Assembly (NCBI GenBank): GCA_949927415.1
Contig: CATLFB010000003.1
Location: forward strand, 248,001-312,000
Length of the DNA stretch: 64,000 nt
DNA from: an uncultured Candidatus Melainabacteria bacterium
Lineage (GTDB): Bacteria; Cyanobacteriota; Vampirovibrionia; Gastranaerophilales; Gastranaerophilaceae
Direction of reading: 5' to 3'
Shown here: positions 1 to 64,000 of the stretch, one piece after another
How positions within the stretch are numbered: position 1 is the stretch's first letter
Layout of the letters: each line of letters starts with the position of its first letter
The notes under the pieces: model-generated
Databases searched by the model: none
Seen by the model: only the letters and a program-made list of their open reading frames with translations
What the model was told of the DNA's origin: nothing
Program-made: the position numbers and the translations under genes

Positions 1-2
1 AT

Positions 3-617
3 ATGGGGCTTGCTTACAGGCAAAAAGCAATATATCAGGACAGCCGGAGAGAACATTCAATGGAATATCTTCAAAAGTCGATTGCCGCGTACAGGGAAGC
101 TGTAAAGATTCTAAAAAACAATTATGATGCATATTATAATCTTGGCCTTGCATATCATCTTTATGGCGATAACAATAATGCCGGCCTTGCGTATTGCAAG
201 GCTATTGAAACGGAGCCTATGAATTATGAGGCGCATTACAATCTGGCTATTCTTTTACGCCATTTGAAATACTATGAAGAATCTATTTCTGAAATGCAGA
301 AGGCAACGCTTCTTTTGACTGAAAAAGAAGGGCGTTCAAACAGACAGAGATATGTTTTCGATGTTTTGAACGATATTTCAAGGCGTTATATGGAAACAAA
401 AGACCACATGAACTATCTTGTGCAGAGAAATGTTTCCGAATCCGACTCAAAAACAGTTTCCGATATTGCGGCAAGTTCTGTAACTTATGTCAAAGGAACC
501 CTTGTTCTGTCAGATGAATTTGATAAAGCAATGCTTGAAAATTTCAAAACCTGCGCGGCTCATGATATTTTCGCTGAAGAAATTAACAACGAAAACGAAG
601 ATATTTTGTACAGATAA
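3..617 (+). CDS. TPR-repeat protein, 5' end outside window
   Basis: The visible 204 residues hold two or three tetratricopeptide repeats, with helices such as AYYNLGLAYHLYGD and AHYNLAILLRHLKYYEESI around residues 40-100, followed by a non-repetitive C-terminal domain rich in charged residues. The ATG at position 3 falls inside repeat-like sequence and has no visible ribosome binding site, so the true start is probably upstream of the window. TPR proteins are protein-interaction scaffolds; the specific partner cannot be read from sequence. It converges on the sugar permease genes. Two other TPR genes occur in this window (39253 and 46146), but this one has a distinct tail. Confidence is high for the fold and low for the role. 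Confidence 0.8.
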   Translation: MGLAYRQKAIYQDSRREHSMEYLQKSIAAYREAVKILKNNYDAYYNLGLAYHLYGDNNNAGLAYCKAIETEPMNYEAHYNLAILLRHLKYYEESISEMQKATLLLTEKEGRSNRQRYVFDVLNDISRRYMETKDHMNYLVQRNVSESDSKTVSDIAASSVTYVKGTLVLSDEFDKAMLENFKTCAAHDIFAEEINNENEDILYR

Positions 618-709
618 TTTTGATTTTTGGGGCGTAAGGCTTGAGCGCAGATGAATTTTGTTTTACCACTGCAAATTTAGCGTTTGATACAAATTTTTTA
701 TTGCAATAA

Positions 710-1552
710 TCAGCCTTTAACAGCTCCGTCGTTTTCGCCTGAGATGAAATATTTTTGCATGCTTAAGAAAAAAATAATAATCGGAATAGTCGCCAATATC
801 GAACCTGCCGCGATAAATCTCCAGTTTGAAGAGAACATTCCCTGCAAATTGTTTACGCCCACAGGCAGCGTGTACATTGTTTCTTTTGTCAAAACAATGC
901 TCGGCCACAAAAATTCTCCCCAGCTTCCGATGAATGTAAAAATCGCAAGTACCGCAAGCGAAGGTTTTACCATCGGCAAAAGAACTTTTGTAAAAATCTG
1001 AAAAACATTACACCCGTCAACGATTGCCGCCTCTTCCATTTCTTTCGGAATTCCCAAAAACGCCTGACGCATTAAGAAAATCCCGAAAGCACTTACCGCA
1101 AAAGGCATTATCAGCCCGACAAATCCCGCGAAATTGTTCACGCTGTCAATCAGATGAAGTTTCAATGTTATCAGATAAACCGGAAGCATGATTGCCTGAA
1201 AGGGAATCATTATCGTTGCAAGGATTGCAAAGAAAGTTATTTTCTTCCCGCGAAATTCCATTCTCGCAAGCGGATAACCCGCCATTGCCGAAAGAATCAA
1301 GTTCAAAAAAACCGTTCCGCCTGCCACAATCATGGAATTTACAAAATACCTGATAAAATCAACTTTTTGCCACACGCCTGTGTAATTTGCAAAAGTAAAA
1401 TCTTTCGGGATAATTGTTGGCGGATATGCAAAAATGTTTTCGCTGTTTCCTTTTAATGACGTTGAAATCAGCCAGATAAAAGGGAATATCGACAACAGCG
1501 ATACGCCGATTAAAATTGCATGTGTTGAAAGTTTTTCGATTAATTTTTTCAT
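710..1552 (-). CDS. sugar ABC transporter permease, MalG type (CUT1)
   Basis: This 280-residue inner-membrane protein has about six hydrophobic segments and the cytoplasmic EAA loop (EMEEAAIVDGCNVFQIF, about residues 180-200) that docks the ATPase in binding-protein-dependent importers. Length and motif match the MalG/UgpE/LacG permease family for carbohydrates. It lies 62 bases downstream of a MalF-type permease on the same strand, so the two probably form a heterodimer. No ATPase or solute-binding protein is encoded nearby, so the cluster is either split or continues elsewhere with a shared MsmK-like ATPase. The sugar cannot be inferred. The gene ends in TGA. Confidence 0.9.
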   Translation of the reverse strand: MKKLIEKLSTHAILIGVSLLSIFPFIWLISTSLKGNSENIFAYPPTIIPKDFTFANYTGVWQKVDFIRYFVNSMIVAGGTVFLNLILSAMAGYPLARMEFRGKKITFFAILATIMIPFQAIMLPVYLITLKLHLIDSVNNFAGFVGLIMPFAVSAFGIFLMRQAFLGIPKEMEEAAIVDGCNVFQIFTKVLLPMVKPSLAVLAIFTFIGSWGEFLWPSIVLTKETMYTLPVGVNNLQGMFSSNWRFIAAGSILATIPIIIFFLSMQKYFISGENDGAVKG

Positions 1553-1614
1553 ATATTTTTACCCGTCGGATTTTATCTTTCGCCCGTAAGTTCTTTTAGC
1601 GCGCCAAGATAATT

Positions 1615-2487
1615 TTAAATCTGGTACTTTTTCCTTTCAAAAAATAACACGTTCACAAGCGAAAGAGCAAGAACTATTATCAAAAGCACAACCGCCATTG
1701 CAGAAGCAAATCCTAAATCCAGATTTTCAAACGCCCTTTCATAAATATAATAAACAATTGTTTTGCTGGAATTTAAAGGTCCGCCTTTTGTCATAACATA
1801 AATTTCCGCGAATACTTTCATCGCAGAAATCGCGCTGATTGTTGTGACAAGCGCAATCGTCGGCATTATATGCGGAATTGTTACGGTCAAATGTTTTCTG
1901 AAAAATCCGGCTCCATCTATATCACATGCTTCGTAAAGTTCTTTGGGTACGCTCATTAAAGCCGCAAGATAAATCATCATGTAATACCCGATTCCCTTCC
2001 AAATCGTTACGATAATCACCGAATACAAAGCCCAATTGGGATCTGTCAGCCAGCCGATTCTCTGAAATCCGAGGCTTGTTACAATGTAATTCAGAATTCC
2101 TTCATCTGCAAAAAGCCACTTGAAGGCAATTGCCGCAACGACAATCGACACAATTACCGGAATATAAATTAGAATTTTGTATAACGTAATTCCCCTGATT
2201 TTCTGGTTTAAAAGTATTGCCAGAAACAAAGGCACGATAGCCAGAACCGGAACTGCCGCAAAAAGATATATAAATGTATTAAATAAAACTTTATAGAAAA
2301 CCGGACTTTTGAAAAGTTTTATGTAATTATCAAGCCCTGCAAAATTCGCGGAATAAAGGCTGTTTGAATAATCCTGAAAGCTTAACACAAAGGTGTGAAA
2401 AAACGGGATAAAAAAGAAAATTATTAACACAACCGCCGCCGGCAGTAGAAATAAATACGGTGCATATTTCCCATAATACTTAAACAT
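1615..2487 (-). CDS. sugar ABC transporter permease, MalF/UgpA type
   Basis: The 290-residue product has a hydrophobic N-terminal segment (YLFLLPAAVVLIIFFFIPFF), five further membrane spans and an EAA loop (ELYEACDIDGAGFFRKH, about residues 190-210). This matches the first permease of CUT1 sugar importers and pairs with the MalG-type gene just downstream. The start at 2487 is supported by the conserved N-terminus, although no clear Shine-Dalgarno precedes it. The upstream side is a decayed repeat array rather than a binding-protein gene, which is where one would normally be expected. Rearrangement by the repeats may have removed it, but that is inference. Confidence 0.9.
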   Translation of the reverse strand: MFKYYGKYAPYLFLLPAAVVLIIFFFIPFFHTFVLSFQDYSNSLYSANFAGLDNYIKLFKSPVFYKVLFNTFIYLFAAVPVLAIVPLFLAILLNQKIRGITLYKILIYIPVIVSIVVAAIAFKWLFADEGILNYIVTSLGFQRIGWLTDPNWALYSVIIVTIWKGIGYYMMIYLAALMSVPKELYEACDIDGAGFFRKHLTVTIPHIMPTIALVTTISAISAMKVFAEIYVMTKGGPLNSSKTIVYYIYERAFENLDLGFASAMAVVLLIIVLALSLVNVLFFERKKYQI

Positions 2488-2522
2488 AGGGTAATTATTG
2501 CACTATTATACCACTGAGTCAA

Positions 2523-2688
2523 GGTGCTACGCACGTAGATACATTGGGTCTGAATGAGATGATAGGCGCTTTTGGATGAATCAGACAAGGAAGTGCGGAA
2601 TTAGGAAAGATGCGCTTTAAGCCGCCAACGTCATCTGACTACACCTGCAAAATCCGACTAAAATCATGACATCCCCTCTCCTGGCAGA
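2523..2688 (+). repeat. direct repeat, copy A (166 bases)
   Basis: The unit opens with a small inverted repeat (CTACGCACGTAG), continues through ACATTGGGTCTG and ends with CATGACATCCCCTCTCCTGG followed by CAGAG. Copy B follows directly at the same period. The ACATTGGGTCTG core also occurs in the leader of the prepilin-like gene near 20.1 kb, linking the two loci. Confidence 0.75.
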
Positions 2689-2855
2689 GGTGCTACACAC
2701 GTAGACACATTGGAACCGGATTAGGTGAAGGGTGCTTTTGCAATGATTAGGCGAGTAAGTGGAGAATTAGGAAAGAGGCGCTTGGGGCGGCCATCGTCCT
2801 CAGGCTACACCTGCAAAATTCAACGAAAATCATGACATCCCCTCTCCTGGTAGAG
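2689..2855 (+). repeat. direct repeat, copy B
   Basis: It aligns end to end with copy A: the opening CTACACACGTAG, the internal GAATTAGGAAAGA, the CTACACCTGCAAAAT block and the closing CATGACATCCCCTCTCCTGG are conserved, while the middle has diverged. The right end runs into a perfect hairpin (arms 2839-2848 and 2854-2863). Confidence 0.75.
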
Positions 2856-2863
2856 GAGAGGGG
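2839..2863. other. perfect 10-bp hairpin at repeat edge
   Basis: CCCCTCTCCT pairs with AGGAGAGGGG across the five-base loop GGTAG. There is no T-run on either side, so it is a structural boundary of the repeat rather than a convincing terminator. Confidence 0.6.
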
Positions 2864-2906
2864 AGGATTTCTTAACGAGCCGGGGCGAGTTTAGAAATTC
2901 GGGTGA

Positions 2907-2960
2907 GGTACTACGCATGCGACATATAGAAGCAGAATTAGAATAAAAGCATACTTTTGC
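2907..2960 (+). repeat. degenerate third copy of the repeat start
   Basis: CTACGCATGCGACATATAGAAG followed by CAGAATTAGAATAAAAGC resembles the first 50 bases of copies A and B with several mismatches. The resemblance ends near 2960, where an unrelated inverted repeat (GCAAGAATTCT) begins. Confidence 0.4.
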
Positions 2961-3112
2961 AAGAATTCTTTACACCAATCCGAAATCAGCCCTGTGACGC
3001 TGGTAGAGAATTCTTGCAAGACTCAGCAAAATCGATTCGCGGCTCGAAATCTCCGCTGATGCGTCAAAATAGCAAAATCAACTTAATTTGACTCCCCCGA
3101 CCGGCAACCCCC

Positions 3113-3334
3113 TCAATCCTTAAATGTTAACAACGTGTCAATCTCAACCCCGAGCGCATTAGCTAATTCCAAAATCTTTCCCAAAGACATATTCTGCCGT
3201 CCGCACTCAATGCATGCAACGTAATTCGGATTTACATCCAGAATCTCCGCAAATTTTTCCTGCGTCAAGTCCTTTTTTATACGCTCTATTTTTACGTTTT
3301 TTCCGAATCTTTTAAGTAAAGATGATTTATCCAT
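3113..3334 (-). CDS. Xre-family HTH transcriptional regulator
   Basis: This 73-residue protein is a single Cro/C1-type helix-turn-helix domain: GKNVKIERIKKDLTQEKFAE, then NPNYVACIECGRQNMS as the recognition helix region, and a closing helix ending ALGVEIDTLLTF. It lacks any effector domain and is the size of stand-alone phage-type or plasmid-type regulators. It is divergent from the giant prepilin gene, and the shared region carries two palindromes, so control of that gene and of itself is plausible. The start codon lies 8 bases after a TATAAT box (3343-3348) with no Shine-Dalgarno, suggesting a leaderless transcript. Confidence 0.88.
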   Translation of the reverse strand: MDKSSLLKRFGKNVKIERIKKDLTQEKFAEILDVNPNYVACIECGRQNMSLGKILELANALGVEIDTLLTFKD

Positions 3335-3354
3335 TAGTTATCATTATATAAACC

Positions 3355-3383
3355 TTGACTTATTACTAATAGTAATTTATAAT
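3355..3383 (+). promoter_or_regulatory. promoter of the giant prepilin gene
   Basis: TTGACT at 3355-3360 and TATAAT at 3378-3383 are separated by exactly 17 bases. The spacer contains a 13-base palindrome (3363-3375), a likely repressor site. Transcription would start near 3390, giving a leader of about 130 bases. Confidence 0.8.
3363..3375. promoter_or_regulatory. palindromic operator candidate in promoter spacer
   Basis: TTACTAATAGTAA is a perfect dyad around a central base. It sits between the -35 and -10 boxes of the plus-strand promoter and close upstream of the -10 box of the divergent Xre gene, the expected place for an autoregulating Cro/C1-type repressor. Confidence 0.6.
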
Positions 3384-3392
3384 ATATATTAT

Positions 3393-3410
3393 TATATGTT
3401 ATAACATATA
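3393..3410. promoter_or_regulatory. 18-base perfect palindrome at the transcript start
   Basis: TATATGTTATAACATATA is an uninterrupted 18-base dyad just downstream of the predicted start point of the prepilin transcript. It could be a second operator or the first hairpin of the leader RNA. Confidence 0.55.
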
Positions 3411-3520
3411 GTATGGTTTGTTTTTAATCTTCTAAATTTCACAATAACCTGAAAATAAACCCTGCACGACAGTCTATAAGGCAATTCTGAAAGATAAAAC
3501 ATATTATAAGGTGGATGAGT

Positions 3521-6340
3521 ATGAAAAACTTCGTAAAACCCGGTGCGTTTTCACTTGTTGAAGCTATGATGCTTCTATTGATAGTATCCCTGATGCTGGC
3601 ATCAGGTGTAACTGTAGTTTCTAAAAAACATTTGAAGGTTCCAAAAATGGCGATGCATGGTGCTTACATGTGCTATTACCTGGACGGGCGCCTTCATGAA
3701 GAAAAATACGTTGGTTCCGGATTGGACAAAAAGATTCTTGATAGAGATGTCACCGAATGCAGATTTACGCCTCCTGAAAAAGCAGGCTATATGTACATTC
3801 AAGCTACATCCGGCGGTGGCGGCGGCGGAGATTCGGGCTATCATGGCGGACGATTGGAAGTTTATGAATCAAAAACAGAAGTTCTGTCGCCTTTTGGAAT
3901 CACTCAAGGTCTTCTTGATTTGAAAGGCATTAGTGTCAGTGAACTGGAAAGCTTCGGAGGTAAGATTTGGGCTTACGCCAACGCAACAGGGAAAAATCTG
4001 ACCAAGCCCGGCGGAGATGCAGGGGATGGTGGTGATGTTTATTATATCGAACAAGATTGTTCGGAAGCCTGTCTTGTAAACAGGGAATGGAAATATACAG
4101 GCTCCGACGAAAAAAAATGCTCCTGTACTTCCGGAAAAAAGTATTCAGATCTTTATACATATAATTATTCGTATGACTGTAGTTATTGGGACACTGAATC
4201 TTGTACCGGAACAAATTGTGATCATTGTGATTCTTATAAAACAGAACCCTGTTCTGGACCTGAGTGTGACGTTTGTAACAATTGGCAAAATACCGACGAT
4301 GAGGGGAAATATTCATATCACTTTAAATGCAAGTCAGGGTATAATAAAACAACTTATTGTGAAGACGGATATAATGATGTTTATGTTCCTGATACCTGTT
4401 ATGATACATGCACAAATGAAAAAAATGTACCTGTTAGCGCATCTTGTGCGGAAACCGATTACAGTAACCTAACAGTTCAAACAAAAGACACTTATGCTCA
4501 GGATACAGGCTATAATCCTCCTTACAGAATGGATTACAAAACCGGTTGTACAACTTGTACAAAACCGCAATTAACTGTTGCAAAAGAAAAGGACGAACGT
4601 AAGGTGCTTAGAGACGAATCTCCGAAATATGACATTTGCAACTATGGCAACACCAGTATTTTCACGGGCGTCAGTGATGGCATATTCGGGTCTTTCATCA
4701 TTGGTTATGACCCTGTTGATGTAACTTGCAACACAGATGCTGTAACAAAGGCTTTTGGGTTAGATTTATACCCGATTGGTGGCGGACAAGCTGCTATAGC
4801 TGAGGTTGTTATAAAAGCGACATCTGATGTTTTTGATAAAAAATATGAATATCTTAAAACTGAGGATTTAGGTTTGGATGCTGCTTTTGGTAATTCCTGT
4901 ACCAACATTGTCGGAGGAACCTGTAAGAATTCAACTAAAAATAATACCTCATTTAAAAATCCCGTAACAGGAAATAGTTTTCCGACGACAAAATCGCTTC
5001 CGACAGACTGCAACCTTGTATCAAACTGGACGACTAAAGATGGTGAGCAGGGCTGTGATGGAAAAAATACTTATGGAACACCAACACATACCACGAAAGA
5101 GTATCCTATATATACAAGCTGCCGTTGTAATAAGAATAATTCCGACGGAAGTGAATGTATGTATAATTTCAGCCAGGTTTCTGATGAAAATAAACGCTGT
5201 ATGTACATTCCGCAGGTTGTAAAAGGCGGCATTGGCGGTACCGGAAGAAAATGCCGAACAAACGATGTAAAAGCCGGCTTAGGTCGGAAGTTCATAGCCA
5301 AATCGGATGTTATTCCGGGAACAAGAGGTACTGATAAAAATTGTACAAATTCCGGGTATATGCCTCTTTATACTAAGGCACAATGGAACAATCAGCTGGG
5401 CAACTGTTTTGCAGATAATGGTACAGATTCCATTGGTTCAGCAAGCGTAAACCTGAACGGCGATATCTGTGAAGTAAATATGGAACCCCCAACTAAGGGT
5501 CAAGGCGCAAGAAAAACAACCGCAGGCGGAACCATTCCAACAGCCGGCCAAAATGCCCCTGTCAATGGTAGCGGGCGCCAGAAAGGAACAATTAGCGGCG
5601 GCAATGAGAATTTTGTTCCATGTGGCGAAAACCATGTAGGATATTGCCTTGTACGCAGTGCCGGCGGAACAACAGAAAACGGAAAATACACCTATAAATA
5701 TACCTGGAACACCAACTATCTCCAATACGGCAAAGGCGGTAAAGCCGGCGGTTACAACAGCAGAGTGATTAGAACAATTAGAGACAGTGAATTCCTGATT
5801 AATCCCGGACACGGAGGTAAAGGTGGTGCTGAAGGCACAGGCGATGCAGGTGAAAACGGCGGTGACACAACTGTTCAATTCATAACATCAAACGGTGATG
5901 CTGCCCAAACTATCCTGTTTATTCAGGGCGGAGCCGGCGGAACTGGCGGTCACGTATTCCCGACGGAAGACCTTCCGAAGTGGTTCCCGGGCGGGGATTT
6001 CTACATACACAAAAACGGCACCCCCGGTGAAGTAGCAATTAAGACAAATTTCAAGGCAAATATAATGAACCTTGTATTACCGATGCCGACGAATGAGGAC
6101 GACAAGCTTTCTCAGTGGCTGAAGGCCTCCGGTGATGGCGGCGACGGCGGCGGATCAAGAAACCACTGCTGGGCAAGTGAATGGCAGCGCTGGTTTGAAG
6201 GTCAGCGCGTAAAAGGTAACCTTGGCATGTATCTCGACGCTTCTGATATGGAAACCTATGGCTGCCGTAAAGGCGTATACTGGTCCGCAACACCTGTAGC
6301 TCGGGATGGCATTTCCGGTGTCGTAGTTATTACTTGGTAA
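3521..6340 (+). CDS. giant prepilin-like Gly/Cys-rich surface protein
   Basis: The 939-residue product begins with a short basic leader and a type IV prepilin segment, GAFSLVEAMM, followed by a hydrophobic stretch to about residue 30. If cleaved before Phe, the mature protein would have Glu at position 5 as in pilins. The rest is far larger than a pilin: a glycine-rich block (GGGGGGD near residue 100), a long cysteine-rich central part, more glycine-rich repeats (GGKGG, GGAGGTGG) at about 735-830 and a C-terminus ending GISGVVVITW. The start at 3521 is preferred over the ATG at 3515 because AAGGTGG (3508-3514) is correctly spaced only for 3521. It is probably exported and disulfide-stabilised; the function is unknown. 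The gene has its own promoter and faces the Xre regulator. Confidence 0.75.
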   Translation: MKNFVKPGAFSLVEAMMLLLIVSLMLASGVTVVSKKHLKVPKMAMHGAYMCYYLDGRLHEEKYVGSGLDKKILDRDVTECRFTPPEKAGYMYIQATSGGGGGGDSGYHGGRLEVYESKTEVLSPFGITQGLLDLKGISVSELESFGGKIWAYANATGKNLTKPGGDAGDGGDVYYIEQDCSEACLVNREWKYTGSDEKKCSCTSGKKYSDLYTYNYSYDCSYWDTESCTGTNCDHCDSYKTEPCSGPECDVCNNWQNTDDEGKYSYHFKCKSGYNKTTYCEDGYNDVYVPDTCYDTCTNEKNVPVSASCAETDYSNLTVQTKDTYAQDTGYNPPYRMDYKTGCTTCTKPQLTVAKEKDERKVLRDESPKYDICNYGNTSIFTGVSDGIFGSFIIGYDPVDVTCNTDAVTKAFGLDLYPIGGGQAAIAEVVIKATSDVFDKKYEYLKTEDLGLDAAFGNSCTNIVGGTCKNSTKNNTSFKNPVTGNSFPTTKSLPTDCNLVSNWTTKDGEQGCDGKNTYGTPTHTTKEYPIYTSCRCNKNNSDGSECMYNFSQVSDENKRCMYIPQVVKGGIGGTGRKCRTNDVKAGLGRKFIAKSDVIPGTRGTDKNCTNSGYMPLYTKAQWNNQLGNCFADNGTDSIGSASVNLNGDICEVNMEPPTKGQGARKTTAGGTIPTAGQNAPVNGSGRQKGTISGGNENFVPCGENHVGYCLVRSAGGTTENGKYTYKYTWNTNYLQYGKGGKAGGYNSRVIRTIRDSEFLINPGHGGKGGAEGTGDAGENGGDTTVQFITSNGDAAQTILFIQGGAGGTGGHVFPTEDLPKWFPGGDFYIHKNGTPGEVAIKTNFKANIMNLVLPMPTNEDDKLSQWLKASGDGGDGGGSRNHCWASEWQRWFEGQRVKGNLGMYLDASDMETYGCRKGVYWSATPVARDGISGVVVITW

Positions 6341-6386
6341 ATATGGACTAATTTGCAGTTAAGCTTTATATAATAAACTAATATCC

Positions 6387-6417
6387 GGGTATTGATTTTT
6401 CAGTACCCTTTTCTTTT
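6387..6417 (+). terminator. intrinsic terminator after the giant prepilin gene
   Basis: GGGTATTG pairs with CAGTACCC (one G-U pair) across ATTTTT and is followed by TTTTCTTTT. Confidence 0.85.
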
Positions 6418-6535
6418 GATTTCACTGCAGTTTGAAGTGAATTTTTCAGTGCGGATTCTAAAAAAGTCCTTGTATTTTGGTTTTGTTCCTGATAAAATTT
6501 TAACCATAGTACGAAATATAAAGAAGGGATATTTT

Positions 6536-8062
6536 ATGACAAAAAGAGTTTTATTGTGTATAATGGACGGCTGGGGAATCAGCAAATCACACCCCGAATA
6601 TGATGCGACAAAATTAGCAAATCCTGTTAATGTAGACAGGCTTGAAAAAGAAGAAAAGTTTATTAAAATCCATGCAGACGGTGAATACGTCGGACTTCCT
6701 GCAGGACAAATGGGTAACAGTGAAGTAGGCCATTTGAACCTTGGCGCCGGCCGCATTGTTTATCAGGAACTTTCAAAAATTAATAATTCAATCAAAGGCG
6801 GCGATTTCTTCAAAAGACAGGCTTTTTTGGATGCGATTGAACATGTAAAAGCTAATGACAGTGCACTTCATATCTACGGGCTTGCTTCTGAAGGCGGAGT
6901 TCACTCGGCTTTGGGACATATATTGGCATTAATCAAGCTTGCGGCTGATAACGGATTGAAAAAAGTTTATGTTCATGCGTTTCTGGATGGCCGTGACACG
7001 CCTCCGCAGAGCGCAATGACATTCTTGCAGCCGATTGAAGACGAACTTAAAAAATATGGTTTGCCTCAAATAGCAACTGTTTCCGGCAGATATTATGCGA
7101 TGGATCGCGACAATCGCTGGGACAGAGTTGAAAAAGCTTACAACGCATTGCTTTTAGGAGAAGGCGAAAAAGCGTCTTCGGCTGATGAAGCTATCAAAAT
7201 ATCTTACGAAAAAGGTAACAATGACGAATTTGTTCTTCCGACAATTATCGGCGGTGAAGAATCCAGAATTCATGATAATGATTCTGTTATTTTCTGGAAC
7301 TTCAGACCCGATAGAGCGCGTGAAATCACAAAAGCGGTTACTTTTGAAAACTTTGACGGATTTGAAAGAAAAGCTGTCAGAAAAAATATTTTCTATGTCT
7401 GCATGACCCAATACGATGAAACATTCCCGCTTTCAGTGGCGTTCGGTAAAGAACGCATGACAAATATTCTGGGCGATGTTTTGGAAGCAAACGGCGTTAA
7501 GCAATATAGAACGGCAGAAACTGAAAAATATGCGCATGTAACATTCTTCTTTAACGGCGGAGTTGAGGAGCCGCAGGAACATGAAACCCGTGTGCTTGTG
7601 GCATCTCCAAAAGTTGCAACTTACGATTTGCAGCCGGAAATGAGCGCAAATGAAGTTTGCGAAAATGTTTTAAAAGCAATTGATGACACTCAGTACGGAT
7701 TTATTTTAGTGAACTTTGCAAACCCTGATATGGTAGGGCATACCGGCGTTTTGGAAGCGGCAATCAAGGCTGACAAGATTGTTGATGAATGTGTCGGAAA
7801 AATTGCTGATGCCTGCAAAAAGCACGATATAATCATGCTTTTGACAGCCGACCATGGAAATTCTGAGGTTATGGTGAACCCGGAAAGCGGCAAACCAATG
7901 ACTGCGCACACAACAAACGAAGTTCCGTTTGTGCTGATTAATGCGCCAAAAGACATTGAGTTGAAAGAAACAGGCGCGTTGTGTAACATTGCCCCGACAA
8001 TACTTCAGTTGATGGGAATTGAGAAACCTGCTGAAATGGATTGCGAATCATTGATTAAATAA
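6536..8062 (+). CDS. gpmI: 2,3-bisphosphoglycerate-independent phosphoglycerate mutase
   Basis: The enzyme interconverts 3- and 2-phosphoglycerate in glycolysis using two Mn ions and a phosphoserine intermediate. The 508 residues match the family length. DGWG at 11-14 provides the first metal ligand, Ser62 in GNSEVGHLNLG is the phosphorylated serine, RYYAMDRDNRW supplies the substrate-binding region and TADHGNSE near the C-terminus holds further metal ligands. The frame is open further upstream, but the ATG at 6536 follows AAGAAGGGAT at good spacing and starts exactly at the family N-terminus (MTKRVLLCIMDGWG). It is transcribed alone after a terminator. Confidence 0.97.
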   Translation: MTKRVLLCIMDGWGISKSHPEYDATKLANPVNVDRLEKEEKFIKIHADGEYVGLPAGQMGNSEVGHLNLGAGRIVYQELSKINNSIKGGDFFKRQAFLDAIEHVKANDSALHIYGLASEGGVHSALGHILALIKLAADNGLKKVYVHAFLDGRDTPPQSAMTFLQPIEDELKKYGLPQIATVSGRYYAMDRDNRWDRVEKAYNALLLGEGEKASSADEAIKISYEKGNNDEFVLPTIIGGEESRIHDNDSVIFWNFRPDRAREITKAVTFENFDGFERKAVRKNIFYVCMTQYDETFPLSVAFGKERMTNILGDVLEANGVKQYRTAETEKYAHVTFFFNGGVEEPQEHETRVLVASPKVATYDLQPEMSANEVCENVLKAIDDTQYGFILVNFANPDMVGHTGVLEAAIKADKIVDECVGKIADACKKHDIIMLLTADHGNSEVMVNPESGKPMTAHTTNEVPFVLINAPKDIELKETGALCNIAPTILQLMGIEKPAEMDCESLIK

Positions 8063-8170
8063 GTGATGTGTGAAGAATGTGAGGTGTGAAGGTTCCGGAG
8101 GAAATTTTCAAATTTCAACACAATATAACGCCGAAATGAACTTTTCACCTTTCACTTCTCACTTTTCACC
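8063..8170. repeat. imperfect inverted repeat between gpmI and the helicase
   Basis: A GTG/GAAG-rich arm at 8063-8094 is imperfectly complementary to a TTTCACTTCTCAC-rich arm at 8139-8170, with a 44-base loop. The arms agree at roughly two thirds of positions. It may be a small non-coding repeat element; no gene lies inside. Confidence 0.45.
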
Positions 8171-8191
8171 CGACAAAAGGAAAAGATTACA

Positions 8192-11155
8192 GTGACAAAA
8201 GATTTTAATATAGATTTTTCATTTAAAAAGAATAACGTGGATGAACTTTTTTTCAACCTTTCCGAAAATCCGGACGGGTTTAAGAACAAGGATTTTCGCT
8301 ATACTTTAAGTCTTATTTATCAGACGATTGAGGACGAATTTAAAGATGTATTTTTAAGCCCGTATACGCCTGCGAGAAATACAAACTTTTTCCTTGTGAA
8401 TGAAAACGGAAAATTGTCATTTTTTGTCACTCCGACAAATAATTTTGAATATTATTTGAAATCAAAAGGCTCGCTTTTCCGCTTCCGCTCTCAGGTTCTG
8501 GGCGATGAAGTCGGATATCCGATGAGTTTGGATCTTGTAATGGATTATTTTGGCGGATTCGGTGATATCGTTGATTTGGAAGCCGTTACGCCAACTTTTA
8601 TTTACCTGAATAAATTGACCCATTTTGTGATGAAATTGATTGAAAAACTCTATTTCATTCCGGTTGTCAAGACCCGCGGACAAATGTTCAGAATTGTTTA
8701 TGAGCCGATAATTTCAAACCAGCAGCTTGCACGAATTATCAATACATTTGAAGAAAATATTCCTGAAAATCTTTTTATAAAAGGCGAAAAACCAAAGGAT
8801 TTTGTGAAAGATTTTATCTATAATTACATGAATTATGTGATTTATAAATTCCTCGGAATCAAGGCTTACAAGTTCAAGGATGTCAAATCCGGAACTTATA
8901 TGATAAAAGATTTGGAACAGCGCTCACAGATGCGCGGAATTGACATTGCCGAAAACTTTGCGCAGTGGTTTGACGAACTTTATCTAGGCAAATACGATGT
9001 TATTCCGTTCTTTAAAATCGAACGTGTTGAAGACGAACTTTTCCGACTCAAAGTTCATATCAAAAACCGCAAAACCGACGAAAGCTTTTTGATAGACGAT
9101 TTGTACACAAAAGATGAGATTTTCGGCGCAAGTTCGGCTGACATTTCGCGAATTGTAGAAAAGCAATTGAACTATGCAATCCGCTATATGCCTGAACTTG
9201 AAGAACTTTTTGAAGATGAATCCAAGTTAGCGCTTGATTTGAATCTGAACGAGGTTTACAAAATAATAACCCAGACTGCATACTACCTTCAAAAAGCCCA
9301 AATTGAAGTTATTCTGCCGAAAGAACTTGTTAATATTGTTGTGCCGCGCGCCTCTATCAATGCTAAAGTTAAAGCTTCCCGCTCAAAAGATTTGTCTGAT
9401 ATCTTCAACAATACATCTTCTTCGAAAATGGCGCTTGACGATATTCTTGAATTCTCTTATGAAATCGCTATCGGTAATGAAAAAATTTCGCTCGAAGAAT
9501 TCAACAAACTTGTCGAAGGCTCAAACGGGCTTATAAAATACAAAAATAAATATGTGCTTATCGACAAAGAAGAAAGCAAAAAAATATTTGAACAAATTGC
9601 AAAAGCAAACCTGAAAACGCTTTCACGAATGGAGTTAATCCATGCATCTATGTCAGGCCAGCTTGACCAGTATGATTTTGATTACGACAGTGCGTTTGCA
9701 AAAGTTATACAAGACTTTACAAAACCATTAGACGTCACGCCTCCTGAAACTTTGAAGGGTGAACTCAGACCTTATCAGATGACAGGTTTGAAATGGCTCT
9801 GGACAAACGTTTCAAAAGGTTTCGGCGTTTGTATGGCTGATGATATGGGGCTTGGTAAAACAATTCAGGTCATAAGCCTTATCTTGAAAATGAAAGAGGA
9901 AGGGGCTCTCACAAAACCTGTTCTTGTAATCTGCCCGACAACTCTGATGGGCAACTGGATGAAGGAACTCCAATTGTTCGCACCGTCAATTGATGCGGTT
10001 GTTTACCACGGTGCTGAACGTCAACTTGATGTAAAACATGACGTAATCCTTACAACTTATGCAATTATGCGTATAGATGTTGAAGAATTGAAAAAACAAA
10101 ACTGGGGCATGATTATTGTTGACGAGGCACAGAATATCAAAAATCCGGATACTGCGCAGACTCTTGCAATCAAAATGCTTAAGGCTGATGTAAAAGTCGC
10201 TATGACCGGTACGCCTGTTGAAAACAGATTGACTGAATTGTGGAGTATTTTCGATTTTATCAATCAGGGTTATCTTGGAAATCTTCGCGACTTCCAAAAA
10301 AGTTATGCAATTCCGATTGAAAGATTCAAGGAAAATTCACGTGCTTCAAAATTGAAAATGTCAATTTCACCGTTCGTGTTGAGACGTTTGAAAACCGACA
10401 AAAACGTTATTACAGACCTTCCCGAAAAAATGGTTCTCAACGATTACTGTTATCTTTCTAAATCGCAGGCTGTTCTGTATGAAAAAACTCTTAATGAAAT
10501 GATGGAGAAAATCAGCGGATTCACAGGTATCAACCGCCGTGGAAATATCTTCAAACTAATCACAGCGCTCAAGCAAATTTGTAACCACCCGTATCAATTC
10601 CTGAAGGGCGGCGAAATGAGTAAAGAACTTTCCGGAAAAATGGATAAATGTATTTCAACAGTTCAGAGCATTCTGGATAATGATGAAAAAACACTTATCT
10701 TTACCCAGTACAAAGAAATGGGCGATATCCTTTGCAAAGTTATTGCAGAAGAATGCAACACGGAACCTTTGTTCTTCCATGGCTCGCTAACTGTTCCTCA
10801 GCGTGAAGAATTGATTGAGCGTTTCCAAAATGAAAATGATGCAAAGGTCATGATTCTGTCACTAAAAGCCGGCGGTACAGGTTTGAACCTTACAAGCGCC
10901 ACAAACGTAATCCACTACGATTTGTGGTGGAATCCTGCGGTTGAAGATCAGGCAACAGACAGAACCTACCGTATCGGGCAGGACAAAAATGTTATGGTTC
11001 ACCGTATGATTACGCTCGGAACTTTTGAAGAAAAGATTGACGAAATGCTGAAATCTAAAAAAGAACTTGCCGATTTGGCAGTTTACGAAGGCGAAAAGAT
11101 TATTACAGAGCTTTCAGACGACGAAATTTACGAAATCTTTACGTTGTCGGGTTAA
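8192..11155 (+). CDS. SNF2/SWI2-family DEAD-like helicase
   Basis: This 987-residue ATPase has a large family-specific N-terminal half and a C-terminal SNF2 motor. Visible motifs are Walker A in DDMGLGKTIQ (about 548-557), DEAQ box in VDEAQNIKN (about 643), motif III MTGTPVEN, and in the second RecA lobe LSLKAGGTGLNLTSA and DRTYRIGQ (about 925). Bacterial members (HepA/RapA-like and SNF2-C groups) remodel protein-DNA complexes or assist transcription and repair; the exact target is not known. The start is GTG at 8192 after AAAGGAAAAG. A hairpin terminator follows at 11192. The N-terminal half has no recognisable zinc SWIM motif. Confidence 0.9.
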   Translation: MTKDFNIDFSFKKNNVDELFFNLSENPDGFKNKDFRYTLSLIYQTIEDEFKDVFLSPYTPARNTNFFLVNENGKLSFFVTPTNNFEYYLKSKGSLFRFRSQVLGDEVGYPMSLDLVMDYFGGFGDIVDLEAVTPTFIYLNKLTHFVMKLIEKLYFIPVVKTRGQMFRIVYEPIISNQQLARIINTFEENIPENLFIKGEKPKDFVKDFIYNYMNYVIYKFLGIKAYKFKDVKSGTYMIKDLEQRSQMRGIDIAENFAQWFDELYLGKYDVIPFFKIERVEDELFRLKVHIKNRKTDESFLIDDLYTKDEIFGASSADISRIVEKQLNYAIRYMPELEELFEDESKLALDLNLNEVYKIITQTAYYLQKAQIEVILPKELVNIVVPRASINAKVKASRSKDLSDIFNNTSSSKMALDDILEFSYEIAIGNEKISLEEFNKLVEGSNGLIKYKNKYVLIDKEESKKIFEQIAKANLKTLSRMELIHASMSGQLDQYDFDYDSAFAKVIQDFTKPLDVTPPETLKGELRPYQMTGLKWLWTNVSKGFGVCMADDMGLGKTIQVISLILKMKEEGALTKPVLVICPTTLMGNWMKELQLFAPSIDAVVYHGAERQLDVKHDVILTTYAIMRIDVEELKKQNWGMIIVDEAQNIKNPDTAQTLAIKMLKADVKVAMTGTPVENRLTELWSIFDFINQGYLGNLRDFQKSYAIPIERFKENSRASKLKMSISPFVLRRLKTDKNVITDLPEKMVLNDYCYLSKSQAVLYEKTLNEMMEKISGFTGINRRGNIFKLITALKQICNHPYQFLKGGEMSKELSGKMDKCISTVQSILDNDEKTLIFTQYKEMGDILCKVIAEECNTEPLFFHGSLTVPQREELIERFQNENDAKVMILSLKAGGTGLNLTSATNVIHYDLWWNPAVEDQATDRTYRIGQDKNVMVHRMITLGTFEEKIDEMLKSKKELADLAVYEGEKIITELSDDEIYEIFTLSG

Positions 11156-11191
11156 AATCTTGAATTTTAATCTTGTTTATTCGATAAATAT

Positions 11192-11224
11192 AAATGCGGC
11201 ATTCAATTATGCCGCATTTTATAA
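11192..11224 (+). terminator. intrinsic terminator after the SNF2 helicase
   Basis: AAATGCGGCAT (11192-11202) pairs perfectly with ATGCCGCATTT (11209-11219) and runs into T residues. Confidence 0.85.
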
Positions 11225-11250
11225 AGATTTGATATTTAAAAAGGAAAATT

Positions 11251-11724
11251 ATGAAAATACAATCTACCCCGCAAATCAACAGGCCTGTGAATTTTAACGG
11301 AAACTGGCTCGGTAAATTCGATCAGGCTATCGGAAAACTGATTCAACCCAAACCTGTTTTTTCAGAAAACAGCATGAAACTTGTTGATACCGTCGAAGTT
11401 ATCGCAAGAAAAAAATACAATCCGATTGCAGGCGAGCCTGTAAGATTAAGTGTGAAAAACGGCAATAAAGAATTTACCTTCAAATATAGCGGATCTGCTT
11501 GGCATCGCGTAACAGTTACAAAAAAAGGTGAAGAACTTTGCGATTTTGAAATTCTTCATGTCAAAGGGGACAATTCTTATGATTTTTACTCAACAGGCGG
11601 CTATCCTTCAAGAATAATTGATAAAAAATTTACAGATAAGTATAACGGAGTGCTCGAAGAATGGATGCCAAGACTGATTAAATGGCAGGAAAAGCTTGAA
11701 AAAAGAGAACTTTCAGGAAAATAA
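11251..11724 (+). CDS. unknown protein with N-terminal F-x-G tag
   Basis: The 157-residue product is not recognised. It begins MKIQSTPQ and carries F15-N16-G17, the short N-terminal pattern shared with several other unknown proteins in this window. The body is soluble looking, rich in Lys and aromatic residues, with beta-type alternation in the middle (EFTFKYSGSAWHRVTVTKK) and a helical C-terminus. There is no signal peptide or membrane segment. AAGGAAAATT precedes the ATG. It lies between the helicase terminator and the rpsU promoter, so it is probably transcribed separately. Confidence 0.7.
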   Translation: MKIQSTPQINRPVNFNGNWLGKFDQAIGKLIQPKPVFSENSMKLVDTVEVIARKKYNPIAGEPVRLSVKNGNKEFTFKYSGSAWHRVTVTKKGEELCDFEILHVKGDNSYDFYSTGGYPSRIIDKKFTDKYNGVLEEWMPRLIKWQEKLEKRELSGK

Positions 11725-11745
11725 ATCCTAAGATTCACATATAGC

Positions 11746-11774
11746 TTGAAATTTATTTTTCTTTGATATATAAT
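11746..11774 (+). promoter_or_regulatory. rpsU promoter
   Basis: TTGAAA at 11746-11751 and TATAAT at 11769-11774 with a 17-base spacer, ending about 48 bases before the rpsU start. Confidence 0.8.
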
Positions 11775-11821
11775 AATAATATTGAATGTACAAAAAGACC
11801 ATAAAGGTGGTGAAAATAAAA

Positions 11822-11995
11822 ATGGCAGAAGTAAAAGTTGGCGAAAACGAATCAATTGAAAGCGCACTTAGACGTTTCAAGAAAAAAATTCAAAAAGCCG
11901 GTATCCTTTCAGAAGTTAAAAAACGCGAAAGATATGAAAAACCGAGCGTAAAAAGAAAACGCAAATCAGAAGCTGCACGCAAACGTAAAGTGTAG
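11822..11995 (+). CDS. rpsU: 30S ribosomal protein S21
   Basis: This 57-residue basic protein matches bS21: [20 protein letters not shown] at 12-31, then [24 protein letters not shown]. It sits on the small subunit near the 3' end of 16S rRNA and helps initiation. The ATG at 11822 ([11 protein letters not shown]) fits the family start; an in-frame ATG at 11786 would add twelve atypical residues, and AAAGGTGG at 11803-11810 lies between the two. Own promoter and strong terminator, so monocistronic. Confidence 0.96.
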
Positions 11996-12012
11996 TTTTA
12001 TATACAAAAATT

Positions 12013-12043
12013 AAAAAAGCCGGAAAAGATTTCCGGCTTTTTT
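12013..12043 (+). terminator. rpsU terminator
   Basis: AAAAAAGCCGGAAA pairs perfectly with TTTCCGGCTTTTTT across AGA. The U-tract and matching A-tract could let it act in both directions. Confidence 0.92.
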
Positions 12044-12086
12044 GTTGAAACTTTCGTAAATAAATTATTCTGTGCGTAATCATCAC

Positions 12087-12120
12087 AAAAAAAACGGGTT
12101 TTTAATTTAAAACCCGTTTT
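12087..12120 (-). terminator. terminator of the DUF2229 gene
   Basis: AAAACGGGTTTT pairs with AAAACCCGTTTT around a short A/T loop. On the minus strand it ends in a T-run, ten bases after the DUF2229 stop codon; on the plus strand it also ends in TTTTT, so it is bidirectional. Confidence 0.88.
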
Positions 12121-12129
12121 TAAAAGTTG

Positions 12130-13206
12130 CTATTTTGTCTCAATGAAGTTGGTATTTGGAATATAACTTCTTTTGGAATCTGTGATTTCGATTTTGTTAA
12201 TAATGCTTGCGCGTTTTTTGCGGAAAAGCATGTCGACAAAAGCTTCCAAACGTGTTATAAATCCGGCCTCTCCTGTCTGTTCGTCAATTGTCAGGTGCAA
12301 AAGCGGTTTTTGGAAATGTTTTGCACGTCTTTGAATTCTCTCAACCATAAGCGAATCCGGACCGCAGCCAAATGCCGTCAATGTGATAATCCCGTCAACA
12401 CGATTGTCCTTCAAATAATGTCCTGCAGTTCCGGTCATTTCATGCTCATTTGCCCAGTACATCTGCTCGCCAAGCGTATTGATGCCCTCATCCATTTGCT
12501 CATTCGACAGCTGTAATGATGTCACAACCCGAACATCCATTTCCTCAAGCTTTTCAATGATTTTCATCGAAGTGCGTTCGTCGTAAATATTATATCCATG
12601 AGATACAAGCGCAACAGAAATCGGATATTCTTTTGTCTGATTTTCAATAAAAATTTTGCCTTGCAGCGCATAATTCATTGCTTTTTTGTAACTCATACCG
12701 GATTTTGTCATGATAAAAAAGTTGTTATAACATCTCCAGCCGGCTTTTGACGCTCTTTTGATAACATTTTCATCTGTAATATCAAAGTATGCGGCAATTT
12801 CTTTCAGAAAATCATACAAACCCTGATTTTTTTCGGATTTGTCAAGCGTTGCTTCTACAAGCGTAAAATCTTTTTTTATAACGTTTCTCACCAAATCAGG
12901 CAAACCTCTGATTTTTGAGCAATTGTAAATCTTCGGTGCAATTGACTGGATTGAAGGTACGAAAATTTTGTCGACGCCTTTGTCCAGCAGGTTCAAAATA
13001 TGCCCGATGTAGACCTTTATGGGAAGGCAGGTTTCTGTCACTACAAGCGATGAGCCGCGTGACATAGTCTGTTTTGTTGTCATATCTGATAATACTATCT
13101 TAATTCCCAAATCAGTAAAAAATCCGTAATAAAACGGGTAATTGTTGTAAAACGACATGGCGCGGGGTATGCCTATGACTTTTTCATCTTTTTTTATGTT
13201 TTCCAC
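12130..13206 (-). CDS. DUF2229 protein related to 2-hydroxyacyl-CoA dehydratase activases
   Basis: This 358-residue protein resembles the stand-alone DUF2229/COG3580 module that is otherwise fused to ATP-dependent activases of radical 2-hydroxyacyl-CoA dehydratases. Features are the N-terminal IGIPRAMSFYNNYPFYYGFF, a conserved Cys in TETCLPIKVYIGH, a second in IYNCSKIRG, and the C-terminal TAFGCGPDSLMVERIQRR followed by LHLTIDEQTGEAG. The conserved cysteines suggest an Fe-S cluster, but the biochemical role of this module is unknown. No dehydratase or activase partner lies nearby. It is divergent from rsmE. Confidence 0.8.
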   Translation of the reverse strand: MENIKKDEKVIGIPRAMSFYNNYPFYYGFFTDLGIKIVLSDMTTKQTMSRGSSLVVTETCLPIKVYIGHILNLLDKGVDKIFVPSIQSIAPKIYNCSKIRGLPDLVRNVIKKDFTLVEATLDKSEKNQGLYDFLKEIAAYFDITDENVIKRASKAGWRCYNNFFIMTKSGMSYKKAMNYALQGKIFIENQTKEYPISVALVSHGYNIYDERTSMKIIEKLEEMDVRVVTSLQLSNEQMDEGINTLGEQMYWANEHEMTGTAGHYLKDNRVDGIITLTAFGCGPDSLMVERIQRRAKHFQKPLLHLTIDEQTGEAGFITRLEAFVDMLFRKKRASIINKIEITDSKRSYIPNTNFIETK

Positions 13207-13343
13207 GATATTCTCCCAATTGGTTTTCTACTACCATGATAATACTTCAAAAAAAATTTAAAGGCTACAAAAAAATATAAAAATTAATAATTATTTTCAA
13301 TTAAAGCTTTTTATTGTAAAATTGTGCGTGAAAGGAAAAGATT

Positions 13344-14090
13344 GTGCCGCATTTTTTTATAAATTCAAGCGCCTTAAACGATAACAAAATAAGGATTTCA
13401 GACAAAGAAAACTACATCCATATTGCAAAATCTCTTCGCGCAAGGGCCGGAGAAAAACTTCTTCTCATTGATGAAAACCAAATCCAATACGAAACGACAA
13501 TCGAAAACATCTCTTCGGCTGAAATACTTTGCCATGTGGAAAAATCCTACAAATCAGAACGGGATTTGAAATTTAATTTATATCTGGCGCAAAGCCCTTT
13601 GAGAAGTGATGCACAGAGTTTTGTAATCGAAAAAGCTACAGAACTGGGCGTTCGTTCGGTAATTCCTATTCTAACAGACAATTGCGCGCTAAATAAAGAT
13701 GTTGTTCAAAAGAAACTTGAGCGCTGGAACAGGATTATGTATGAGGCCTCAAAACAGTGCGAACGCGCGCTTGTTCCGTTTTGTGAAAAGCCTTCATCAC
13801 TTGAAACACTTTGCAAATCCAAAAGATTCGATAAAATTATCGCTTTTTGCGAGCGCAGAACTCAAAAAACTTTGCGCGAATATTTTCTTGAATCGCCACT
13901 AAAAAGGGGTGAAAATGTTCTTGTAATAATCGGACCTGAAGGCGGATTTTCTGATAGTGAATTTGATTTCTTTGAAAAATCTGCAATCCCGATGCTGACG
14001 CTCGGGGATTTGATTTTGAAGGCGGAAACGGCTGTCACGGTTGCGTTAGGAAATATAGTTTATGAATTCGAAAATTTTGGAAAAAATTAA
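13344..14090 (+). CDS. rsmE: 16S rRNA (uracil-1498-N3)-methyltransferase
   Basis: RsmE methylates U1498 of 16S rRNA from S-adenosylmethionine. The 248 residues carry the SPOUT knot signature: IIGPEGGFSDSEFDFF at about 195-212 and LTLGDLILKAETAVTVALG near the C-terminus. The N-terminal PUA-like domain opens MPHFFINSS. The start is GTG at 13344 after AAAGGAAAAGA. Its end overlaps the CCA-adding enzyme gene by 29 bases, so the two form an operon for RNA maturation. Confidence 0.94.
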   Translation: MPHFFINSSALNDNKIRISDKENYIHIAKSLRARAGEKLLLIDENQIQYETTIENISSAEILCHVEKSYKSERDLKFNLYLAQSPLRSDAQSFVIEKATELGVRSVIPILTDNCALNKDVVQKKLERWNRIMYEASKQCERALVPFCEKPSSLETLCKSKRFDKIIAFCERRTQKTLREYFLESPLKRGENVLVIIGPEGGFSDSEFDFFEKSAIPMLTLGDLILKAETAVTVALGNIVYEFENFGKN

Positions 14091-15465
14091 ATCAGACGCC
14101 ATTTTACACGATATAATTGCAAATTTCGATAATGAAATCTATCTTGTCGGCGGTGTCGTGCGCGATTTTTTGATGGGTAAAACCTCAAATGACCGCGATT
14201 TGCTTATTTTCGATGTGTGTGCGCGGGAATTTTCGCTTAAGATTGCGGAATTTTTCAATGCCGCCTTTGTTCCGCTTGATGAGGTAAATAAAATTTATCG
14301 CGTTGTTATGCCGGATAAAATTAATTATCTTGACATTACAAACCCTTTAGAAAATTCGCTTGAAAAAGATTTGAAGCGACGCGATTTGACGATAAACGCG
14401 CTTGCCGTTAACATTAAAACCGGCGAAATTCTGGATGTGACAAGTGGTTTGAACGATTTGAATTCCGGAATTATCAGAATCATCAGCGAAAAAAATATCG
14501 TCGATGACCCTTTGAGAATTTTGAGGATATTCAGATTTCAGGCGCAAACAGGCTTTGAAATTTCATCAAAAACGCTTGAAGCTGCTGAAAAATTCCGCGA
14601 GTTGCTTGGAAAACCCGCAGTTGAGCGTATAAACTATGAAATTATGCACCTATTTAGCGGTAAATATTCCTCAGGCGCGCTTTCAAAGATGGATGAGGCC
14701 GGAATCTTAGAGCAAATTTTTCCGATAGTTAATGAATTAAAAAAAGTTACGCCAAACACACATCATCACTTGCGGCTTTTTGAACACTGCCTTGAAACTT
14801 CCCATAGAATCGGTGAAATATACGAGACAGCATCCGATGAGGTTAAAGAACATCTGGAAAAGGTTGACTTTGGCGGGTATTCCAGATTGTCACATCTAAA
14901 ACTTGCCGGCTTTCTTCATGATATAGGCAAATTCTCAACTTGGACAATCGAAGAAGATACCGGCCGACATAGATTCATAAAACATGATGATGTCGGCGCA
15001 AAAATGGTTGTCGCAATCATGAAAAAACTTGCCTTTTCAAACAAACAGACAGATTATGTGTCCTCGATGATTAAAAATCATATCTATCCTGCTGCTGTAA
15101 TGTCTGCGCCGCTCATTAATGAGAAAATCATGATGCGTTATGTGCGCAAAATGGATAAAAACTCCATTGATGCAATTATTCTTGCGCAAGCTGACCGCCT
15201 TTCAGCCCGCGGCCCCGCAATAACCGATAAAATGGTAGAAGATAATATTTCTGCGCTGAACAGGCTTCTTAATTTTTATTTGAGCGTGCGCGATACTCTT
15301 CAACCGCTACCAAAACTTCTAAGCGGCAATGACGTGATGAAAATTTTAAACATAAAACCTTCTCCAAAACTCGGCGAAATCATGGATGCACTTCATGAAG
15401 CGCAAATTAACGGAGATGTTTTAACAGTTGAGCATGCTGTTGAATTCGTCAAAACCTTTGAATAG
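14062..15465 (+). CDS. CCA tRNA nucleotidyltransferase / polyA polymerase family with HD domain
   Basis: The 467-residue enzyme belongs to class II nucleotidyltransferases that add CCA to tRNA 3' ends. Seen are LVGGVVRDFLMG (28-39), the catalytic NDRD (43-46), RRDLTINALAV near 110-120, DPLRILRIFRFQAQ as the arginine-rich base-recognition helix and an HD phosphohydrolase motif in AGFLHDIGKFS near 285. The tRNA-Leu in this window has no encoded CCA, so the activity is needed. It is translationally coupled to rsmE. Family members can be A-adding or CC-adding only, and sequence alone does not settle which. Confidence 0.9.
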   Translation: MNSKILEKIKSDAILHDIIANFDNEIYLVGGVVRDFLMGKTSNDRDLLIFDVCAREFSLKIAEFFNAAFVPLDEVNKIYRVVMPDKINYLDITNPLENSLEKDLKRRDLTINALAVNIKTGEILDVTSGLNDLNSGIIRIISEKNIVDDPLRILRIFRFQAQTGFEISSKTLEAAEKFRELLGKPAVERINYEIMHLFSGKYSSGALSKMDEAGILEQIFPIVNELKKVTPNTHHHLRLFEHCLETSHRIGEIYETASDEVKEHLEKVDFGGYSRLSHLKLAGFLHDIGKFSTWTIEEDTGRHRFIKHDDVGAKMVVAIMKKLAFSNKQTDYVSSMIKNHIYPAAVMSAPLINEKIMMRYVRKMDKNSIDAIILAQADRLSARGPAITDKMVEDNISALNRLLNFYLSVRDTLQPLPKLLSGNDVMKILNIKPSPKLGEIMDALHEAQINGDVLTVEHAVEFVKTFE

Positions 15466-15762
15466 TATATATTTTTTATATAATATCAAAAATATTAAGC
15501 GTATTTGTTACAATTATTTACAAAAAATTTTTTATGAAAAAATAAAGGATTTTATGTTAATAGGCCCCAAAAACGCTAATTTTTGGTTTAAATTTTTAAA
15601 AAATTACTCTAAAAACTCTTAAATTTAGAAAAATATTCAAAAATCATTCTTAACATCTCCTTAATATTACCGCCCGAGTGCGCAATTTTTTTTATGCCCG
15701 GCTTTTAATATTATTGTGCTATTGTTATAATATGTGTGTGAAGATTTGAACCAGACAATTCT
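15466..15762. other. AT-rich intergenic region
   Basis: No gene is visible. A TATAAT box at 15726-15731 precedes the next gene by 31 bases, with only a weak -35 (TTTTAA). The start codon at 15763 has no obvious Shine-Dalgarno. Confidence 0.5.
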
Positions 15763-17538
15763 ATGATTGAAAAAGTTAGTATAAGTAGTGTAAATAAAAA
15801 TAATACCCCTAAAGGCAAAACGCCTGCGGCTCAACCTGCGTTTAAAGGCGGATTGGTCGACGGACTTATCTGGGGTGTTCAAAAATGCGAACAGCACCCG
15901 ATGGTCAACGTATCTGTGCTGGATTTATCTACAGCTATTATTCCGCGTACAATTGTAGAAACTTATGCAGGTTCAAAAAAGAAAGATGAACATGGCAACC
16001 CGGTTTTGGATGAAAACGGTAAACAAAAGCGCCAGTTAAATGTCTTTGGCGGCTTTGAAGCTTTCAGACGTGAATTTTCAGGCTTGTTTATAAACTGTAT
16101 TATGCCAAGTTTTGTTGTTATGGGCGCCGGAACGTTATTTAATAAACCCGTAATGGGCAAATTTGATAAAAATCTTATCAATAACTGGGCAAACGGAGAA
16201 GCTTACGATAATATTCAAAAATTCTATAAACCGGGAACTCCCTCAATTGAGTCTAACAAAGATTTCTTCAAGCGCACTCTGCTTTCGCTGGAAGGAGTTG
16301 ACGGAGATGCTTTCAGCAAAGACGGCATAAAGAAATTCGCACACCTTCTTGCTGAAAATCCGGCTGAAATAAAAGATTTGAATTCTCTTGATGAAATTGT
16401 TAATAAAATCCAACTTAAAAAACCGGCTCAGGATGCTCTCGATATTCTTGCAAAAGCCGCTTTTGACGGTGATTACAAGAAAACCGGAGAAGCTTATAAA
16501 AAATTAGTTGAATTGACTCACATTTCTGAAAATATCAGATTTGCCGGTGAAGAAAAATATCTTGGAAACAATCTGGCATCTTTCTGTAAAGATACGCCAA
16601 AAGTTCTTTATGGCGCAAAAAAACAGGGCATTGAAACGGCCGAAGATTTAGGAAAATATTTTGCCAAAGCCAAAAAACTCGTCAACTGGAAAAGTATTGG
16701 CGGGCTTGGTATAATTATTCCTCTTGCAATTGCGGCCCAGCCTATTAACAGATGGATTACTCGCAAAATGTCAGGCCGCAAAGGCGCTCCGATTTACAAC
16801 GACTTTACGGACAGAAAAGAAGATAAAGAATTAACTCCAAAAGAAAAATCACAACTTTTAAAACAAAAATTCATTTCAGTAGGCTCAATGCTTGGTGTTG
16901 CAGGCCTTTCAATGGTTATGGATAAGCCAAGCCTGAAATCTTTGTTCCAATTCAAAGGACTTTTCCCGACAATGGATCAGGCTCGAATTATTTCCACTGC
17001 AACATTTGCAAGCCGCATGGCCGCATCTGAGGACAAAAACGAACTTCGCGAAGCCACAATCCGTGATATTGCAACATTTGCAAGCTTCTACTTCCTCGGA
17101 GATTACGCGGCAAAAGGTATTGCAACTTTGATTGAACATAACAGCAAATCAGGCGTAAAACTCATTAACAGACTTAAAAAAGTTGATGATAACGCAAATG
17201 CACTGCAGAAATTCTGGAACTGGGCAAAACACACTTCGCTCAAATCATCAGATGAACTTGCCACTGTAGGCGATAAGCGTCTTCGAACACTTTGCCAGAT
17301 TGGCAACCTTGCCTTCTCGCTCATCTCACTGGGACTTTTCATCCCGCTATATACAAGAACACAAACCAATAAGAAAAAAGCACAAGAAAATCTTGCGAAT
17401 ATAAATGCAGGAAAAACGAACGGCTCGACGCCCACGGGCGCCGGTACGTCGGCTGCAACAGCCTCGTCATCTACGACAGTACCAATGACAGGTTTAGCGG
17501 CCGCAAATACATCGTTCAAAGCATTTATTAATTCGTAA
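15763..17538 (+). CDS. unknown membrane-associated protein, tandem paralogue 1
   Basis: The 591-residue product is not recognised as a known family. F27-K28-G29 after MIEKVSIS gives it the N-terminal tag seen in other genes here. Shared with the next gene are the block DLSTAIIPRTIVE near residue 47, a hydrophobic helix followed by QPINRWITRK near 310-335, LFPTMDQARIISTATFASR and a hydrophobic segment near 515-530. The C-terminus is a Thr/Ser/Ala-rich linker (about 545-575) ending NTSFKAFINS. The two genes are 10 bases apart and surely co-transcribed. Location and function are unknown; two to four membrane segments suggest an inner-membrane protein. Confidence 0.8.
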   Translation: MIEKVSISSVNKNNTPKGKTPAAQPAFKGGLVDGLIWGVQKCEQHPMVNVSVLDLSTAIIPRTIVETYAGSKKKDEHGNPVLDENGKQKRQLNVFGGFEAFRREFSGLFINCIMPSFVVMGAGTLFNKPVMGKFDKNLINNWANGEAYDNIQKFYKPGTPSIESNKDFFKRTLLSLEGVDGDAFSKDGIKKFAHLLAENPAEIKDLNSLDEIVNKIQLKKPAQDALDILAKAAFDGDYKKTGEAYKKLVELTHISENIRFAGEEKYLGNNLASFCKDTPKVLYGAKKQGIETAEDLGKYFAKAKKLVNWKSIGGLGIIIPLAIAAQPINRWITRKMSGRKGAPIYNDFTDRKEDKELTPKEKSQLLKQKFISVGSMLGVAGLSMVMDKPSLKSLFQFKGLFPTMDQARIISTATFASRMAASEDKNELREATIRDIATFASFYFLGDYAAKGIATLIEHNSKSGVKLINRLKKVDDNANALQKFWNWAKHTSLKSSDELATVGDKRLRTLCQIGNLAFSLISLGLFIPLYTRTQTNKKKAQENLANINAGKTNGSTPTGAGTSAATASSSTTVPMTGLAAANTSFKAFINS

Positions 17539-17548
17539 GGAGACAATC

Positions 17549-19204
17549 ATGATTATTCAAAACATACCCCGCAAACAACTCAATATTGAAAACAAAAAGG
17601 ATAACGAAAACGTACGATTTACAGGCGCGTATGATGCAGTGACGCTTGGTTTAAGATTTTTGGATACAAACCAGGCCTGGGGCGCAAATGCGGTTGACTT
17701 AGGTTCAATGGTAATTCCGCGTACCACAGTCGATATGGTTAACAGAGGGCCTGTCGCTGGTGCCGAAACTGCACGCCGCGAGGCTTCAGGTACGGTGAAC
17801 CATTCATTGGTAGGCGTTTACGGCTCAATGGCGGCTCTTGCTTTTGCTTTGACTTTGAACAAGACTTTCGGTATTCGCGCAGACAAGATTTTTGCGGATA
17901 ATGAGATGTTCGATATTGTCGGAAAATCTTTCCACAACAACTTCCGCAACAGTACAAAAACAGATAAAATCGAAAAAAGTTCCGACGCGCTTGAAAAAAC
18001 GTTAAGAGATATTTACTCAAATGTAAGCACCAATGTTGGCGGAGAAGAAAAAACTCTTACACCTTATCAAATTGATAATATTGTAGATAGAATTAAGAAT
18101 TCTCTTATAAATCCGGACATTGACGGCGACAGAATTTCAAAAAATACAAAAAATTTCCTTGTCAACTACATTACAGAAGCCACAGGCTCAGAAACTGATT
18201 TCAAATTGAAAGCCTACGACAAAGAAACAACAACAACGCTTTCAAACTTTGTTGAAAACAGCTACAACATTTTGAAGACAATGACAAAAGAAAAAGTTGT
18301 AGAAGAGTTTCAACGTGCGGCGGAATTCAAAGATAACAAATTTATTGCAGGCATCAAAAAACTTAATAACAGACGAACTGTTCTTGGTATGGCGATTGCA
18401 TCCGGAGTTGGTATGGCGATTCAGCCTTTAAATATTTATTTGACAAAGAAAAAGACAGGAAGCGACGGTTTTGTCGGAGTTGAAGGCCGTGAAAAAGATA
18501 CAAGTGCAGGATTCAAAATGTGGAAAGCGGGAGCCGCTGCACTGTTTGGCGGAAGCATTATCGCAGATTTGGCAAGAAAAGAAGGCGGACTTCTTAAAAA
18601 CGTTCAATACAAAGGCATGATTCCGACACTCAACCAGTTTAAACTTGTTTACGGTGTAACAATTGCATCAAGATTTCTTTCGGCACGCGACAAAGATGAA
18701 CTTAGAGAAGCGGTTGTAAAAGACGTCTTGGGATTTTTGAACTGGCTTGTTCTGGGCAACTTTGTAGCTAAAGGCGTTGCAATGGCGATGGATAAGGATA
18801 AATCTCTCATTAAAAATCCTGCAGAAAGTTCATTCTTCAAGAAAAAACTTAAGACTCGCGATGAAGTTATGATTGAAGGCTTGAAGCGATTGAACCTTTC
18901 ATCTGTTTCCAAAGACGGCAAAGCATTGAAATTCTCTGAAATGCTGAAACTTATCCCTGCAGGAGAAGCCGGAAAGGCAATCAGAGGCCGCCTGCGCGTT
19001 CTAAACATTGCACAGGCCGCAGGTTATGCATACTCAGGACTTGTACTTGGCGTAGGTATTCCAAAACTTAATATTTACATGACGAATAAATCTGAGGAAA
19101 AACGCAAAGCAAAACTTGCCGCGGCGAAAGCTCAAGAGCCGGTTATTTCACAGCAACAAAATCATTTTGCGCAATTGAGTATGAAACAATTTTCAAATAA
19201 ATAA
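17549..19204 (+). CDS. unknown membrane-associated protein, tandem paralogue 2
   Basis: This 551-residue protein is a diverged copy of its upstream neighbour: VDLGSMVIPRTTVDM near 50, AIQPLNIYLTKKK near 295, GMIPTLNQFKLVYGVTIASR near 355 and DELREAVVKDVLGF near 385 align with DLSTAIIPRTIVE, QPINRWITRK, LFPTMDQARIISTATFASR and NELREATIRDIATF. The tag F24-T25-G26 follows MIIQNIP. Several hydrophobic glycine-rich helices (SLVGVYGSMAALAFALTL, VLGMAIASGVGMAI) suggest membrane insertion. AAGGAGACAATC precedes the ATG. The pair arose by tandem duplication; the role is unknown. Confidence 0.8.
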   Translation: MIIQNIPRKQLNIENKKDNENVRFTGAYDAVTLGLRFLDTNQAWGANAVDLGSMVIPRTTVDMVNRGPVAGAETARREASGTVNHSLVGVYGSMAALAFALTLNKTFGIRADKIFADNEMFDIVGKSFHNNFRNSTKTDKIEKSSDALEKTLRDIYSNVSTNVGGEEKTLTPYQIDNIVDRIKNSLINPDIDGDRISKNTKNFLVNYITEATGSETDFKLKAYDKETTTTLSNFVENSYNILKTMTKEKVVEEFQRAAEFKDNKFIAGIKKLNNRRTVLGMAIASGVGMAIQPLNIYLTKKKTGSDGFVGVEGREKDTSAGFKMWKAGAAALFGGSIIADLARKEGGLLKNVQYKGMIPTLNQFKLVYGVTIASRFLSARDKDELREAVVKDVLGFLNWLVLGNFVAKGVAMAMDKDKSLIKNPAESSFFKKKLKTRDEVMIEGLKRLNLSSVSKDGKALKFSEMLKLIPAGEAGKAIRGRLRVLNIAQAAGYAYSGLVLGVGIPKLNIYMTNKSEEKRKAKLAAAKAQEPVISQQQNHFAQLSMKQFSNK

Positions 19205-19243
19205 GCCGGTGCTTTTTTGAATTTTTAAATTAGTTTTAAATGA

Positions 19244-19283
19244 AATAAACATCCCTAAATGAATATTTGAGGGATGTTTATTT
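19244..19283. terminator. bidirectional terminator between convergent genes
   Basis: AAATAAACATCCCTAAA pairs with TTTGAGGGATGTTTATTT (one mismatch) across a short loop, with T-rich sequence on both strands. It serves the tandem paralogues from the left and the prepilin-like gene from the right. Confidence 0.88.
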
Positions 19284-19294
19284 TTAATAACGCT

Positions 19295-20210
19295 TTACAA
19301 TTTCTTTGGATAATCCTTTGGAAATTCATACTGGTTTTCTTCCAAAAGCATTGTGCACTGGGTGCCTTCATTTTTGCAGTTTGTTATCATTTCTTCGTGT
19401 GTGGGATATGGCACTCCGGGTGGCATGCACCACATTGGTCTGACATTGTTGCTTGGATGATTACAGACGCCTTTATTTTTGCAGAGTATAAATGGGAAAA
19501 TGTCTACGCCAATTTCGTTTGGCTTTTTTTCCCCGTTTACATCAAAGTAAATATCATAGCAAGCACCAATTTTGATACTCATTTGCGAGCCGTCGAAAAA
19601 TCTGATAGTCGCCATGTTATGGCCTGCGAGTACTCTTTTTTTGATGCCGTGATTTTTTACGTATGGTTGAATGTAGGTTTTTAAAAAAGCTTCTGCACCT
19701 TCCGATGTATTCATTTCACTGCTGATTGCCCAATCGGCTCTGGGTCCATGCTCATTTTCTGCATACATAAGAGTTTGATTGATCACAGAAACAAACTTTT
19801 TAATCCTTGCTTCAGCTTCTTTTTTTTTGGCGCTTTCTGAAATCGCAGGCAACGTCATTGCAGCAACAATTCCAATAATTCCAAGCGTAATCAATACTTC
19901 GGCCAGTGTGAATGCCCTATTGGACGCAAGTTTTCCAAATCCTGCACTTTTACACCTAATTTTGTAATCAGCGTCGCCTCCTAATACAAACCCAATGCCT
20001 AAAAGTAGACTTCGTCTAATGCACCTGTAAAAGTTCACCAACCACGTCACAAGACATAAATTTTTCCCAGCGGCTTCATCTAATTCCGGACTTATACCTC
20101 TAATTTCGTCGTCAGCGCCGCTTCCTAATACAGACCCAATGTTTAAAAGTAGACTTCGTCTACCCCCCCCCCCGCTTCTGGAAGGTAGTCATATCAATGG
20201 TTTTAGCCAT
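19295..20210 (-). CDS. phase-variable prepilin-like protein, out of frame as sequenced
   Basis: The body carries a type IV prepilin signal, NRAFTLAEVLITLGIIGIVAA (quoted in part: AFTLAEVLITLGIIG), with Glu at mature position 5 and an unusual Ala before the cut, then a small pilin-like domain with several Cys. A good promoter, Shine-Dalgarno (AGGAG, 20216-20220) and ATG at 20210 open a frame reading MAKTIDMTTFQK that enters 11 consecutive G (20163-20173) and stops at TAG immediately after. With one G fewer, or two more, that frame joins the pilin frame exactly, giving about 304 residues. The joined leader contains a 62-base repeat twice in frame. Without the upstream start, translation could begin only at internal codons such as GTG at 20050, which lack a good binding site. 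Confidence 0.75.
19957..20018 (-). repeat. 62-base leader repeat, inner copy
   Basis: It matches the outer copy at 54 of 62 positions and lies 144 bases (48 codons) from it, so both encode related peptides (RRSLLLGIGFVLGGDADYKIR here). It contains the hairpin-forming TAGACGAAGTCTA. Confidence 0.8.
20101..20162 (-). repeat. 62-base leader repeat, outer copy next to poly-G
   Basis: The outer copy encodes RRSLLLNIGSVLGSGADDEI in the pilin frame and directly abuts the G tract. Its ACATTGGGTCTG core is identical to the core of the repeat unit at 2523-2688. Confidence 0.8.
20163..20173 (-). repeat. homopolymer of 11 G, putative phase-variation switch
   Basis: Eleven C on the plus strand (G on the coding strand) sit 12 codons into the reading frame. 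Tract lengths of 10 or 13 restore the prepilin frame; 11 gives a stop directly after the tract. Confidence 0.75.
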
Positions 20211-20237
20211 AATCGCTCCTTTCGCTATTCTCTTTTC

Positions 20238-20266
20238 ATTATAACAAAATTTTTTCACAATTTCAA
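20238..20266 (-). promoter_or_regulatory. promoter of the phase-variable prepilin gene
   Basis: On the minus strand TTGAAA (20266-20261) and TATAAT (20243-20238) are 17 bases apart, about 28 bases upstream of the ATG at 20210. Confidence 0.85.
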
Positions 20267-20326
20267 CGTAACTGTGTTTTCTGATATATTATTGCTCATT
20301 CCGAGAAAAATTTTGAAATAAACTTT

Positions 20327-21259
20327 CTAACCGATTTGAGCATTTGCGCCTGAAACAACTTCGATAATTTCCTGCGTAATCGCAAATTGGCGCGTTTTGT
20401 TGTATTCGGTCGAAAGTTCAATAAGCATTTTTTCGGCATTGCTTGTTGCAGCTGACATTGCTGTCATCCGGCTTGCCAGTTCGCTCGCCTGTGCCTCTAA
20501 AAGTGCCTGATATATGATGTTTGCAATATACATCGGAACTACTTTTTGCAAAATATGGTGCATGTCAGGCGTAAATTCCATCATAGGTTCAATGATATTG
20601 TCATGAAGTTTTTCGTAGTCGTCGTTTACGCCTTTTAGCGGAAGCACCTCCCAGCTTTCAACATGGTAACTCATCATGTTTTTGAACCTTGTCGTGATGA
20701 TTTCTATCCGGTCAATTTGTTTGTTTACAAAAAATTCCGCCATATCAGAAACAATTATATTCGCCCCTTCACCAGAAGGGTTGTTTGCTATTGCGTTGTA
20801 GGTTTTTGCGATTTCGCAGTTCAGGTTTTTGACGCGTTTTTTCAGCGCACTGATTCCCTTTTGTCCGACGATAAATAAAATTGTTTTAATGCCTCGGGCA
20901 TTGTACTCTTCGATGGTTTTAATTGTTTTCTTAATAACATTTCCATTGTATGCGCCTGCAAGACCTTTGTTTGAAGTGATTACAAGAAGCCCTGCGCATT
21001 TTGTTTCGCGAACTTGCAAAAGCGCCGGATAGTTTTCTGCGGCAGTTTTTATTTTTAGCGTGTTGTCTGAGTATACGCCGACTGAATCGAGTAATTTCTT
21101 AAACATCATGTTGAGTTCTGCCGTGAATGGCCGCGACATTTTAACAGTTGATTCGGCTTTTTTAACTTTCGCCGCGGCAACCATCTTCATTGCACGCGTA
21201 ATTTTCTTTGTGCTCTGAACGCTTTGTATTCTGTTTTTGATATCTTTTAAATTACTCAT
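20327..21259 (-). CDS. atpG: ATP synthase F1 gamma subunit
   Basis: Gamma is the central stalk that couples c-ring rotation to catalysis in the F1 head. The 310 residues begin with the conserved N-terminal helix NLKDIKNRIQSVQSTKKITR and AMKMVAAAKVKKAE, and end with the conserved C-terminal helix (ASELASRMTAMSAATSNAEKM, TRQFAITQEIIEVVSGANA). The order after atpA is cyanobacterial, but a zinc-finger gene separates the two. No Shine-Dalgarno is visible; a hairpin (arms 21273-21277 and 21284-21288) lies just upstream of the start. Whether the regulatory gamma insert of photosynthetic cyanobacteria is present needs an alignment. Confidence 0.96.
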   Translation of the reverse strand: MSNLKDIKNRIQSVQSTKKITRAMKMVAAAKVKKAESTVKMSRPFTAELNMMFKKLLDSVGVYSDNTLKIKTAAENYPALLQVRETKCAGLLVITSNKGLAGAYNGNVIKKTIKTIEEYNARGIKTILFIVGQKGISALKKRVKNLNCEIAKTYNAIANNPSGEGANIIVSDMAEFFVNKQIDRIEIITTRFKNMMSYHVESWEVLPLKGVNDDYEKLHDNIIEPMMEFTPDMHHILQKVVPMYIANIIYQALLEAQASELASRMTAMSAATSNAEKMLIELSTEYNKTRQFAITQEIIEVVSGANAQIG

Positions 21260-21353
21260 TTTTTGTATACAGTGTACGTTTTTGTACAGCCGCCTTTCGT
21301 TATGTTTTCTTTTAAGTGTGGATACGGATTATGTTGTGTTCTACACGCTTGCT

Positions 21354-21728
21354 TTATTCTTTTTTCGAAGAATCTAATGTTTTCAGTTTGCTTGCGTTGT
21401 TGAGTACGCTTACGCCAAGTATTGCAAAAATCGCACCGATTAAAGTCATCATTGCAGAATCAGATCCAAATCCGTAGTAAATCATAAACAGTCCGGCAAT
21501 TGCAAAAATCCAGCCGGAAATAATGGAAATAGTTCTGCTCCGTTTTGTATAAGCGTTTTGGATATTTTCGTAAGAAACATGCACAAGATGCGCAGTTTGG
21601 GAGCACCTTTGATTATCTTTGCAGACAATCATTCCGTCAACTGAGCGCATGCAATCCAGGCAAAGTCCTTTTCCGCAGGTTTTGCAAACTCCGAATGCGT
21701 CTCTGTCATGGTGGTTAAAACATTTCAT
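21354..21728 (-). CDS. B-box-type zinc-finger membrane protein inside the atp operon
   Basis: The 124-residue protein opens with a zinc-binding cluster, CFNHHDRDAFGVCKTCGKGLC followed by DCMRSVDGMIVC (residues 3-36), the Cys/His pattern of B-box-like fingers found in bacterial membrane proteins. A linker leads to two hydrophobic segments (ISIISGWIFAIAGLFMIYYG and MMTLIGAIFAILGVSVL) and a short basic tail. It lies 27 bases downstream of atpA and 94 upstream of atpG on the same strand with AAGGAGA before the ATG, so it is probably co-transcribed. A role in ATPase assembly or regulation is only a guess from position. Confidence 0.75.
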   Translation of the reverse strand: MKCFNHHDRDAFGVCKTCGKGLCLDCMRSVDGMIVCKDNQRCSQTAHLVHVSYENIQNAYTKRSRTISIISGWIFAIAGLFMIYYGFGSDSAMMTLIGAIFAILGVSVLNNASKLKTLDSSKKE

Positions 21729-21755
21729 CTATTTCTCCTTTTTATTATTTCAAGG

Positions 21756-23822
<2,067 letters not shown>

Positions 23823-23823
<1 letters not shown>

Positions 23824-24332
23824 TAGAATTTAATCCTGTCTAATTCGTCGATGCTGTCTGAGATGAACTTGTTATGAAGTTCAGGATTTTCATCCATAGT
23901 TTTTATGATGTGCTCTTTTGCAAGTTCAATTGCGGCGCGGGCTGTTTGCTTTGAGAGTGCGGCAGAAATCGTTTTTTCTTCAGCTTCTATTGTTCTTGAA
24001 ATACCTTGTTCAAAGCGCGATGCTTTTTTGCCGGCTTCTTCAAGGATTGAGTCTGCCGTGTTTTTGGCATGAATGGCAGCTTTTTCAAGCCTTTCCTGAA
24101 CTTCATTTTCAACATTTGCAACATCTTTACTTGTATTGGACAAAAATTCTGAAGCCCGCTCTTTTTCTGATTTTGCATTCTCAATCGATTTTACGATTTC
24201 GTTTTTTATGTTTTCGATTTTTTCGCCAAGATTAAGTTTGCTTGTTACGATTGCAAAAATCATAACAAGTATTGCAAAATTGAAAGTGTTTGATTTGACG
24301 ATTAAGTCCCAAAATTTTAGAAGTTCATCCAT
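23823..24332 (-). CDS. atpF: ATP synthase b subunit
   Basis: The b subunit is a peripheral-stalk protein with one N-terminal membrane helix (FNFAILVMIFAIVTSKLNL) and a long charged coiled coil covering most of its 169 residues. It differs from the neighbouring b' protein, as in Cyanobacteria and plastids where the stalk is a heterodimer. It follows b' by one base and overlaps atpH. Confidence 0.93.
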
Positions 24333-24333
24333 T

Positions 24334-24801
24334 TTAAACGAGTATCCTGTCTATAAGTTCATTGTTGACATGTTCAATGTGTGTTTCTGCCTGCAAAATT
24401 TTTGAGGCAACGGATTCAGCCAGAGTTTTTACGCTTGATTTGAGTTCAGCCTGAGTGATTTCGGTTTCTTTATTAAGCGAATCTTTAGCATCCTCGATTT
24501 TTAATTGCGCCTGACGTTTTGCTTCCGAGGTTAAAGTTTCACCTGTCGCGTTGGCCTCTTCAACGGCATCTGTGATGATTTTTCTGGATTTTTCGCCTGC
24601 CGCATTAAGCTTTTCTTCTTTATTTTTCAAAAGAATACCGGCTTGCGTTTCAGAATCTTTCGCATCATTCATTGCGTTTCTGATAAAACTTTCCCGCTCA
24701 TCAATGACCTTTGTCAAAGGTGCATAAAATATCTTATTCATAATAATCGTGAATAAAATAAAACTTATTGCTGTTACAAAAAATGTTGCGTTGAATTCCA
24801 T
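24334..24801 (-). CDS. atpF': ATP synthase b' subunit
   Basis: This second, diverged b-type stalk subunit (155 residues) has an N-terminal membrane helix (FFVTAISFILFTIIMNKIFY) followed by PLTKVIDERESFI, a sequence typical of b' (AtpG in plant plastid nuclear genes), and a coiled-coil remainder. Position directly after atpE and before atpF is the cyanobacterial arrangement. Confidence 0.93.
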   Translation of the reverse strand: MEFNATFFVTAISFILFTIIMNKIFYAPLTKVIDERESFIRNAMNDAKDSETQAGILLKNKEEKLNAAGEKSRKIITDAVEEANATGETLTSEAKRQAQLKIEDAKDSLNKETEITQAELKSSVKTLAESVASKILQAETHIEHVNNELIDRILV

Positions 24802-24843
24802 TGTTTTTCCTCATAAAAATTTGCAAGATTTATTGCATGTGAA

Positions 24844-25080
24844 TTACTTGCCTAATAATTGGAATGCGATTACGAATGCGTAAAGTGCGCATGCTTCAGA
24901 AAGTGCAGCACCAAGCAGGAAGAAACCGAAAGCTTTACCTGCAACTTCCGGCTGGCGTGAAACAGCGTCCATCAAACCTTTTGTTGCAAATCCGATACCA
25001 AGCCCTGCGCCGATTGCACCAAAACCGATTGCAATACCTGCGCCTAAATGTGCCATTTGTGAAATTTGTCCTTCAATCAT
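24844..25080 (-). CDS. atpE: ATP synthase c subunit
   Basis: The 78-residue hairpin of two membrane helices oligomerises into the rotor ring. The ion-binding carboxylate is Glu62 in GAALSEACALY, and the polar loop is SRQPEVAGKA at 41-50. In Na+-binding c subunits a Gln lies about 33 residues before this Glu and a Ser or Thr follows it; here those places hold Ile29 and Ala63, so proton coupling is predicted. AAGGAG precedes the ATG. Confidence 0.96.
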   Translation of the reverse strand: MIEGQISQMAHLGAGIAIGFGAIGAGLGIGFATKGLMDAVSRQPEVAGKAFGFFLLGAALSEACALYAFVIAFQLLGK

Positions 25081-25127
25081 AATTTTCTCCTTTTTATATG
25101 TGTATTTTAATTTTTGTGTAATTTTAT

Positions 25128-25826
25128 TTAGTGTTCTTCACTGCTTGCAGATGAAATATATGCGATTGTAAGCATCATAAATACCGTTGCCTGAATAAAT
25201 GCTACCAGAAGTTCAAAAAGCATAATCGGAAGCGGCAGAAAATATGCATACAATCCTAATGCGATACTTATCAAAATTTCTCCGGCAAAAACGTTTGCAA
25301 AAAGTCGGATTGCCAAACTCAACGGGCGCGTAACCATCTCTAAAAGTTCAACCAGCGCCATGACTATCCCTGTGAAACTGAATTCATGCAAGAAAAATTT
25401 TGCACCTTTTGCTTTCAAGCCGGCCGCAACATAATAAATTAAAACAATTATTGCAAGCGCTCCCGTGACATTCAAATCGTTTGTGGGTGACGCGAGTTCG
25501 CCGGTTTTCATGTGAATTATTCTCAAAGGAAGCTGTCCCATGAGGTTTGCTGTCAAAATGAACAAAAACAAAGACGCCACAAGCGGAACATGCTGCCGGT
25601 TTTTGTTTGGCATCATCGTATCAAGGGTTCCCCAGAAAAATTTCAGAATGCTTTCGCTCACAGCCTGCATCTTTCCGGGCACAAGCGAGAGTTTTCGGGT
25701 CGCAAGCAATGCAAAAATTATAACAACCGCCATTGCAAACCACATTGTAAATATAGTATCAAGATTGAATGTATAATTGTGTCCTGATGTGCTTAATGTA
25801 TATATCCAGTGACCTGCTTCACTCAT
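25128..25826 (-). CDS. atpB: ATP synthase a subunit
   Basis: Subunit a forms the half-channels next to the c ring. The 232 residues have five or more membrane segments; the essential arginine is in RPLSLAIRLFANVFAGEILI, and the last helices read PLPIMLFELLVAFIQATVFMM. It is the first gene of the operon, with GGGAGAG before the ATG and a promoter at 25851-25879. No atpI is seen upstream, where Cyanobacteria usually carry it. Confidence 0.96.
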   Translation of the reverse strand: MSEAGHWIYTLSTSGHNYTFNLDTIFTMWFAMAVVIIFALLATRKLSLVPGKMQAVSESILKFFWGTLDTMMPNKNRQHVPLVASLFLFILTANLMGQLPLRIIHMKTGELASPTNDLNVTGALAIIVLIYYVAAGLKAKGAKFFLHEFSFTGIVMALVELLEMVTRPLSLAIRLFANVFAGEILISIALGLYAYFLPLPIMLFELLVAFIQATVFMMLTIAYISSASSEEH

Positions 25827-25850
25827 TTTTTTCTCTCCCTTTGCAAATTT

Positions 25851-25879
25851 ATTCTACTGCACTGAAAAAAAAATCGCAA
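25851..25879 (-). promoter_or_regulatory. atp operon promoter
   Basis: Minus-strand TTGCGA (25879-25874) and TAGAAT (25856-25851) with a 17-base T-rich spacer, about 25 bases before the atpB start. Confidence 0.7.
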
Positions 25880-25886
25880 ATTTTTT

Positions 25887-25915
25887 TTGTTTGTAATAAA
25901 ATTATTTCATATAAG
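25887..25915 (+). promoter_or_regulatory. birA-oad operon promoter
   Basis: TTGTTT (25887-25892) and TATAAG (25910-25915) with a 17-base spacer, ending 19 bases before the birA start. It lies back to back with the atp promoter. Confidence 0.6.
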
Positions 25916-25934
25916 GAATTTTAGAGAGGGATAT

Positions 25935-26654
25935 ATGAAATTTCTATACCTCGATGAGGTAGATTCTACTAACCTTTACGGCAAAAAAAATATGGACAAT
26001 TTGTCTGACAAAACGGTAATCTCAGCCCGCCGCCAGACAAACGGCCGCGGACGTTTGAACAGGTCATGGCTGGATTTGGGTGATGGAAATTTGTTTGTCT
26101 CTATAGTTTTAAAACCCTCTGACAAATTCGATGAAAAGTTTGCAAATTTAACACAGTATTTATCTGTAATTATATGTAAAACGCTTGAACAATACGGGCT
26201 TTCACCAGAAATCAAATGGCCGAATGATGTTTTGATAAATGGGAAAAAAATCGCAGGGATTTTATCTGAAACAGTCATGCAAGGGCAAAATTTTAAGGGG
26301 CTTGTTTTAGGTTTCGGTATAAATATTTCGGCGCAAAAAGAAGATGTCGTAAGGGTTCAAGATAAAGCCGTGACATCGCTTTCGCTTGAAATTGGAAGGC
26401 CTGCGGATAGAGAAAAGTTTTTAAAAGATTTGCTAAATTTATTTTTTCAGGAGTATAATAAATTCTTGGATAGTGGCTTTGAATTAATAAAGCATGATTA
26501 CATCAAAAGAACGAATTTTCTTGAAAAAGAAGTTTGCGTGCAGGTTTTCGACAGGACTAAGACCGGCATCGCAAAAGCTGTTGACAATAACGGTGCGTTG
26601 TTGTTGCAAAACGAAAATGAACAATATGTACTTACAATAGGAGATATATTATGA
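25935..26654 (+). CDS. birA: biotin-protein ligase
   Basis: BirA forms biotinyl-AMP and attaches biotin to a carrier lysine. This 239-residue protein is the short form without a DNA-binding domain: DEVDSTNLYGKK at the N-terminus, ARRQTNGRGRLNRSWL (about 37-52, the biotinyl-AMP loop GRGR), SLPxIKWPNDV-type EIKWPNDVLING and GILSE in the centre. The frame is open upstream, but the ATG at 25935 follows GAGAGGGAT and fits the family start. It ends in TGA overlapping the oadG start, and the biotin acceptor oadA is two genes downstream, so the ligase is co-expressed with its substrate. Confidence 0.95.
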   Translation: MKFLYLDEVDSTNLYGKKNMDNLSDKTVISARRQTNGRGRLNRSWLDLGDGNLFVSIVLKPSDKFDEKFANLTQYLSVIICKTLEQYGLSPEIKWPNDVLINGKKIAGILSETVMQGQNFKGLVLGFGINISAQKEDVVRVQDKAVTSLSLEIGRPADREKFLKDLLNLFFQEYNKFLDSGFELIKHDYIKRTNFLEKEVCVQVFDRTKTGIAKAVDNNGALLLQNENEQYVLTIGDIL

Positions 26655-26896
26655 CAGGACAATTTATTCAACTTTTAGAGCAGGGGTTTGCTCTAATGGG
26701 AATAGGAATGGGATTTGTATTTTCATTCCTGGTAATCTTGGTAGTTTCAATGCTGGGCATGTCAAAAACAGTTCAGGCTTTAAACAAAATCTTCCCTGAA
26801 GAAGTTAAAGTCGTTGAAAAACCCGGAAAACGCTCAAATGTTTCGGAAGACGAAGCAATTGCCGTTGCTATTGCGGTTGCAAAAGCGCAAGGTTAA
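26651..26896 (+). CDS. oadG: Na+-pump decarboxylase gamma subunit
   Basis: This 81-residue protein has one N-terminal membrane helix (GFALMGIGMGFVFSFLVILVV) and a hydrophilic tail, the pattern of OadG, which anchors the carboxyltransferase subunit to the membrane subunit. Its start overlaps the birA stop (ATGA). The tail lacks the proline/alanine linker of long gamma subunits. Confidence 0.88.
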   Translation: MTGQFIQLLEQGFALMGIGMGFVFSFLVILVVSMLGMSKTVQALNKIFPEEVKVVEKPGKRSNVSEDEAIAVAIAVAKAQG

Positions 26897-26967
26897 ATTT
26901 CCAATCTGCCGGTCTGTTTAAATTTCCGGCTAACTAAACAAATTTTACTTACGAAAGGATATAAATT

Positions 26968-28755
26968 ATGGGAAAAAAACTTATCAAAGTTATGGATACC
27001 TCATTTAGAGACGGTTTCCAATCAGTTTACGGGGCAAGAGTATTTGTCGATGACTTTATTCCGGCTCTTCAATCTGCCGTTAATGCCGGCATCAGACACT
27101 TTGAAGTTGCAGGCGGTGCGCGTTTCCAATCACCGATTTTCTACTGCAACGAAAACGCGTTTGAAACAATGGACAAAATCAGAGCCGCTGTAGGTCCTGA
27201 TATCAACCTTCAATCTTTAGCTCGCGGTGTAAACGTTGTTGGTTTGGATTCACAGCCGCGCGATATCATTAATCTTCACGCAAAAATGTTCAAAAAACAC
27301 GGCGTGACAACAGTCAGAAACTTTGACGCGTTGAACGATGTTAACAACTTAATTTACTCAGGCCAGTGCATTCGCGATAACGGTTTGAAACATGAAGTTA
27401 CAATCACAATGATGGAACTTCCGATAGGATGCGAAGGCGCTCATGACGTTGCGTTCTATGAAAGAGTTTTGAGAAGCATTCTTGATGCCGGAATTCCGTT
27501 TGACAGCCTTGCTTTCAAAGACGCATCAGGAACTTCAAACCCGAGAAAAGTTTACGAAACAATCAAACGCACAAGAGAAATCTTAGGCGAAGATGCTCAC
27601 ATCCGCTTCCACTCACACGAAACAGCAGGAACCGGTTTGGCAGCTTACTTGGCTGCTCTTGACGGCGGCGCTGACGGTATTGACCTTTCTATGAAACCTG
27701 TTTCAGGCGGAACTGCTCAGCCGGATATCGTTTCTATGTGGCATGCTCTTAAAGGAACCGATTACGATTTGGGAATCGATGTTGAAAAAATTCTCGAAAC
27801 GGAAGAAATCTTCAAAGATTGCATGAAAGACTACTTCCTCCCGCCGGAAGCTTTGGCAGTAAATCCGATGATTATCCAATCACCTTTGCCGGGCGGTGCT
27901 TTGACTGCTAACACTCAAATGCTTCGTGACAACAACCTTATGGACAAATACCCCGAAGTTGTTGCGGCTATGAAAGAAGTTGTTGAAAAAGGCGGTTTCG
28001 GAACTTCCGTAACACCGGTTTCACAATTCTACTTCCAGCAGGCATTCAATAACGTAATGTTCGGCAAATGGAAGAAAATCGCAGAAGGTTACGGAAAAAT
28101 GGTTCTCGGTTATTTCGGAAAAACACCTTGCGCGCCTGATGAAGAAATCGTTAAAATCGCAAGCGAACAATTGAATCTCCAGCCGACAACAGAACTCGTT
28201 GTTGATATTAATGACAGAGACCCTGAAAAAGGCATTGCTGCAGCTACAAAACGTCTTGAAGATGCAGGACTTCCGGTTAACGATGAAAACATCTTCATTT
28301 CAGCAGCCTGCAAAGAAAAAGGCATCCTGTTCCTTGAAGGTAAAGCAACAATCGGTGTTAGAAAGAACGAAGCAAAAGCCGCTGAATCTAAAGAAGAATC
28401 TTCAAACGGTTACACTGTAACAGTTAACGGCAAAAAATACGCAGTTGCACTTGAAGGTTCAAAAGCTACAGTTAACGGCAAACTTTATGACATTGATGTT
28501 AAAGCCGGTATTGAAGCGAATACACAAGTTGCAAGCGGCGAAGGAACTCCGATTAAGGCCGCTTTACCGGGAACTGTATTGAAAGTTCTTGTAGGCGTAG
28601 GCGACACAATTGCAGAAGGCGATGTTCTTGCAGTTGTAGAAGCTATGAAAATGGAAACAGAAATTAAATCACCGGTTTCAGGTGTTGTAAAATCTGTTGA
28701 CATTGAAGTAGGAAATCAGGTTAAAACAGGTCAGGAACTTGTTACAATCGGTTAA
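26968..28755 (+). CDS. oadA: biotin-dependent decarboxylase alpha subunit (oxaloacetate/pyruvate carboxylase type)
   Basis: The alpha subunit moves the carboxyl group from a 2-oxoacid to biotin. The 595 residues begin with a TIM-barrel carboxyltransferase (DTSFRDGFQS at 10-19 for metal binding, FKDASG near 191, FHSHETAGTG with metal histidines near 215), continue with a PYC-OadA conserved domain and end with a biotinyl domain holding Lys561 in VVEAMKMETEI. The family motif is usually DTTLRDAHQS, so DTSFRDG is divergent and the substrate may not be oxaloacetate. With oadG, oadB and birA alongside, a Na+-translocating decarboxylase is the natural reading. Confidence 0.9.
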   Translation: MGKKLIKVMDTSFRDGFQSVYGARVFVDDFIPALQSAVNAGIRHFEVAGGARFQSPIFYCNENAFETMDKIRAAVGPDINLQSLARGVNVVGLDSQPRDIINLHAKMFKKHGVTTVRNFDALNDVNNLIYSGQCIRDNGLKHEVTITMMELPIGCEGAHDVAFYERVLRSILDAGIPFDSLAFKDASGTSNPRKVYETIKRTREILGEDAHIRFHSHETAGTGLAAYLAALDGGADGIDLSMKPVSGGTAQPDIVSMWHALKGTDYDLGIDVEKILETEEIFKDCMKDYFLPPEALAVNPMIIQSPLPGGALTANTQMLRDNNLMDKYPEVVAAMKEVVEKGGFGTSVTPVSQFYFQQAFNNVMFGKWKKIAEGYGKMVLGYFGKTPCAPDEEIVKIASEQLNLQPTTELVVDINDRDPEKGIAAATKRLEDAGLPVNDENIFISAACKEKGILFLEGKATIGVRKNEAKAAESKEESSNGYTVTVNGKKYAVALEGSKATVNGKLYDIDVKAGIEANTQVASGEGTPIKAALPGTVLKVLVGVGDTIAEGDVLAVVEAMKMETEIKSPVSGVVKSVDIEVGNQVKTGQELVTIG

Positions 28756-28769
28756 TTAGATGTAGTAAG

Positions 28770-28799
28770 AACTGCCCTGAGGGCGACTGATGGGCAGTT
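28770..28799 (+). promoter_or_regulatory. hairpin between oadA and oadB
   Basis: AACTGCCC pairs with GGGCAGTT across a 14-base loop, without a T-run. In an operon this kind of stem can block 3' exonucleases and set subunit ratios. Confidence 0.5.
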
Positions 28800-28830
28800 T
28801 CGACAGATTAAGAAATAGAAGGATAAAAAA

Positions 28831-30006
28831 ATGAATATTGCAGAAAGTTTATATAAGCTATGGCAATCAACAGGTATCGCAAACTTTGTGCAGCCGGTTG
28901 ATCCGTCAATCACAAGCGGTTTTGAACAATTCCTTCATCAATTCGGCTCTCCGATTATGATTGTAATTTGTTTGTTCCTCTTGTGGCTTGGTATTAAAAA
29001 ACAATTTGAACCGTTGCTTCTGGTTCCGATTGCATTCGGCGGTTTGTTGTCAAACATTCCGGTTGCAGGAATCGCAGAACCGGGCGGATTCTTGAATATT
29101 ATTTATGAAGCCGGTATCCACCAGGGATTGTTCCCGTTGATTATCTTTATGGGTGTTGGCGCGATGACAGACTTCGGTCCGTTGATTGCAAACCCGAAAA
29201 CCGCTTTGCTCGGCGGTGCTGCTCAGTTCGGTATTTTCGGCGCATTGCTTCTTGCATTATGCTGTTTCGGATTCACATTGCCTCAGGCCGGTGCTATCGG
29301 TATTATCGGCGGTGCGGACGGCCCGACTTCAATTTATGTAACATCAAAACTTGCGCCTGAACTTCTTGGTGCAATCGCAGTTGCGGCATATTCTTACATG
29401 GCACTTGTTCCTGTAATCCAGCCGCCGATTATGAAATTGTTAACAACTAAAGAAGAACGCGTAATCCAAATGAGCCAGCTCAGAGAAGTTACAAAACGTG
29501 AAAAAATCGTTTTCCCGCTTGTCGTTCTTGGCCTTTGTATTATTTTCTTACCTGATGCATGCCCGCTGGTTGGTGCTTTGACATTCGGTAACTTATGCAA
29601 AGAATGCGGCGTTGTGGATAGACTCTCTGACACTATGCAAAATGCCCTAATCAATATCGTAACAATTTTCTTGGGCCTTTCTGTAGGGTCAAAATTGTCG
29701 GCTGACCAGTTCTTAACAACACAAACATTGTTCATTTTGATTCTCGGTATTCTGGCATTCTCATTCGCAACAGGTGCCGGCGTAATCTTTGCAAAAATAA
29801 TGAACTTGTTCTCAAAAGAAAAAATTAACCCGCTTATTGGTGCGGCTGGCGTTTCAGCTGTTCCGATGGCAGCACGTGTTGCAAATAAAGTCGGTTTAGA
29901 GGCTAACCCTCAAAACTTCCTTTTGATGCACGCTATGGGCCCGAATGTTGCAGGTGTAATCGGTTCAGCCGTTGCTGCAGGTATTCTGCTTGCTCTTTGC
30001 CACTAA
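28831..30006 (+). CDS. oadB: Na+-translocating decarboxylase beta subunit
   Basis: The beta subunit is the membrane carboxybiotin decarboxylase that exports Na+. The 391 residues are largely hydrophobic with around nine to eleven spans, and contain the family signature [20 protein letters not shown] (residues about 151-171) with the essential Asp in GGADGPT, plus [12 protein letters not shown]. It closes the operon, followed by a terminator at 30051. AGAAGGATAAAAAA precedes the ATG. Confidence 0.94.
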
Positions 30007-30050
30007 TTGAATCCGGAATTTTTCGCTGGTTTAATGGCTAAATACAAAAT

Positions 30051-30084
30051 AAAAAGACCGTTTCAGTTTTTGTAACGGTCTTTT
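30051..30084. terminator. terminator after oadB
   Basis: AAAAAGACCGTT pairs with AACGGTCTTTT and ends in T residues on the plus strand; the A-run makes it usable by the convergent small gene as well. Confidence 0.88.
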
Positions 30085-30108
30085 CTTGTTGTATAAGTTG
30101 GAGGTTAA

Positions 30109-30453
30109 TTATATTGTTATATCAATTTCATGCCCGATTTCATCAATCAGAGGCTGAACTTTTTTATTTAATTCGCTTTTTGAGATATAGGGATTTTTTT
30201 CTGTAATTTTGTTGATTTCATCGGTTGCTTTTGCGATTTGGGGATACTTATCAACTATTTCTTTGCCGAACATTACGGCATAATGTCTGTAACCTTTGTG
30301 GCCGACGGCTTTTATGGGAGTTGGGGAAAGTGCGTTAACAACTTCCTTGCATCCTTCTATCCCGTCGCTTTGAAAAATTCGCTGGCTTGTAACTTCAAGC
30401 ACTTTGGCAGTTTCAAGTTTTGTTCCGAATGTTATGTTTGTGGAATGTATCAT
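30109..30453 (-). CDS. small unknown protein, F-G tag, cluster member 1
   Basis: The 114-residue product begins MIHSTNITFGTKLETAKVLE. F9-G10 lies in the same place as in its upstream neighbour, and both share the pattern G-x-K-L followed by VLE and a short helical body ending in an acidic-hydrophobic tail (IGHEIDITI here, YGEVMDLTV there). It is a diverged tandem copy, one base from the neighbouring gene. No membrane segment or known domain is seen. Confidence 0.7.
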   Translation of the reverse strand: MIHSTNITFGTKLETAKVLEVTSQRIFQSDGIEGCKEVVNALSPTPIKAVGHKGYRHYAVMFGKEIVDKYPQIAKATDEINKITEKNPYISKSELNKKVQPLIDEIGHEIDITI

Positions 30454-30454
30454 T

Positions 30455-30817
30455 TTATACCGTCAAATCCATAACTTCGCCATATTTGTTCAAAAGCTTT
30501 CCAATCAAAGCATTTGAAACTTCTCCGCCTTTGTCTTTTGCCATTATTTCATTTAAACGATTTATGTCAGAGGCTATTTGAGGATTCTTTTGAACTAAGA
30601 TTTTTCCGGCACCAAGCAAACAAAGGAACGGACTTAACGGATTTTTATTTAAATCTTTAAGATCACGGTTTTCCATGTGCAGAACATTTTTAATCAGATT
30701 GATTCTGTCTTCGGATTTTCCTTTTTCTAATATTTTACCTGTTGTGCTTTCCAAAACGCTTATTGTCTTTAGTTTGCAGCCAAAAGCCTGATTGTTCGGG
30801 TAGTTTTGTATATTCAT
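30455..30817 (-). CDS. small unknown protein, F-G tag, cluster member 2
   Basis: The likely start is the ATG at 30817, preceded by AAGGAGA; a longer upstream frame has no binding site. The 120-residue protein begins MNIQNYPNNQAFGCKL, with the tag F12-G13, and continues TISVLESTTGKILEKG, which resembles both neighbours. It ends YGEVMDLTV. Nothing identifies a function. It is probably co-transcribed with the copy downstream and lies head to head with the gene at 30900. Confidence 0.7.
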   Translation of the reverse strand: MNIQNYPNNQAFGCKLKTISVLESTTGKILEKGKSEDRINLIKNVLHMENRDLKDLNKNPLSPFLCLLGAGKILVQKNPQIASDINRLNEIMAKDKGGEVSNALIGKLLNKYGEVMDLTV

Positions 30818-30899
30818 TTGATTCTCCTTTGCATTTTGAGAAAAACTTGTGAAAAAATATTTTTGCCTGAAAATAATATTTTTGTTATAAAATCTTAAT

Positions 30900-31244
30900 A
30901 TGAAACATGAAAACATAAAAATTCACTATTCACTTCTTCCTGCATTTGACTGTGAAGAGCCGATGAGAGAAGCATTTACGGCAGGCGTAAAAGTTTCCGG
31001 TGTGACGATTCTTGATACCGTAAGCGGCAAAATTATAGCCCAATATCCTGTATTAATCTCTCATACAACTCATTTTGACGAGTTTGAAGAAGAAATGCTT
31101 AAAACCGGTGAAATCCTTTATAAACATGTGATTAAATGCATTGATGAGGATAAAGTTTTCGATTTTTCGGATTTATTCGGAGGCTGTAATAGTGGTGGCT
31201 GCGGGGGCAATTGTTCCGGAAATTGCGGAGGTTGCGCAGGCTAG
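30900..31244 (+). CDS. small unknown protein with Gly/Cys-rich tail, cluster member 3
   Basis: The 114-residue product is acidic and ends in a short Gly/Cys tail with five cysteines (GGCNSGGCGGNCSGNCGGC), suited to metal or thiol chemistry. Residues 29-50 (GVKVSGVTILDTVSGKII) match the G-x-K-x...-VLE-x-T-x-GK-I pattern of the two genes on the other strand, so it may be a distant relative. There is no clear Shine-Dalgarno and the short gap to 30817 must hold both promoters. Confidence 0.65.
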   Translation: MKHENIKIHYSLLPAFDCEEPMREAFTAGVKVSGVTILDTVSGKIIAQYPVLISHTTHFDEFEEEMLKTGEILYKHVIKCIDEDKVFDFSDLFGGCNSGGCGGNCSGNCGGCAG

Positions 31245-31341
31245 CCGCTCGTCGGATTTTTGTATCAATATGTTAATTAATTCATTTTTTTTGTTGGCTA
31301 ATGTATAATTATTATATATAAAAAATGAAAGCGGGGATTAT

Positions 31342-32577
31342 ATGTCGATTGATGATGCATTAGTAATGATTTTAGCCGGCGGTGAAGGCAAAAGACTCTA
31401 TCCTTTGACCAAAGACCGTGCAAAACCGGCAGTTCCGTTTGGCGGAAGATATCGAATTATTGATTTTGTTTTGAATAATTTTATCAACTCCGGCTTTTTT
31501 AAAATAAAAGTCTTAACTCAGTACAAATCAGATTCTTTGAACAAGCATATCACTCGCGGCTGGGCGCTGTCGCCTTTTTTGAATCAGTATGTTGATTTGG
31601 CGCCTGCGCAGATGAGAACCGGCTCTGACTGGTATCGCGGAACGGCTGACGCTATTTACCAGAATATTTTTCATATAACGGACGAAAACCCGAAGTATGT
31701 CTGCATTTTCGGCGGAGATCATATTTATAAAATGGATGTTTCGCAAATGCTTGGTTTTCATAAAAATAACGGGGCGGATTTAACAATTTCAGCTATTCCT
31801 ATACCTATTGAAGAAGCGCATGAATTCGGAATTATAGAAGTAGACGATGAGTGGCGCCTCACGAATTTCGTTGAAAAACCAAAGGAAAAGCCAAAATCAA
31901 TTCCGGGCAATCCAAACATGTGTCTTGCGTCTATGGGCAATTATATTTTTGACAAAGATGTTCTTTTAAGAGCGTTGGATGAAGATTTTAATGTAGAAAC
32001 ATCCAGCCATGATTTTGGCAAAAACGTAATTCCGATGCTTTTAAAAGAAGGCAGACGGATTTTTGTGTATAATTTTGCGCAAAACACATTTCCGGGAATG
32101 ACGGATGCTGAGCGAGGTTACTGGCGTGATGTAGGAAGCATTGATGCTTACTGGCAGGCAAATATGGATTTGTTGGACAGTGCGCCGGAATTGAATTTGT
32201 ATTCAAGAGAATGGCCGCTTAGAACTTTCAATTATAATTATCCGCCGGCAAAATTCATCTGGTCGGAAGGCGACAGAGTCGGTATGGCAACTAATTCAAT
32301 GGTGTCTGAAGGATGTATTGTATCGGGCGGCGGGCTTTCTAGATGTGTTTTGTCGCCAAGGGTGCGTGTAAACAGTTATTCGCAGATTTCGGAAAGTATC
32401 TTGATGGAAAACGTCGAAATCGGAAGATATTCACGCATAAAACGTGCGATTATTGATAAAAATGTCGACATTCCTCCTAATACGCGCATCGGATTTAACC
32501 GTGAAGAGGATTTAGCGCGCGGATTTTATGTTTCACCGGGCGGTGTGACTGTTGTTCCGAAAGGTGCAATTCTATAA
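31342..32577 (+). CDS. glgC: glucose-1-phosphate adenylyltransferase
   Basis: GlgC makes ADP-glucose for glycogen synthesis. The 411 residues carry the nucleotide-binding start [34 protein letters not shown], the substrate region ([16 protein letters not shown]), and a C-terminal left-handed beta-helix ([20 protein letters not shown]). GGGG precedes the ATG. A TATAAT box at about 31303 lies upstream without a clear -35. It is a single-gene unit; other glycogen genes are not in the window. Confidence 0.96.
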
Positions 32578-32618
32578 AATTTTTTATGAACTCACGGATT
32601 ATTTGTAATTAAAGGTTG

Positions 32619-32640
32619 GGCCGGCATTAAATGCCGGCTC
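32619..32640 (+). terminator. hairpin after glgC
   Basis: GCCGGCAT pairs with ATGCCGGC around a three-base loop, followed by TCTTATAT. The stem is strong and the T-tract weak, so termination is likely but not certain. Confidence 0.6.
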
Positions 32641-32810
32641 TTATATATTGTGATTTAGTGCATGGTAAATGAGTTTATCTTTTGTCTTTTAAATAACAAA
32701 AATGTAAAAATTTGTGCGAAAATATTTGTATTGTAAAATTTTTGTAATAATATAAATTTTGCAGGCAATTCTATACATTTACTGTCTTTATTGATTCGGG
32801 TAATCTTATT

Positions 32811-33395
32811 ATGTCAATATCAGGAATTTCAAACTCTATAAGAAACGGCGGACGGCGCTTTCAACAAGCGTTCTACGATTGCCTGCCAAACAGGGTTGTA
32901 AATAGTGAAAAGTGGCAAAAACGCATTAAATGGGTCGGTTCAGAGATTTCATCACCTGAAAACCGTTTGATTCTTGGGGTTACGGCTCTTATGTCTCAAC
33001 CCTTTATTGATGCACGGAATAAAAGTGTTGATGAAGATACCCGAAAAGTTTCTGTCTGCCGCACGATTGCGAAAATTGTAGCTGGAACCGCAACCGGATA
33101 TCTGATTAGAAAAGGTTGTATTTCAGCTATTAACAGGTGGTCAAAACTACCTTCCTCGGTCGATAAGAACGGTCAGAAAGTCAAATTAACCAAACTCAAT
33201 ACTTTCTTTTCCCCGCAAAACGCTATTTCAGATTTGACAGAATCATTTAAACAATATCGAAATGCGTTCGGAACGATTGCGGCTTTAATGGTAATGACGG
33301 TTACTAACTTTTTGATTGATGCGCCGCTGACGAAATTTTTGACAAATAAATTCGTGAAAGCTTCGGGAGGTGTAAGAAATGAAACCTCAAAGTAG
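32811..33395 (+). CDS. unknown protein, first of an overlapping pair
   Basis: The 194-residue product is unrecognised. It opens MSISGISNSIRNGGRRFQQ and has two hydrophobic stretches, AKIVAGTATGYLIRKG near 90-105 and GTIAALMVMTVTNFLID near 160-178, so it is likely a membrane protein. Its end overlaps the next gene by 17 bases in another frame, implying coupled translation. The style (Lys-rich loops, short hydrophobic helices) resembles the tandem paralogues at 15.7-19.2 kb, but no clear alignment is visible. Confidence 0.7.
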   Translation: MSISGISNSIRNGGRRFQQAFYDCLPNRVVNSEKWQKRIKWVGSEISSPENRLILGVTALMSQPFIDARNKSVDEDTRKVSVCRTIAKIVAGTATGYLIRKGCISAINRWSKLPSSVDKNGQKVKLTKLNTFFSPQNAISDLTESFKQYRNAFGTIAALMVMTVTNFLIDAPLTKFLTNKFVKASGGVRNETSK

Positions 33396-34044
33396 TATTG
33401 CGGAATTTATGTCAAAGCAGTTTATGAACTGCAAAAACTATCTGTATAAGAATTACGGCGAAAACCCCGGTAAAATGCTTGTTCATACAGGCGTTTTGGG
33501 CTGGATTTTGTCTTCTGCCGCTCAAGTTGCGGCTGTTGTATTTAATGACAAGATTTCTTCTAAAGAAAAGATGTTTCTGATTCCGCAGGAATGCGCTGAT
33601 GCGGCTGTTAATATTCTCTCATTTTATATAGTGACAAATACTTTCAAATCAATCGGCTCAAAACTTGTCTCAACAGGAAAACTTACAACGCCCGCTATCA
33701 GAAAATACATTCAAAAAGCCGGATTAGAAAAAGAAGTCGGAAAAGTTACGACTGACATAAAAAAAGGTATGACCGGTGATATCAGGCAGGAATACACTGA
33801 TTTCAAAAGCGGAGTTGATGTGATAACAAGTACAGTCGGCTCAATTTTGTCCTGCAATATAATTACTCCGATTTTGCGAAATCAATATGCGGCAAAAAAG
33901 CAAAAAGAAATTCTTGCAAAAAGAAATATGAACGCAGCAGAAACTGCCGTGGTTGAAACACCAAAACCTGTGAAACCTTTAAGAATGGCAGATTATCAAA
34001 GTCTTGCGTATTCTAAATTTTCGGGCGGAAATATGAAAATCTAA
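33379..34044 (+). CDS. unknown membrane protein, second of an overlapping pair
   Basis: The 221-residue product has hydrophobic segments near 37-56 (GVLGWILSSAAQVAAVVF), 75-90 (ADAAVNILSFYIVTNTF) and 155-170 (STVGSILSCNIITPIL). The C-terminus ends YSKFSGGNMKI, in which FSGG echoes the F-x-G pattern that other unknown proteins carry at their N-terminus. GGAGGTGTAAGAA within the upstream gene serves as binding site. It meets the anti-sigma gene tail to tail with a four-base overlap and no visible terminator. Confidence 0.7.
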   Translation: MKPQSSIAEFMSKQFMNCKNYLYKNYGENPGKMLVHTGVLGWILSSAAQVAAVVFNDKISSKEKMFLIPQECADAAVNILSFYIVTNTFKSIGSKLVSTGKLTTPAIRKYIQKAGLEKEVGKVTTDIKKGMTGDIRQEYTDFKSGVDVITSTVGSILSCNIITPILRNQYAAKKQKEILAKRNMNAAETAVVETPKPVKPLRMADYQSLAYSKFSGGNMKI

Positions 34045-34595
34045 AAGATTACAAAATTTGCGATTCCTAACAGTGCAATAGCCGTAATTACAGTGAAAAG
34101 CGTCATAATAAGATAAAACGGATCGAGTTTGTTTGAACTGTTCATTGTCGTTATGCGGCTTAGAATATTTTTTGAAAAATCTTCTTTTACACTGTTTTTG
34201 GTTTTGTCAAAAGAAGAATGAAGCAGGCGTTTGAAGGTGTAAATATCTTCCAAATCTTTTCTGGCAATCGGGTTTGAAATCGCGATTTTTTTTATACGGA
34301 TATTTTCTTCATCGCTTAGTTCATTGTCAATGTAGGCTGACAAATTCGATTTGAATTCTTCATACTGTTTTGTCATATAAGTGTTGTCACTCTCATCATC
34401 AGTATCATCGCTTATTTTTCGGGTAATTTCCGTGAAATTGCTGACAATGGTTTTAAGTTTTTGGTATTTTTCGTAGCACTTCGGACAAATACTCAAATGG
34501 TACTCAACGTATTTTTTTAGTTTGTCGTTAAGTTTGTTTTCAACGTAAAATGTAAGTAGAGCGCTTACTTGATTACAAGTTAACTGCTGCTGCAT
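34041..34595 (-). CDS. anti-sigma factor with zinc-binding ZAS domain
   Basis: The 184-residue protein begins with a zinc anti-sigma domain: Cys7, then His33, Cys37 and Cys40 in YHLSICPKC (HxxxCxxC). A second similar helical module without Cys follows (LSAYIDNELSDEENIRIKK), and one membrane helix closes the protein (LIMTLFTVITAIALLGIANFVIF). It should hold the upstream ECF sigma factor inactive at the membrane and release it on a signal, perhaps oxidation of the zinc site. It starts 20 bases after the sigma gene in the same operon. Confidence 0.88.
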   Translation of the reverse strand: MQQQLTCNQVSALLTFYVENKLNDKLKKYVEYHLSICPKCYEKYQKLKTIVSNFTEITRKISDDTDDESDNTYMTKQYEEFKSNLSAYIDNELSDEENIRIKKIAISNPIARKDLEDIYTFKRLLHSSFDKTKNSVKEDFSKNILSRITTMNSSNKLDPFYLIMTLFTVITAIALLGIANFVIF

Positions 34596-34614
34596 AATTC
34601 TTCCTTTCTGCTTT

Positions 34615-35214
34615 TTATATGTAAGCTTTTAACCCTTCCTGAAGTTTGCATCTTGCGCGTGCTATTCTGGATTTGACAGTGCCGACGCTTGAATGGGTTG
34701 CATCGGCTATTTCTTCATAACTTAGCCCTTGCAGTTCTCTTAAAACTATCGCAATCCTAAACTGGTCCGGAAGTTTCAGTATTGCATCCTTGATTATTTT
34801 TTCCAGTTCGTTAGAAAGGCATTTCTCAGGCGGTTTGCACTTTTTATCAGGGATAAGTGAGAGAAGATTGAATGTCGAATTTTCGCATTCCTCATCATCA
34901 AGCGATATAGTGTCAGGTTTTCTTGCGGATTTGCGCAGTTCGTCATAGAAAAGGTTTGTGATAATTGTATTCAGCCAGCTTTTAAAGTTTTTCGGATTTT
35001 TCAAGTTTACAATGCTTTTTGCAACACGCATTAGCGCCTCTTGTGTCAAGTCTGCTATGTTCTCCCGCTTGTCAGTGAGGTAGGAAAATGCCGCGAAAAC
35101 ATTTTTTTGTTCTCTTTTTATAAGTTCTTCAAGCGCTTTAAAGTCGTTTTGCTGTGATAAAACGACCAGTTCTTCCAATGACATTTTTTTGTATTGCAGC
35201 TTAGAACCTGACAT
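34615..35214 (-). CDS. ECF-type RNA polymerase sigma factor
   Basis: The 199-residue protein has sigma region 2 (KALEELIKREQKNVFAAFSY, then DLTQEALMRVAKS and FKSWLNTIITNLFYDELRK) and region 4 (LPDQFRIAIVLRELQGLSYE, EIADATHSSVGTVKSRIARA). It is a group-4 sigma, RpoE-like, paired with a membrane anti-sigma. The leader of its mRNA can fold so that the Shine-Dalgarno is in a hairpin (35222-35242), hinting at translational control. The regulon is unknown. Confidence 0.93.
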   Translation of the reverse strand: MSGSKLQYKKMSLEELVVLSQQNDFKALEELIKREQKNVFAAFSYLTDKRENIADLTQEALMRVAKSIVNLKNPKNFKSWLNTIITNLFYDELRKSARKPDTISLDDEECENSTFNLLSLIPDKKCKPPEKCLSNELEKIIKDAILKLPDQFRIAIVLRELQGLSYEEIADATHSSVGTVKSRIARARCKLQEGLKAYI

Positions 35215-35221
35215 ATATTTC

Positions 35222-35242
35222 TCCTTACCTTAATAGTAAGGA
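35222..35242 (-). promoter_or_regulatory. hairpin hiding the Shine-Dalgarno of the sigma gene
   Basis: In the mRNA, TCCTTAC pairs with GTAAGGA across seven bases; GTAAGGA is the start of the AAGGAG binding site 5-6 bases before the ATG at 35214. Confidence 0.55.
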
Positions 35243-35354
35243 ATATTTGTTATTTATTCTTTGCGCAAATGCTTATAGCCGGCGGGTTATATTTTTTGCT
35301 GATGAAGTATAATTTTAAAATATAATCGCAAGAAAACCTGCGTGAATTTTCCGT

Positions 35355-35398
35355 ATAAAAAACAATGCAACCGGCTTCGACGAAGTGATTGCATTGTT
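35355..35398 (-). terminator. terminator of the LeuC-like gene
   Basis: AACAATGCAA (35361-35370) and TTGCATTGTT (35389-35398) form a 10-bp stem; on the minus strand the stem is followed by TTTTTTAT. It lies 65 bases past the stop codon. Confidence 0.85.
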
Positions 35399-35462
35399 AA
35401 AAATTTGTTTTTCAGGTTTATCCGCAATCCGGCAAATAAAAACTGCCCTATTCAGAAAGAAA

Positions 35463-36704
35463 TTATTGCGCGGAAATATACCCTCTTAAAGCCGTGTGCG
35501 CTGCAACGTAGGGTGAAGAGAGGTAAATAAAGCCTTTTGTGTTGCCCATTCTTCCCTGAAAGTTTCTGTTTTGAGTTGCAAGACAGACTTCTCCATCGGC
35601 CAGAGTTCCAGCATGAACCCCGACGCAAGGACCGCAGCCGGGCGGAAGAATTGCCGCATTTGCTTCTACAAATATGTTTATCAAACCTTCATCCAAAGCT
35701 TTTAAATAAACTTCTTTTGATGCCGGGCAAATCAAAAGTCTGACATCTGCGTGTGCTTTTTTGCCTTTTAAAATCTCTGCCACAACGCGCAAATCCTCTA
35801 TTCTGCCGTTTGTGCAGGTTCCGATAAACACCTGATCAACTTTAACCTGTCCGATATCATCAACGGTTTTTGTGTTATCAACCGTGTGCGGGCATGAAAC
35901 CGTATGTTTGATATCTTCAGCATTGATTTTTATAACACGTTCATAAACAGCGTCAGTATCGGGTTTTAAAGTTCTGAATTTATCTTCGCGTCCATGTGCT
36001 TTTAAATATTCCTTTGTTTTTTCATCAGCAACGAAAAGTCCTGCTTTTGCGCCCGCTTCGACTGCCATATTGGCTAATGTAAAGCGTTCTGACATCGGCA
36101 TATTTTCAATTGTTTCGCCAGTGAACTCCAATGCCCTGTATGTAGCACCATCTGCGCCAATAAGGCCTATTAAGTGAAGCATTAAATCTTTAGAGCAAAT
36201 TCCGGGTTTGAATTTGCCGCTGACTTCAATTTTAAATGTTTGCGGAACCTTAAGCCATGTTTTTCCAAGAGCCATAGCAACAGCAATATCAGTTGAGCCC
36301 ATGCCTGTTGCAAATGCCCCGAGTGCGCCGGATGTGCAGGTGTGAGAATCCGCGCCGACAAGAATTTCACAGGGGTTTACGAAAGTTTCGATTAACCTCT
36401 GGTGGCATACGCCTGCGCCAACATCTGAAAGCACTGCACCATAATCTTTTGAAAAATCTCTCAAAACAGTATGCGTGTTTGAAAGTTCTTTTCTGGGGCT
36501 TGGAGACGCATGGTCGATGAATAGAATAGTCCTTTCAGGATTGTGCAGTTTCTCTTTGCCGAGTTTTTTGAACTCCTGAACCGTTAAAGGCCCAGTACCA
36601 TCTTGCACCGCGCAAACATCAACGTTTGCAATTACAAGTTCTCCGGCTTTTACCGCGTGTCCTGCGTGTTCTGATATGATTTTTTCAGCTAAAGTTTGAC
36701 CCAT
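35463..36704 (-). CDS. leuC: aconitase-family dehydratase large subunit (LeuC / homoaconitase type)
   Basis: The 413-residue protein is the short, two-component type of isopropylmalate isomerase large subunit. Fe-S ligands are Cys in VFIGTCTNGRIED and the pair in PPGCGPCVGVHAG; substrate residues are in LVGADSHTCTSGALG and ILFIDHASPS. The same subgroup includes homoaconitases, and a homocitrate-synthase-like gene lies 1.1 kb upstream on the same strand, so 3-isopropylmalate, homocitrate or citramalate are all possible substrates. The small subunit (LeuD) is not in the window. AAGGAGAT precedes the ATG. Confidence 0.88.
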   Translation of the reverse strand: MGQTLAEKIISEHAGHAVKAGELVIANVDVCAVQDGTGPLTVQEFKKLGKEKLHNPERTILFIDHASPSPRKELSNTHTVLRDFSKDYGAVLSDVGAGVCHQRLIETFVNPCEILVGADSHTCTSGALGAFATGMGSTDIAVAMALGKTWLKVPQTFKIEVSGKFKPGICSKDLMLHLIGLIGADGATYRALEFTGETIENMPMSERFTLANMAVEAGAKAGLFVADEKTKEYLKAHGREDKFRTLKPDTDAVYERVIKINAEDIKHTVSCPHTVDNTKTVDDIGQVKVDQVFIGTCTNGRIEDLRVVAEILKGKKAHADVRLLICPASKEVYLKALDEGLINIFVEANAAILPPGCGPCVGVHAGTLADGEVCLATQNRNFQGRMGNTKGFIYLSSPYVAAHTALRGYISAQ

Positions 36705-36776
36705 GATATCTCCTTATTTTGCTATTATTTTAGCATAAAAATACCATGGGTCATTCTTTTATTTATAATTTTGTTA

Positions 36777-37691
36777 TTATTTTTCTTCTGAAATTGCGGT
36801 CAGGATTTTGAAGTTTGAAAGTTTTGATGTTACACCGTCAAGATTTTCAGTAATGACTGATGTGCCGGTGCCTGAGTTTGAATATTCAAAAGTCTTTGTG
36901 AATTTATCGCTTTCATTCATATTTAACTGAGTTATTTTATCGCCGTCAAGTGTCAAAAGATATTCGCTGATTTTGTTTTCGCCGTCGTTGTCAAAAACAT
37001 TGACAAGAAGTTTGTTTGAGCCGGCTGAAGTCAATTGCAGCTGTCTTTGAACGGGCGTGTTATCTTCAGGAATTGTTATCAAATCCATTTTGACAAAATT
37101 GTTTTTGCTGTCGTATCCGTTGTATTTCAATTGATTTACAGTGCCTGTTTTTTCATTAAGCCATGAAATTTGAGCGGGTATTTCGTTGTAATCGAATGCG
37201 CGAGGGGCAAGGTATTCTGTGTTTGCGCGTTCTGTTTTAAGCCCCATTACGGCAATCATATCAGAAACAGTTTGAAGTTCTGCTGATTTGTGTGCATTGT
37301 AGGGTACATGAACGATTCCTGCAGAAAATTTTATATTTCCGAAATACGTTGTGTCATTGTCGAGGACTTTGTAACGCGGCATTGAATATTCCGGAATTTC
37401 GTAAGTTTTTCCGGTTTTTACCGTGTCGGTTGGTTCGTTTGGATCCGGATTTGTAATCGGCGGATTGATGTGGTTCGGATGGTCACAATCCTCGATTTCG
37501 TGCTTGTCGCATGAAACCATTGCCGGTGAAAATGCAATCGCGGAACTTATCGCGAGTGCTTTTAGCGCATTTTTTAATTTCTCTTCTTTTTGAGTGTTTT
37601 CACCGGTGAAAACTGCTTGTGTTTTGTTTTTCGCCGGCATATTATTTCTGTAAATATTACTGTTCAGTGCTGAAACAGGTTGAATATTCAT
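36777..37691 (-). CDS. unknown probable lipoprotein with F-x-G tag before the lipobox
   Basis: The 304-residue product starts MNIQPVSALN and has the tag F28-T29-G30, then a Lys/Glu-rich stretch and a signal-like hydrophobic segment ALAISSAIAFSPAMVSC ending in a lipobox-like cysteine near residue 60. This order is unusual, since a lipoprotein signal normally begins at the N-terminus. The rest is acidic, beta-rich and begins with a His/Asp/Pro-rich linker (DCDHPNHINPPITNPDPNEP). AAGGAGAAAGTT precedes the ATG. It separates the two acid-synthesis genes and is not obviously linked to them. Confidence 0.7.
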   Translation of the reverse strand: MNIQPVSALNSNIYRNNMPAKNKTQAVFTGENTQKEEKLKNALKALAISSAIAFSPAMVSCDKHEIEDCDHPNHINPPITNPDPNEPTDTVKTGKTYEIPEYSMPRYKVLDNDTTYFGNIKFSAGIVHVPYNAHKSAELQTVSDMIAVMGLKTERANTEYLAPRAFDYNEIPAQISWLNEKTGTVNQLKYNGYDSKNNFVKMDLITIPEDNTPVQRQLQLTSAGSNKLLVNVFDNDGENKISEYLLTLDGDKITQLNMNESDKFTKTFEYSNSGTGTSVITENLDGVTSKLSNFKILTAISEEK

Positions 37692-37775
37692 AACTTTCTC
37701 CTTTTTGGTTTGATGAGATATTAATGCTCTTGAAAGTATTTTTTTGCTTTAATGTGAAGATTTATTTACAAAAAA

Positions 37776-39083
37776 TTAAATAATTTTATGCGGCATTGTC
37801 AAAAGTTTTGCGTCCATTCTTTCTTTGATTGCGCCTTGCGGCTCGTAGTACGGCGAAACCGTCATAACTTTTGCGGCGATATCCGGATAATAGTAGATAA
37901 ACTTCAATTCACTGTCCGTCAGAGGCTGCTGGGTGTGAACGTTTGCGTATCTTGCAAGTTCAAGAATGTTTCTTGCTTCATGTTCATCTTTGAATTCAAG
38001 TTCAAGGTTTTCGTAAACGTTTCTAAATCCCTTGATTCCTCCGTATTCGCCTGTTGTAATCATTCGGCCGGTTTCTATGATTTCCGGTTCGCCGCGTCCA
38101 AGTTCTTCGTAATCATAAAGTTCATAATTTCTGCGGTCTTTCAATGCGCCATCAGCATGAATTCCTGATTCATGAGCAAATGCGTTGTCTCCGACTGCCG
38201 GCTGGTTTATAGGAAGAGGTACGCGAAATGCATAGGCTGTATATTTTGCAAGTTTCCAAATCTTGCTTAAATCTATGTTTTCGTCAATTACGTATTTGTT
38301 TTTGAAACCTGCTGACTTTAAAACTGCAAGAAGGCATGAAACCAAATCTGCGTTTCCTGCGCGTTCTCCCATGCCGTTTATGGCTGTATTAATGTAAGCA
38401 TCAACGCCTGCGTCAATCGCGCCTTTTGCACCCATAACTGAGCATGCGGCAGCCATTCCGAGGTCGTTATGGTAGTGAACTTCAATCGGCATTTGAACTT
38501 CTTTTGCGATTGTGTAAATTCTGTCGTATGCGGTTTTCGGATCTTCATAGCCTAATGTGTCGCAGTAGCGGAAACGATGGGCGCCGCTTTTTTTAGCTTC
38601 CCAGGCGTATTTTATAAGAAAGTTTATGTCGCTTCTGGAAGCGTCTTCCGCGTTAACTCCGATTATTTGTGCGCCTTTTGAGACTGCGCATTCAACGGCT
38701 TCACAGGTCATGTTAATGATATCGCGTGAAGTCTTTTTGCCCATGTATTTTCCATGTATCATTTGTTCCGATGTTGATTGGGAAAGGTTTATGTTCTTGA
38801 GTTTGGGGACATTTTTGAAAGAAAGTTCGACATCCGCCGCGATTCCTCTCATCCAGCCTGAAAGCTTTGTTTTTGTGATAACGTTTCTTTCGACAAGTTC
38901 AAGGTTGCCGTTAAGATAGTTAATTTCATGGCTTGTGGTCGGGAAGCCGAATTCGGATTGGGTTATTCCCATGTCATCAAGCATGAGGTTGATGATTGTT
39001 TTTTGAAGTTTTGCAAGTCCTAATCTGGAAGTCTGCACCCCGTCCCTGTTTGTTACATCGACAAAATAAATTCTGTTATTCAT
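37776..39083 (-). CDS. homocitrate synthase / isopropylmalate synthase family enzyme
   Basis: This 435-residue DRE-TIM metallolyase condenses acetyl-CoA with a 2-oxoacid. The metal and catalytic motif is DVTNRDGVQ near the N-terminus; HYHNDLGMAAA holds the metal histidines, and NTAINGMGERAGNADL is the second family signature. The C-terminal LeuA dimer domain for feedback is absent, which favours NifV/homocitrate or citramalate type over LeuA. The start at 39083 (MNNRIYFVDVTNRDG) follows CAGGAGTATTT; eight more codons upstream are open. With the LeuC-like gene it could feed lysine, leucine/isoleucine or cofactor synthesis. Confidence 0.85.
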   Translation of the reverse strand: MNNRIYFVDVTNRDGVQTSRLGLAKLQKTIINLMLDDMGITQSEFGFPTTSHEINYLNGNLELVERNVITKTKLSGWMRGIAADVELSFKNVPKLKNINLSQSTSEQMIHGKYMGKKTSRDIINMTCEAVECAVSKGAQIIGVNAEDASRSDINFLIKYAWEAKKSGAHRFRYCDTLGYEDPKTAYDRIYTIAKEVQMPIEVHYHNDLGMAAACSVMGAKGAIDAGVDAYINTAINGMGERAGNADLVSCLLAVLKSAGFKNKYVIDENIDLSKIWKLAKYTAYAFRVPLPINQPAVGDNAFAHESGIHADGALKDRRNYELYDYEELGRGEPEIIETGRMITTGEYGGIKGFRNVYENLELEFKDEHEARNILELARYANVHTQQPLTDSELKFIYYYPDIAAKVMTVSPYYEPQGAIKERMDAKLLTMPHKII

Positions 39084-39252
39084 AAATACTCCTGTTTGAT
39101 ATCTCATTATTATACACTAAATATCTTGAAATAACTTGCTTTTTTATATAATCTTAATTAAAATAATTATTATGAGGCAGGCTGGGAGTAAGTCTTATTT
39201 CAGCTTGTTATTAAATGCCGAATGGTAGCGGCAGAAAACCGGACAGAGGATT

Positions 39253-40848
39253 ATGGCGACAGATACAAAAATTTTGAATAAGAAGATTAGCAAAGAATAC
39301 AAAACAGGAAATGTAAAAAGCGCAATTGAGTTGTGCCAGATAGGTTTGCAGGATGACCCGACAAATGCTGATTTACATTTGCGGCTCGGGGATTTGTATC
39401 TTGCATGGCATCTGGATATTTATAATTCTGCGCAGTATATAGATGAAGCCATTACCGAATACCAGCGGGCGCTTGAATCTTATATTGATTCGGCTGAAAT
39501 TTATTACAAAATAGGCCGCGCGCATTTTTATAAGGGAGATTTGGATAAAGCCATAAATTATCTTGATATGGCAATATCAAAGGATGAAAAATTTGCAAAA
39601 GCGTACTATTTGCTGGCTGAAACTTATACACACAAAGCAAGATTTCTTGAAGCGATGCTGAATGCGCAAAAGGCTGTCAAATACAAACCTTTCAGGAACT
39701 CATGCGCGCATTTTCTTCTCTCCAATTTGTACAATATTTCTTCGTTTAAATCTTTGAAAAATTCAGTGAAATCAAAGTGGGAATTTCTGCTTTCTGCGCT
39801 GACGCTTCCTTTTGATATTCAGGGGCTTCAAAATGTCGGAAAAGTTCTTTCTTATCTGAAATTTTTGCCGATTCTTGCAAAAGGGTTTTACATGGTTCAC
39901 ACTAAAAGCGTTGAATCTGCAATTGATATTTATATAAAAGCGATTGAAAAAGCGCCGGGATTTGTGCCGTTGTACTGTCTTCTTGGAGATATTTACAGAA
40001 GTTTGGGAAGATTTGATGATGCTATCACCGAATACAAGATGGCAATTTGGCTTGATAGTTTGAATATTCAGGCTTACAGGCATCTTTGTCAGGCGTATGA
40101 AGAACTTGGCGATTACGACAGCGCAGTTGATATTTATGAAAAACTAATACAAATTATGCCAAACATGCCGGATGTTCATTCAAATCTTGCAAATATTCTT
40201 TACGTCAAAGGCGATATAGAAGGCGCAATTTCACATTTCCAGACTGCGGTTACGTTGAACCCTAGAAAACAGTGGACAAGTATTATCAATCAGACGCTTG
40301 GCTATGTTTATCAAGAAGGCAAAAACGATATTAATGCCGCGATAACATCTTACCAAAGCGCATATTTGCTGACGCCTGAGGATATTGATATTTATATAAA
40401 TCTTGGAAGTGCGTTTTATGACAAAGAGGATTATGCAAATGCGCTTACGGTTTATCGAAATGCGCTGGATTTGGATCCGAAAAACGCTAAAATTCATTGT
40501 AATTTGGGCTTTTTATACTGGGGTAAGGGCGATTTGGATGAGGCCATGAAAGAATATGAAATGGCAATTGAATATGACCCGAATTATGACATTGCGTACA
40601 ACAATTTGGGTGTAATTTATCTTGACGATTTGGGTCGGGTGAAAAAATCAATCGAATTATTCAAAAAATCAATTGAATGCAACCCGAATTACGCGCTTGC
40701 ACATTTCAATTTGGCACGTGCGATAACGATTACGGGCGACAAGATTGAGGCTGCAAAATTGTATCAAATTGCGCAGGATATCAACAAAGTGACTGGCGAA
40801 ATCGACCCGCAGGATATTATTGACAAAATTAACGGACTGTTTTCTTAA
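39253..40848 (+). CDS. TPR-repeat protein with about a dozen repeats
   Basis: The 531-residue protein is almost entirely tetratricopeptide repeats, in two arrays (about 30-150 and 220-520) separated by a non-repeat hydrophobic linker (SLKNSVKSKWEFLLSALTLPF near 160-180). Typical units are AKIHCNLGFLYWGKGDLDEAM and IAYNNLGVIYLDDLGRVKKSI. There is no signal peptide. TPR proteins assemble complexes, often for pili or envelope work, but no partner is identifiable. GACAGAGGATT precedes the ATG. A 90-base leader after a weak promoter near 39130-39157 is likely. Confidence 0.88.
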   Translation: MATDTKILNKKISKEYKTGNVKSAIELCQIGLQDDPTNADLHLRLGDLYLAWHLDIYNSAQYIDEAITEYQRALESYIDSAEIYYKIGRAHFYKGDLDKAINYLDMAISKDEKFAKAYYLLAETYTHKARFLEAMLNAQKAVKYKPFRNSCAHFLLSNLYNISSFKSLKNSVKSKWEFLLSALTLPFDIQGLQNVGKVLSYLKFLPILAKGFYMVHTKSVESAIDIYIKAIEKAPGFVPLYCLLGDIYRSLGRFDDAITEYKMAIWLDSLNIQAYRHLCQAYEELGDYDSAVDIYEKLIQIMPNMPDVHSNLANILYVKGDIEGAISHFQTAVTLNPRKQWTSIINQTLGYVYQEGKNDINAAITSYQSAYLLTPEDIDIYINLGSAFYDKEDYANALTVYRNALDLDPKNAKIHCNLGFLYWGKGDLDEAMKEYEMAIEYDPNYDIAYNNLGVIYLDDLGRVKKSIELFKKSIECNPNYALAHFNLARAITITGDKIEAAKLYQIAQDINKVTGEIDPQDIIDKINGLFS

Positions 40849-40906
40849 GTCTTGTTTTTAATGAAGGCAAGTTTAAACTGTTTTTCGGCTGACAAAATTT
40901 CTAATT

Positions 40907-41203
40907 TTAATCTGTGGATGTGGATATACTACCATGTCTATTTACATTAACAATCCTGTCATGTACTTCTTCTGCCTTCATTACTGCTCTTTGCAAGTCC
41001 TGGTAACATACTCTGGTCGAGTATATTTTGTCGCCATAATAAATATTCGAAGAAGATGGGCGATGACCATCCCAAGGATTGCATGGTGTGAAATCTATTG
41101 AATTTGTGTTAAAAGTATACTCTTTTTCTCTTTTGTCGTCTTCAGATACAACATGAACTTGAATATAACCTTTAAACGATGGCATAATCGGTCTGATTGA
41201 CAT
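40907..41203 (-). CDS. small unknown protein with F-x-G tag
   Basis: The 98-residue product starts MSIRPIMPSFKGYIQVHVV, with the tag F10-K11-G12. The body is a short beta-rich sequence, with an aromatic and Asn-rich middle (CNPWDGHRPSSSNIYYG) and a helical part near the end. There is no membrane segment or known domain. AAGGAGAAATT precedes the ATG. Confidence 0.65.
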   Translation of the reverse strand: MSIRPIMPSFKGYIQVHVVSEDDKREKEYTFNTNSIDFTPCNPWDGHRPSSSNIYYGDKIYSTRVCYQDLQRAVMKAEEVHDRIVNVNRHGSISTSTD

Positions 41204-41259
41204 AATTTCTCCTTAAAATTTGCGCTCACAAAATAAAAATCCCAGAAAAATATTTTTTG

Positions 41260-41994
41260 CTATCTGTAAATCTTATTTCCGATTTGAACCTGCTCTACAT
41301 ACATATCTTCACATGCCCCGTAGCCGCGGCTTGTGTTGTTTGTGTCGGAGCGCGAAAGGCTTGTGAGTGCAACAACTTCGCCTTTGTCTGTATAAATATC
41401 AACCAGATATCCGTCTAATTTCACAACATCATATTTTTTTATGGTAAGCATTGCGCTCATAACGTTGATGCTTGCAGGTATAATATGCGTGTGCCCCATG
41501 TGGCTTGAAACATAATTCCACTTATACGGCATCTGACAGTTGTTTGATTTTACAGAAAGCTGGCGCGCCGCACCGAGAGTTTTTTTTGAAGTGAATTTAA
41601 GATATTTTTCTACGTATTTTTTGTCGGCAATCTCGCCCCACACAAGCCCCAAATCCATCAAACATACATCATCAAACTTTGAGCGCATAACATCCCTTAA
41701 AAAGAAGTTTGTGTTTTTCGCAACAACAAGCCCCGTGAGAGAGTATTCTGCCTGTTTTTTGAGCGCATATTTTTTGCCCTTGTTTGTTGTTACTTTTATA
41801 TATTCCTGCTCTTTTTCAGGAATGTTAATCTGTGTCGGGAATTCTTTCGGATTCAAAGTTCTACTTGTCGTTGCCTTGACTTTTGGATTTATGTAGGTCA
41901 GCCTGAAAATAACATCGCCCAAAAATGAGTTCAACATTAATAAAATCATTATCACAAGCGATATGTAACTTATTATTTTAAATACCTTTTTCAA
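41260..41994 (-). CDS. unknown membrane-anchored protein
   Basis: The 244-residue protein has one N-terminal membrane anchor (IISYISLVIMILLMLNSFLGDVIF) and a periplasmic-side domain. The middle WGEIADKKYVEKYLKF and SSHMGHTHIIPASINVMSA occur in an unnamed family of anchored proteins found in diverse bacteria; I do not know a function for it. It lies 73 bases downstream of the sensor kinase on the same strand and could be co-transcribed. Confidence 0.7.
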   Translation of the reverse strand: MKKVFKIISYISLVIMILLMLNSFLGDVIFRLTYINPKVKATTSRTLNPKEFPTQINIPEKEQEYIKVTTNKGKKYALKKQAEYSLTGLVVAKNTNFFLRDVMRSKFDDVCLMDLGLVWGEIADKKYVEKYLKFTSKKTLGAARQLSVKSNNCQMPYKWNYVSSHMGHTHIIPASINVMSAMLTIKKYDVVKLDGYLVDIYTDKGEVVALTSLSRSDTNNTSRGYGACEDMYVEQVQIGNKIYR

Positions 41995-42067
41995 AATTCC
42001 CGCTTCTTTTGTTTGGATTTTGCCTGTTTTACGCTGAATTTACAGTAAAATCAATGCCTCATAAGAT

Positions 42068-43858
42068 TTAACAAATCGTAAATTCTTCTTCTGACACGGC
42101 GGCTTTAACCGGCAGTATAAATCCGAAGGTTGAACCCTGACCCACTTCAGATTTTACAAAAATCCTTCCGCCATGGTGTTTTTCAATCGTTGCTTTTACA
42201 AGGTTTAAGCCTAAGCCCGTGCCTTTTATTGTGTGAGTGTTGTTTTCTACTCTGTAGAATCTGTCAAAAACTTTTTTCTGATGTTCCGGTGCAATGCCGC
42301 AGCCTTCATCTGTCACGGTGACTTCAATTTCATCAGAGTCTTTGAGGTTTGATATTCTAACTTTGATTGAACCGTTTTCAGGAGAATATTTGATAGCATT
42401 TGACATGTAATTTGTAAATGCGCGTTCAATGCTGTTGTAATTCAGTTCGATATCCGGAATTTCATCGTCCTTTGATATCAAAACATTTATATTGTGTTCC
42501 TGAGTCAGAACACTCACCTGATTTATGCATTCTTCAATGAGTTTCACTATATTGACCGGCTCTTTTTCAAGTTCGGCGTTGGCTTCGAGTTTTGAAAAAT
42601 CAAGAATATCATTTACCATACGATTAAGCCGTATGATTTCCTGATTGATTGTTCCGATGAATTCTTTCTGCGTGTCGTAGTCAAATTCGTTTCCGTAGTT
42701 GTAGAGAGTGTCAATGTAGCTTCTTAAAACCGTCACAGGCGTTCTGAGTTCATGAGAAACATTTGAGATAAAATGTGTTCTCATCTGCTCCATCTCGGTT
42801 TCGCGCGTAACATCAATCAGCACAATGATATAGCCGACATAATCCTTGTTTCTTGTAAACATCGGCGAAATTATTGATTTGATAACCCTTTTATCTATCA
42901 CAATATTGAATTCCAAAGGTTTCTTTTCGATAATTTCCAGCGGAGTGTCTTTAAATTGTTCGATTTTTTCGCTAAAGCAGAAAGAACCTGCAGTATCGAC
43001 ATATTGCTGAATTTCAGTGTCTAAAATGTTTTCTTCGCTAACTTCCAGAAGTTTTTGCGCATGATTGTTCACCAGAACAACTTTGTCATTGTTATCGCAT
43101 ACGACAACTCCGTTTGCAATGCTCATCAAAACCGCTTCAAGTTTGTTTCTTTCAAGAGTCAGCTGTTCAATATTCTGTTCTTCATATATGTGAAGGCGAT
43201 TTGACATGTCGTTGAATTCGTTAAAAAGTTCTTTGACTTCGTTTGAAACATCCTGTCCTTCGATTTTGCAGCCGAATTCGCCGGTCGAAATCTTTTTAAC
43301 TCCTTCCTGCAAAATTCTTAGTTCTCTGGTTATGAGATATGTATTGATAAGTATTACAAACGCAAAAACAACCCATGCAATGGTAAATACAAACAATAAT
43401 GATGCGCGCGTTGTGGATGATATCTGGCTTATGATATTTCCGGAAAGCGCAACTGTGACAGAGCCTATTGTTGAAGAATCTTTTGCCTGAATCGGGGAAG
43501 TCACTGTGATGTTTGCACGTTTATACTTGCCGCTGTCGTTGTGGCCTGAATAGATAAGGTTTCCGTCCTTGTCGCGGAATTCGATTAAAACAATGTCATT
43601 GTGGCTTTTTAAAAGGCCTGCGGCATGGAGTTCAATTTGTTTTTTTGCCATGTCATTGTTCAGACCGCGCGTAATCTCAACGCCTTCGATTGCAAGGATT
43701 TTGGAAATTACCTGACCGAAACTTTTATAACCTTCGTTTAGTTTTTTCTGAATATTGAATATCGCAAATATCGCGATAAACACAATTAAAACTGTGCTTA
43801 AAATCAATCCCGATATTATTAAACGGTTCTGTGTTGTGAGACTAACTTTATTTCCCAT
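42068..43858 (-). CDS. membrane sensor histidine kinase, HAMP-PAS
   Basis: The 596-residue kinase resembles PhoR/WalK/VicK. Two membrane helices (ISGLILSTVLIVFIAIFAIF near 14-34 and LLFVFTIAWVVFAFVIL near 155-175) flank a periplasmic sensor domain; HAMP follows, then a PAS domain, the phosphoacceptor helix with His in ISNVSHELRTPVTVL (about 370) and the ATPase with FTNYMSNAIKYSPE, DEGCGIAPE and GTGLGLNLVKA. No response regulator gene is adjacent, so it is an orphan here. The ATG lies six bases after a TATAAT box with no Shine-Dalgarno, implying a leaderless mRNA. Confidence 0.93.
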   Translation of the reverse strand: MGNKVSLTTQNRLIISGLILSTVLIVFIAIFAIFNIQKKLNEGYKSFGQVISKILAIEGVEITRGLNNDMAKKQIELHAAGLLKSHNDIVLIEFRDKDGNLIYSGHNDSGKYKRANITVTSPIQAKDSSTIGSVTVALSGNIISQISSTTRASLLFVFTIAWVVFAFVILINTYLITRELRILQEGVKKISTGEFGCKIEGQDVSNEVKELFNEFNDMSNRLHIYEEQNIEQLTLERNKLEAVLMSIANGVVVCDNNDKVVLVNNHAQKLLEVSEENILDTEIQQYVDTAGSFCFSEKIEQFKDTPLEIIEKKPLEFNIVIDKRVIKSIISPMFTRNKDYVGYIIVLIDVTRETEMEQMRTHFISNVSHELRTPVTVLRSYIDTLYNYGNEFDYDTQKEFIGTINQEIIRLNRMVNDILDFSKLEANAELEKEPVNIVKLIEECINQVSVLTQEHNINVLISKDDEIPDIELNYNSIERAFTNYMSNAIKYSPENGSIKVRISNLKDSDEIEVTVTDEGCGIAPEHQKKVFDRFYRVENNTHTIKGTGLGLNLVKATIEKHHGGRIFVKSEVGQGSTFGFILPVKAAVSEEEFTIC

Positions 43859-43864
43859 GATTAA

Positions 43865-43893
43865 ATTATACCACTTCCCTAATAAGCAATCAA
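43865..43893 (-). promoter_or_regulatory. promoter of the sensor kinase, leaderless
   Basis: Minus-strand TTGATT (43893-43888) and TATAAT (43870-43865) with a 17-base spacer. The start codon at 43858 is six bases past the -10 box, where transcription would begin. Confidence 0.75.
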
Positions 43894-44010
43894 GGAATTT
43901 TTTATACGGCGTTAAAGGTTTTGAAGGCCTCTTTTTGGTAGGTCTGTTTTTATGAAATAAGTGTAAAAATGCCTTTATTTAGATTTGTAAAAGCCTTGCT
44001 ATGCTTACTC

Positions 44011-44039
44011 TTGAGATATTTGTAAAAATATGTTACAAT
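44011..44039 (+). promoter_or_regulatory. promoter of the phosphodiester glycosidase gene
   Basis: TTGAGA (44011-44016) and TACAAT (44034-44039) with a 17-base spacer. The start lies about 115 bases downstream, and the leader contains a GAGGGGC/GCCCTC stem (44047-44066) of possible regulatory value. Confidence 0.7.
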
Positions 44040-44161
44040 AAATACAGAGGGGCGTTAAATGCCCTCAATGTGGTTTTTTATACACCCCTTGACGAGTGTT
44101 ATTCCCCACACCACTCTTTAATAAAAAAGGTATCCGTTACTTCAACCTGAAAGGTCGACCT

Positions 44162-45421
44162 ATGGATACACTTGTTTCACTGCGTTCTGAATTTTTTTCG
44201 AAATTGCTGGAAAAGGCACTTTATCTTTCAGTGATTACAGGTGTTGTGTGCTTGCAGGGTTTTATTCTGACCAATCCGATACTGGCAGATGAATTAAAAT
44301 TAGCGCAAAATACTGCCATGCCTGTTAATATTGAAAGTCTAAAAGAAAAAATAATGATGGAGATTTCGCCGGAAGCCAGAAAGAAAAATTTTGATGAAAA
44401 TATTCGCGCGAAATACCCGAAAGCCGTATTAACAGATGTTCAGGACGGTGTGAAACACATCAGGCTGACAAAATACTACAACGGCAAACCTGTCAGAATA
44501 AATCTTGTTGAAGTTGATTTTAAAGTTGCAAATAATATTGAAGTTGTTCCGGCACTTTCAACGCAGGAAAAACTTCAATCCAGACGCACAATTACAACTA
44601 TTGCAAAATCCGGAAATGCGATTGCCGCGATTAACGGAACATATTTTAAGCCGCAAACAGGGGTGCCTTTGGGAACTTTGATGATTGACGGCAAAATTTA
44701 TACAGGACCTGTATATGACAGAGCCGCACTTGGAATTTTTGATGACGGATTTGATGTTGCAAGGGTTCAGCTTAATGCCGAAATCATCGGGCGCGGAGTT
44801 AAAGTAAAAGTTGACAACATAAATCAGCCGAGAATGCTTTCAACATACGTTTTAGTATACACTCCGGAGTGGGGGAAATATTCACCCTATGCGCCGAAGT
44901 ACGGAATGAGTTTGAGGGTTGCGGACGGCCAAATAACAAAGGCCTCCGCTAACCCGCTCGAAATTCCCGAAAATGGTTATGTGATATCAGGGCCCAAAAA
45001 ACTTCTTGAACCGTTATTGAAAGACAAAGATGCAAAACTTGATATAAAGACGATACCTGAGTGGAAGAACGTTAAACACATTATAAGCGGCGGCCCGTAT
45101 CTGGTCAAAAACGGCGAAGTTTTTGTGGATATGACAGCACAAAAACTTGGGGCTGTCGGCGGTCGAAATCCCAGAACTGCGGTTGGCTATACTTCTGACA
45201 GCAATCTGATTTTAGTCGCAGTTGACGGGCGCGAGGGAAGTTCTATCGGGATGACTTTGATGGAGCTTGCCGGATTTATGAAATCTATTGGCTGTGTCGG
45301 TGCGATTAATCTTGACGGCGGTGGCTCGACTGTTATGTATGTTAACGGAAAAGTTGTCAACAATCCGCATATAAAAGGCGGAATTCCTTTATCAAATGCA
45401 CTTGTACTTTCTCAGAAATAA
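44162..45421 (+). CDS. phosphodiester glycosidase (NAGPA-type) exported protein
   Basis: The 419-residue protein has an N-terminal hydrophobic segment (ALYLSVITGVVCLQGFIL) ending ILADEL, then a phosphodiester glycosidase domain like that of the mannose-6-phosphate uncovering enzyme. Family marks are AIAAINGTYFKP, ISGGPYLVKNGEVF, GGRNPRTAVGY and the C-terminal INLDGGGSTVMYVNG. Bacterial members act on envelope or exopolysaccharide phosphodiesters; the substrate here is unknown. The frame is open 22 codons upstream, but GAAAGG lies at proper spacing for the ATG at 44162. Confidence 0.88.
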   Translation: MDTLVSLRSEFFSKLLEKALYLSVITGVVCLQGFILTNPILADELKLAQNTAMPVNIESLKEKIMMEISPEARKKNFDENIRAKYPKAVLTDVQDGVKHIRLTKYYNGKPVRINLVEVDFKVANNIEVVPALSTQEKLQSRRTITTIAKSGNAIAAINGTYFKPQTGVPLGTLMIDGKIYTGPVYDRAALGIFDDGFDVARVQLNAEIIGRGVKVKVDNINQPRMLSTYVLVYTPEWGKYSPYAPKYGMSLRVADGQITKASANPLEIPENGYVISGPKKLLEPLLKDKDAKLDIKTIPEWKNVKHIISGGPYLVKNGEVFVDMTAQKLGAVGGRNPRTAVGYTSDSNLILVAVDGREGSSIGMTLMELAGFMKSIGCVGAINLDGGGSTVMYVNGKVVNNPHIKGGIPLSNALVLSQK

Positions 45422-45733
45422 ATTTCTCAATTCCTAAAAGCGATATAGGCCGGGTTGTCATTAGGAGGTCAAAGCCCATAGCAAGCCGGCTGATTTGAAG
45501 GGCTTAAAGGTTTTGGGCCGTATGCAGAGATTCTGACATAATATGCAGAAAATTTTTTGTTTGTCCAAGTTTAAATTTTTATAGCAATCAAAAAGCAAAG
45601 GCTGGATTCTTTTGCCCTTCGGGCTCAGAATGACTCACGATATTCAACTCACAATAAGTAAAAATCGATACCTCATACGTTATAATGCTTACTCAATAGC
45701 ACACACCCCGTCATTGCTCCGGCGGGGTTTATT
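45422..45733. other. 312-base intergenic region with hairpins and a repeat-like segment
   Basis: No gene is seen. The left part (45440-45525) is unusually G+C rich and could fold (AAGCCC with GGGCTT; GCCGG with CCGGC). The segment 45601-45634 (GGATTCTTTTGCCC then TTCGGGCTCAGAATGAC) looks like a dispersed repeat type known from many bacterial genomes. The right end has a terminator at 45705. Confidence 0.45.
45601..45634. repeat. dispersed-repeat-like segment
   Basis: GGATTCTTTTGCCCTTCGGG followed by CTCAGAATGAC contains short self-complementary parts (GCCCTTCGGGC) and (GATTCT with AGAATG) and resembles repeats scattered in many genomes. No second copy occurs in this window. Confidence 0.4.
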
Positions 45734-45735
45734 TT
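45705..45735 (+). terminator. intrinsic terminator
   Basis: ACCCCG pairs with CGGGGT across a 12-base loop, followed by TTATTTTAT. It lies 284 bases past the glycosidase stop, so either the transcript has a long tail or an unannotated RNA lies between. Confidence 0.65.
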
Positions 45736-46144
45736 ATCTTACATTCATATCAATTATGTTGGAAACCCAAGGGATTCTGCTGTATTTACCCATAAATGAT
45801 GTGATTGCCAGGTAGAAAAGCAAAATGTATATAGCAGTCTGAATTACGGAATAACCAAACAGAACAGGCGAATTAAATATAAATACAATTTTTGCCGCCA
45901 GAAGGTTGATAAAAGGTATCATTCCGAGCATATTTAGTATAAATCCGAGAATCATGCACAAAAGCACATACCCGATTGATATGAATATTGACTGAAAAAT
46001 ATGATATTGCAGAAATTTTGTCAGGTGTGTTTTCCTTATCAGTCCGATTATCAGCCACACAAATCCGACAAAGCCCATAGTTAAATAACTAAGTCCCGCA
46101 ACAATTCGCTCAATCATATAAGGTTTTTCATGTTTGTAATGCAT
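45734..46144 (-). CDS. Tic20/DUF4870-like membrane protein
   Basis: The 136-residue protein has four membrane segments (AGLSYLTMGFVGFVWLIIGL, IFISIGYVLLCMILGFIL, INLLAAKIVFIF, AIYILLFYLAITSF) and the loop THLTKFLQYHIFQSIF, similar to small four-helix proteins of the Tic20 and DUF4870 types common in Cyanobacteria. The assignment is tentative; the role in bacteria is not known. It starts one base after the upstream TPR gene stop, so the two are one operon. Confidence 0.7.
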   Translation of the reverse strand: MHYKHEKPYMIERIVAGLSYLTMGFVGFVWLIIGLIRKTHLTKFLQYHIFQSIFISIGYVLLCMILGFILNMLGMIPFINLLAAKIVFIFNSPVLFGYSVIQTAIYILLFYLAITSFMGKYSRIPWVSNIIDMNVR

Positions 46145-46145
46145 T

Positions 46146-47222
46146 TTATGCGCTTTCTAATTCGCCGCGGCGCTTTTTGTCGATGTATTCTTCCAAAACC
46201 TGATAATAGACAAGTTTATGTTCATCGTTTTCAGGTTCAATCTTGATTGCTGAACGATATGACGCAATAGATTTTTCAATTTCGCCTCTGAGATAGTGTG
46301 CGTTGCCTAAGAGCATATACACCTGCGCATTGTTCGGCGAAATCTTGAGCGCTTGTTTATACAAATCCATTGCTTCATCAAGTCTTTTAATATTCGCATA
46401 CAAATTCGCAAGAAGAAGATATGCATTAATTTCTTTTGGTGAAGTTTTAATTGCGCGTTTGTACATTTCAATTGCCATCTCTGTTTCTTTGAATTCTGAA
46501 AGTGCAATTGAGTAGCAAATGTAGGCTTTATAATTGTCGCCTTCCATTTTTAAGGCTTTTTCAAAGTAATTATAAGCTTTTTCGCGTTCTTTCATCAGTG
46601 TCAAAGTGTTTCCGATGCAAATTGCAACAATTTTGTTGTCAGGGTTAAGTGCAAAGACTCGTTTGTACAAATCAAGTGCGGTTTCGTAGTCAAAAAGTTT
46701 GAAGCAGACATTACCCATATCCACAAGCGCCGTAATGTTTTCAGGGTCAAGCGAAAGCGCTTTTTCATAATACGCTCTTGCTTCCACATAATCTTCATTA
46801 TCCTGATAAAGAAGTGCAATTGCGTTGTAGATTTCAGGATTTGAAGAGCACAAATCTATGGCTCTGTTATAGTAAAACAGGGCTTTTGGGAAGTTTTTCC
46901 ATTCAGCGAAAACATTTCCGATGTTGTAATAAATCAGGAAGTTTTTCGGATTAATTTCTAACGCTCTGTTGTAGTAGGAAAGCGATTTTCTGAAATCTCT
47001 TTCATAAAACCACATTGTGCCCATTCCGACTAATGCCTCAACATCATTCGGAGCGATTGTCAAAAGGCTTTCTAATACTGACATAACCTTATCATAATCC
47101 TGTTTTTCAAGGTACAATTTTGATAAAGCATGATAATTGGCCGCATTTTGCGGGTCTTTTGCCATTGCAATAATGGCATCTTCTATTTGTCTGTCCAAAT
47201 CTTTGTTTTCTATATTTTCCAT
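46146..47222 (-). CDS. TPR-repeat protein with about nine repeats
   Basis: The 358 residues are nine or so canonical tetratricopeptide repeats from about 15 to 345, for example VEALVGMGTMWFYERDFRKS and AQVYMLLGNAHYLRGEIEKS. There is no signal peptide or other domain, so it is a cytoplasmic scaffold of unknown partners. The four-helix membrane protein follows directly and may be one partner. A second array of this kind is at 39253. Confidence 0.88.
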   Translation of the reverse strand: MENIENKDLDRQIEDAIIAMAKDPQNAANYHALSKLYLEKQDYDKVMSVLESLLTIAPNDVEALVGMGTMWFYERDFRKSLSYYNRALEINPKNFLIYYNIGNVFAEWKNFPKALFYYNRAIDLCSSNPEIYNAIALLYQDNEDYVEARAYYEKALSLDPENITALVDMGNVCFKLFDYETALDLYKRVFALNPDNKIVAICIGNTLTLMKEREKAYNYFEKALKMEGDNYKAYICYSIALSEFKETEMAIEMYKRAIKTSPKEINAYLLLANLYANIKRLDEAMDLYKQALKISPNNAQVYMLLGNAHYLRGEIEKSIASYRSAIKIEPENDEHKLVYYQVLEEYIDKKRRGELESA

Positions 47223-47274
47223 GTCTTCATTTTAACTTAATTTTTTATATTTGTAAAACTATTGAGAAATGTAA

Positions 47275-47303
47275 CGGGCATGTTTCTTATCCAAACATGC
47301 CCG
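47275..47303 (-). terminator. hairpin after rsfS
   Basis: CGGGCATGTTT and AAACATGCCCG form a perfect 11-bp stem just past the rsfS stop. The following T-tract on the minus strand is weak. Confidence 0.6.
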
Positions 47304-47310
47304 CTTGTAT

Positions 47311-47706
47311 TTATTGGTTGTATTTTGAAAACTCTTTGGATTCTTCTCTCCACTCGTCTTCCGGAATACTGAAAGCATTGTTCCAGAATTTTTCGATTGC
47401 GTAAGTTTCACGTTCATCCCTGTGCAGAATGTGAACAACAACATCGCCGAAATCGAGTAAGTTCCAACGGTTTTTGACGTCGTTTTCTGCTCTTAAAGGC
47501 GGTCTGTTCAATTCTTTTTTCGTTCTTTCCTTAACAGTTTCCATCAGAGCTTTTACATGAGGCGTAGAATCCCCTGTTGCAATTACAAAGAAGTCTGCCA
47601 TTGAAGAAACATGGCTTATGTTTAGTATCGAAATATTTTTGCCTAATTTGTCATCAAGCATTGCCGCAATAATGCAGGCGAGTTTGTGAGAAGTCATTTG
47701 TTCCAA
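47311..47706 (-). CDS. rsfS: ribosome silencing factor
   Basis: RsfS (Iojap) binds L14 and blocks subunit joining when nutrients are scarce. The 131 residues show DKLGKNISILNISHVSSMAD, ADFFVIATGDSTPHVKAL and WNLLDFGDVVVHILHRDERE, all family hallmarks. The start may be TTG at 47706 (AGGACGG at good distance) or ATG at 47697. It lies 11 bases after rpiB in the same operon. Confidence 0.95.
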   Translation of the reverse strand: MEQMTSHKLACIIAAMLDDKLGKNISILNISHVSSMADFFVIATGDSTPHVKALMETVKERTKKELNRPPLRAENDVKNRWNLLDFGDVVVHILHRDERETYAIEKFWNNAFSIPEDEWREESKEFSKYNQ

Positions 47707-47717
47707 AGTTGTCCGTC

Positions 47718-48152
47718 CTATTCTATAATGTCTACACGGCGTTTGTGTCTTCCGCCTTCAAAACCTGTTTTCAGCCAGATATCAACGATATCAAGCGCTA
47801 AGTGTTCACCGATTACGCGTTCTCCTAGGCAAAGTACATTAGCGTTGTTGTGCGCTCTTGAAACCCTTGCTGAATATGTGTCGCCGCAAAGTGCCGCGCG
47901 AATTCCGCGTACCTTATTGGCCGCAATTGACATTCCGATTCCGGTTCCGCAAACAAGAATTCCGCGGTTTGATTTGCCTGAAATTACTCTTTCTGCAACT
48001 GCACGCGCAATTTCAGGATAATCGCACGCCTCGCGCGTAAGAGTTCCTAAATCAACGTAAGGTATGTTTCTTGCTTTTAAATAATCAATAATTTTTTCTT
48101 TATACAAAAAACCGCCATGGTCTGAACCTATTGCAACCTTCAAATCTTCCAT
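47718..48152 (-). CDS. rpiB: ribose 5-phosphate isomerase B
   Basis: RpiB interconverts ribose and ribulose 5-phosphate. The 144-residue protein has SDHGGFLYKE (10-19), the catalytic Cys68 in ILVCGTGIGMSIAANK and RAHNNANVLCLGERV near 100. The start at 48152 follows AAAGGGG and begins at the family N-terminus (MEDLKVAIGSDHGG); sixteen open codons upstream are not needed. Confidence 0.95.
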   Translation of the reverse strand: MEDLKVAIGSDHGGFLYKEKIIDYLKARNIPYVDLGTLTREACDYPEIARAVAERVISGKSNRGILVCGTGIGMSIAANKVRGIRAALCGDTYSARVSRAHNNANVLCLGERVIGEHLALDIVDIWLKTGFEGGRHKRRVDIIE

Positions 48153-48263
48153 ATAAACACCCCTTTCATAAAACTGAGGACGAAAACGTCCGATATTCAA
48201 TAACTGTTTTCATTATAATAGTTTTTTGAATATCTTGCAAGTGGGGATAAAATATTTTTATAA

Positions 48264-48446
48264 TTAAGCCATCAAATTATTATTAAGAGGATCTGAATTT
48301 GGGTTAATAGCGTCAAACATATTTTGAGTTGTATCAAGGGTAATTCCATTTTCAGCCTGCATAGCTTTAAATCTGACATCTTCAAGGCTGTCTCCGGTAA
48401 CTGTGACTTCTTTTCCGTCCGGATCAGTTACTGTCTTGCTGTAGGT
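48264..48446 (-). pseudogene. continuation of the coiled-coil protein after an in-frame TGA
   Basis: Directly after the TGA at 48447-48449 the same frame stays open for 60 codons to TAA at 48264-48266. It reads TYSKTVTDPDGKEVTVTGDS then LEDVRFKAMQ, a repeat of TYSKTIKGADGNNVTITGKT in the preceding part, so it was once translated with it. At the matching place in the first repeat GGA (Gly) stands where TGA is here, a single-base change. Confidence 0.75.
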
Positions 48447-49070
48447 TCAGTCTTCATTTTTTGTAATGCCTTCTTCTTGAAGTTGTAATGCTTCTGCATT
48501 GTCGCCTTCAGCCGCAGATGCTTTTGAGCGTACTTCTGCAGGTGTTTTTCCGGTAATAGTTACATTATTGCCGTCTGCGCCTTTAATTGTTTTAGAATAG
48601 GTTCCGTCATCGTTTTTCGTGATGCCTTCCTGATAAAGCTGTGATGCTTCTTTCAGTTCGGCGTTTTCGCGGCGTGCGGCTTCAAGTTTACGATTGATTT
48701 CAGCCATTTGCTGCTGTTGTTGTTGCAATTGAGCCCTGATTTCCGGATTTTGAATTTCGGGAGTGTCGGCAACAGATTCTTTTTTCCCTGTAAATGCACT
48801 TAGAAGGGCGCCTGTAAAGCTTGTTACAACACCGGTTCCAAGAAGCCATTTCTCAGCTTTTGAAAGTCCGGGATTGTAAGAGCCTGGATACATTCCGTTG
48901 TTATATGATTGTCCGTATGGAAAAATCGGCGTATCTATACCCATGCTGCCATATCCGCCCCAATTATTTATTGTTGTTTCTTTGGCGTTGATGTTTATAT
49001 TAGGGCTTCTGCCTAAATTTAATCTTTCTGTTTGCATTGTATAGCCGCTTTTGCCAACCATCCATCCCAT
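48447..49070 (-). CDS. coiled-coil protein with NININ motif, truncated by TGA
   Basis: The 207-residue product has an N-terminal block RSPNININAKETTINNWGG, a hydrophobic helix in SKAEKWLLGTGVVTSFTGALL near 80-100, a Gln-rich coiled coil (AQLQQQQQQMAEINRKLEAA) and a repeated beta-type unit (EGITKNDDGTYSKT, TITGKTPAEVRSKA). The TGA after EEGITKNED breaks the second copy of the unit. The neighbour at 49090 has the same layout, so they are paralogues. Function unknown; association with the membrane by the single helix is plausible. Confidence 0.75.
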   Translation of the reverse strand: MGWMVGKSGYTMQTERLNLGRSPNININAKETTINNWGGYGSMGIDTPIFPYGQSYNNGMYPGSYNPGLSKAEKWLLGTGVVTSFTGALLSAFTGKKESVADTPEIQNPEIRAQLQQQQQQMAEINRKLEAARRENAELKEASQLYQEGITKNDDGTYSKTIKGADGNNVTITGKTPAEVRSKASAAEGDNAEALQLQEEGITKNED

Positions 49071-49089
49071 TTTGGGTGTTCTCCTCTTT

Positions 49090-49995
49090 TTAAGCTTGTG
49101 CTGATTGTTGTTTTTTGCCTTCTTCTTCAGCCGCCGCCTTTGCTTCGGCTTCTGTATTGTATTGACCTGCCAAATCTTTTCCGTTTAGCGTTGCAACCCA
49201 GTGTGAACCTGCCTGACGCGCTCCGCTTTGATATATTTCAAATTTTTGGTCAGTTAATGTGAATGTTTGTTCTGCAACTGTTCCTGATTTATCGTAAGTG
49301 TAAGTTTTTCCGTTTACCGTTACTTCGTTTGGAAGTTCAATATCTCCGGCTTTTAGAGCTTTACCCTTGAAAATTTCTCTTGCTAAAGCCATAATTTCGC
49401 TGTGGGTTAAAGCTTTTCCGCCTTCGCCTTTATATTTGCCTGCGATAATGCTGTATCCTGTATCACCGGTTACAGTTCCGTCGGCATTTTTCTTCGCGCG
49501 TACGGTGTATGTTGAAGTTCCGTTGTTATCTTTTACTTCTCTTGCTCCGGCAGTAAAGTCAGCATTTTGATTTTGCTGTGCCTGCGAGGCTGCTCTTGTT
49601 GCTGCAACTTCATCTACTGCTGCCTGTCTTCTGGCTGCGGCCTGTTCGCGTAATCGTTGGTTTTCTGTATTTGTCGCATCTAAATCTCTCTGTATTTGAT
49701 CAAGTTTTGCCTGATTGTCCGCCAGTGTTGCCTGCATATCATCCATTACTTTTTGTGTTTTATCCGGCAATGCTCCCAACACGGCTCCGCCTATTGTCGC
49801 GACAGCTCCAATTCCCAACAGCCATTTTTCACCTTTGCTCAATCTGGGATCCTGATAATAACCATAGGAGGGCGTCGGAAATAATGCACCATTATTAATC
49901 GTGGTTTTTTGAATATTTATGTTTATTGAATTTCCGTGATAGCCGCGTAGTGTACCGGCTCTGCAAGGTTGTAAATTTATCGGGTGTCCGCCCAT
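49090..49995 (-). CDS. coiled-coil protein with NININ motif, paralogue
   Basis: The 301-residue protein begins MGGHPINLQPCRAGTLRGYH and has the block NSININIQKTTINNGA near 22-37, a hydrophobic helix LSKGEKWLLGIGAVATIGGA near 52-71, a coiled coil (QAKLDQIQRDLDATNTENQR) at 85-150 and a beta-rich C-terminal half with an Ala/Glu tail. The first three parts align with the downstream paralogue. AAGGAGTCG precedes the ATG. It may be a structural surface or cytoplasmic filament-like protein, which is a guess only. Confidence 0.75.
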   Translation of the reverse strand: MGGHPINLQPCRAGTLRGYHGNSININIQKTTINNGALFPTPSYGYYQDPRLSKGEKWLLGIGAVATIGGAVLGALPDKTQKVMDDMQATLADNQAKLDQIQRDLDATNTENQRLREQAAARRQAAVDEVAATRAASQAQQNQNADFTAGAREVKDNNGTSTYTVRAKKNADGTVTGDTGYSIIAGKYKGEGGKALTHSEIMALAREIFKGKALKAGDIELPNEVTVNGKTYTYDKSGTVAEQTFTLTDQKFEIYQSGARQAGSHWVATLNGKDLAGQYNTEAEAKAAAEEEGKKQQSAQA

Positions 49996-50250
49996 AAACG
50001 ACTCCTTTGTATCTGATTTCTTATATATATAAAGTATATAACTATTTATATAATTTCAATTTGTCCGGAAATTTTTACAATACTTAATATATACAAAATC
50101 CCTATTATATATATGCCCAAATTTTGGAAATTTTTACAACTAAATATTAATGCTGCAAAGTGAATGAAAGCTATGGAGTAAAAGACTTTCTCTTTAAATT
50201 GATTTTACCTGCAATTTTTAGCTGTAATTTTGCGATAAATGCGCTAATCA
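49996..50250. promoter_or_regulatory. AT-rich region with a 14-base direct repeat
   Basis: GGAAATTTTTACAA occurs at 50067-50080 and again at 50126-50139. On the minus strand each copy reads TTGTAAAAATTTCC and could provide -35 elements for the downstream coiled-coil genes. No gene is visible in the region. Confidence 0.45.
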
Positions 50251-52635
50251 TTAAATATCCAATCCTGAAAACAGTTGGAGGCTTGAGGCTGAATTAAGGC
50301 CGGGATAATCTTCGATATTGTAATTTTTCAAAAAATCAATGGCTTCGTTGCGTGCTTTTTCAAGAATTTCGGCATCTCTTACGATATCGGAGATAATTAA
50401 ATCAGGAAGTCCGCTCTGGCGGGTTCCGAGGAATTCTCCGGGCCCGCGAAGCTGTAAATCTTTTTCCGCGATTACAAATCCGTCATTTGTTTGGGTCATG
50501 ATTGAGAGGCGTTCACGGGTTTCTTGTGAGCGGGAAGGGCTGACAAGAACGCAGTATGACTGAAGACTGTTTCGGCCGACGCGCCCGCGAAGCTGGTGAA
50601 GCTGGCTTAGCCCGAAACGTTCTGCGTTTTCGATTACCATAACAGTTGCATTCGGTACGTCCACGCCGACCTCGACAACTGTTGTCGAGACAAGAATGTC
50701 GTATTTTTTATTTTTAAAATCAGCCATCACCTGTTCTTTTTCATCATTTTTTAGTTTCCCATGCAAAAGCCCGATTTTGAACTGCGGAAAAACTTCCTCG
50801 CTAAGCCGTTCGGCTTCCTGAGTTGCGGCTTTGGCAGAAAGAGTTTCGCTCTCATCAATAAGCGGATAAACAACATAAGCCTGACGACCGGCCTCAACTT
50901 CGCGCTGAATCAGGTCATAGACGCTTTTGTGTGATGATGTGAGGGTTGTTTTTATGGGAAGTCTGCCTTTTGGAAGTTCATCAATTATTGTCAAATCCAA
51001 ATCGCCATGAACCGTGAGGGCTAATGTCCGCGGAATTGGGGTTGCGGTCATTGTGAGCATTTGCGGGTTTTGGGATTTTTTCTTAAGAATGTTTCGCTGT
51101 TTTACGCCAAATCTGTGCTGTTCATCAACAACGATTGCGCCGAGGTTGTTAAAATCAATTGAATCTTGAATTAGAGCGTGGGTTCCGACAGCGATGTGGG
51201 TCTGGCCGTTTCGCAAATCAGTTTGGAATTTTTCGCGTTCTTTTTTGCGCTGACTTCCAAGGAAAAGGCCGACGCTTAAGCCAAGTGGTGTAAGCCAGTT
51301 TACAAGGTTGTTGTAGTGTTGCTGGGCAAGGATTTCTGTTGGCGCCATAAGCGCGCCCTGATAGCCGTTTTCGACACCCGCAAGGAGCATTATGCAGGCA
51401 ACAACGGTTTTTCCGCTGCCGACATCGCCCTGAAGGAGCCGCGCCATGGGTTGTTCTGAATTCAGGTCGTTTAGAATTTCGCTGACGGCTTTTTTCTGGC
51501 CGCCTGTGAGTTCAAATGGAAGGCTGTTGATGAAATTATGAACAAGCCCGCCCGTGTTGATTTTGAGTGCAAGTGCAGAATGTTTGTTGTTCTCGTTTCG
51601 AAGTCGCGCCATTTTAAGCTGGACAATGAATAATTCTTCAAAAATCAGGCTGAAACGCGCTTTTTCCAAAAGTTCCTGATTCTCCGGAAAATGAATTTGT
51701 TCAATTGCTGTTTTTTTATCTAAAAGCTGATATTTTTCGCGAAGATAGTCGGGCAGAATATCTTTGATGCTATCTTTGTAAAGCTGGATTGCGTTGTGGA
51801 TTGCGCGGCGAAGGGTTTTGACATTCAGGTTTTCGCAAACAGTATAAATCGGAACAATGCGTGCCATATTAAGGTTTGACTGGCCGCTTTCGAGGAATTC
51901 GCCGGTCATGATTGAATATGTCGGCTTGTCAAATGTAAGGCGATGGTCAAAGTTATTCAATTTAACGGTTCCGGAAACCATTATTCCAGCATTCTGCGGA
52001 AACTGCGACTTAGTTCTTTCTAGCGTGAAACGGTTGCCTTTTGCCTGAAAAAAGCCGAGTTCTATGTATCCGCTTTCGTCTGCGATTTTGACTTTCACTA
52101 CAGATAAATTATTTTTGGAATTGAAGGCTGAAACTGATTTGATATAGCCAAAAACTGTTGTCGATTGGCCTTCTTTAAGGTTTTTGATGAGAGTTCTGCT
52201 TGAATAGTCGATGTGTTTTCGCGGAAGGTAGAAAATCAAATCCTGCGCAGTGTAGATTCCAAGTTTGTTTAGAGAATAAGCAACTTTTGGCCCGACGCCT
52301 TTTACGTATGTTACATCAGTCTCAGATGGGGGCTTGAGAGGTGCCGTTGAGCCTGTTTGAATTTCATCCGGAGTATCTTTTTTGATTTCGGATTTAATGA
52401 CTTTTATAAGATGGTCAATTGCGCGCCTGCGCTCGTTTACGGAGGCATGCGGGTAATGTTCGAAGGATTCTGCAATAACCGCCCATTTCGGATTCTTTTT
52501 GGAAAGTTTGTAGTATTTTTTCGCCTCGTTTCTGATGAAGCGCGAAAATGTCTGCGTTTTTCCGTGAATATCTATGTAGCGGTGCTTAACTTCCACATCA
52601 ATCGCGATTTTTAGTTTGTCCAAGTCCTCAATCAT
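50251..52635 (-). CDS. recG: ATP-dependent DNA helicase RecG
   Basis: RecG remodels stalled forks and branched DNA. The 794-residue protein has an N-terminal extension of about 110 residues, the wedge OB domain (SSRTLIKNLKEGQSTTVFGY region), Walker A GDVGSGKTVVA near 405, DEQH in VVDEQHRFGVKQR near 505, and motif VI (QLRGRVGRNSLQSYC) near 695. The extension is typical of larger cyanobacterial-type RecG. The ATG is not preceded by a Shine-Dalgarno; TAAAAT lies six bases upstream. Confidence 0.96.
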   Translation of the reverse strand: MIEDLDKLKIAIDVEVKHRYIDIHGKTQTFSRFIRNEAKKYYKLSKKNPKWAVIAESFEHYPHASVNERRRAIDHLIKVIKSEIKKDTPDEIQTGSTAPLKPPSETDVTYVKGVGPKVAYSLNKLGIYTAQDLIFYLPRKHIDYSSRTLIKNLKEGQSTTVFGYIKSVSAFNSKNNLSVVKVKIADESGYIELGFFQAKGNRFTLERTKSQFPQNAGIMVSGTVKLNNFDHRLTFDKPTYSIMTGEFLESGQSNLNMARIVPIYTVCENLNVKTLRRAIHNAIQLYKDSIKDILPDYLREKYQLLDKKTAIEQIHFPENQELLEKARFSLIFEELFIVQLKMARLRNENNKHSALALKINTGGLVHNFINSLPFELTGGQKKAVSEILNDLNSEQPMARLLQGDVGSGKTVVACIMLLAGVENGYQGALMAPTEILAQQHYNNLVNWLTPLGLSVGLFLGSQRKKEREKFQTDLRNGQTHIAVGTHALIQDSIDFNNLGAIVVDEQHRFGVKQRNILKKKSQNPQMLTMTATPIPRTLALTVHGDLDLTIIDELPKGRLPIKTTLTSSHKSVYDLIQREVEAGRQAYVVYPLIDESETLSAKAATQEAERLSEEVFPQFKIGLLHGKLKNDEKEQVMADFKNKKYDILVSTTVVEVGVDVPNATVMVIENAERFGLSQLHQLRGRVGRNSLQSYCVLVSPSRSQETRERLSIMTQTNDGFVIAEKDLQLRGPGEFLGTRQSGLPDLIISDIVRDAEILEKARNEAIDFLKNYNIEDYPGLNSASSLQLFSGLDI

Positions 52636-52671
52636 ATAATTATTTTAGCATAAGATTTGTGTGAGGGCAGA

Positions 52672-54639
52672 TTATTTTGCTGCAGGTTTTTCGATGTTTA
52701 TTCTCAAAACCTCGTAAATATCCATTTTTTTTGATTTGCCGCGGATTTGAACTTCGCTAATCTTGATTACATCTGCGATTGAGCTTACATAGGAGTAAGT
52801 GGAGGTGCTTATGAGAAAGTTTGTTCTGTAAACTTTGTTATAGCTTTCAATGCGGCTTGCAAGATTGACGGTGTCGCCGATTACCGTGTATTCAAGGCGT
52901 TTTTCTGAGCCGATGTTGCCGACAAACGCATCGCCTGTGTTTATGCCGATTCCGATTTCAATTTTGGGTTTGCCTTCAAAAATCCATTTGTCCTGAAGTT
53001 CTTCAACCTTTTTCAGCATTTCGTAAGCGCATTTTACGGCATTAACCGGATGTTTCAAATCCTGAATCGGATCGCCGAATACTGCCATGACTGCATCTCC
53101 GATGAATTTGTTGATTGTTCCGTTGTATTTTGTAATAATGGGTTCGATTTCTGAAAAATATTCGTTAAGAATTACAGAAACATCTTCTGCAGACATTTTT
53201 TCGCTCATGCTTGTGAAGCCTCTGATGTCTGCAAATAAAACGGTTACGTTCGCACGTTTTCCGCCAAGCTTGATGTCGTCAATGTTTTTTACAACATTTT
53301 TCATAACATCCTGCGACAAATAGCGGCCCATGGCTTGTTTTATTTTTTCCTTGTTACGTCCTTCCATAATGAAATTGTATGAATAGGCAAAAACCATTGT
53401 CACAAGCTGAATTGCAAGCGGAGTTACAACGTTTACCGCAAAATTACAGCTAAAACATACCACCGCAAATCCGAAATACAGCAATGCAACACCTGCTAAA
53501 AGCGCGATTGATTTAAAGAATGTCAGTCTGCTTATGATAACAAAGGTCAGAATACTTAAGAATATGATTACAAACAAATCCTGCCAGAATGATGAAAGCC
53601 GCATAAGGTCCTGATTCAAAAGGTTTGTAAGATTTGTCGCCTGAACGTCGACCCCGGGGTGTTCTGCAAGCATCGGTGTCGGAAGTTCGTCGATTACTTT
53701 AATTGCAGAGGCTTTTGCATTGGCGCCGACAAAAACAATTTTTCCGTTGAATTCAGATGGGTCTATTACAGGTTTTTTGCCGCTCCTGATTGCTTCAAGC
53801 GAGTCGATTAAGTCTGATGCTGAATAAATTCTGTGCGAAAAAGAGGTGCTTTTTCTGATTTTGTAGTATTTAAGATAGCTTTGAATCCCGTTGTAACTTG
53901 AAAATGACGGAATCGAAAGCCCTGTTTTCTCAACAAAAATCGAGTTGTCATAAATCGTCAAATCCTTAGCATCATTCAGATACATATACATTCTCAAAGA
54001 AAGAGAAGGATAAAATTTACCGTCGATTGCCACAATTTGGTCTGCGTAAACTAAATATCCGTTTGCGGTGAAACGTGTTGAATTCACGGACCCTGCGTAT
54101 TTTACGGCGTTAAAATAGTCTTGCGGAAATTTTACATAACTTTGATATTTTGAAGGATAAACATTTTTCCGTTTGTCTGTTATATTTACGCCAAATTTGC
54201 TGAAGAATTTTTCTGAATACTGTTTTTCGTTTTCATCCCTGTTGTTTTCGTCAGTGAGGCTGAAACCGACAACAAGGTTGTCCATTTTTGAAAGAGTATT
54301 GAAAAATTTCGCATCGGATTGCGGGTTATCAAGGTCAAGGCTGTTTACAAGCGCGTCATATCCGACTAATTCGGGTTTGCCGTATTCATGAAGATATTCA
54401 AATATTTTTCCGTAAAGTTCGCGTTTCCATGGCCATCTGTATTTTGAAACAGATTTGTCATCAATAATTACAACAACAACATCATCTGGCGCGTTTTTTG
54501 CGGCCGAAAACCAGTTTACCATGTGATTGTACGCGTTCGGTTCGAAAATCTGCCATGAAACAAGCATTATCACAAACGACATAACGATGTGAAACAGCAC
54601 CGAAAATATAAAAAATGCTTTTGATTTTAACTTTTTCAT
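52672..54639 (-). CDS. CHASE2-domain adenylate cyclase
   Basis: The 655-residue protein has an N-terminal membrane helix, an extracytoplasmic CHASE2 domain (about 40-325, VVVVIIDDKSVSKYRWPWKR), three membrane helices (about 345-430) and a class III cyclase (VTVLFADIRGFTSMSE near 470 with the metal Asp; FIGDAVMAVFGDP; SRIESYNKVYRTNF). This is the usual design of cyanobacterial and proteobacterial CHASE2 cyclases that make cAMP from an external signal. GGAGGGAT precedes the ATG. No Crp-type receptor is in the window. Confidence 0.93.
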   Translation of the reverse strand: MKKLKSKAFFIFSVLFHIVMSFVIMLVSWQIFEPNAYNHMVNWFSAAKNAPDDVVVVIIDDKSVSKYRWPWKRELYGKIFEYLHEYGKPELVGYDALVNSLDLDNPQSDAKFFNTLSKMDNLVVGFSLTDENNRDENEKQYSEKFFSKFGVNITDKRKNVYPSKYQSYVKFPQDYFNAVKYAGSVNSTRFTANGYLVYADQIVAIDGKFYPSLSLRMYMYLNDAKDLTIYDNSIFVEKTGLSIPSFSSYNGIQSYLKYYKIRKSTSFSHRIYSASDLIDSLEAIRSGKKPVIDPSEFNGKIVFVGANAKASAIKVIDELPTPMLAEHPGVDVQATNLTNLLNQDLMRLSSFWQDLFVIIFLSILTFVIISRLTFFKSIALLAGVALLYFGFAVVCFSCNFAVNVVTPLAIQLVTMVFAYSYNFIMEGRNKEKIKQAMGRYLSQDVMKNVVKNIDDIKLGGKRANVTVLFADIRGFTSMSEKMSAEDVSVILNEYFSEIEPIITKYNGTINKFIGDAVMAVFGDPIQDLKHPVNAVKCAYEMLKKVEELQDKWIFEGKPKIEIGIGINTGDAFVGNIGSEKRLEYTVIGDTVNLASRIESYNKVYRTNFLISTSTYSYVSSIADVIKISEVQIRGKSKKMDIYEVLRINIEKPAAK

Positions 54640-54687
54640 ATCCCTCCTACTTTTATGATATAATAAATTTAAAAAAAAGGATAGATT

Positions 54688-55305
54688 ATGAACGAAAATT
54701 TAGTAGATTTACTCGAAAAAGAAAGATTGATTCCGATAATCAGAAACAGCGACGCAGATTCTGTACGAGGAATTGCGCATGCCCTGATTGAGGGTGGTGT
54801 TAAATTTCTTGAAATTAATGTGGAAAATCCGGAAATTTACAAGTGTATAAAAGAGATTTCGCCGGAAGTTTCAGTTTGCGCGGGCGGAATTATTACCTCA
54901 ATTCAGGCTCATGCCGCTCTTGAAGCCGGTGCGGCGGCTATTTCATCCCCGATTTTTCAGATGAATCTGGTTAAATTTTCCAAAGATAAAAAAATCCCCT
55001 TTATTGCCGGAACTTCTACCGCAAATGAGGCGTATTCGGCCTGGAAAGCGCGTATTCCGCTTATAAAAATTTATCCGATAGAAGCGATGGGTGGAGTTTC
55101 TTATCTGAAAAATCTTTTAAGACCAATGCCGTTTTTAAATATTATGCCGACAGGAAATGTTAAATTACAGGATGTTAAGGATTATATTGCCGCAGGAGCA
55201 GTAGCTGTTGGTGTCGGCCGCGATTTGGTTGAGGGATATTCTTATTCTGAAATTACAAGGCGCGTAAAAAGTGCGCTAAATGAAATAAAGGATTGCAATG
55301 AATAA
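54688..55305 (+). CDS. eda: KDPG/KHG aldolase
   Basis: Eda splits 2-keto-3-deoxy-6-phosphogluconate to pyruvate and glyceraldehyde 3-phosphate. The 205 residues include IPIIRN at 15-20, the acid Glu42 in FLEINVENP, the Schiff-base Lys127 in IPLIKIYPIEAMGG and MPTGNV near 150. A TATAAT box at 54659-54664 and AAGGATAGATT precede the ATG. It overlaps the kinase gene by eight bases, so the pair acts in one pathway. Confidence 0.92.
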   Translation: MNENLVDLLEKERLIPIIRNSDADSVRGIAHALIEGGVKFLEINVENPEIYKCIKEISPEVSVCAGGIITSIQAHAALEAGAAAISSPIFQMNLVKFSKDKKIPFIAGTSTANEAYSAWKARIPLIKIYPIEAMGGVSYLKNLLRPMPFLNIMPTGNVKLQDVKDYIAAGAVAVGVGRDLVEGYSYSEITRRVKSALNEIKDCNE

Positions 55306-56248
55306 AAATCTTGATATTATTACGATTGGCGAAAGCCTTATCGAACTTTCGAGCGATGAACATTTAGCATCTGCAGGTTGTTTGAAAAAATATTATGGCG
55401 GAGATGCTCTGGCGGCTGCCGTCGCTGCTTCCAGAATGGGTTCTGAGGTTGGCTTTATCACAAGAGTGGGGGATGATGTTTTCAAGGATTACTTGCTCGA
55501 AAGCTGGCAAAATGAAGGGCTTGATATTTCTAAGGTAAAAATAGCTAATGAAGCGAACGGAGTTTATTTTATCGCAAGGCCTCATGGCTGCAGCAAAGAA
55601 TACGCTTATTACAGAAAGCGTATTGCGCCGTCAAAACTTTCTTTAGAAGATATTTCGGAAGATTATATTGCAAATTCAAAAGTTGTTTACGCTTCAGGCG
55701 TCACGCAATCTCTTTCGCTTTCTGCAAAAGAGGCTGTAGCGGAAGCTTATAAAATTGCAAAGAAAAATGATGTTATAACGGCCTATGACCCGAATTATTC
55801 ATCCTCAATTACAACTCCCGAAACCGCTAAGGATGATTTTAACAGGGTAATTTCAGATGTCGATATTCTTTTTATGAGTTCAAAATATGATACAATCAAT
55901 ATTTTGGAGATGGATTCGGTTGAAAATATCATCAAGCGCATCTGGGATATGGGTGTGGGAACTGTTGTTATCAAGTCTTCACAAAACGGCGGATATTATA
56001 CAGGTTATAACGGAAATGTTATTTTTACGGAATTTTTTACCCATGAAATCGTGGATACAACGTGCTCCGGCGATGCTTTTAACGGCGGATTTTTGCATGC
56101 AATTACGCATGGGCTGACACCTTTTGAGGCCTCAAAGTTTGCCTCAATTGTTGCGGGGCTTCAGGCTAAAGGTATCGGAGCAATAAAATCTATTCCTTAC
56201 AAAGACGAAGTTTACAATATCTTTGAAAAGGGCGGAACAGATGAGTAA
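55298..56248 (+). CDS. kdgK: PfkB-family sugar kinase, probably 2-keto-3-deoxygluconate kinase
   Basis: The 316-residue ribokinase-family protein begins ITIGESLIELSSDEHLASAG, has YGGDALAAAVAASRMGSEVG for sugar binding and VDTTCSGDAFNGGFLHA with the catalytic Asp near 270. Being coupled to eda suggests it phosphorylates 2-keto-3-deoxygluconate to KDPG for that aldolase. The kinase motif usually reads GAGD; here CSGD. Confidence 0.87.
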   Translation: MNKNLDIITIGESLIELSSDEHLASAGCLKKYYGGDALAAAVAASRMGSEVGFITRVGDDVFKDYLLESWQNEGLDISKVKIANEANGVYFIARPHGCSKEYAYYRKRIAPSKLSLEDISEDYIANSKVVYASGVTQSLSLSAKEAVAEAYKIAKKNDVITAYDPNYSSSITTPETAKDDFNRVISDVDILFMSSKYDTINILEMDSVENIIKRIWDMGVGTVVIKSSQNGGYYTGYNGNVIFTEFFTHEIVDTTCSGDAFNGGFLHAITHGLTPFEASKFASIVAGLQAKGIGAIKSIPYKDEVYNIFEKGGTDE

Positions 56249-57263
56249 AAAAGTTGTTTTGTCAGGATATTACGGGTTCGATAATTTTGGCGATGATGCA
56301 ATTCTTTCGGTGCTTTGTGATAAATTAAAAGATTTCGGTGCTGATATAACCGTACTTTCGGCAAACCCTTCTAAAACCGCTGAAGAATACGGCGTTTGTG
56401 CCGTTAAAAATTTTGACATACCTAAACTTTGCAAAACTATTTATTCATCAGACATTCTTATCTCCGGCGGCGGAAGCCTCTTACAAGATGTGACAAGCCT
56501 GAAAAGCCTTATTTATTATTCTTTTGTAATATTTGCGGCCCTCTTGTTTAAAAAAGATGTTGCAATTTTTGCGCAAGGAATCGGCCCGCTTAACAAAAAG
56601 ATTTCACAATTTATCGTTAAAAATCTTTTAAAAAGAGCAAAATACGTTTCTGTAAGAGATGAAAAAAGCCAAAAACTCCTTGAAAATTGGGGAATAGCTG
56701 CTGAACTTGTTAATGATCCTGTTTTCTCAGTTTCTATCAGTGAAATTCCGAAAAATTTTGCTGTTGGCATTCAGCTTAGAGATTTTTCCACTATGAGTGA
56801 TGAATTTTTAAATTCTCTGGCTGATTTTGTGCCGGAAAAATTCCCAAACAGAAAGATTGAACTTTTTGTTTTTCAAAAAGCTCTTGATGAAGCGGTTTGC
56901 AAAAAGTTTGAAGGTATTGTGAAAGCAAAAAATCCGAATACTGAAACGGAAATTATTTATTATAACAGCCGGCAGGAGATTTTTAAACGGATTGCGCAAC
57001 TGGATTATATGCTTGCGATGCGTTTTCATGCTGTTATTGCGGCTATAAAGGCAGGAGTTAAGACGGCGGCTATTGATTATGATATAAAAGTGCAAAAACT
57101 TGCAAATGAAGCAGCTATTCCGCTGATTTCTCTTTGTTCTGATTGTAATAACTATTCAGAAATTTTTGACAGCCTAAAATCGCTCAATCCTGCCAGATTA
57201 AGCGATTTTGCCAATTCCAAACAGTTTGACCGGTCGGGATTGGAAAAATTATTCTCCAAATAA
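56241..57263 (+). CDS. csaB: polysaccharide pyruvyl transferase CsaB
   Basis: CsaB puts pyruvate ketals on secondary cell wall polysaccharide, which anchors SLH proteins. The 340 residues open with VVLSGYYGFDNFGDDAILSV, have ILISGGGSLLQDVTSLKSL and a C-terminal MRFHAVIAAIKAG, the family marks. The ATG at 56241 overlaps kdgK by eight bases, and its end overlaps the convergent EF-hand gene by 15. SLH-type surface proteins are typical of Cyanobacteria relatives, though none is in this window. Its coupling to ED genes may be chance. Confidence 0.88.
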   Translation: MSKKVVLSGYYGFDNFGDDAILSVLCDKLKDFGADITVLSANPSKTAEEYGVCAVKNFDIPKLCKTIYSSDILISGGGSLLQDVTSLKSLIYYSFVIFAALLFKKDVAIFAQGIGPLNKKISQFIVKNLLKRAKYVSVRDEKSQKLLENWGIAAELVNDPVFSVSISEIPKNFAVGIQLRDFSTMSDEFLNSLADFVPEKFPNRKIELFVFQKALDEAVCKKFEGIVKAKNPNTETEIIYYNSRQEIFKRIAQLDYMLAMRFHAVIAAIKAGVKTAAIDYDIKVQKLANEAAIPLISLCSDCNNYSEIFDSLKSLNPARLSDFANSKQFDRSGLEKLFSK

Positions 57264-58100
57264 TCGTTTGTAAATTGGTTTTAAAGCGTCAACAATTTGT
57301 CCGCTGTCGGAAATTAACTGTTGTTGTAGATTTCCATAATCCTGGGGATTTATTTTGCCGTTAACATCATTGTCGATAGCTGTATCCAAATAGACCATTA
57401 CCGCGGCCATGTCTTTTGCATCCAGAGTATTGCTTCCGTTCAAGTCAAGTTTTTTAAACGCTTCCTGCGCCGCTTGTGTGACATTTGCCTTATCCTCGGC
57501 TGATGCATCCGGTCCTACAAGTGTATCAATTAAATATGTTGTATATTCATCAAGAGTCATTTCTCCGTTATTGTTTCCATGCTCTTTGTCAAGATAACTT
57601 ATATATGATTTGCCGAGTTCTTTAGCACTTTCACGGTATGCGTCAGCAACAGCTGCTTCTTCATCCTCTGTTAAGTCTTCTTTTGCGTTTAATTCCTGCC
57701 ATTTGTCTGTTACAAAGCTGAATTCTTTTTGTGCTTTTAGCGAATCCGAGAATTCTTTACCAAAGGTTGTATCTGTTGGGGTTTGTGTCATTCTGCCTGT
57801 CGGAGAATACACAGGTGCCTCGTTATAGTATTTTTCAGCGCGTCTGTATGCCCCATCAAGGCCAAATTGCGTAAGATATGGATCCGTCTGCCCGGGAAGC
57901 ATCGGATATGGACCATAAAGTGAATTCATCGGGAATCCTCCGGTCAAACCGCCCGGACAACCCCAGATGCTCGGCCCGTAAAAACCGCCGCAAGGAGGCA
58001 TTCTTCTTGTGCTTGCAAGAAGAACTGTATTCTTTAACATATCAGAACCAAGTGTCTGCATATTCTGCGCAAATTTGCCAAAATCGAATTTTATACTCAT
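57249..58100 (-). CDS. EF-hand-type calcium-binding protein of unknown role
   Basis: The 283-residue product has a Gly/Pro-rich N-terminal part (GGFYGPSIWGCPGGLTGG near 38-56) and a helical C-terminal half with EF-hand-like loops: DKEHGNNNGEMTLDEY near 170, DLNGSNTLDAKDM near 223 and DNDVNGKINPQDY near 248. The first loop is irregular. It begins MSIKFDFGKFAQNMQ. There is no signal peptide. Calcium sensing or dockerin-like contacts are possible. It overlaps csaB tail to tail. Confidence 0.75.
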   Translation of the reverse strand: MSIKFDFGKFAQNMQTLGSDMLKNTVLLASTRRMPPCGGFYGPSIWGCPGGLTGGFPMNSLYGPYPMLPGQTDPYLTQFGLDGAYRRAEKYYNEAPVYSPTGRMTQTPTDTTFGKEFSDSLKAQKEFSFVTDKWQELNAKEDLTEDEEAAVADAYRESAKELGKSYISYLDKEHGNNNGEMTLDEYTTYLIDTLVGPDASAEDKANVTQAAQEAFKKLDLNGSNTLDAKDMAAVMVYLDTAIDNDVNGKINPQDYGNLQQQLISDSGQIVDALKPIYKRLFGE

Positions 58101-58195
58101 ATATACTCTCTATATTATCTATTATTTATATAAAAAATATATACGAATAAAAATTGCCTATTTATTTCGAAATGTAAAGAAGAATTTTAAACAAT

Positions 58196-58224
58196 AAAAA
58201 AAACTCACCCTAAAGTGAGTTTTT
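58196..58224 (-). terminator. terminator after tRNA-Leu
   Basis: AAAAACTCAC and GTGAGTTTTT form a 10-bp stem six bases from the tRNA end; on the minus strand it ends in TTTTTTTT. Confidence 0.9.
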
Positions 58225-58229
58225 AAGAT

Positions 58230-58316
58230 TGCCCTGGGCCAGACTTGAACTGGCACTGAGTTATACACCCAATTGGATTTTAAGTCCAACGCGTCTACCG
58301 ATTCCGCCACCAGGGC
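58230..58316 (-). tRNA. tRNA-Leu (UAA anticodon)
   Basis: The 87-base minus-strand gene starts GCCCTGGTGGCGGAATCGGT and ends CCAGGGC plus discriminator A. Acceptor arms GCCCTGG/CCAGGGC pair fully, the anticodon loop is CTTAAAA inside a GGA/TCC stem, the T arm reads GTTCAAGTC, and a long variable arm marks it as class II. CCA is not encoded. Confidence 0.97.
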
Positions 58317-58416
58317 GGGCAATTTTTATTTTGAACAAACCGCCGGAGTCTTTTCTTTTTGCGGATTTGCCACCTCTTTATAATATGTGAAAAGTTTTTG
58401 GTTGTCAATATTAACG

Positions 58417-59622
58417 TTAAACTTTTTCTTCTGACAAATATGTTTCCAATTCGTCGATTTTATCGTACAAAAGATAAATAATTTCCTGCAAGGATTTTTC
58501 AACAAATTTAGCATTATTCAGTGTTGTTTTTCCAAATAAGGCAGGGTAATTGAGATTTTGGAACAATAAAGTTTTGAATTCGGCGATGTATTCATAGAAT
58601 TTTTCATCAATAAATTCTTTATATTCGCACAAATCGACAAAAAGTTCGCATGTCTGATTTTTAGCGCTTGCAATATTTTGTTTTTGAATATATTTAAGGA
58701 TTTTTACAAGTTTTTCGTTTATATTTTTATACATGCAAAGCAGGTTTCGTTTTTTCTTTGGAAGAAGTTTTTTGAAGTAATTCATGGTTTGCGAATAGCC
58801 TTTTTCCATCAAATCTCTGCGTTTTTCCTCTGACATGTTGAAGTCCACGATATTTATATCGCCTGCATTTATGACAATATAATCAAACTTGTCTTTCTGA
58901 CCGAAGATATCAATAATGAAAGTTGTTGCCATCGAGGTTGTGAAGGCGTAGAGCGAATTTACGTATTCAATCGTATTTTTATCATTGCCTTCAAAATCGC
59001 CTTCGAGTCTGAATTCAAGAATTCTGCCGTTTGCCAGAAGAAGATGTTTTGAAAGTTTCCACATAGGCCAGCTTTTTTGCAAGTCGCCGTCAACAAGGAT
59101 GCGGTTGTTGTATTCCACAGGACGCATCAAGCCGGGCATTCCGCAAGAGATTCTTATTGCTGCGGCAATTTCAAAATCCGGCGTTTCATATCGGGAAAAC
59201 TCTTTGCATTCAAAGCTTGATAGGTCGGTTGTTATAATAATTAAATCTTTTTCGATGTCTTTAAACGTGACGGCTTTGTGCGAACCTTTTTTGTAATTTT
59301 CGCCGTAGAATTTTTGTTCAATCAAATCGCGAATCCATTCAAGGAACAATTCGCCTTTACTTAGGGCGAATTTAGGGCCGAGCGACAGTTGTACGTCGCG
59401 GAAAATTTCAAAATTAAATTGAATAAATACATCATAAGCCTCATCAGCCGTATATCCGACAGCCATAAGGCCGGCAATTACAGAGCCGACAGAAGAGCCG
59501 GCGAGCGTTTGCGGATTTATTCCCAATTCTTCCATAGCGCGCATAGTGCCGACATAAGCGGCTCCGCGGATAGCGCCGCCGCCAAAAAGACATGTATATT
59601 GAAGCGATTTATTATTTTCCAT
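58417..59622 (-). CDS. patatin-like phospholipase
   Basis: The 401-residue lipid hydrolase has the oxyanion hole GGGAIRG at 14-20, the nucleophile elbow GSSVG (Ser44) and the catalytic Asp in LVDGDLQ near 195, the Ser-Asp dyad of patatins. The C-terminal 100 residues are helical and unique. Start choice is ATG 59622; TTG 59640 is in frame. TATAAT at 59630-59635 ends seven bases before the ATG and no Shine-Dalgarno is present, suggesting a leaderless mRNA. Bacterial patatins act in lipid turnover or as secreted toxins; no signal peptide is seen. Confidence 0.88.
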   Translation of the reverse strand: MENNKSLQYTCLFGGGAIRGAAYVGTMRAMEELGINPQTLAGSSVGSVIAGLMAVGYTADEAYDVFIQFNFEIFRDVQLSLGPKFALSKGELFLEWIRDLIEQKFYGENYKKGSHKAVTFKDIEKDLIIITTDLSSFECKEFSRYETPDFEIAAAIRISCGMPGLMRPVEYNNRILVDGDLQKSWPMWKLSKHLLLANGRILEFRLEGDFEGNDKNTIEYVNSLYAFTTSMATTFIIDIFGQKDKFDYIVINAGDINIVDFNMSEEKRRDLMEKGYSQTMNYFKKLLPKKKRNLLCMYKNINEKLVKILKYIQKQNIASAKNQTCELFVDLCEYKEFIDEKFYEYIAEFKTLLFQNLNYPALFGKTTLNNAKFVEKSLQEIIYLLYDKIDELETYLSEEKV

Positions 59623-59639
59623 TGATTTAATTATACACA

Positions 59640-59670
59640 AAAAAAACAGTTGAAATATATCAACTGCTTT
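59640..59670 (-). terminator. terminator of the HEAT-like gene
   Basis: On the minus strand CAGTTGA pairs with TCAACTG across six bases and is followed by eight T; it lies just before the patatin -10 box. Confidence 0.85.
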
Positions 59671-59700
59671 TTTATTTTTTATAAATTTTCGGCTAAAGGC

Positions 59701-59985
59701 TTAAGCTGCGATTTCGCCTTTGATTTCGCGAATCAGGTATTCTGCAACCCATTCAAAGTCTTTGTTTTGTTTTGCAGCATTTTCAAGATATTCGATAGAA
59801 GCATCACCAAGTCTGATAAGAGTCATTGCAACAACGCCTCTTTTTACGCCTCTTACAACCTGAAGCTGGTCAACCAATTGCGGAAGTGCTGATGTGCCGC
59901 ATTCTACGAGCATGTTTTCAACTTCGTTTTTTACTGAATTATCTGCATTTTCTAACTTTGTAAGGATGTCTTTTACTGATTTCAT
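59701..59985 (-). CDS. small HEAT-repeat-like protein
   Basis: The 94-residue protein is all helical: SVKDILTKLENADNSVKNEV, SALPQLVDQLQVVRGVKRGV and AMTLIRLGDASIEYLENAAK fit one to two HEAT-like repeats. Such proteins are interaction modules. The ATG at 59985 follows GGAGATTAC, whereas the in-frame ATG at 59997 has none. Own terminator. Confidence 0.75.
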   Translation of the reverse strand: MKSVKDILTKLENADNSVKNEVENMLVECGTSALPQLVDQLQVVRGVKRGVVAMTLIRLGDASIEYLENAAKQNKDFEWVAEYLIREIKGEIAA

Positions 59986-60121
59986 CGTAATCTCCAATTT
60001 TCTTTCTCAACTTATATTATTATTATAATCTAAAATTGAGATAATAAGGATTTCCTTACATAATCTTTATATCTTTTAAAAACATGTAAAGAAATCCCCG
60101 AAAAAGCTTATTTAATCAGTA

Positions 60122-62074
60122 TTATCCAAACATCTTAAAGTTTCTTTCGACGTTTTTGTCGATAACGGATTTGATTGAATTGTATTCTGTTTGAAGAGAT
60201 TCATGCTCTGTGTCGATGTTTTTGAGTTCCAAATCAAAGCGTTTGTCTTTTGCTTGAATTTTGTTTGTTTCTTTTTTGTATTCGGCTTCTGCGCGAGTGA
60301 TTTCCAAATCCACTGTGTCTTCTGTGATATCTGAGCAGTTTGAATACATTGTGGAAACCCATTTGAACTCATCATCAACCTGAACCATTGATAACAAACC
60401 GCTTTCAAGTGCGAATTGAATCCATTCGGCACTTTGGGTAAGTTCTTTTGAGATCTTTTGATAACCGCTTTCCTGCATTTTTTCAAAAATATTTGTATAC
60501 CATTGAGCTTTTGCATCGGCGTTTTCGTTCGGGTTGTTAACATCAATCCAGGTGTATTTTGGTGCGCCGTAGATATCTATCATCTCATCAATAAGATAGA
60601 TGTCCTTGATTGCTTCAAAGTTTGCCTTGTAATCTTTGTAAACGAAATTGCCGCCTTCGTTTTGCTTAATTGTGACGGTTGTATTGCCGTCAAGATTTGT
60701 AGTAGGCATGCCGCTTTCATTGATAATCCAGTTCATATCGCCGAGTTTGTCATAATTATTAGCGCCGCAGTCAGTTCCGAAAATGAATAAAGAAAGTTGT
60801 TTTGCTGCTTCATCATAAGCTGCTTTTTCTTGCGGTGCTATATCTGCAAATTTTGAACGGTCAATTTCGTTCAGAATACCTTGCTGGAAGTATTTATAAG
60901 CATCTTTAACAGCTTCTCCGACGCCATGCTGGCTGTCGCTTTCGGTTAATATTGCTGAAATCGGGTCTGTAAGCGTGAAAGTGCAGGTTCCGCTTTTTGT
61001 TGCAGAAGAGCCGTCTTCTTCTGTTTTGGTTCTTGTGTATGTGAAACTGTATCCTCCGTCTTTGCCTTGTGTAAGAGCGGAAGTTACGCTAAATCCGTCA
61101 GCTCCTGTTACCTGATAATTTCCAAGTTCGTCTTTGCTAATCTTGAATGCGCCGCCGTTAATGCTGTAACCGTCGGTTGTTTTTGTGATATCAGTTCCGG
61201 ATTCAACAACAGCGCTGCCGCCTTGAAATTTAACCATTTCATTCAGGTAGTACTGCATGTTTTTGTAAAAATCGCTTTTCTTATCGATTTTTCCGCTGTT
61301 GCCCAAATCATTCAACATCTTTTTAAGATAATTCAAAGACTGTTGAGATTCGGTGAATGTCGGAGTTTTGCCGTTTTCTGTATTGTATTTTAAAACTTCG
61401 TCGTATTTATCTTCGTATTTTTGGGTTTCGCCGGTCGGAACGTATTCAAACAAATAGTCTTTAATATTTGAAATGACGGCTTTTGTGTAGGCTTTATCGG
61501 CTTTGTTGTAGTCGTCCAGCAATCTTTCATAAACCATGACTTCTGCTGAATCTTTTGACATGTCATAGCCGTAGTGTAAGCCTGAAATACGGTTTGCGTT
61601 ATCGTCATATTCAACATCACCTTCATATCTGACTTTCATTTCATCGTCTAATTTATTGCTTTCCCAGAATGAAGTTGATGATTTTTCCAATCCGTAAGAT
61701 TTTAAGAATTCTGTAAGCGCATCTGTGTCAGTGTCTTTTTCGGCAGCCGCAATTGCATTTTCATATTTTGCCGCGTCAAGTTCGCTTACAACAAGTTCGC
61801 CTGATTTATTTATCAAGCCATACTGGTTGTTGTAAGAACTGTATGCTGTCAAATTGTTAAATGTTAACTGCTGATACATCTTGTTGCCAAGTTCGTCTTT
61901 GTTTGACATCATTAATTCGGTTTTGTTTAAGGCATTAACGTATTTTTCGCTGGCTTTAGCTGTATCTTCGGTCAAGCGCATCTTTGCGTTGTTGATAAGC
62001 TGAGCGCGAAGTTCGTTATCAGACATACGTGATGTTATGGATAATAATCTGGCTTGTGATGCTGCCATTCCCAT
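60122..62074 (-). CDS. large lineage-specific protein, MGMAASQARLL family
   Basis: The 650-residue product begins MGMAASQARLLSITSRMSDN and ends in a charged helix (EYNSIKSVIDKNVERNFKMF). The N-terminal helix, a long coil at 20-70, and the C-terminal helix bracket a Tyr/Asp-rich middle, an arrangement like hook or filament-associated structural proteins. I recall similar N-termini in other gut Melainabacteria but cannot confirm a function. No signal peptide or membrane segment. AAAGGAAAAGCGG precedes the ATG. Confidence 0.7.
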   Translation of the reverse strand: MGMAASQARLLSITSRMSDNELRAQLINNAKMRLTEDTAKASEKYVNALNKTELMMSNKDELGNKMYQQLTFNNLTAYSSYNNQYGLINKSGELVVSELDAAKYENAIAAAEKDTDTDALTEFLKSYGLEKSSTSFWESNKLDDEMKVRYEGDVEYDDNANRISGLHYGYDMSKDSAEVMVYERLLDDYNKADKAYTKAVISNIKDYLFEYVPTGETQKYEDKYDEVLKYNTENGKTPTFTESQQSLNYLKKMLNDLGNSGKIDKKSDFYKNMQYYLNEMVKFQGGSAVVESGTDITKTTDGYSINGGAFKISKDELGNYQVTGADGFSVTSALTQGKDGGYSFTYTRTKTEEDGSSATKSGTCTFTLTDPISAILTESDSQHGVGEAVKDAYKYFQQGILNEIDRSKFADIAPQEKAAYDEAAKQLSLFIFGTDCGANNYDKLGDMNWIINESGMPTTNLDGNTTVTIKQNEGGNFVYKDYKANFEAIKDIYLIDEMIDIYGAPKYTWIDVNNPNENADAKAQWYTNIFEKMQESGYQKISKELTQSAEWIQFALESGLLSMVQVDDEFKWVSTMYSNCSDITEDTVDLEITRAEAEYKKETNKIQAKDKRFDLELKNIDTEHESLQTEYNSIKSVIDKNVERNFKMFG

Positions 62075-62173
62075 AGTTGCCGCTTTTCCTTTCGTTAGTA
62101 ACTAATTCTTACTTTCTTTTACGGCAGGGATGTGTGTTTTCTTTAATATTTATACGCAGATTATTACAAAATG

Positions 62174-63238
62174 TTACAATCTTTTTAATACTTTACAAAG
62201 ACGATCCAGCTTTTTTTCATCAGTTCCGAGTCCGCACAAAAGCATTACGGATTTTTCATTTGAGCGCTCATCTTCAATTCCGGCTTCAAAAAGTTTTTCT
62301 GAAAAGTCTTCGCCGCTGCAATTTGGGGATTTTACAAGAATTTTTGTAATATCATCACCGCCAAATTCAAGATTCGGGCATTCGGATTTGAGTTTTTTTA
62401 TTGATGAAGTGAGCAAACTTATTTTCACGCGGCCTTTTTTGCTGTTTAAATAATTTATATTTGCCTCAATTGTTGCTAATAGAGGGTAAGAAGGGGAAGT
62501 TGTATTGATTAAGGCAAGAGCAGATAACGGGTCGATTTCGCAATTTGAATGCAAAAGTGCTGTCGGATTCAGCCCGCCTGCTGTTTTGTGAAGCGATTGA
62601 ATGGTGAAATCTGATATCTGAACGGCACTTTGCGGCAATTCGTCTGAAAACGGGTAAAGTGCACCGTGCGCCTCATCAGTAATCAAATATGCACCGTACT
62701 TTTTGCACAGGTCTTTAATTGCCTTAATGTCGCTTACAAAGCCTTCGTAAGTTGGGGAAGTTATAATTACGGCTTTGATTTTGTTGTTTTTCAAGTATGG
62801 TTCAAGATTTTCTGCAGAATTTTTTTGATAAACACCCCAAATTTCGTCTTTCGCCAAATCATAAAACACCGGTTCGCACCCGGCAAGCCTTACAGCATTG
62901 GCATGTGAAGGGTGTGCGTCATTATGAAGAAGAACTTTATCGCCTGATTTTGTGCAGGCTAATACAGAGGCAATTATGCCGCTTGTGGAGCCGTTTGTTA
63001 GAAATGATGTATAATTTACTCCGTAAATCTTTGCCGCACGTTCCTGAGCCTTAGAAAGGGCATCTGAGGGATTGTGCGTATCGGTTTCGGAAATATCATA
63101 TTTGTAAAATTGTCTGAATTTATTAAATATGAAAAATTTCTGCCCGTGCGAAGGCGTTGTAAACAAAGCATTGGTTGTTTTTTTGCGGAATAAATTAATC
63201 AGACTCAATTTAACGCCTCTATTTGTTTGCAATTTCAA
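62174..63238 (-). CDS. PLP-dependent Orn/Lys/Arg decarboxylase-like enzyme, short
   Basis: The 354-residue protein has the aspartate aminotransferase fold of the Orn/Lys/Arg decarboxylase major domain: TTPSHGQ near 28, FLTNGSTSGIIASVLA, HNDAHPSHANAVRLAG, ITDEAHGAL and the cofactor lysine in IQSLHKTAGGLNPTALL near 215. It lacks much of the C-terminal domain, being over 100 residues shorter than YaaO/SpeA types, so activity is uncertain. The 63238 start overlaps the PilZ gene by 20 bases; TTG at 63208 after AGAGG is a credible alternative start. Confidence 0.85.
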   Translation of the reverse strand: MKLQTNRGVKLSLINLFRKKTTNALFTTPSHGQKFFIFNKFRQFYKYDISETDTHNPSDALSKAQERAAKIYGVNYTSFLTNGSTSGIIASVLACTKSGDKVLLHNDAHPSHANAVRLAGCEPVFYDLAKDEIWGVYQKNSAENLEPYLKNNKIKAVIITSPTYEGFVSDIKAIKDLCKKYGAYLITDEAHGALYPFSDELPQSAVQISDFTIQSLHKTAGGLNPTALLHSNCEIDPLSALALINTTSPSYPLLATIEANINYLNSKKGRVKISLLTSSIKKLKSECPNLEFGGDDITKILVKSPNCSGEDFSEKLFEAGIEDERSNEKSVMLLCGLGTDEKKLDRLCKVLKRL

Positions 63239-63806
63239 GGCTGCGTTTTGAGCAGTACTGAATTAATGTCATTTTCTTCAGGTTATCTGAATATTTGAAT
63301 TCGCCTGAAAGAGTGTAGCCGTCTTTGTTTTTTTCGATTCTGATGGGTGTGAATATGCACTCAACGCTGATTTCTTCAGAAAGCGGCAGCGTTACATTAT
63401 ATTCAAGTTCGATATTGAAGTTTTCTTTAGTTCTGAACTTCATACCACCCGCTGAAATGTCGAGAGTCATAATCTCATGCGAAATATCACCGGACGTCAT
63501 TTTTAAATCATGAATATATTTAACACGCGTAAAACGGCGTCTTTGGAGGAATTTATGTTTTGCGGGATTTGCGATTCTCAAAGTTTTGCCGTTGATTTCT
63601 TTTGCATAAGAATCGAAATATAGCATTCCGTTTGATGTTGTTGTATAAAATTCGCAATAGTTGCTTTTCAAAACGCCAACCGGATCATAATCCAATTCGA
63701 TTGTGAAACCTTCGCTGTTAACTTCTGTAATTGTGCCTTTATTGGCGTTTTTGAAGTCGAACGGAACCATTGTTATGCGTTGATTATTTTCTATTAATTC
63801 TCTCAT
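63219..63806 (-). CDS. PilZ-domain c-di-GMP receptor
   Basis: The 195-residue protein has an N-terminal YcgR-like beta domain and a PilZ domain with QRRRFTRVKY (RxxxR, 90-94) and DISAGG (DxSxxG, 116-121), the c-di-GMP contacts. The ATG at 63806 follows AAAGGGC; twenty open codons upstream are dispensable. It would respond to c-di-GMP, likely to control surface behaviour. It is coupled to the PLP enzyme, a pairing with no known logic. Confidence 0.92.
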   Translation of the reverse strand: MRELIENNQRITMVPFDFKNANKGTITEVNSEGFTIELDYDPVGVLKSNYCEFYTTTSNGMLYFDSYAKEINGKTLRIANPAKHKFLQRRRFTRVKYIHDLKMTSGDISHEIMTLDISAGGMKFRTKENFNIELEYNVTLPLSEEISVECIFTPIRIEKNKDGYTLSGEFKYSDNLKKMTLIQYCSKRSLEIANK

Positions 63807-63885
63807 GACAAGCCCTTTCAAAGTGTAATATAGGTTTATAATACAATATTTCAGGCTTAATTGCAAAAATATTTACAATTTGTGA

Positions 63886-63913
63886 CATAAGAAAAGCCCT
63901 GCTTTTGCAGGGC
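63886..63913 (-). terminator. terminator of a gene entering from the right
   Basis: GCCCTGC pairs with GCAGGGC around TTTT and on the minus strand is followed by TTTTCTTAT. Confidence 0.85.
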
Positions 63914-63926
63914 ATAAACTGAGCAA

Positions 63927-63998
63927 TCAGAAGAGTTGAGGATTTACATTTATATAGTAAGCCTTTGCTCTTCCCAAAACATTCAACGAAATATTAAT
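63927..63998 (-). CDS. C-terminal end of a gene continuing past the window
   Basis: The minus-strand frame reads INISLNVLGRAKAYYINVNP then QLF before TGA at 63927-63929, 14 bases ahead of a terminator. The hydrophilic, protein-like sequence and the terminator support a real gene end; the product cannot be named. Confidence 0.45.
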   Translation of the reverse strand: MNISLNVLGRAKAYYINVNPQLF

Positions 63999-64000
63999 AA

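Follow-up and report, generated by a model that had tools for sequence, protein, structure and literature searches.

The locus described here is encoded on the minus strand of a window of 64,000 nucleotides, namely the whole stretch of DNA that was analyzed. A promoter-like element of the form TTGAAA-17-TATAAT with an extended TG lies at positions 20238–20266 and has 11 of 12 matches, as the earlier sequence-only reading of this DNA had proposed, even if promoter-like sites are region-wide no commoner than in shuffled sequences. It is followed by the Shine-Dalgarno sequence AGGAG (20216–20220) and by an ATG at 20210, from which a leader frame of 16 codons (MAKTIDMTTFQKRGGG) runs, as assembled, into a tract of 11 G (20163–20173) and ends at the TAG directly behind it (20160–20162; leader frame with stop, 20160–20210). 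These elements, already reported in the same reading, were all confirmed by direct inspection of the sequence. The tract, which we propose to be the switch, is the only run of at least nine G in the window, for a computed chance expectation of 0.03 such 9-mers, and a homopolymer of this kind within a coding frame is beyond chance.

From the tract onward, the prepilin frame extends without interruption over 288 open codons and a stop (19295–20161), as previously claimed. Removal of one G joins it to the leader in a product of 304 amino acids, the very fusion that had been predicted, and computation of the frames indicates that a one-base change toggles between full and truncated product in the window gene as well as in the other tract genes that we audited. 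An in-frame start is conceivable at the GTG of a shorter ORF (19295–20050), which is devoid of a Shine-Dalgarno sequence. Directly 3' of the tract there is a perfect small hairpin, GTAGAC-GAA-GTCTAC (20149–20163), the core of which (TAGACGAAGTCTAC) occurs again at 20005–20018. The latter stretch belongs to an 81-nt tandem duplication of the post-tract leader, with copies at 20082–20162 and 19938–20018 that share 83% identity at a spacing of 144; TAGACGAAGTCTA is found in both copies of this duplication, which sits between tract and pilin. No terminator-like site was found on the strand of the gene between leader and pilin in the window, and a hairpin with 17-nt arms located 3' of the gene (19243–19283) is the probable end of the transcript.

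The prepilin frame carries a type IV prepilin signal, A/FTLAEVLITLGIIGIVAAMTLP (19853–19924), that scores above the cut-off of PF07963, in accord with the original identification of the gene. The predicted mature protein (19298–19912) is a pilin-like polypeptide of 205 amino acids with a DUF6613 domain, for which an AlphaFold2 model built on an alignment of 45 members (pLDDT 88.8) predicts an N-terminal helix of 53 residues followed by a beta domain, an arrangement like that of type IV pilins. At the N terminus the profile agrees with solved pilins and Glu5 of the signal is invariant in the 45 relatives, whereas the C-terminal domain, DUF6613-like in 23 of the 45 members, gives weak structural matches with known pilins (best Z 4.4 for MshA and 4.1 for PAK pilin); a Foldseek search with the predicted structure returned no match below 0.001, and this domain has no clear PDB fold match. 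The protein resembles type IV prepilins and pseudopilins (PF07963) in its FTLxE signal, invariant E5 and long N-terminal helix, but differs from them in its DUF6613-like C-terminal domain, with its weak structural matches, and in the unusual length of the tract-bearing leader. Four ATPases of the T2SSE/PilB/PilT type, which would belong to the assembly machine, score above cut-off in the same genome.

This genome, of 2.18 Mb and 99.9% complete, is that of a gut relative of cyanobacteria, as the sequence-only reading had surmised, since its relatives place it in Candidatus Gastranaerophilales. A search for prepilin signals retrieved 82 prepilin genes in it, and in 41 of these a run of at least nine G or C lies no more than 900 nt before the signal (on the coding strand, 35 G and six C tracts). 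Because further tract modules break off at contig ends, a fair range for the tract genes of this genome is 41–50; what had been described as one locus is thus one of about 40–50, and the strong bias toward the out-of-frame state presented below had not been foreseen. The prepilin genes without a tract mostly have an ordinary in-frame Shine-Dalgarno sequence and start codon close to the signal. The leaders of the G-tract genes follow a common pattern, AAGGAGC..ATGAAAAA..ACTATGACTGAATTTCA-G12-CACCCG..GCTCCTT, while the window copy forms a separate small subfamily together with one other locus (L045). A non-pilin frame of 475 codons, around position 1502 of L063, has a G11 near its possible start and also carries one G too many. 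We also observed a 12-nt palindrome, CTACGCACGTAG, at 2527–2538 of the window and in L024, L150, L151, L156, L157, L162, L171 and others, which in several prepilin genes sits within a duplicated signal (FTLAEGATHVE...FTLAEV) and is present elsewhere as well; it looks like a dispersed repeat able to sit in frame.

To describe the state of each gene, we call it ON when the prepilin frame is in register with the start, and otherwise record whether one base must be lost (−1) or gained (+1) to bring it there, the neutral expectation being one-third ON. Among 39 audited tract genes of the window's genome, 35 need −1, three need +1 and a single one is ON; all six C-tract genes, five of which are within the 39, need exactly −1. 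Across 10 genomes with 126 tract genes the corresponding figures are 92, 27 and seven. Two congeners were added later as a check, and their 29 genes (19 needing −1, five ON and five needing +1) show the bias in the same direction, but weaker and short of the expected 75%/15%. In all, 155 tract genes were audited in 12 genomes of the family, of which 111 need −1, 32 need +1 and only 12 are ON, and the ON share is below one-third in every one of the 12 genomes (binomial p = 7e-14 for 12 of 155 against one-third, a value to be taken only as a guide given the relatedness of the genes). Named matches in GTDB220, which proved to include copies of genomes already sampled, were left out of these counts. 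At the level of the order, a scan for a tract plus STCC was positive in 83 of 192 genomes and in 22 of 45 genera, the matches lying with few exceptions in the window's own family, with the proviso that a control with the reversed pattern also yields matches and that low counts consequently mean little.

Tract length differs between genes with otherwise equal flanks in ways that shift the frame. In G049, nine such copies have G10 and are OFF while two have G11 and are ON; equal flanks also surround C11 and C12 in G143, and G11 and G12 in G174, all of them OFF. Moreover, syntenic orthologs of two species differ by one G, L276 (G011) being G12 and ON versus L281 (G007) G13 and OFF; the two loci align over 3 kb at 83%, and their promoter-leader-tract region is 97% identical. 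L131 (G003) and L273 (G007) are a second likely pair of syntenic orthologs that differ in phase, the former being OFF and the latter ON, and a leader-proximal stretch between them is diverged. In some loci the tract has been interrupted or shortened: L169 is fixed ON by G5-A-G6, whereas L153, L165 and L167 are fixed OFF in the unchanged OFF register. Such differences in length, among equal genes and between syntenic orthologs, support the earlier proposal of a contingency locus for a surface pilin assembled in its OFF state. Because no ortholog of the window gene was found in 13 congeneric genomes beyond the signal-peptide stretch, we only infer that this particular copy switches. Loss of mismatch repair was considered as a cause of slippage and rejected, since the genome encodes both MutS and MutL.

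Other runs were seen outside the pilin genes of the window's genome. Contig 8 of G006 (L092) has, on its minus strand, methyltransferase-like genes around positions 1481, 7526, 8184 and 9511 with G10, G9, G10 and G12, respectively; they contain the motifs DFFSGSGT and GGSPCQ, are in frame in some cases and out of frame in others, and judging from these motifs and runs they are likely to form a phase-variable methylation set. G055, of another genus, has 176 runs of at least nine G in 2.2 Mb (e.g. in L204–L231), nearly all on one strand over long contig stretches; the 10 runs sampled were all exactly 10 G, outside pilin genes too, a pattern for which a technical cause is possible.

The downstream frames are evidently maintained. 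Pairwise comparison of copies, almost all of them assembled OFF, gives dN/dS values of 0.10–0.63 in the prepilin frame, which is under purifying selection in these OFF copies. The consensus of the 155 audited genes favors OFF, and purifying selection on intact frames would imply that ON is occasionally used. The explanation that we consider quite probable is phase variation, by slippage of DNA, of a large repertoire of type IV prepilin-like genes that is OFF by default. Each gene has a start codon of its own, followed by a short leader and some 10–13 G (or C); the run would slip during DNA replication, and the gain or loss of one base would bring the prepilin frame into or out of phase with the start. 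Selection would hold most copies OFF in the majority of the population, with ON usually one slip away, and single cells would display few and changing pilins. This presumes that slippage is frequent and reversible within one lineage and that the proteins reach the cell surface, where immune, phage or niche pressure could be the cause of the variation. According to a passage of PMC4085013 that cites Bayliss and co-workers, G8-G9 tracts undergo mainly insertions and G10-G11 tracts mainly deletions; a deletion bias combined with selection against ON would gather the copies one base above ON, as in the window's genus. A uniform equilibrium length of slippage without selection was rejected, given that tracts of 10, 11, 12, 13 and 15 bases all retain the OFF register.

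Against phase variation stands the uniformity of the OFF register, which far exceeds that of known contingency loci and would suit programmed recoding no less than selection for OFF. Recoding would occur by slippage of RNA polymerase or by ribosomal frameshift on GGGG/CCCC, so that out-of-frame DNA would be the working state and a fixed share of the product would be full length. Such a scheme would agree with the purifying selection on OFF copies and with the presence of one and the same register in 102 of 124 copies of genus g1, in G and C tracts alike. It would also agree with the position of stop codons, which in the assembled frame follow within four codons of the tract in 107 of 119 OFF genes, as compared with about 10 codons typically in the other OFF frame; with the stop so close, the register of the assembly is apparently of long standing rather than a transient slip. 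Nevertheless, we regard recoding as quite unlikely. A single constant out-of-frame register is not what the family presents: G049 and G055 have predominantly the opposite register, both registers occur in G143 and G174, there are copies that are ON and orthologs that lie one G apart, and the distribution in these four genomes weakens the case for strictly directional programmed slippage in particular. Furthermore, the equivalence of G and C tracts suits an event in DNA more than a strand-specific event in RNA, and the loci with interrupted or shortened tracts (L153, L165, L167) keep the same OFF register. Transcriptional slippage on the tract, a side idea of the sequence-only reading, is possible but not needed.

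It could also be argued that the pilins are made from internal starts past the tract, the leader and tract forming a separate small ORF whose frame is irrelevant. GTG and TTG codons are indeed present past the tract in the window gene, but none of them has a Shine-Dalgarno sequence, and prepilins without a tract start normally, near the signal. In addition, the interval between tract and prepilin signal is free of ATG, GTG and TTG in 75 of 126 genes, and therefore the upstream start and its frame must matter; we hold internal initiation to be very improbable. A start at an internal TTG or CTG that immediately precedes the tract, in the ON frame, was considered and rejected since it has no Shine-Dalgarno sequence and the codon is not conserved.

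Two further explanations are hardly credible. Homopolymer length is the weak point of short-read metagenome assemblies, and the true tract could in principle be 10 G in an ordinary gene; yet an error of constant sign cannot explain why genes need −1 in some genomes but +1 in others, with G as well as C tracts, while the interrupted tracts of L153, L165 and L167, which are safely read, show the same OFF register and the assembled frame retains a stop immediately after the tract. That the tract genes are decaying pseudogenes, as their nearly general out-of-frame consensus might suggest, is contradicted by frames of 200–300 codons that remain open in nearly all copies, by dN/dS values well below 1 and by a promoter-leader region conserved at 97% against about 83% in the flanks.

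The tract of most G-tract copies is bracketed by a potential stem, in which the Shine-Dalgarno sequence is complementary to a stretch about 13 nt past the tract (AAGGAGCT with AGCTCCTT; in G049, AAGGAGA with TCTCCTT). The pairs belonging to the same gene are more stable than permuted ones, with a mean of −10.9 versus −9.5 kcal/mol (0 of 5000 permutations), and remain so when permuted within genomes (−10.9 versus −10.0 kcal/mol, about 1 in 5000); the predicted pairing of the Shine-Dalgarno sequence with the post-tract stretch is 0.61, as against 0.21 when this stretch is shuffled. Because GCTCCT occupies different reading frames in different paralogs, the nucleotides themselves seem to be under selection; the stem may serve to repress translation of the leader. 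The window copy is without this pairing, its longest exact match being 4 nt, and has the small GTAGAC-GAA-GTCTAC hairpin instead. One could go further and see in the out-of-frame register a regulatory design, whereby tract and bracketing stem would constitute a low-output, slippage-dependent and mRNA-structured device in dozens of pilin genes, their output being rationed by recoding or rare slips and not by promoters; we deem this unlikely.

If DNA slippage is the correct interpretation, an uncultured gut lineage adjoining cyanobacteria would possess a set of phase-variable surface genes, all of one family and OFF by default, that is among the largest of its kind, and this would account for differences in surface from cell to cell. 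There would be consequences for annotation, since about half of such a genome's prepilin genes appear broken and might be dismissed as pseudogenes or as errors of sequencing. With so many copies in each genome, the system also offers a natural laboratory for the effects of selection on tract length and reading frame. We found no relevant literature on phase variation in Gastranaerophilales or Melainabacteria, within a scope that excluded preprints and most subscription papers. By its sequence features, the system matches known G/C contingency loci and would work like them; its novelty lies in the host group, within the literature examined, in how many copies of a single surface family there are, in the pronounced OFF bias and in the stem that brackets the tract.

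The pil1 locus of Streptococcus gallolyticus (PMC3894217) is similar in that a leader repeat slips in a pilus gene, so that most cells are weakly and few strongly piliated. In pil1 the leader peptide is separate and acts by attenuation through a terminator (PMC3894217), whereas here slippage would fuse leader and pilin in one frame. Attenuation of that type does not fit our locus, in which leader and pilin form one frame when ON, with no terminator-like site between them.

In Neisseria, pilC is switched by a poly-G tract and the repeat of opa is CTCTT. The opa genes are likewise a multigene surface family with each copy switched by its own leader repeat, and pili are a target of variation too (pilC, pilE). 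Differences are that opa has far fewer copies, about 11 genes in the gonococcus (PMC3745409), that pilE varies by recombination, and that here the prepilin genes themselves bear the G/C runs. The poly-G/C contingency loci of Campylobacter (PMC6321876) are also alike, with many intragenic, frame-setting G tracts per genome in surface-related genes, low GC and paralogous groups such as maf. Their tracts are mostly 9–10 G and the ON share in draft genomes is closer to neutral drift (PMC6321876), whereas in the genomes studied here tracts are of 10–13, ON is rare and one protein family with a common leader module accounts for most of the tract genes.
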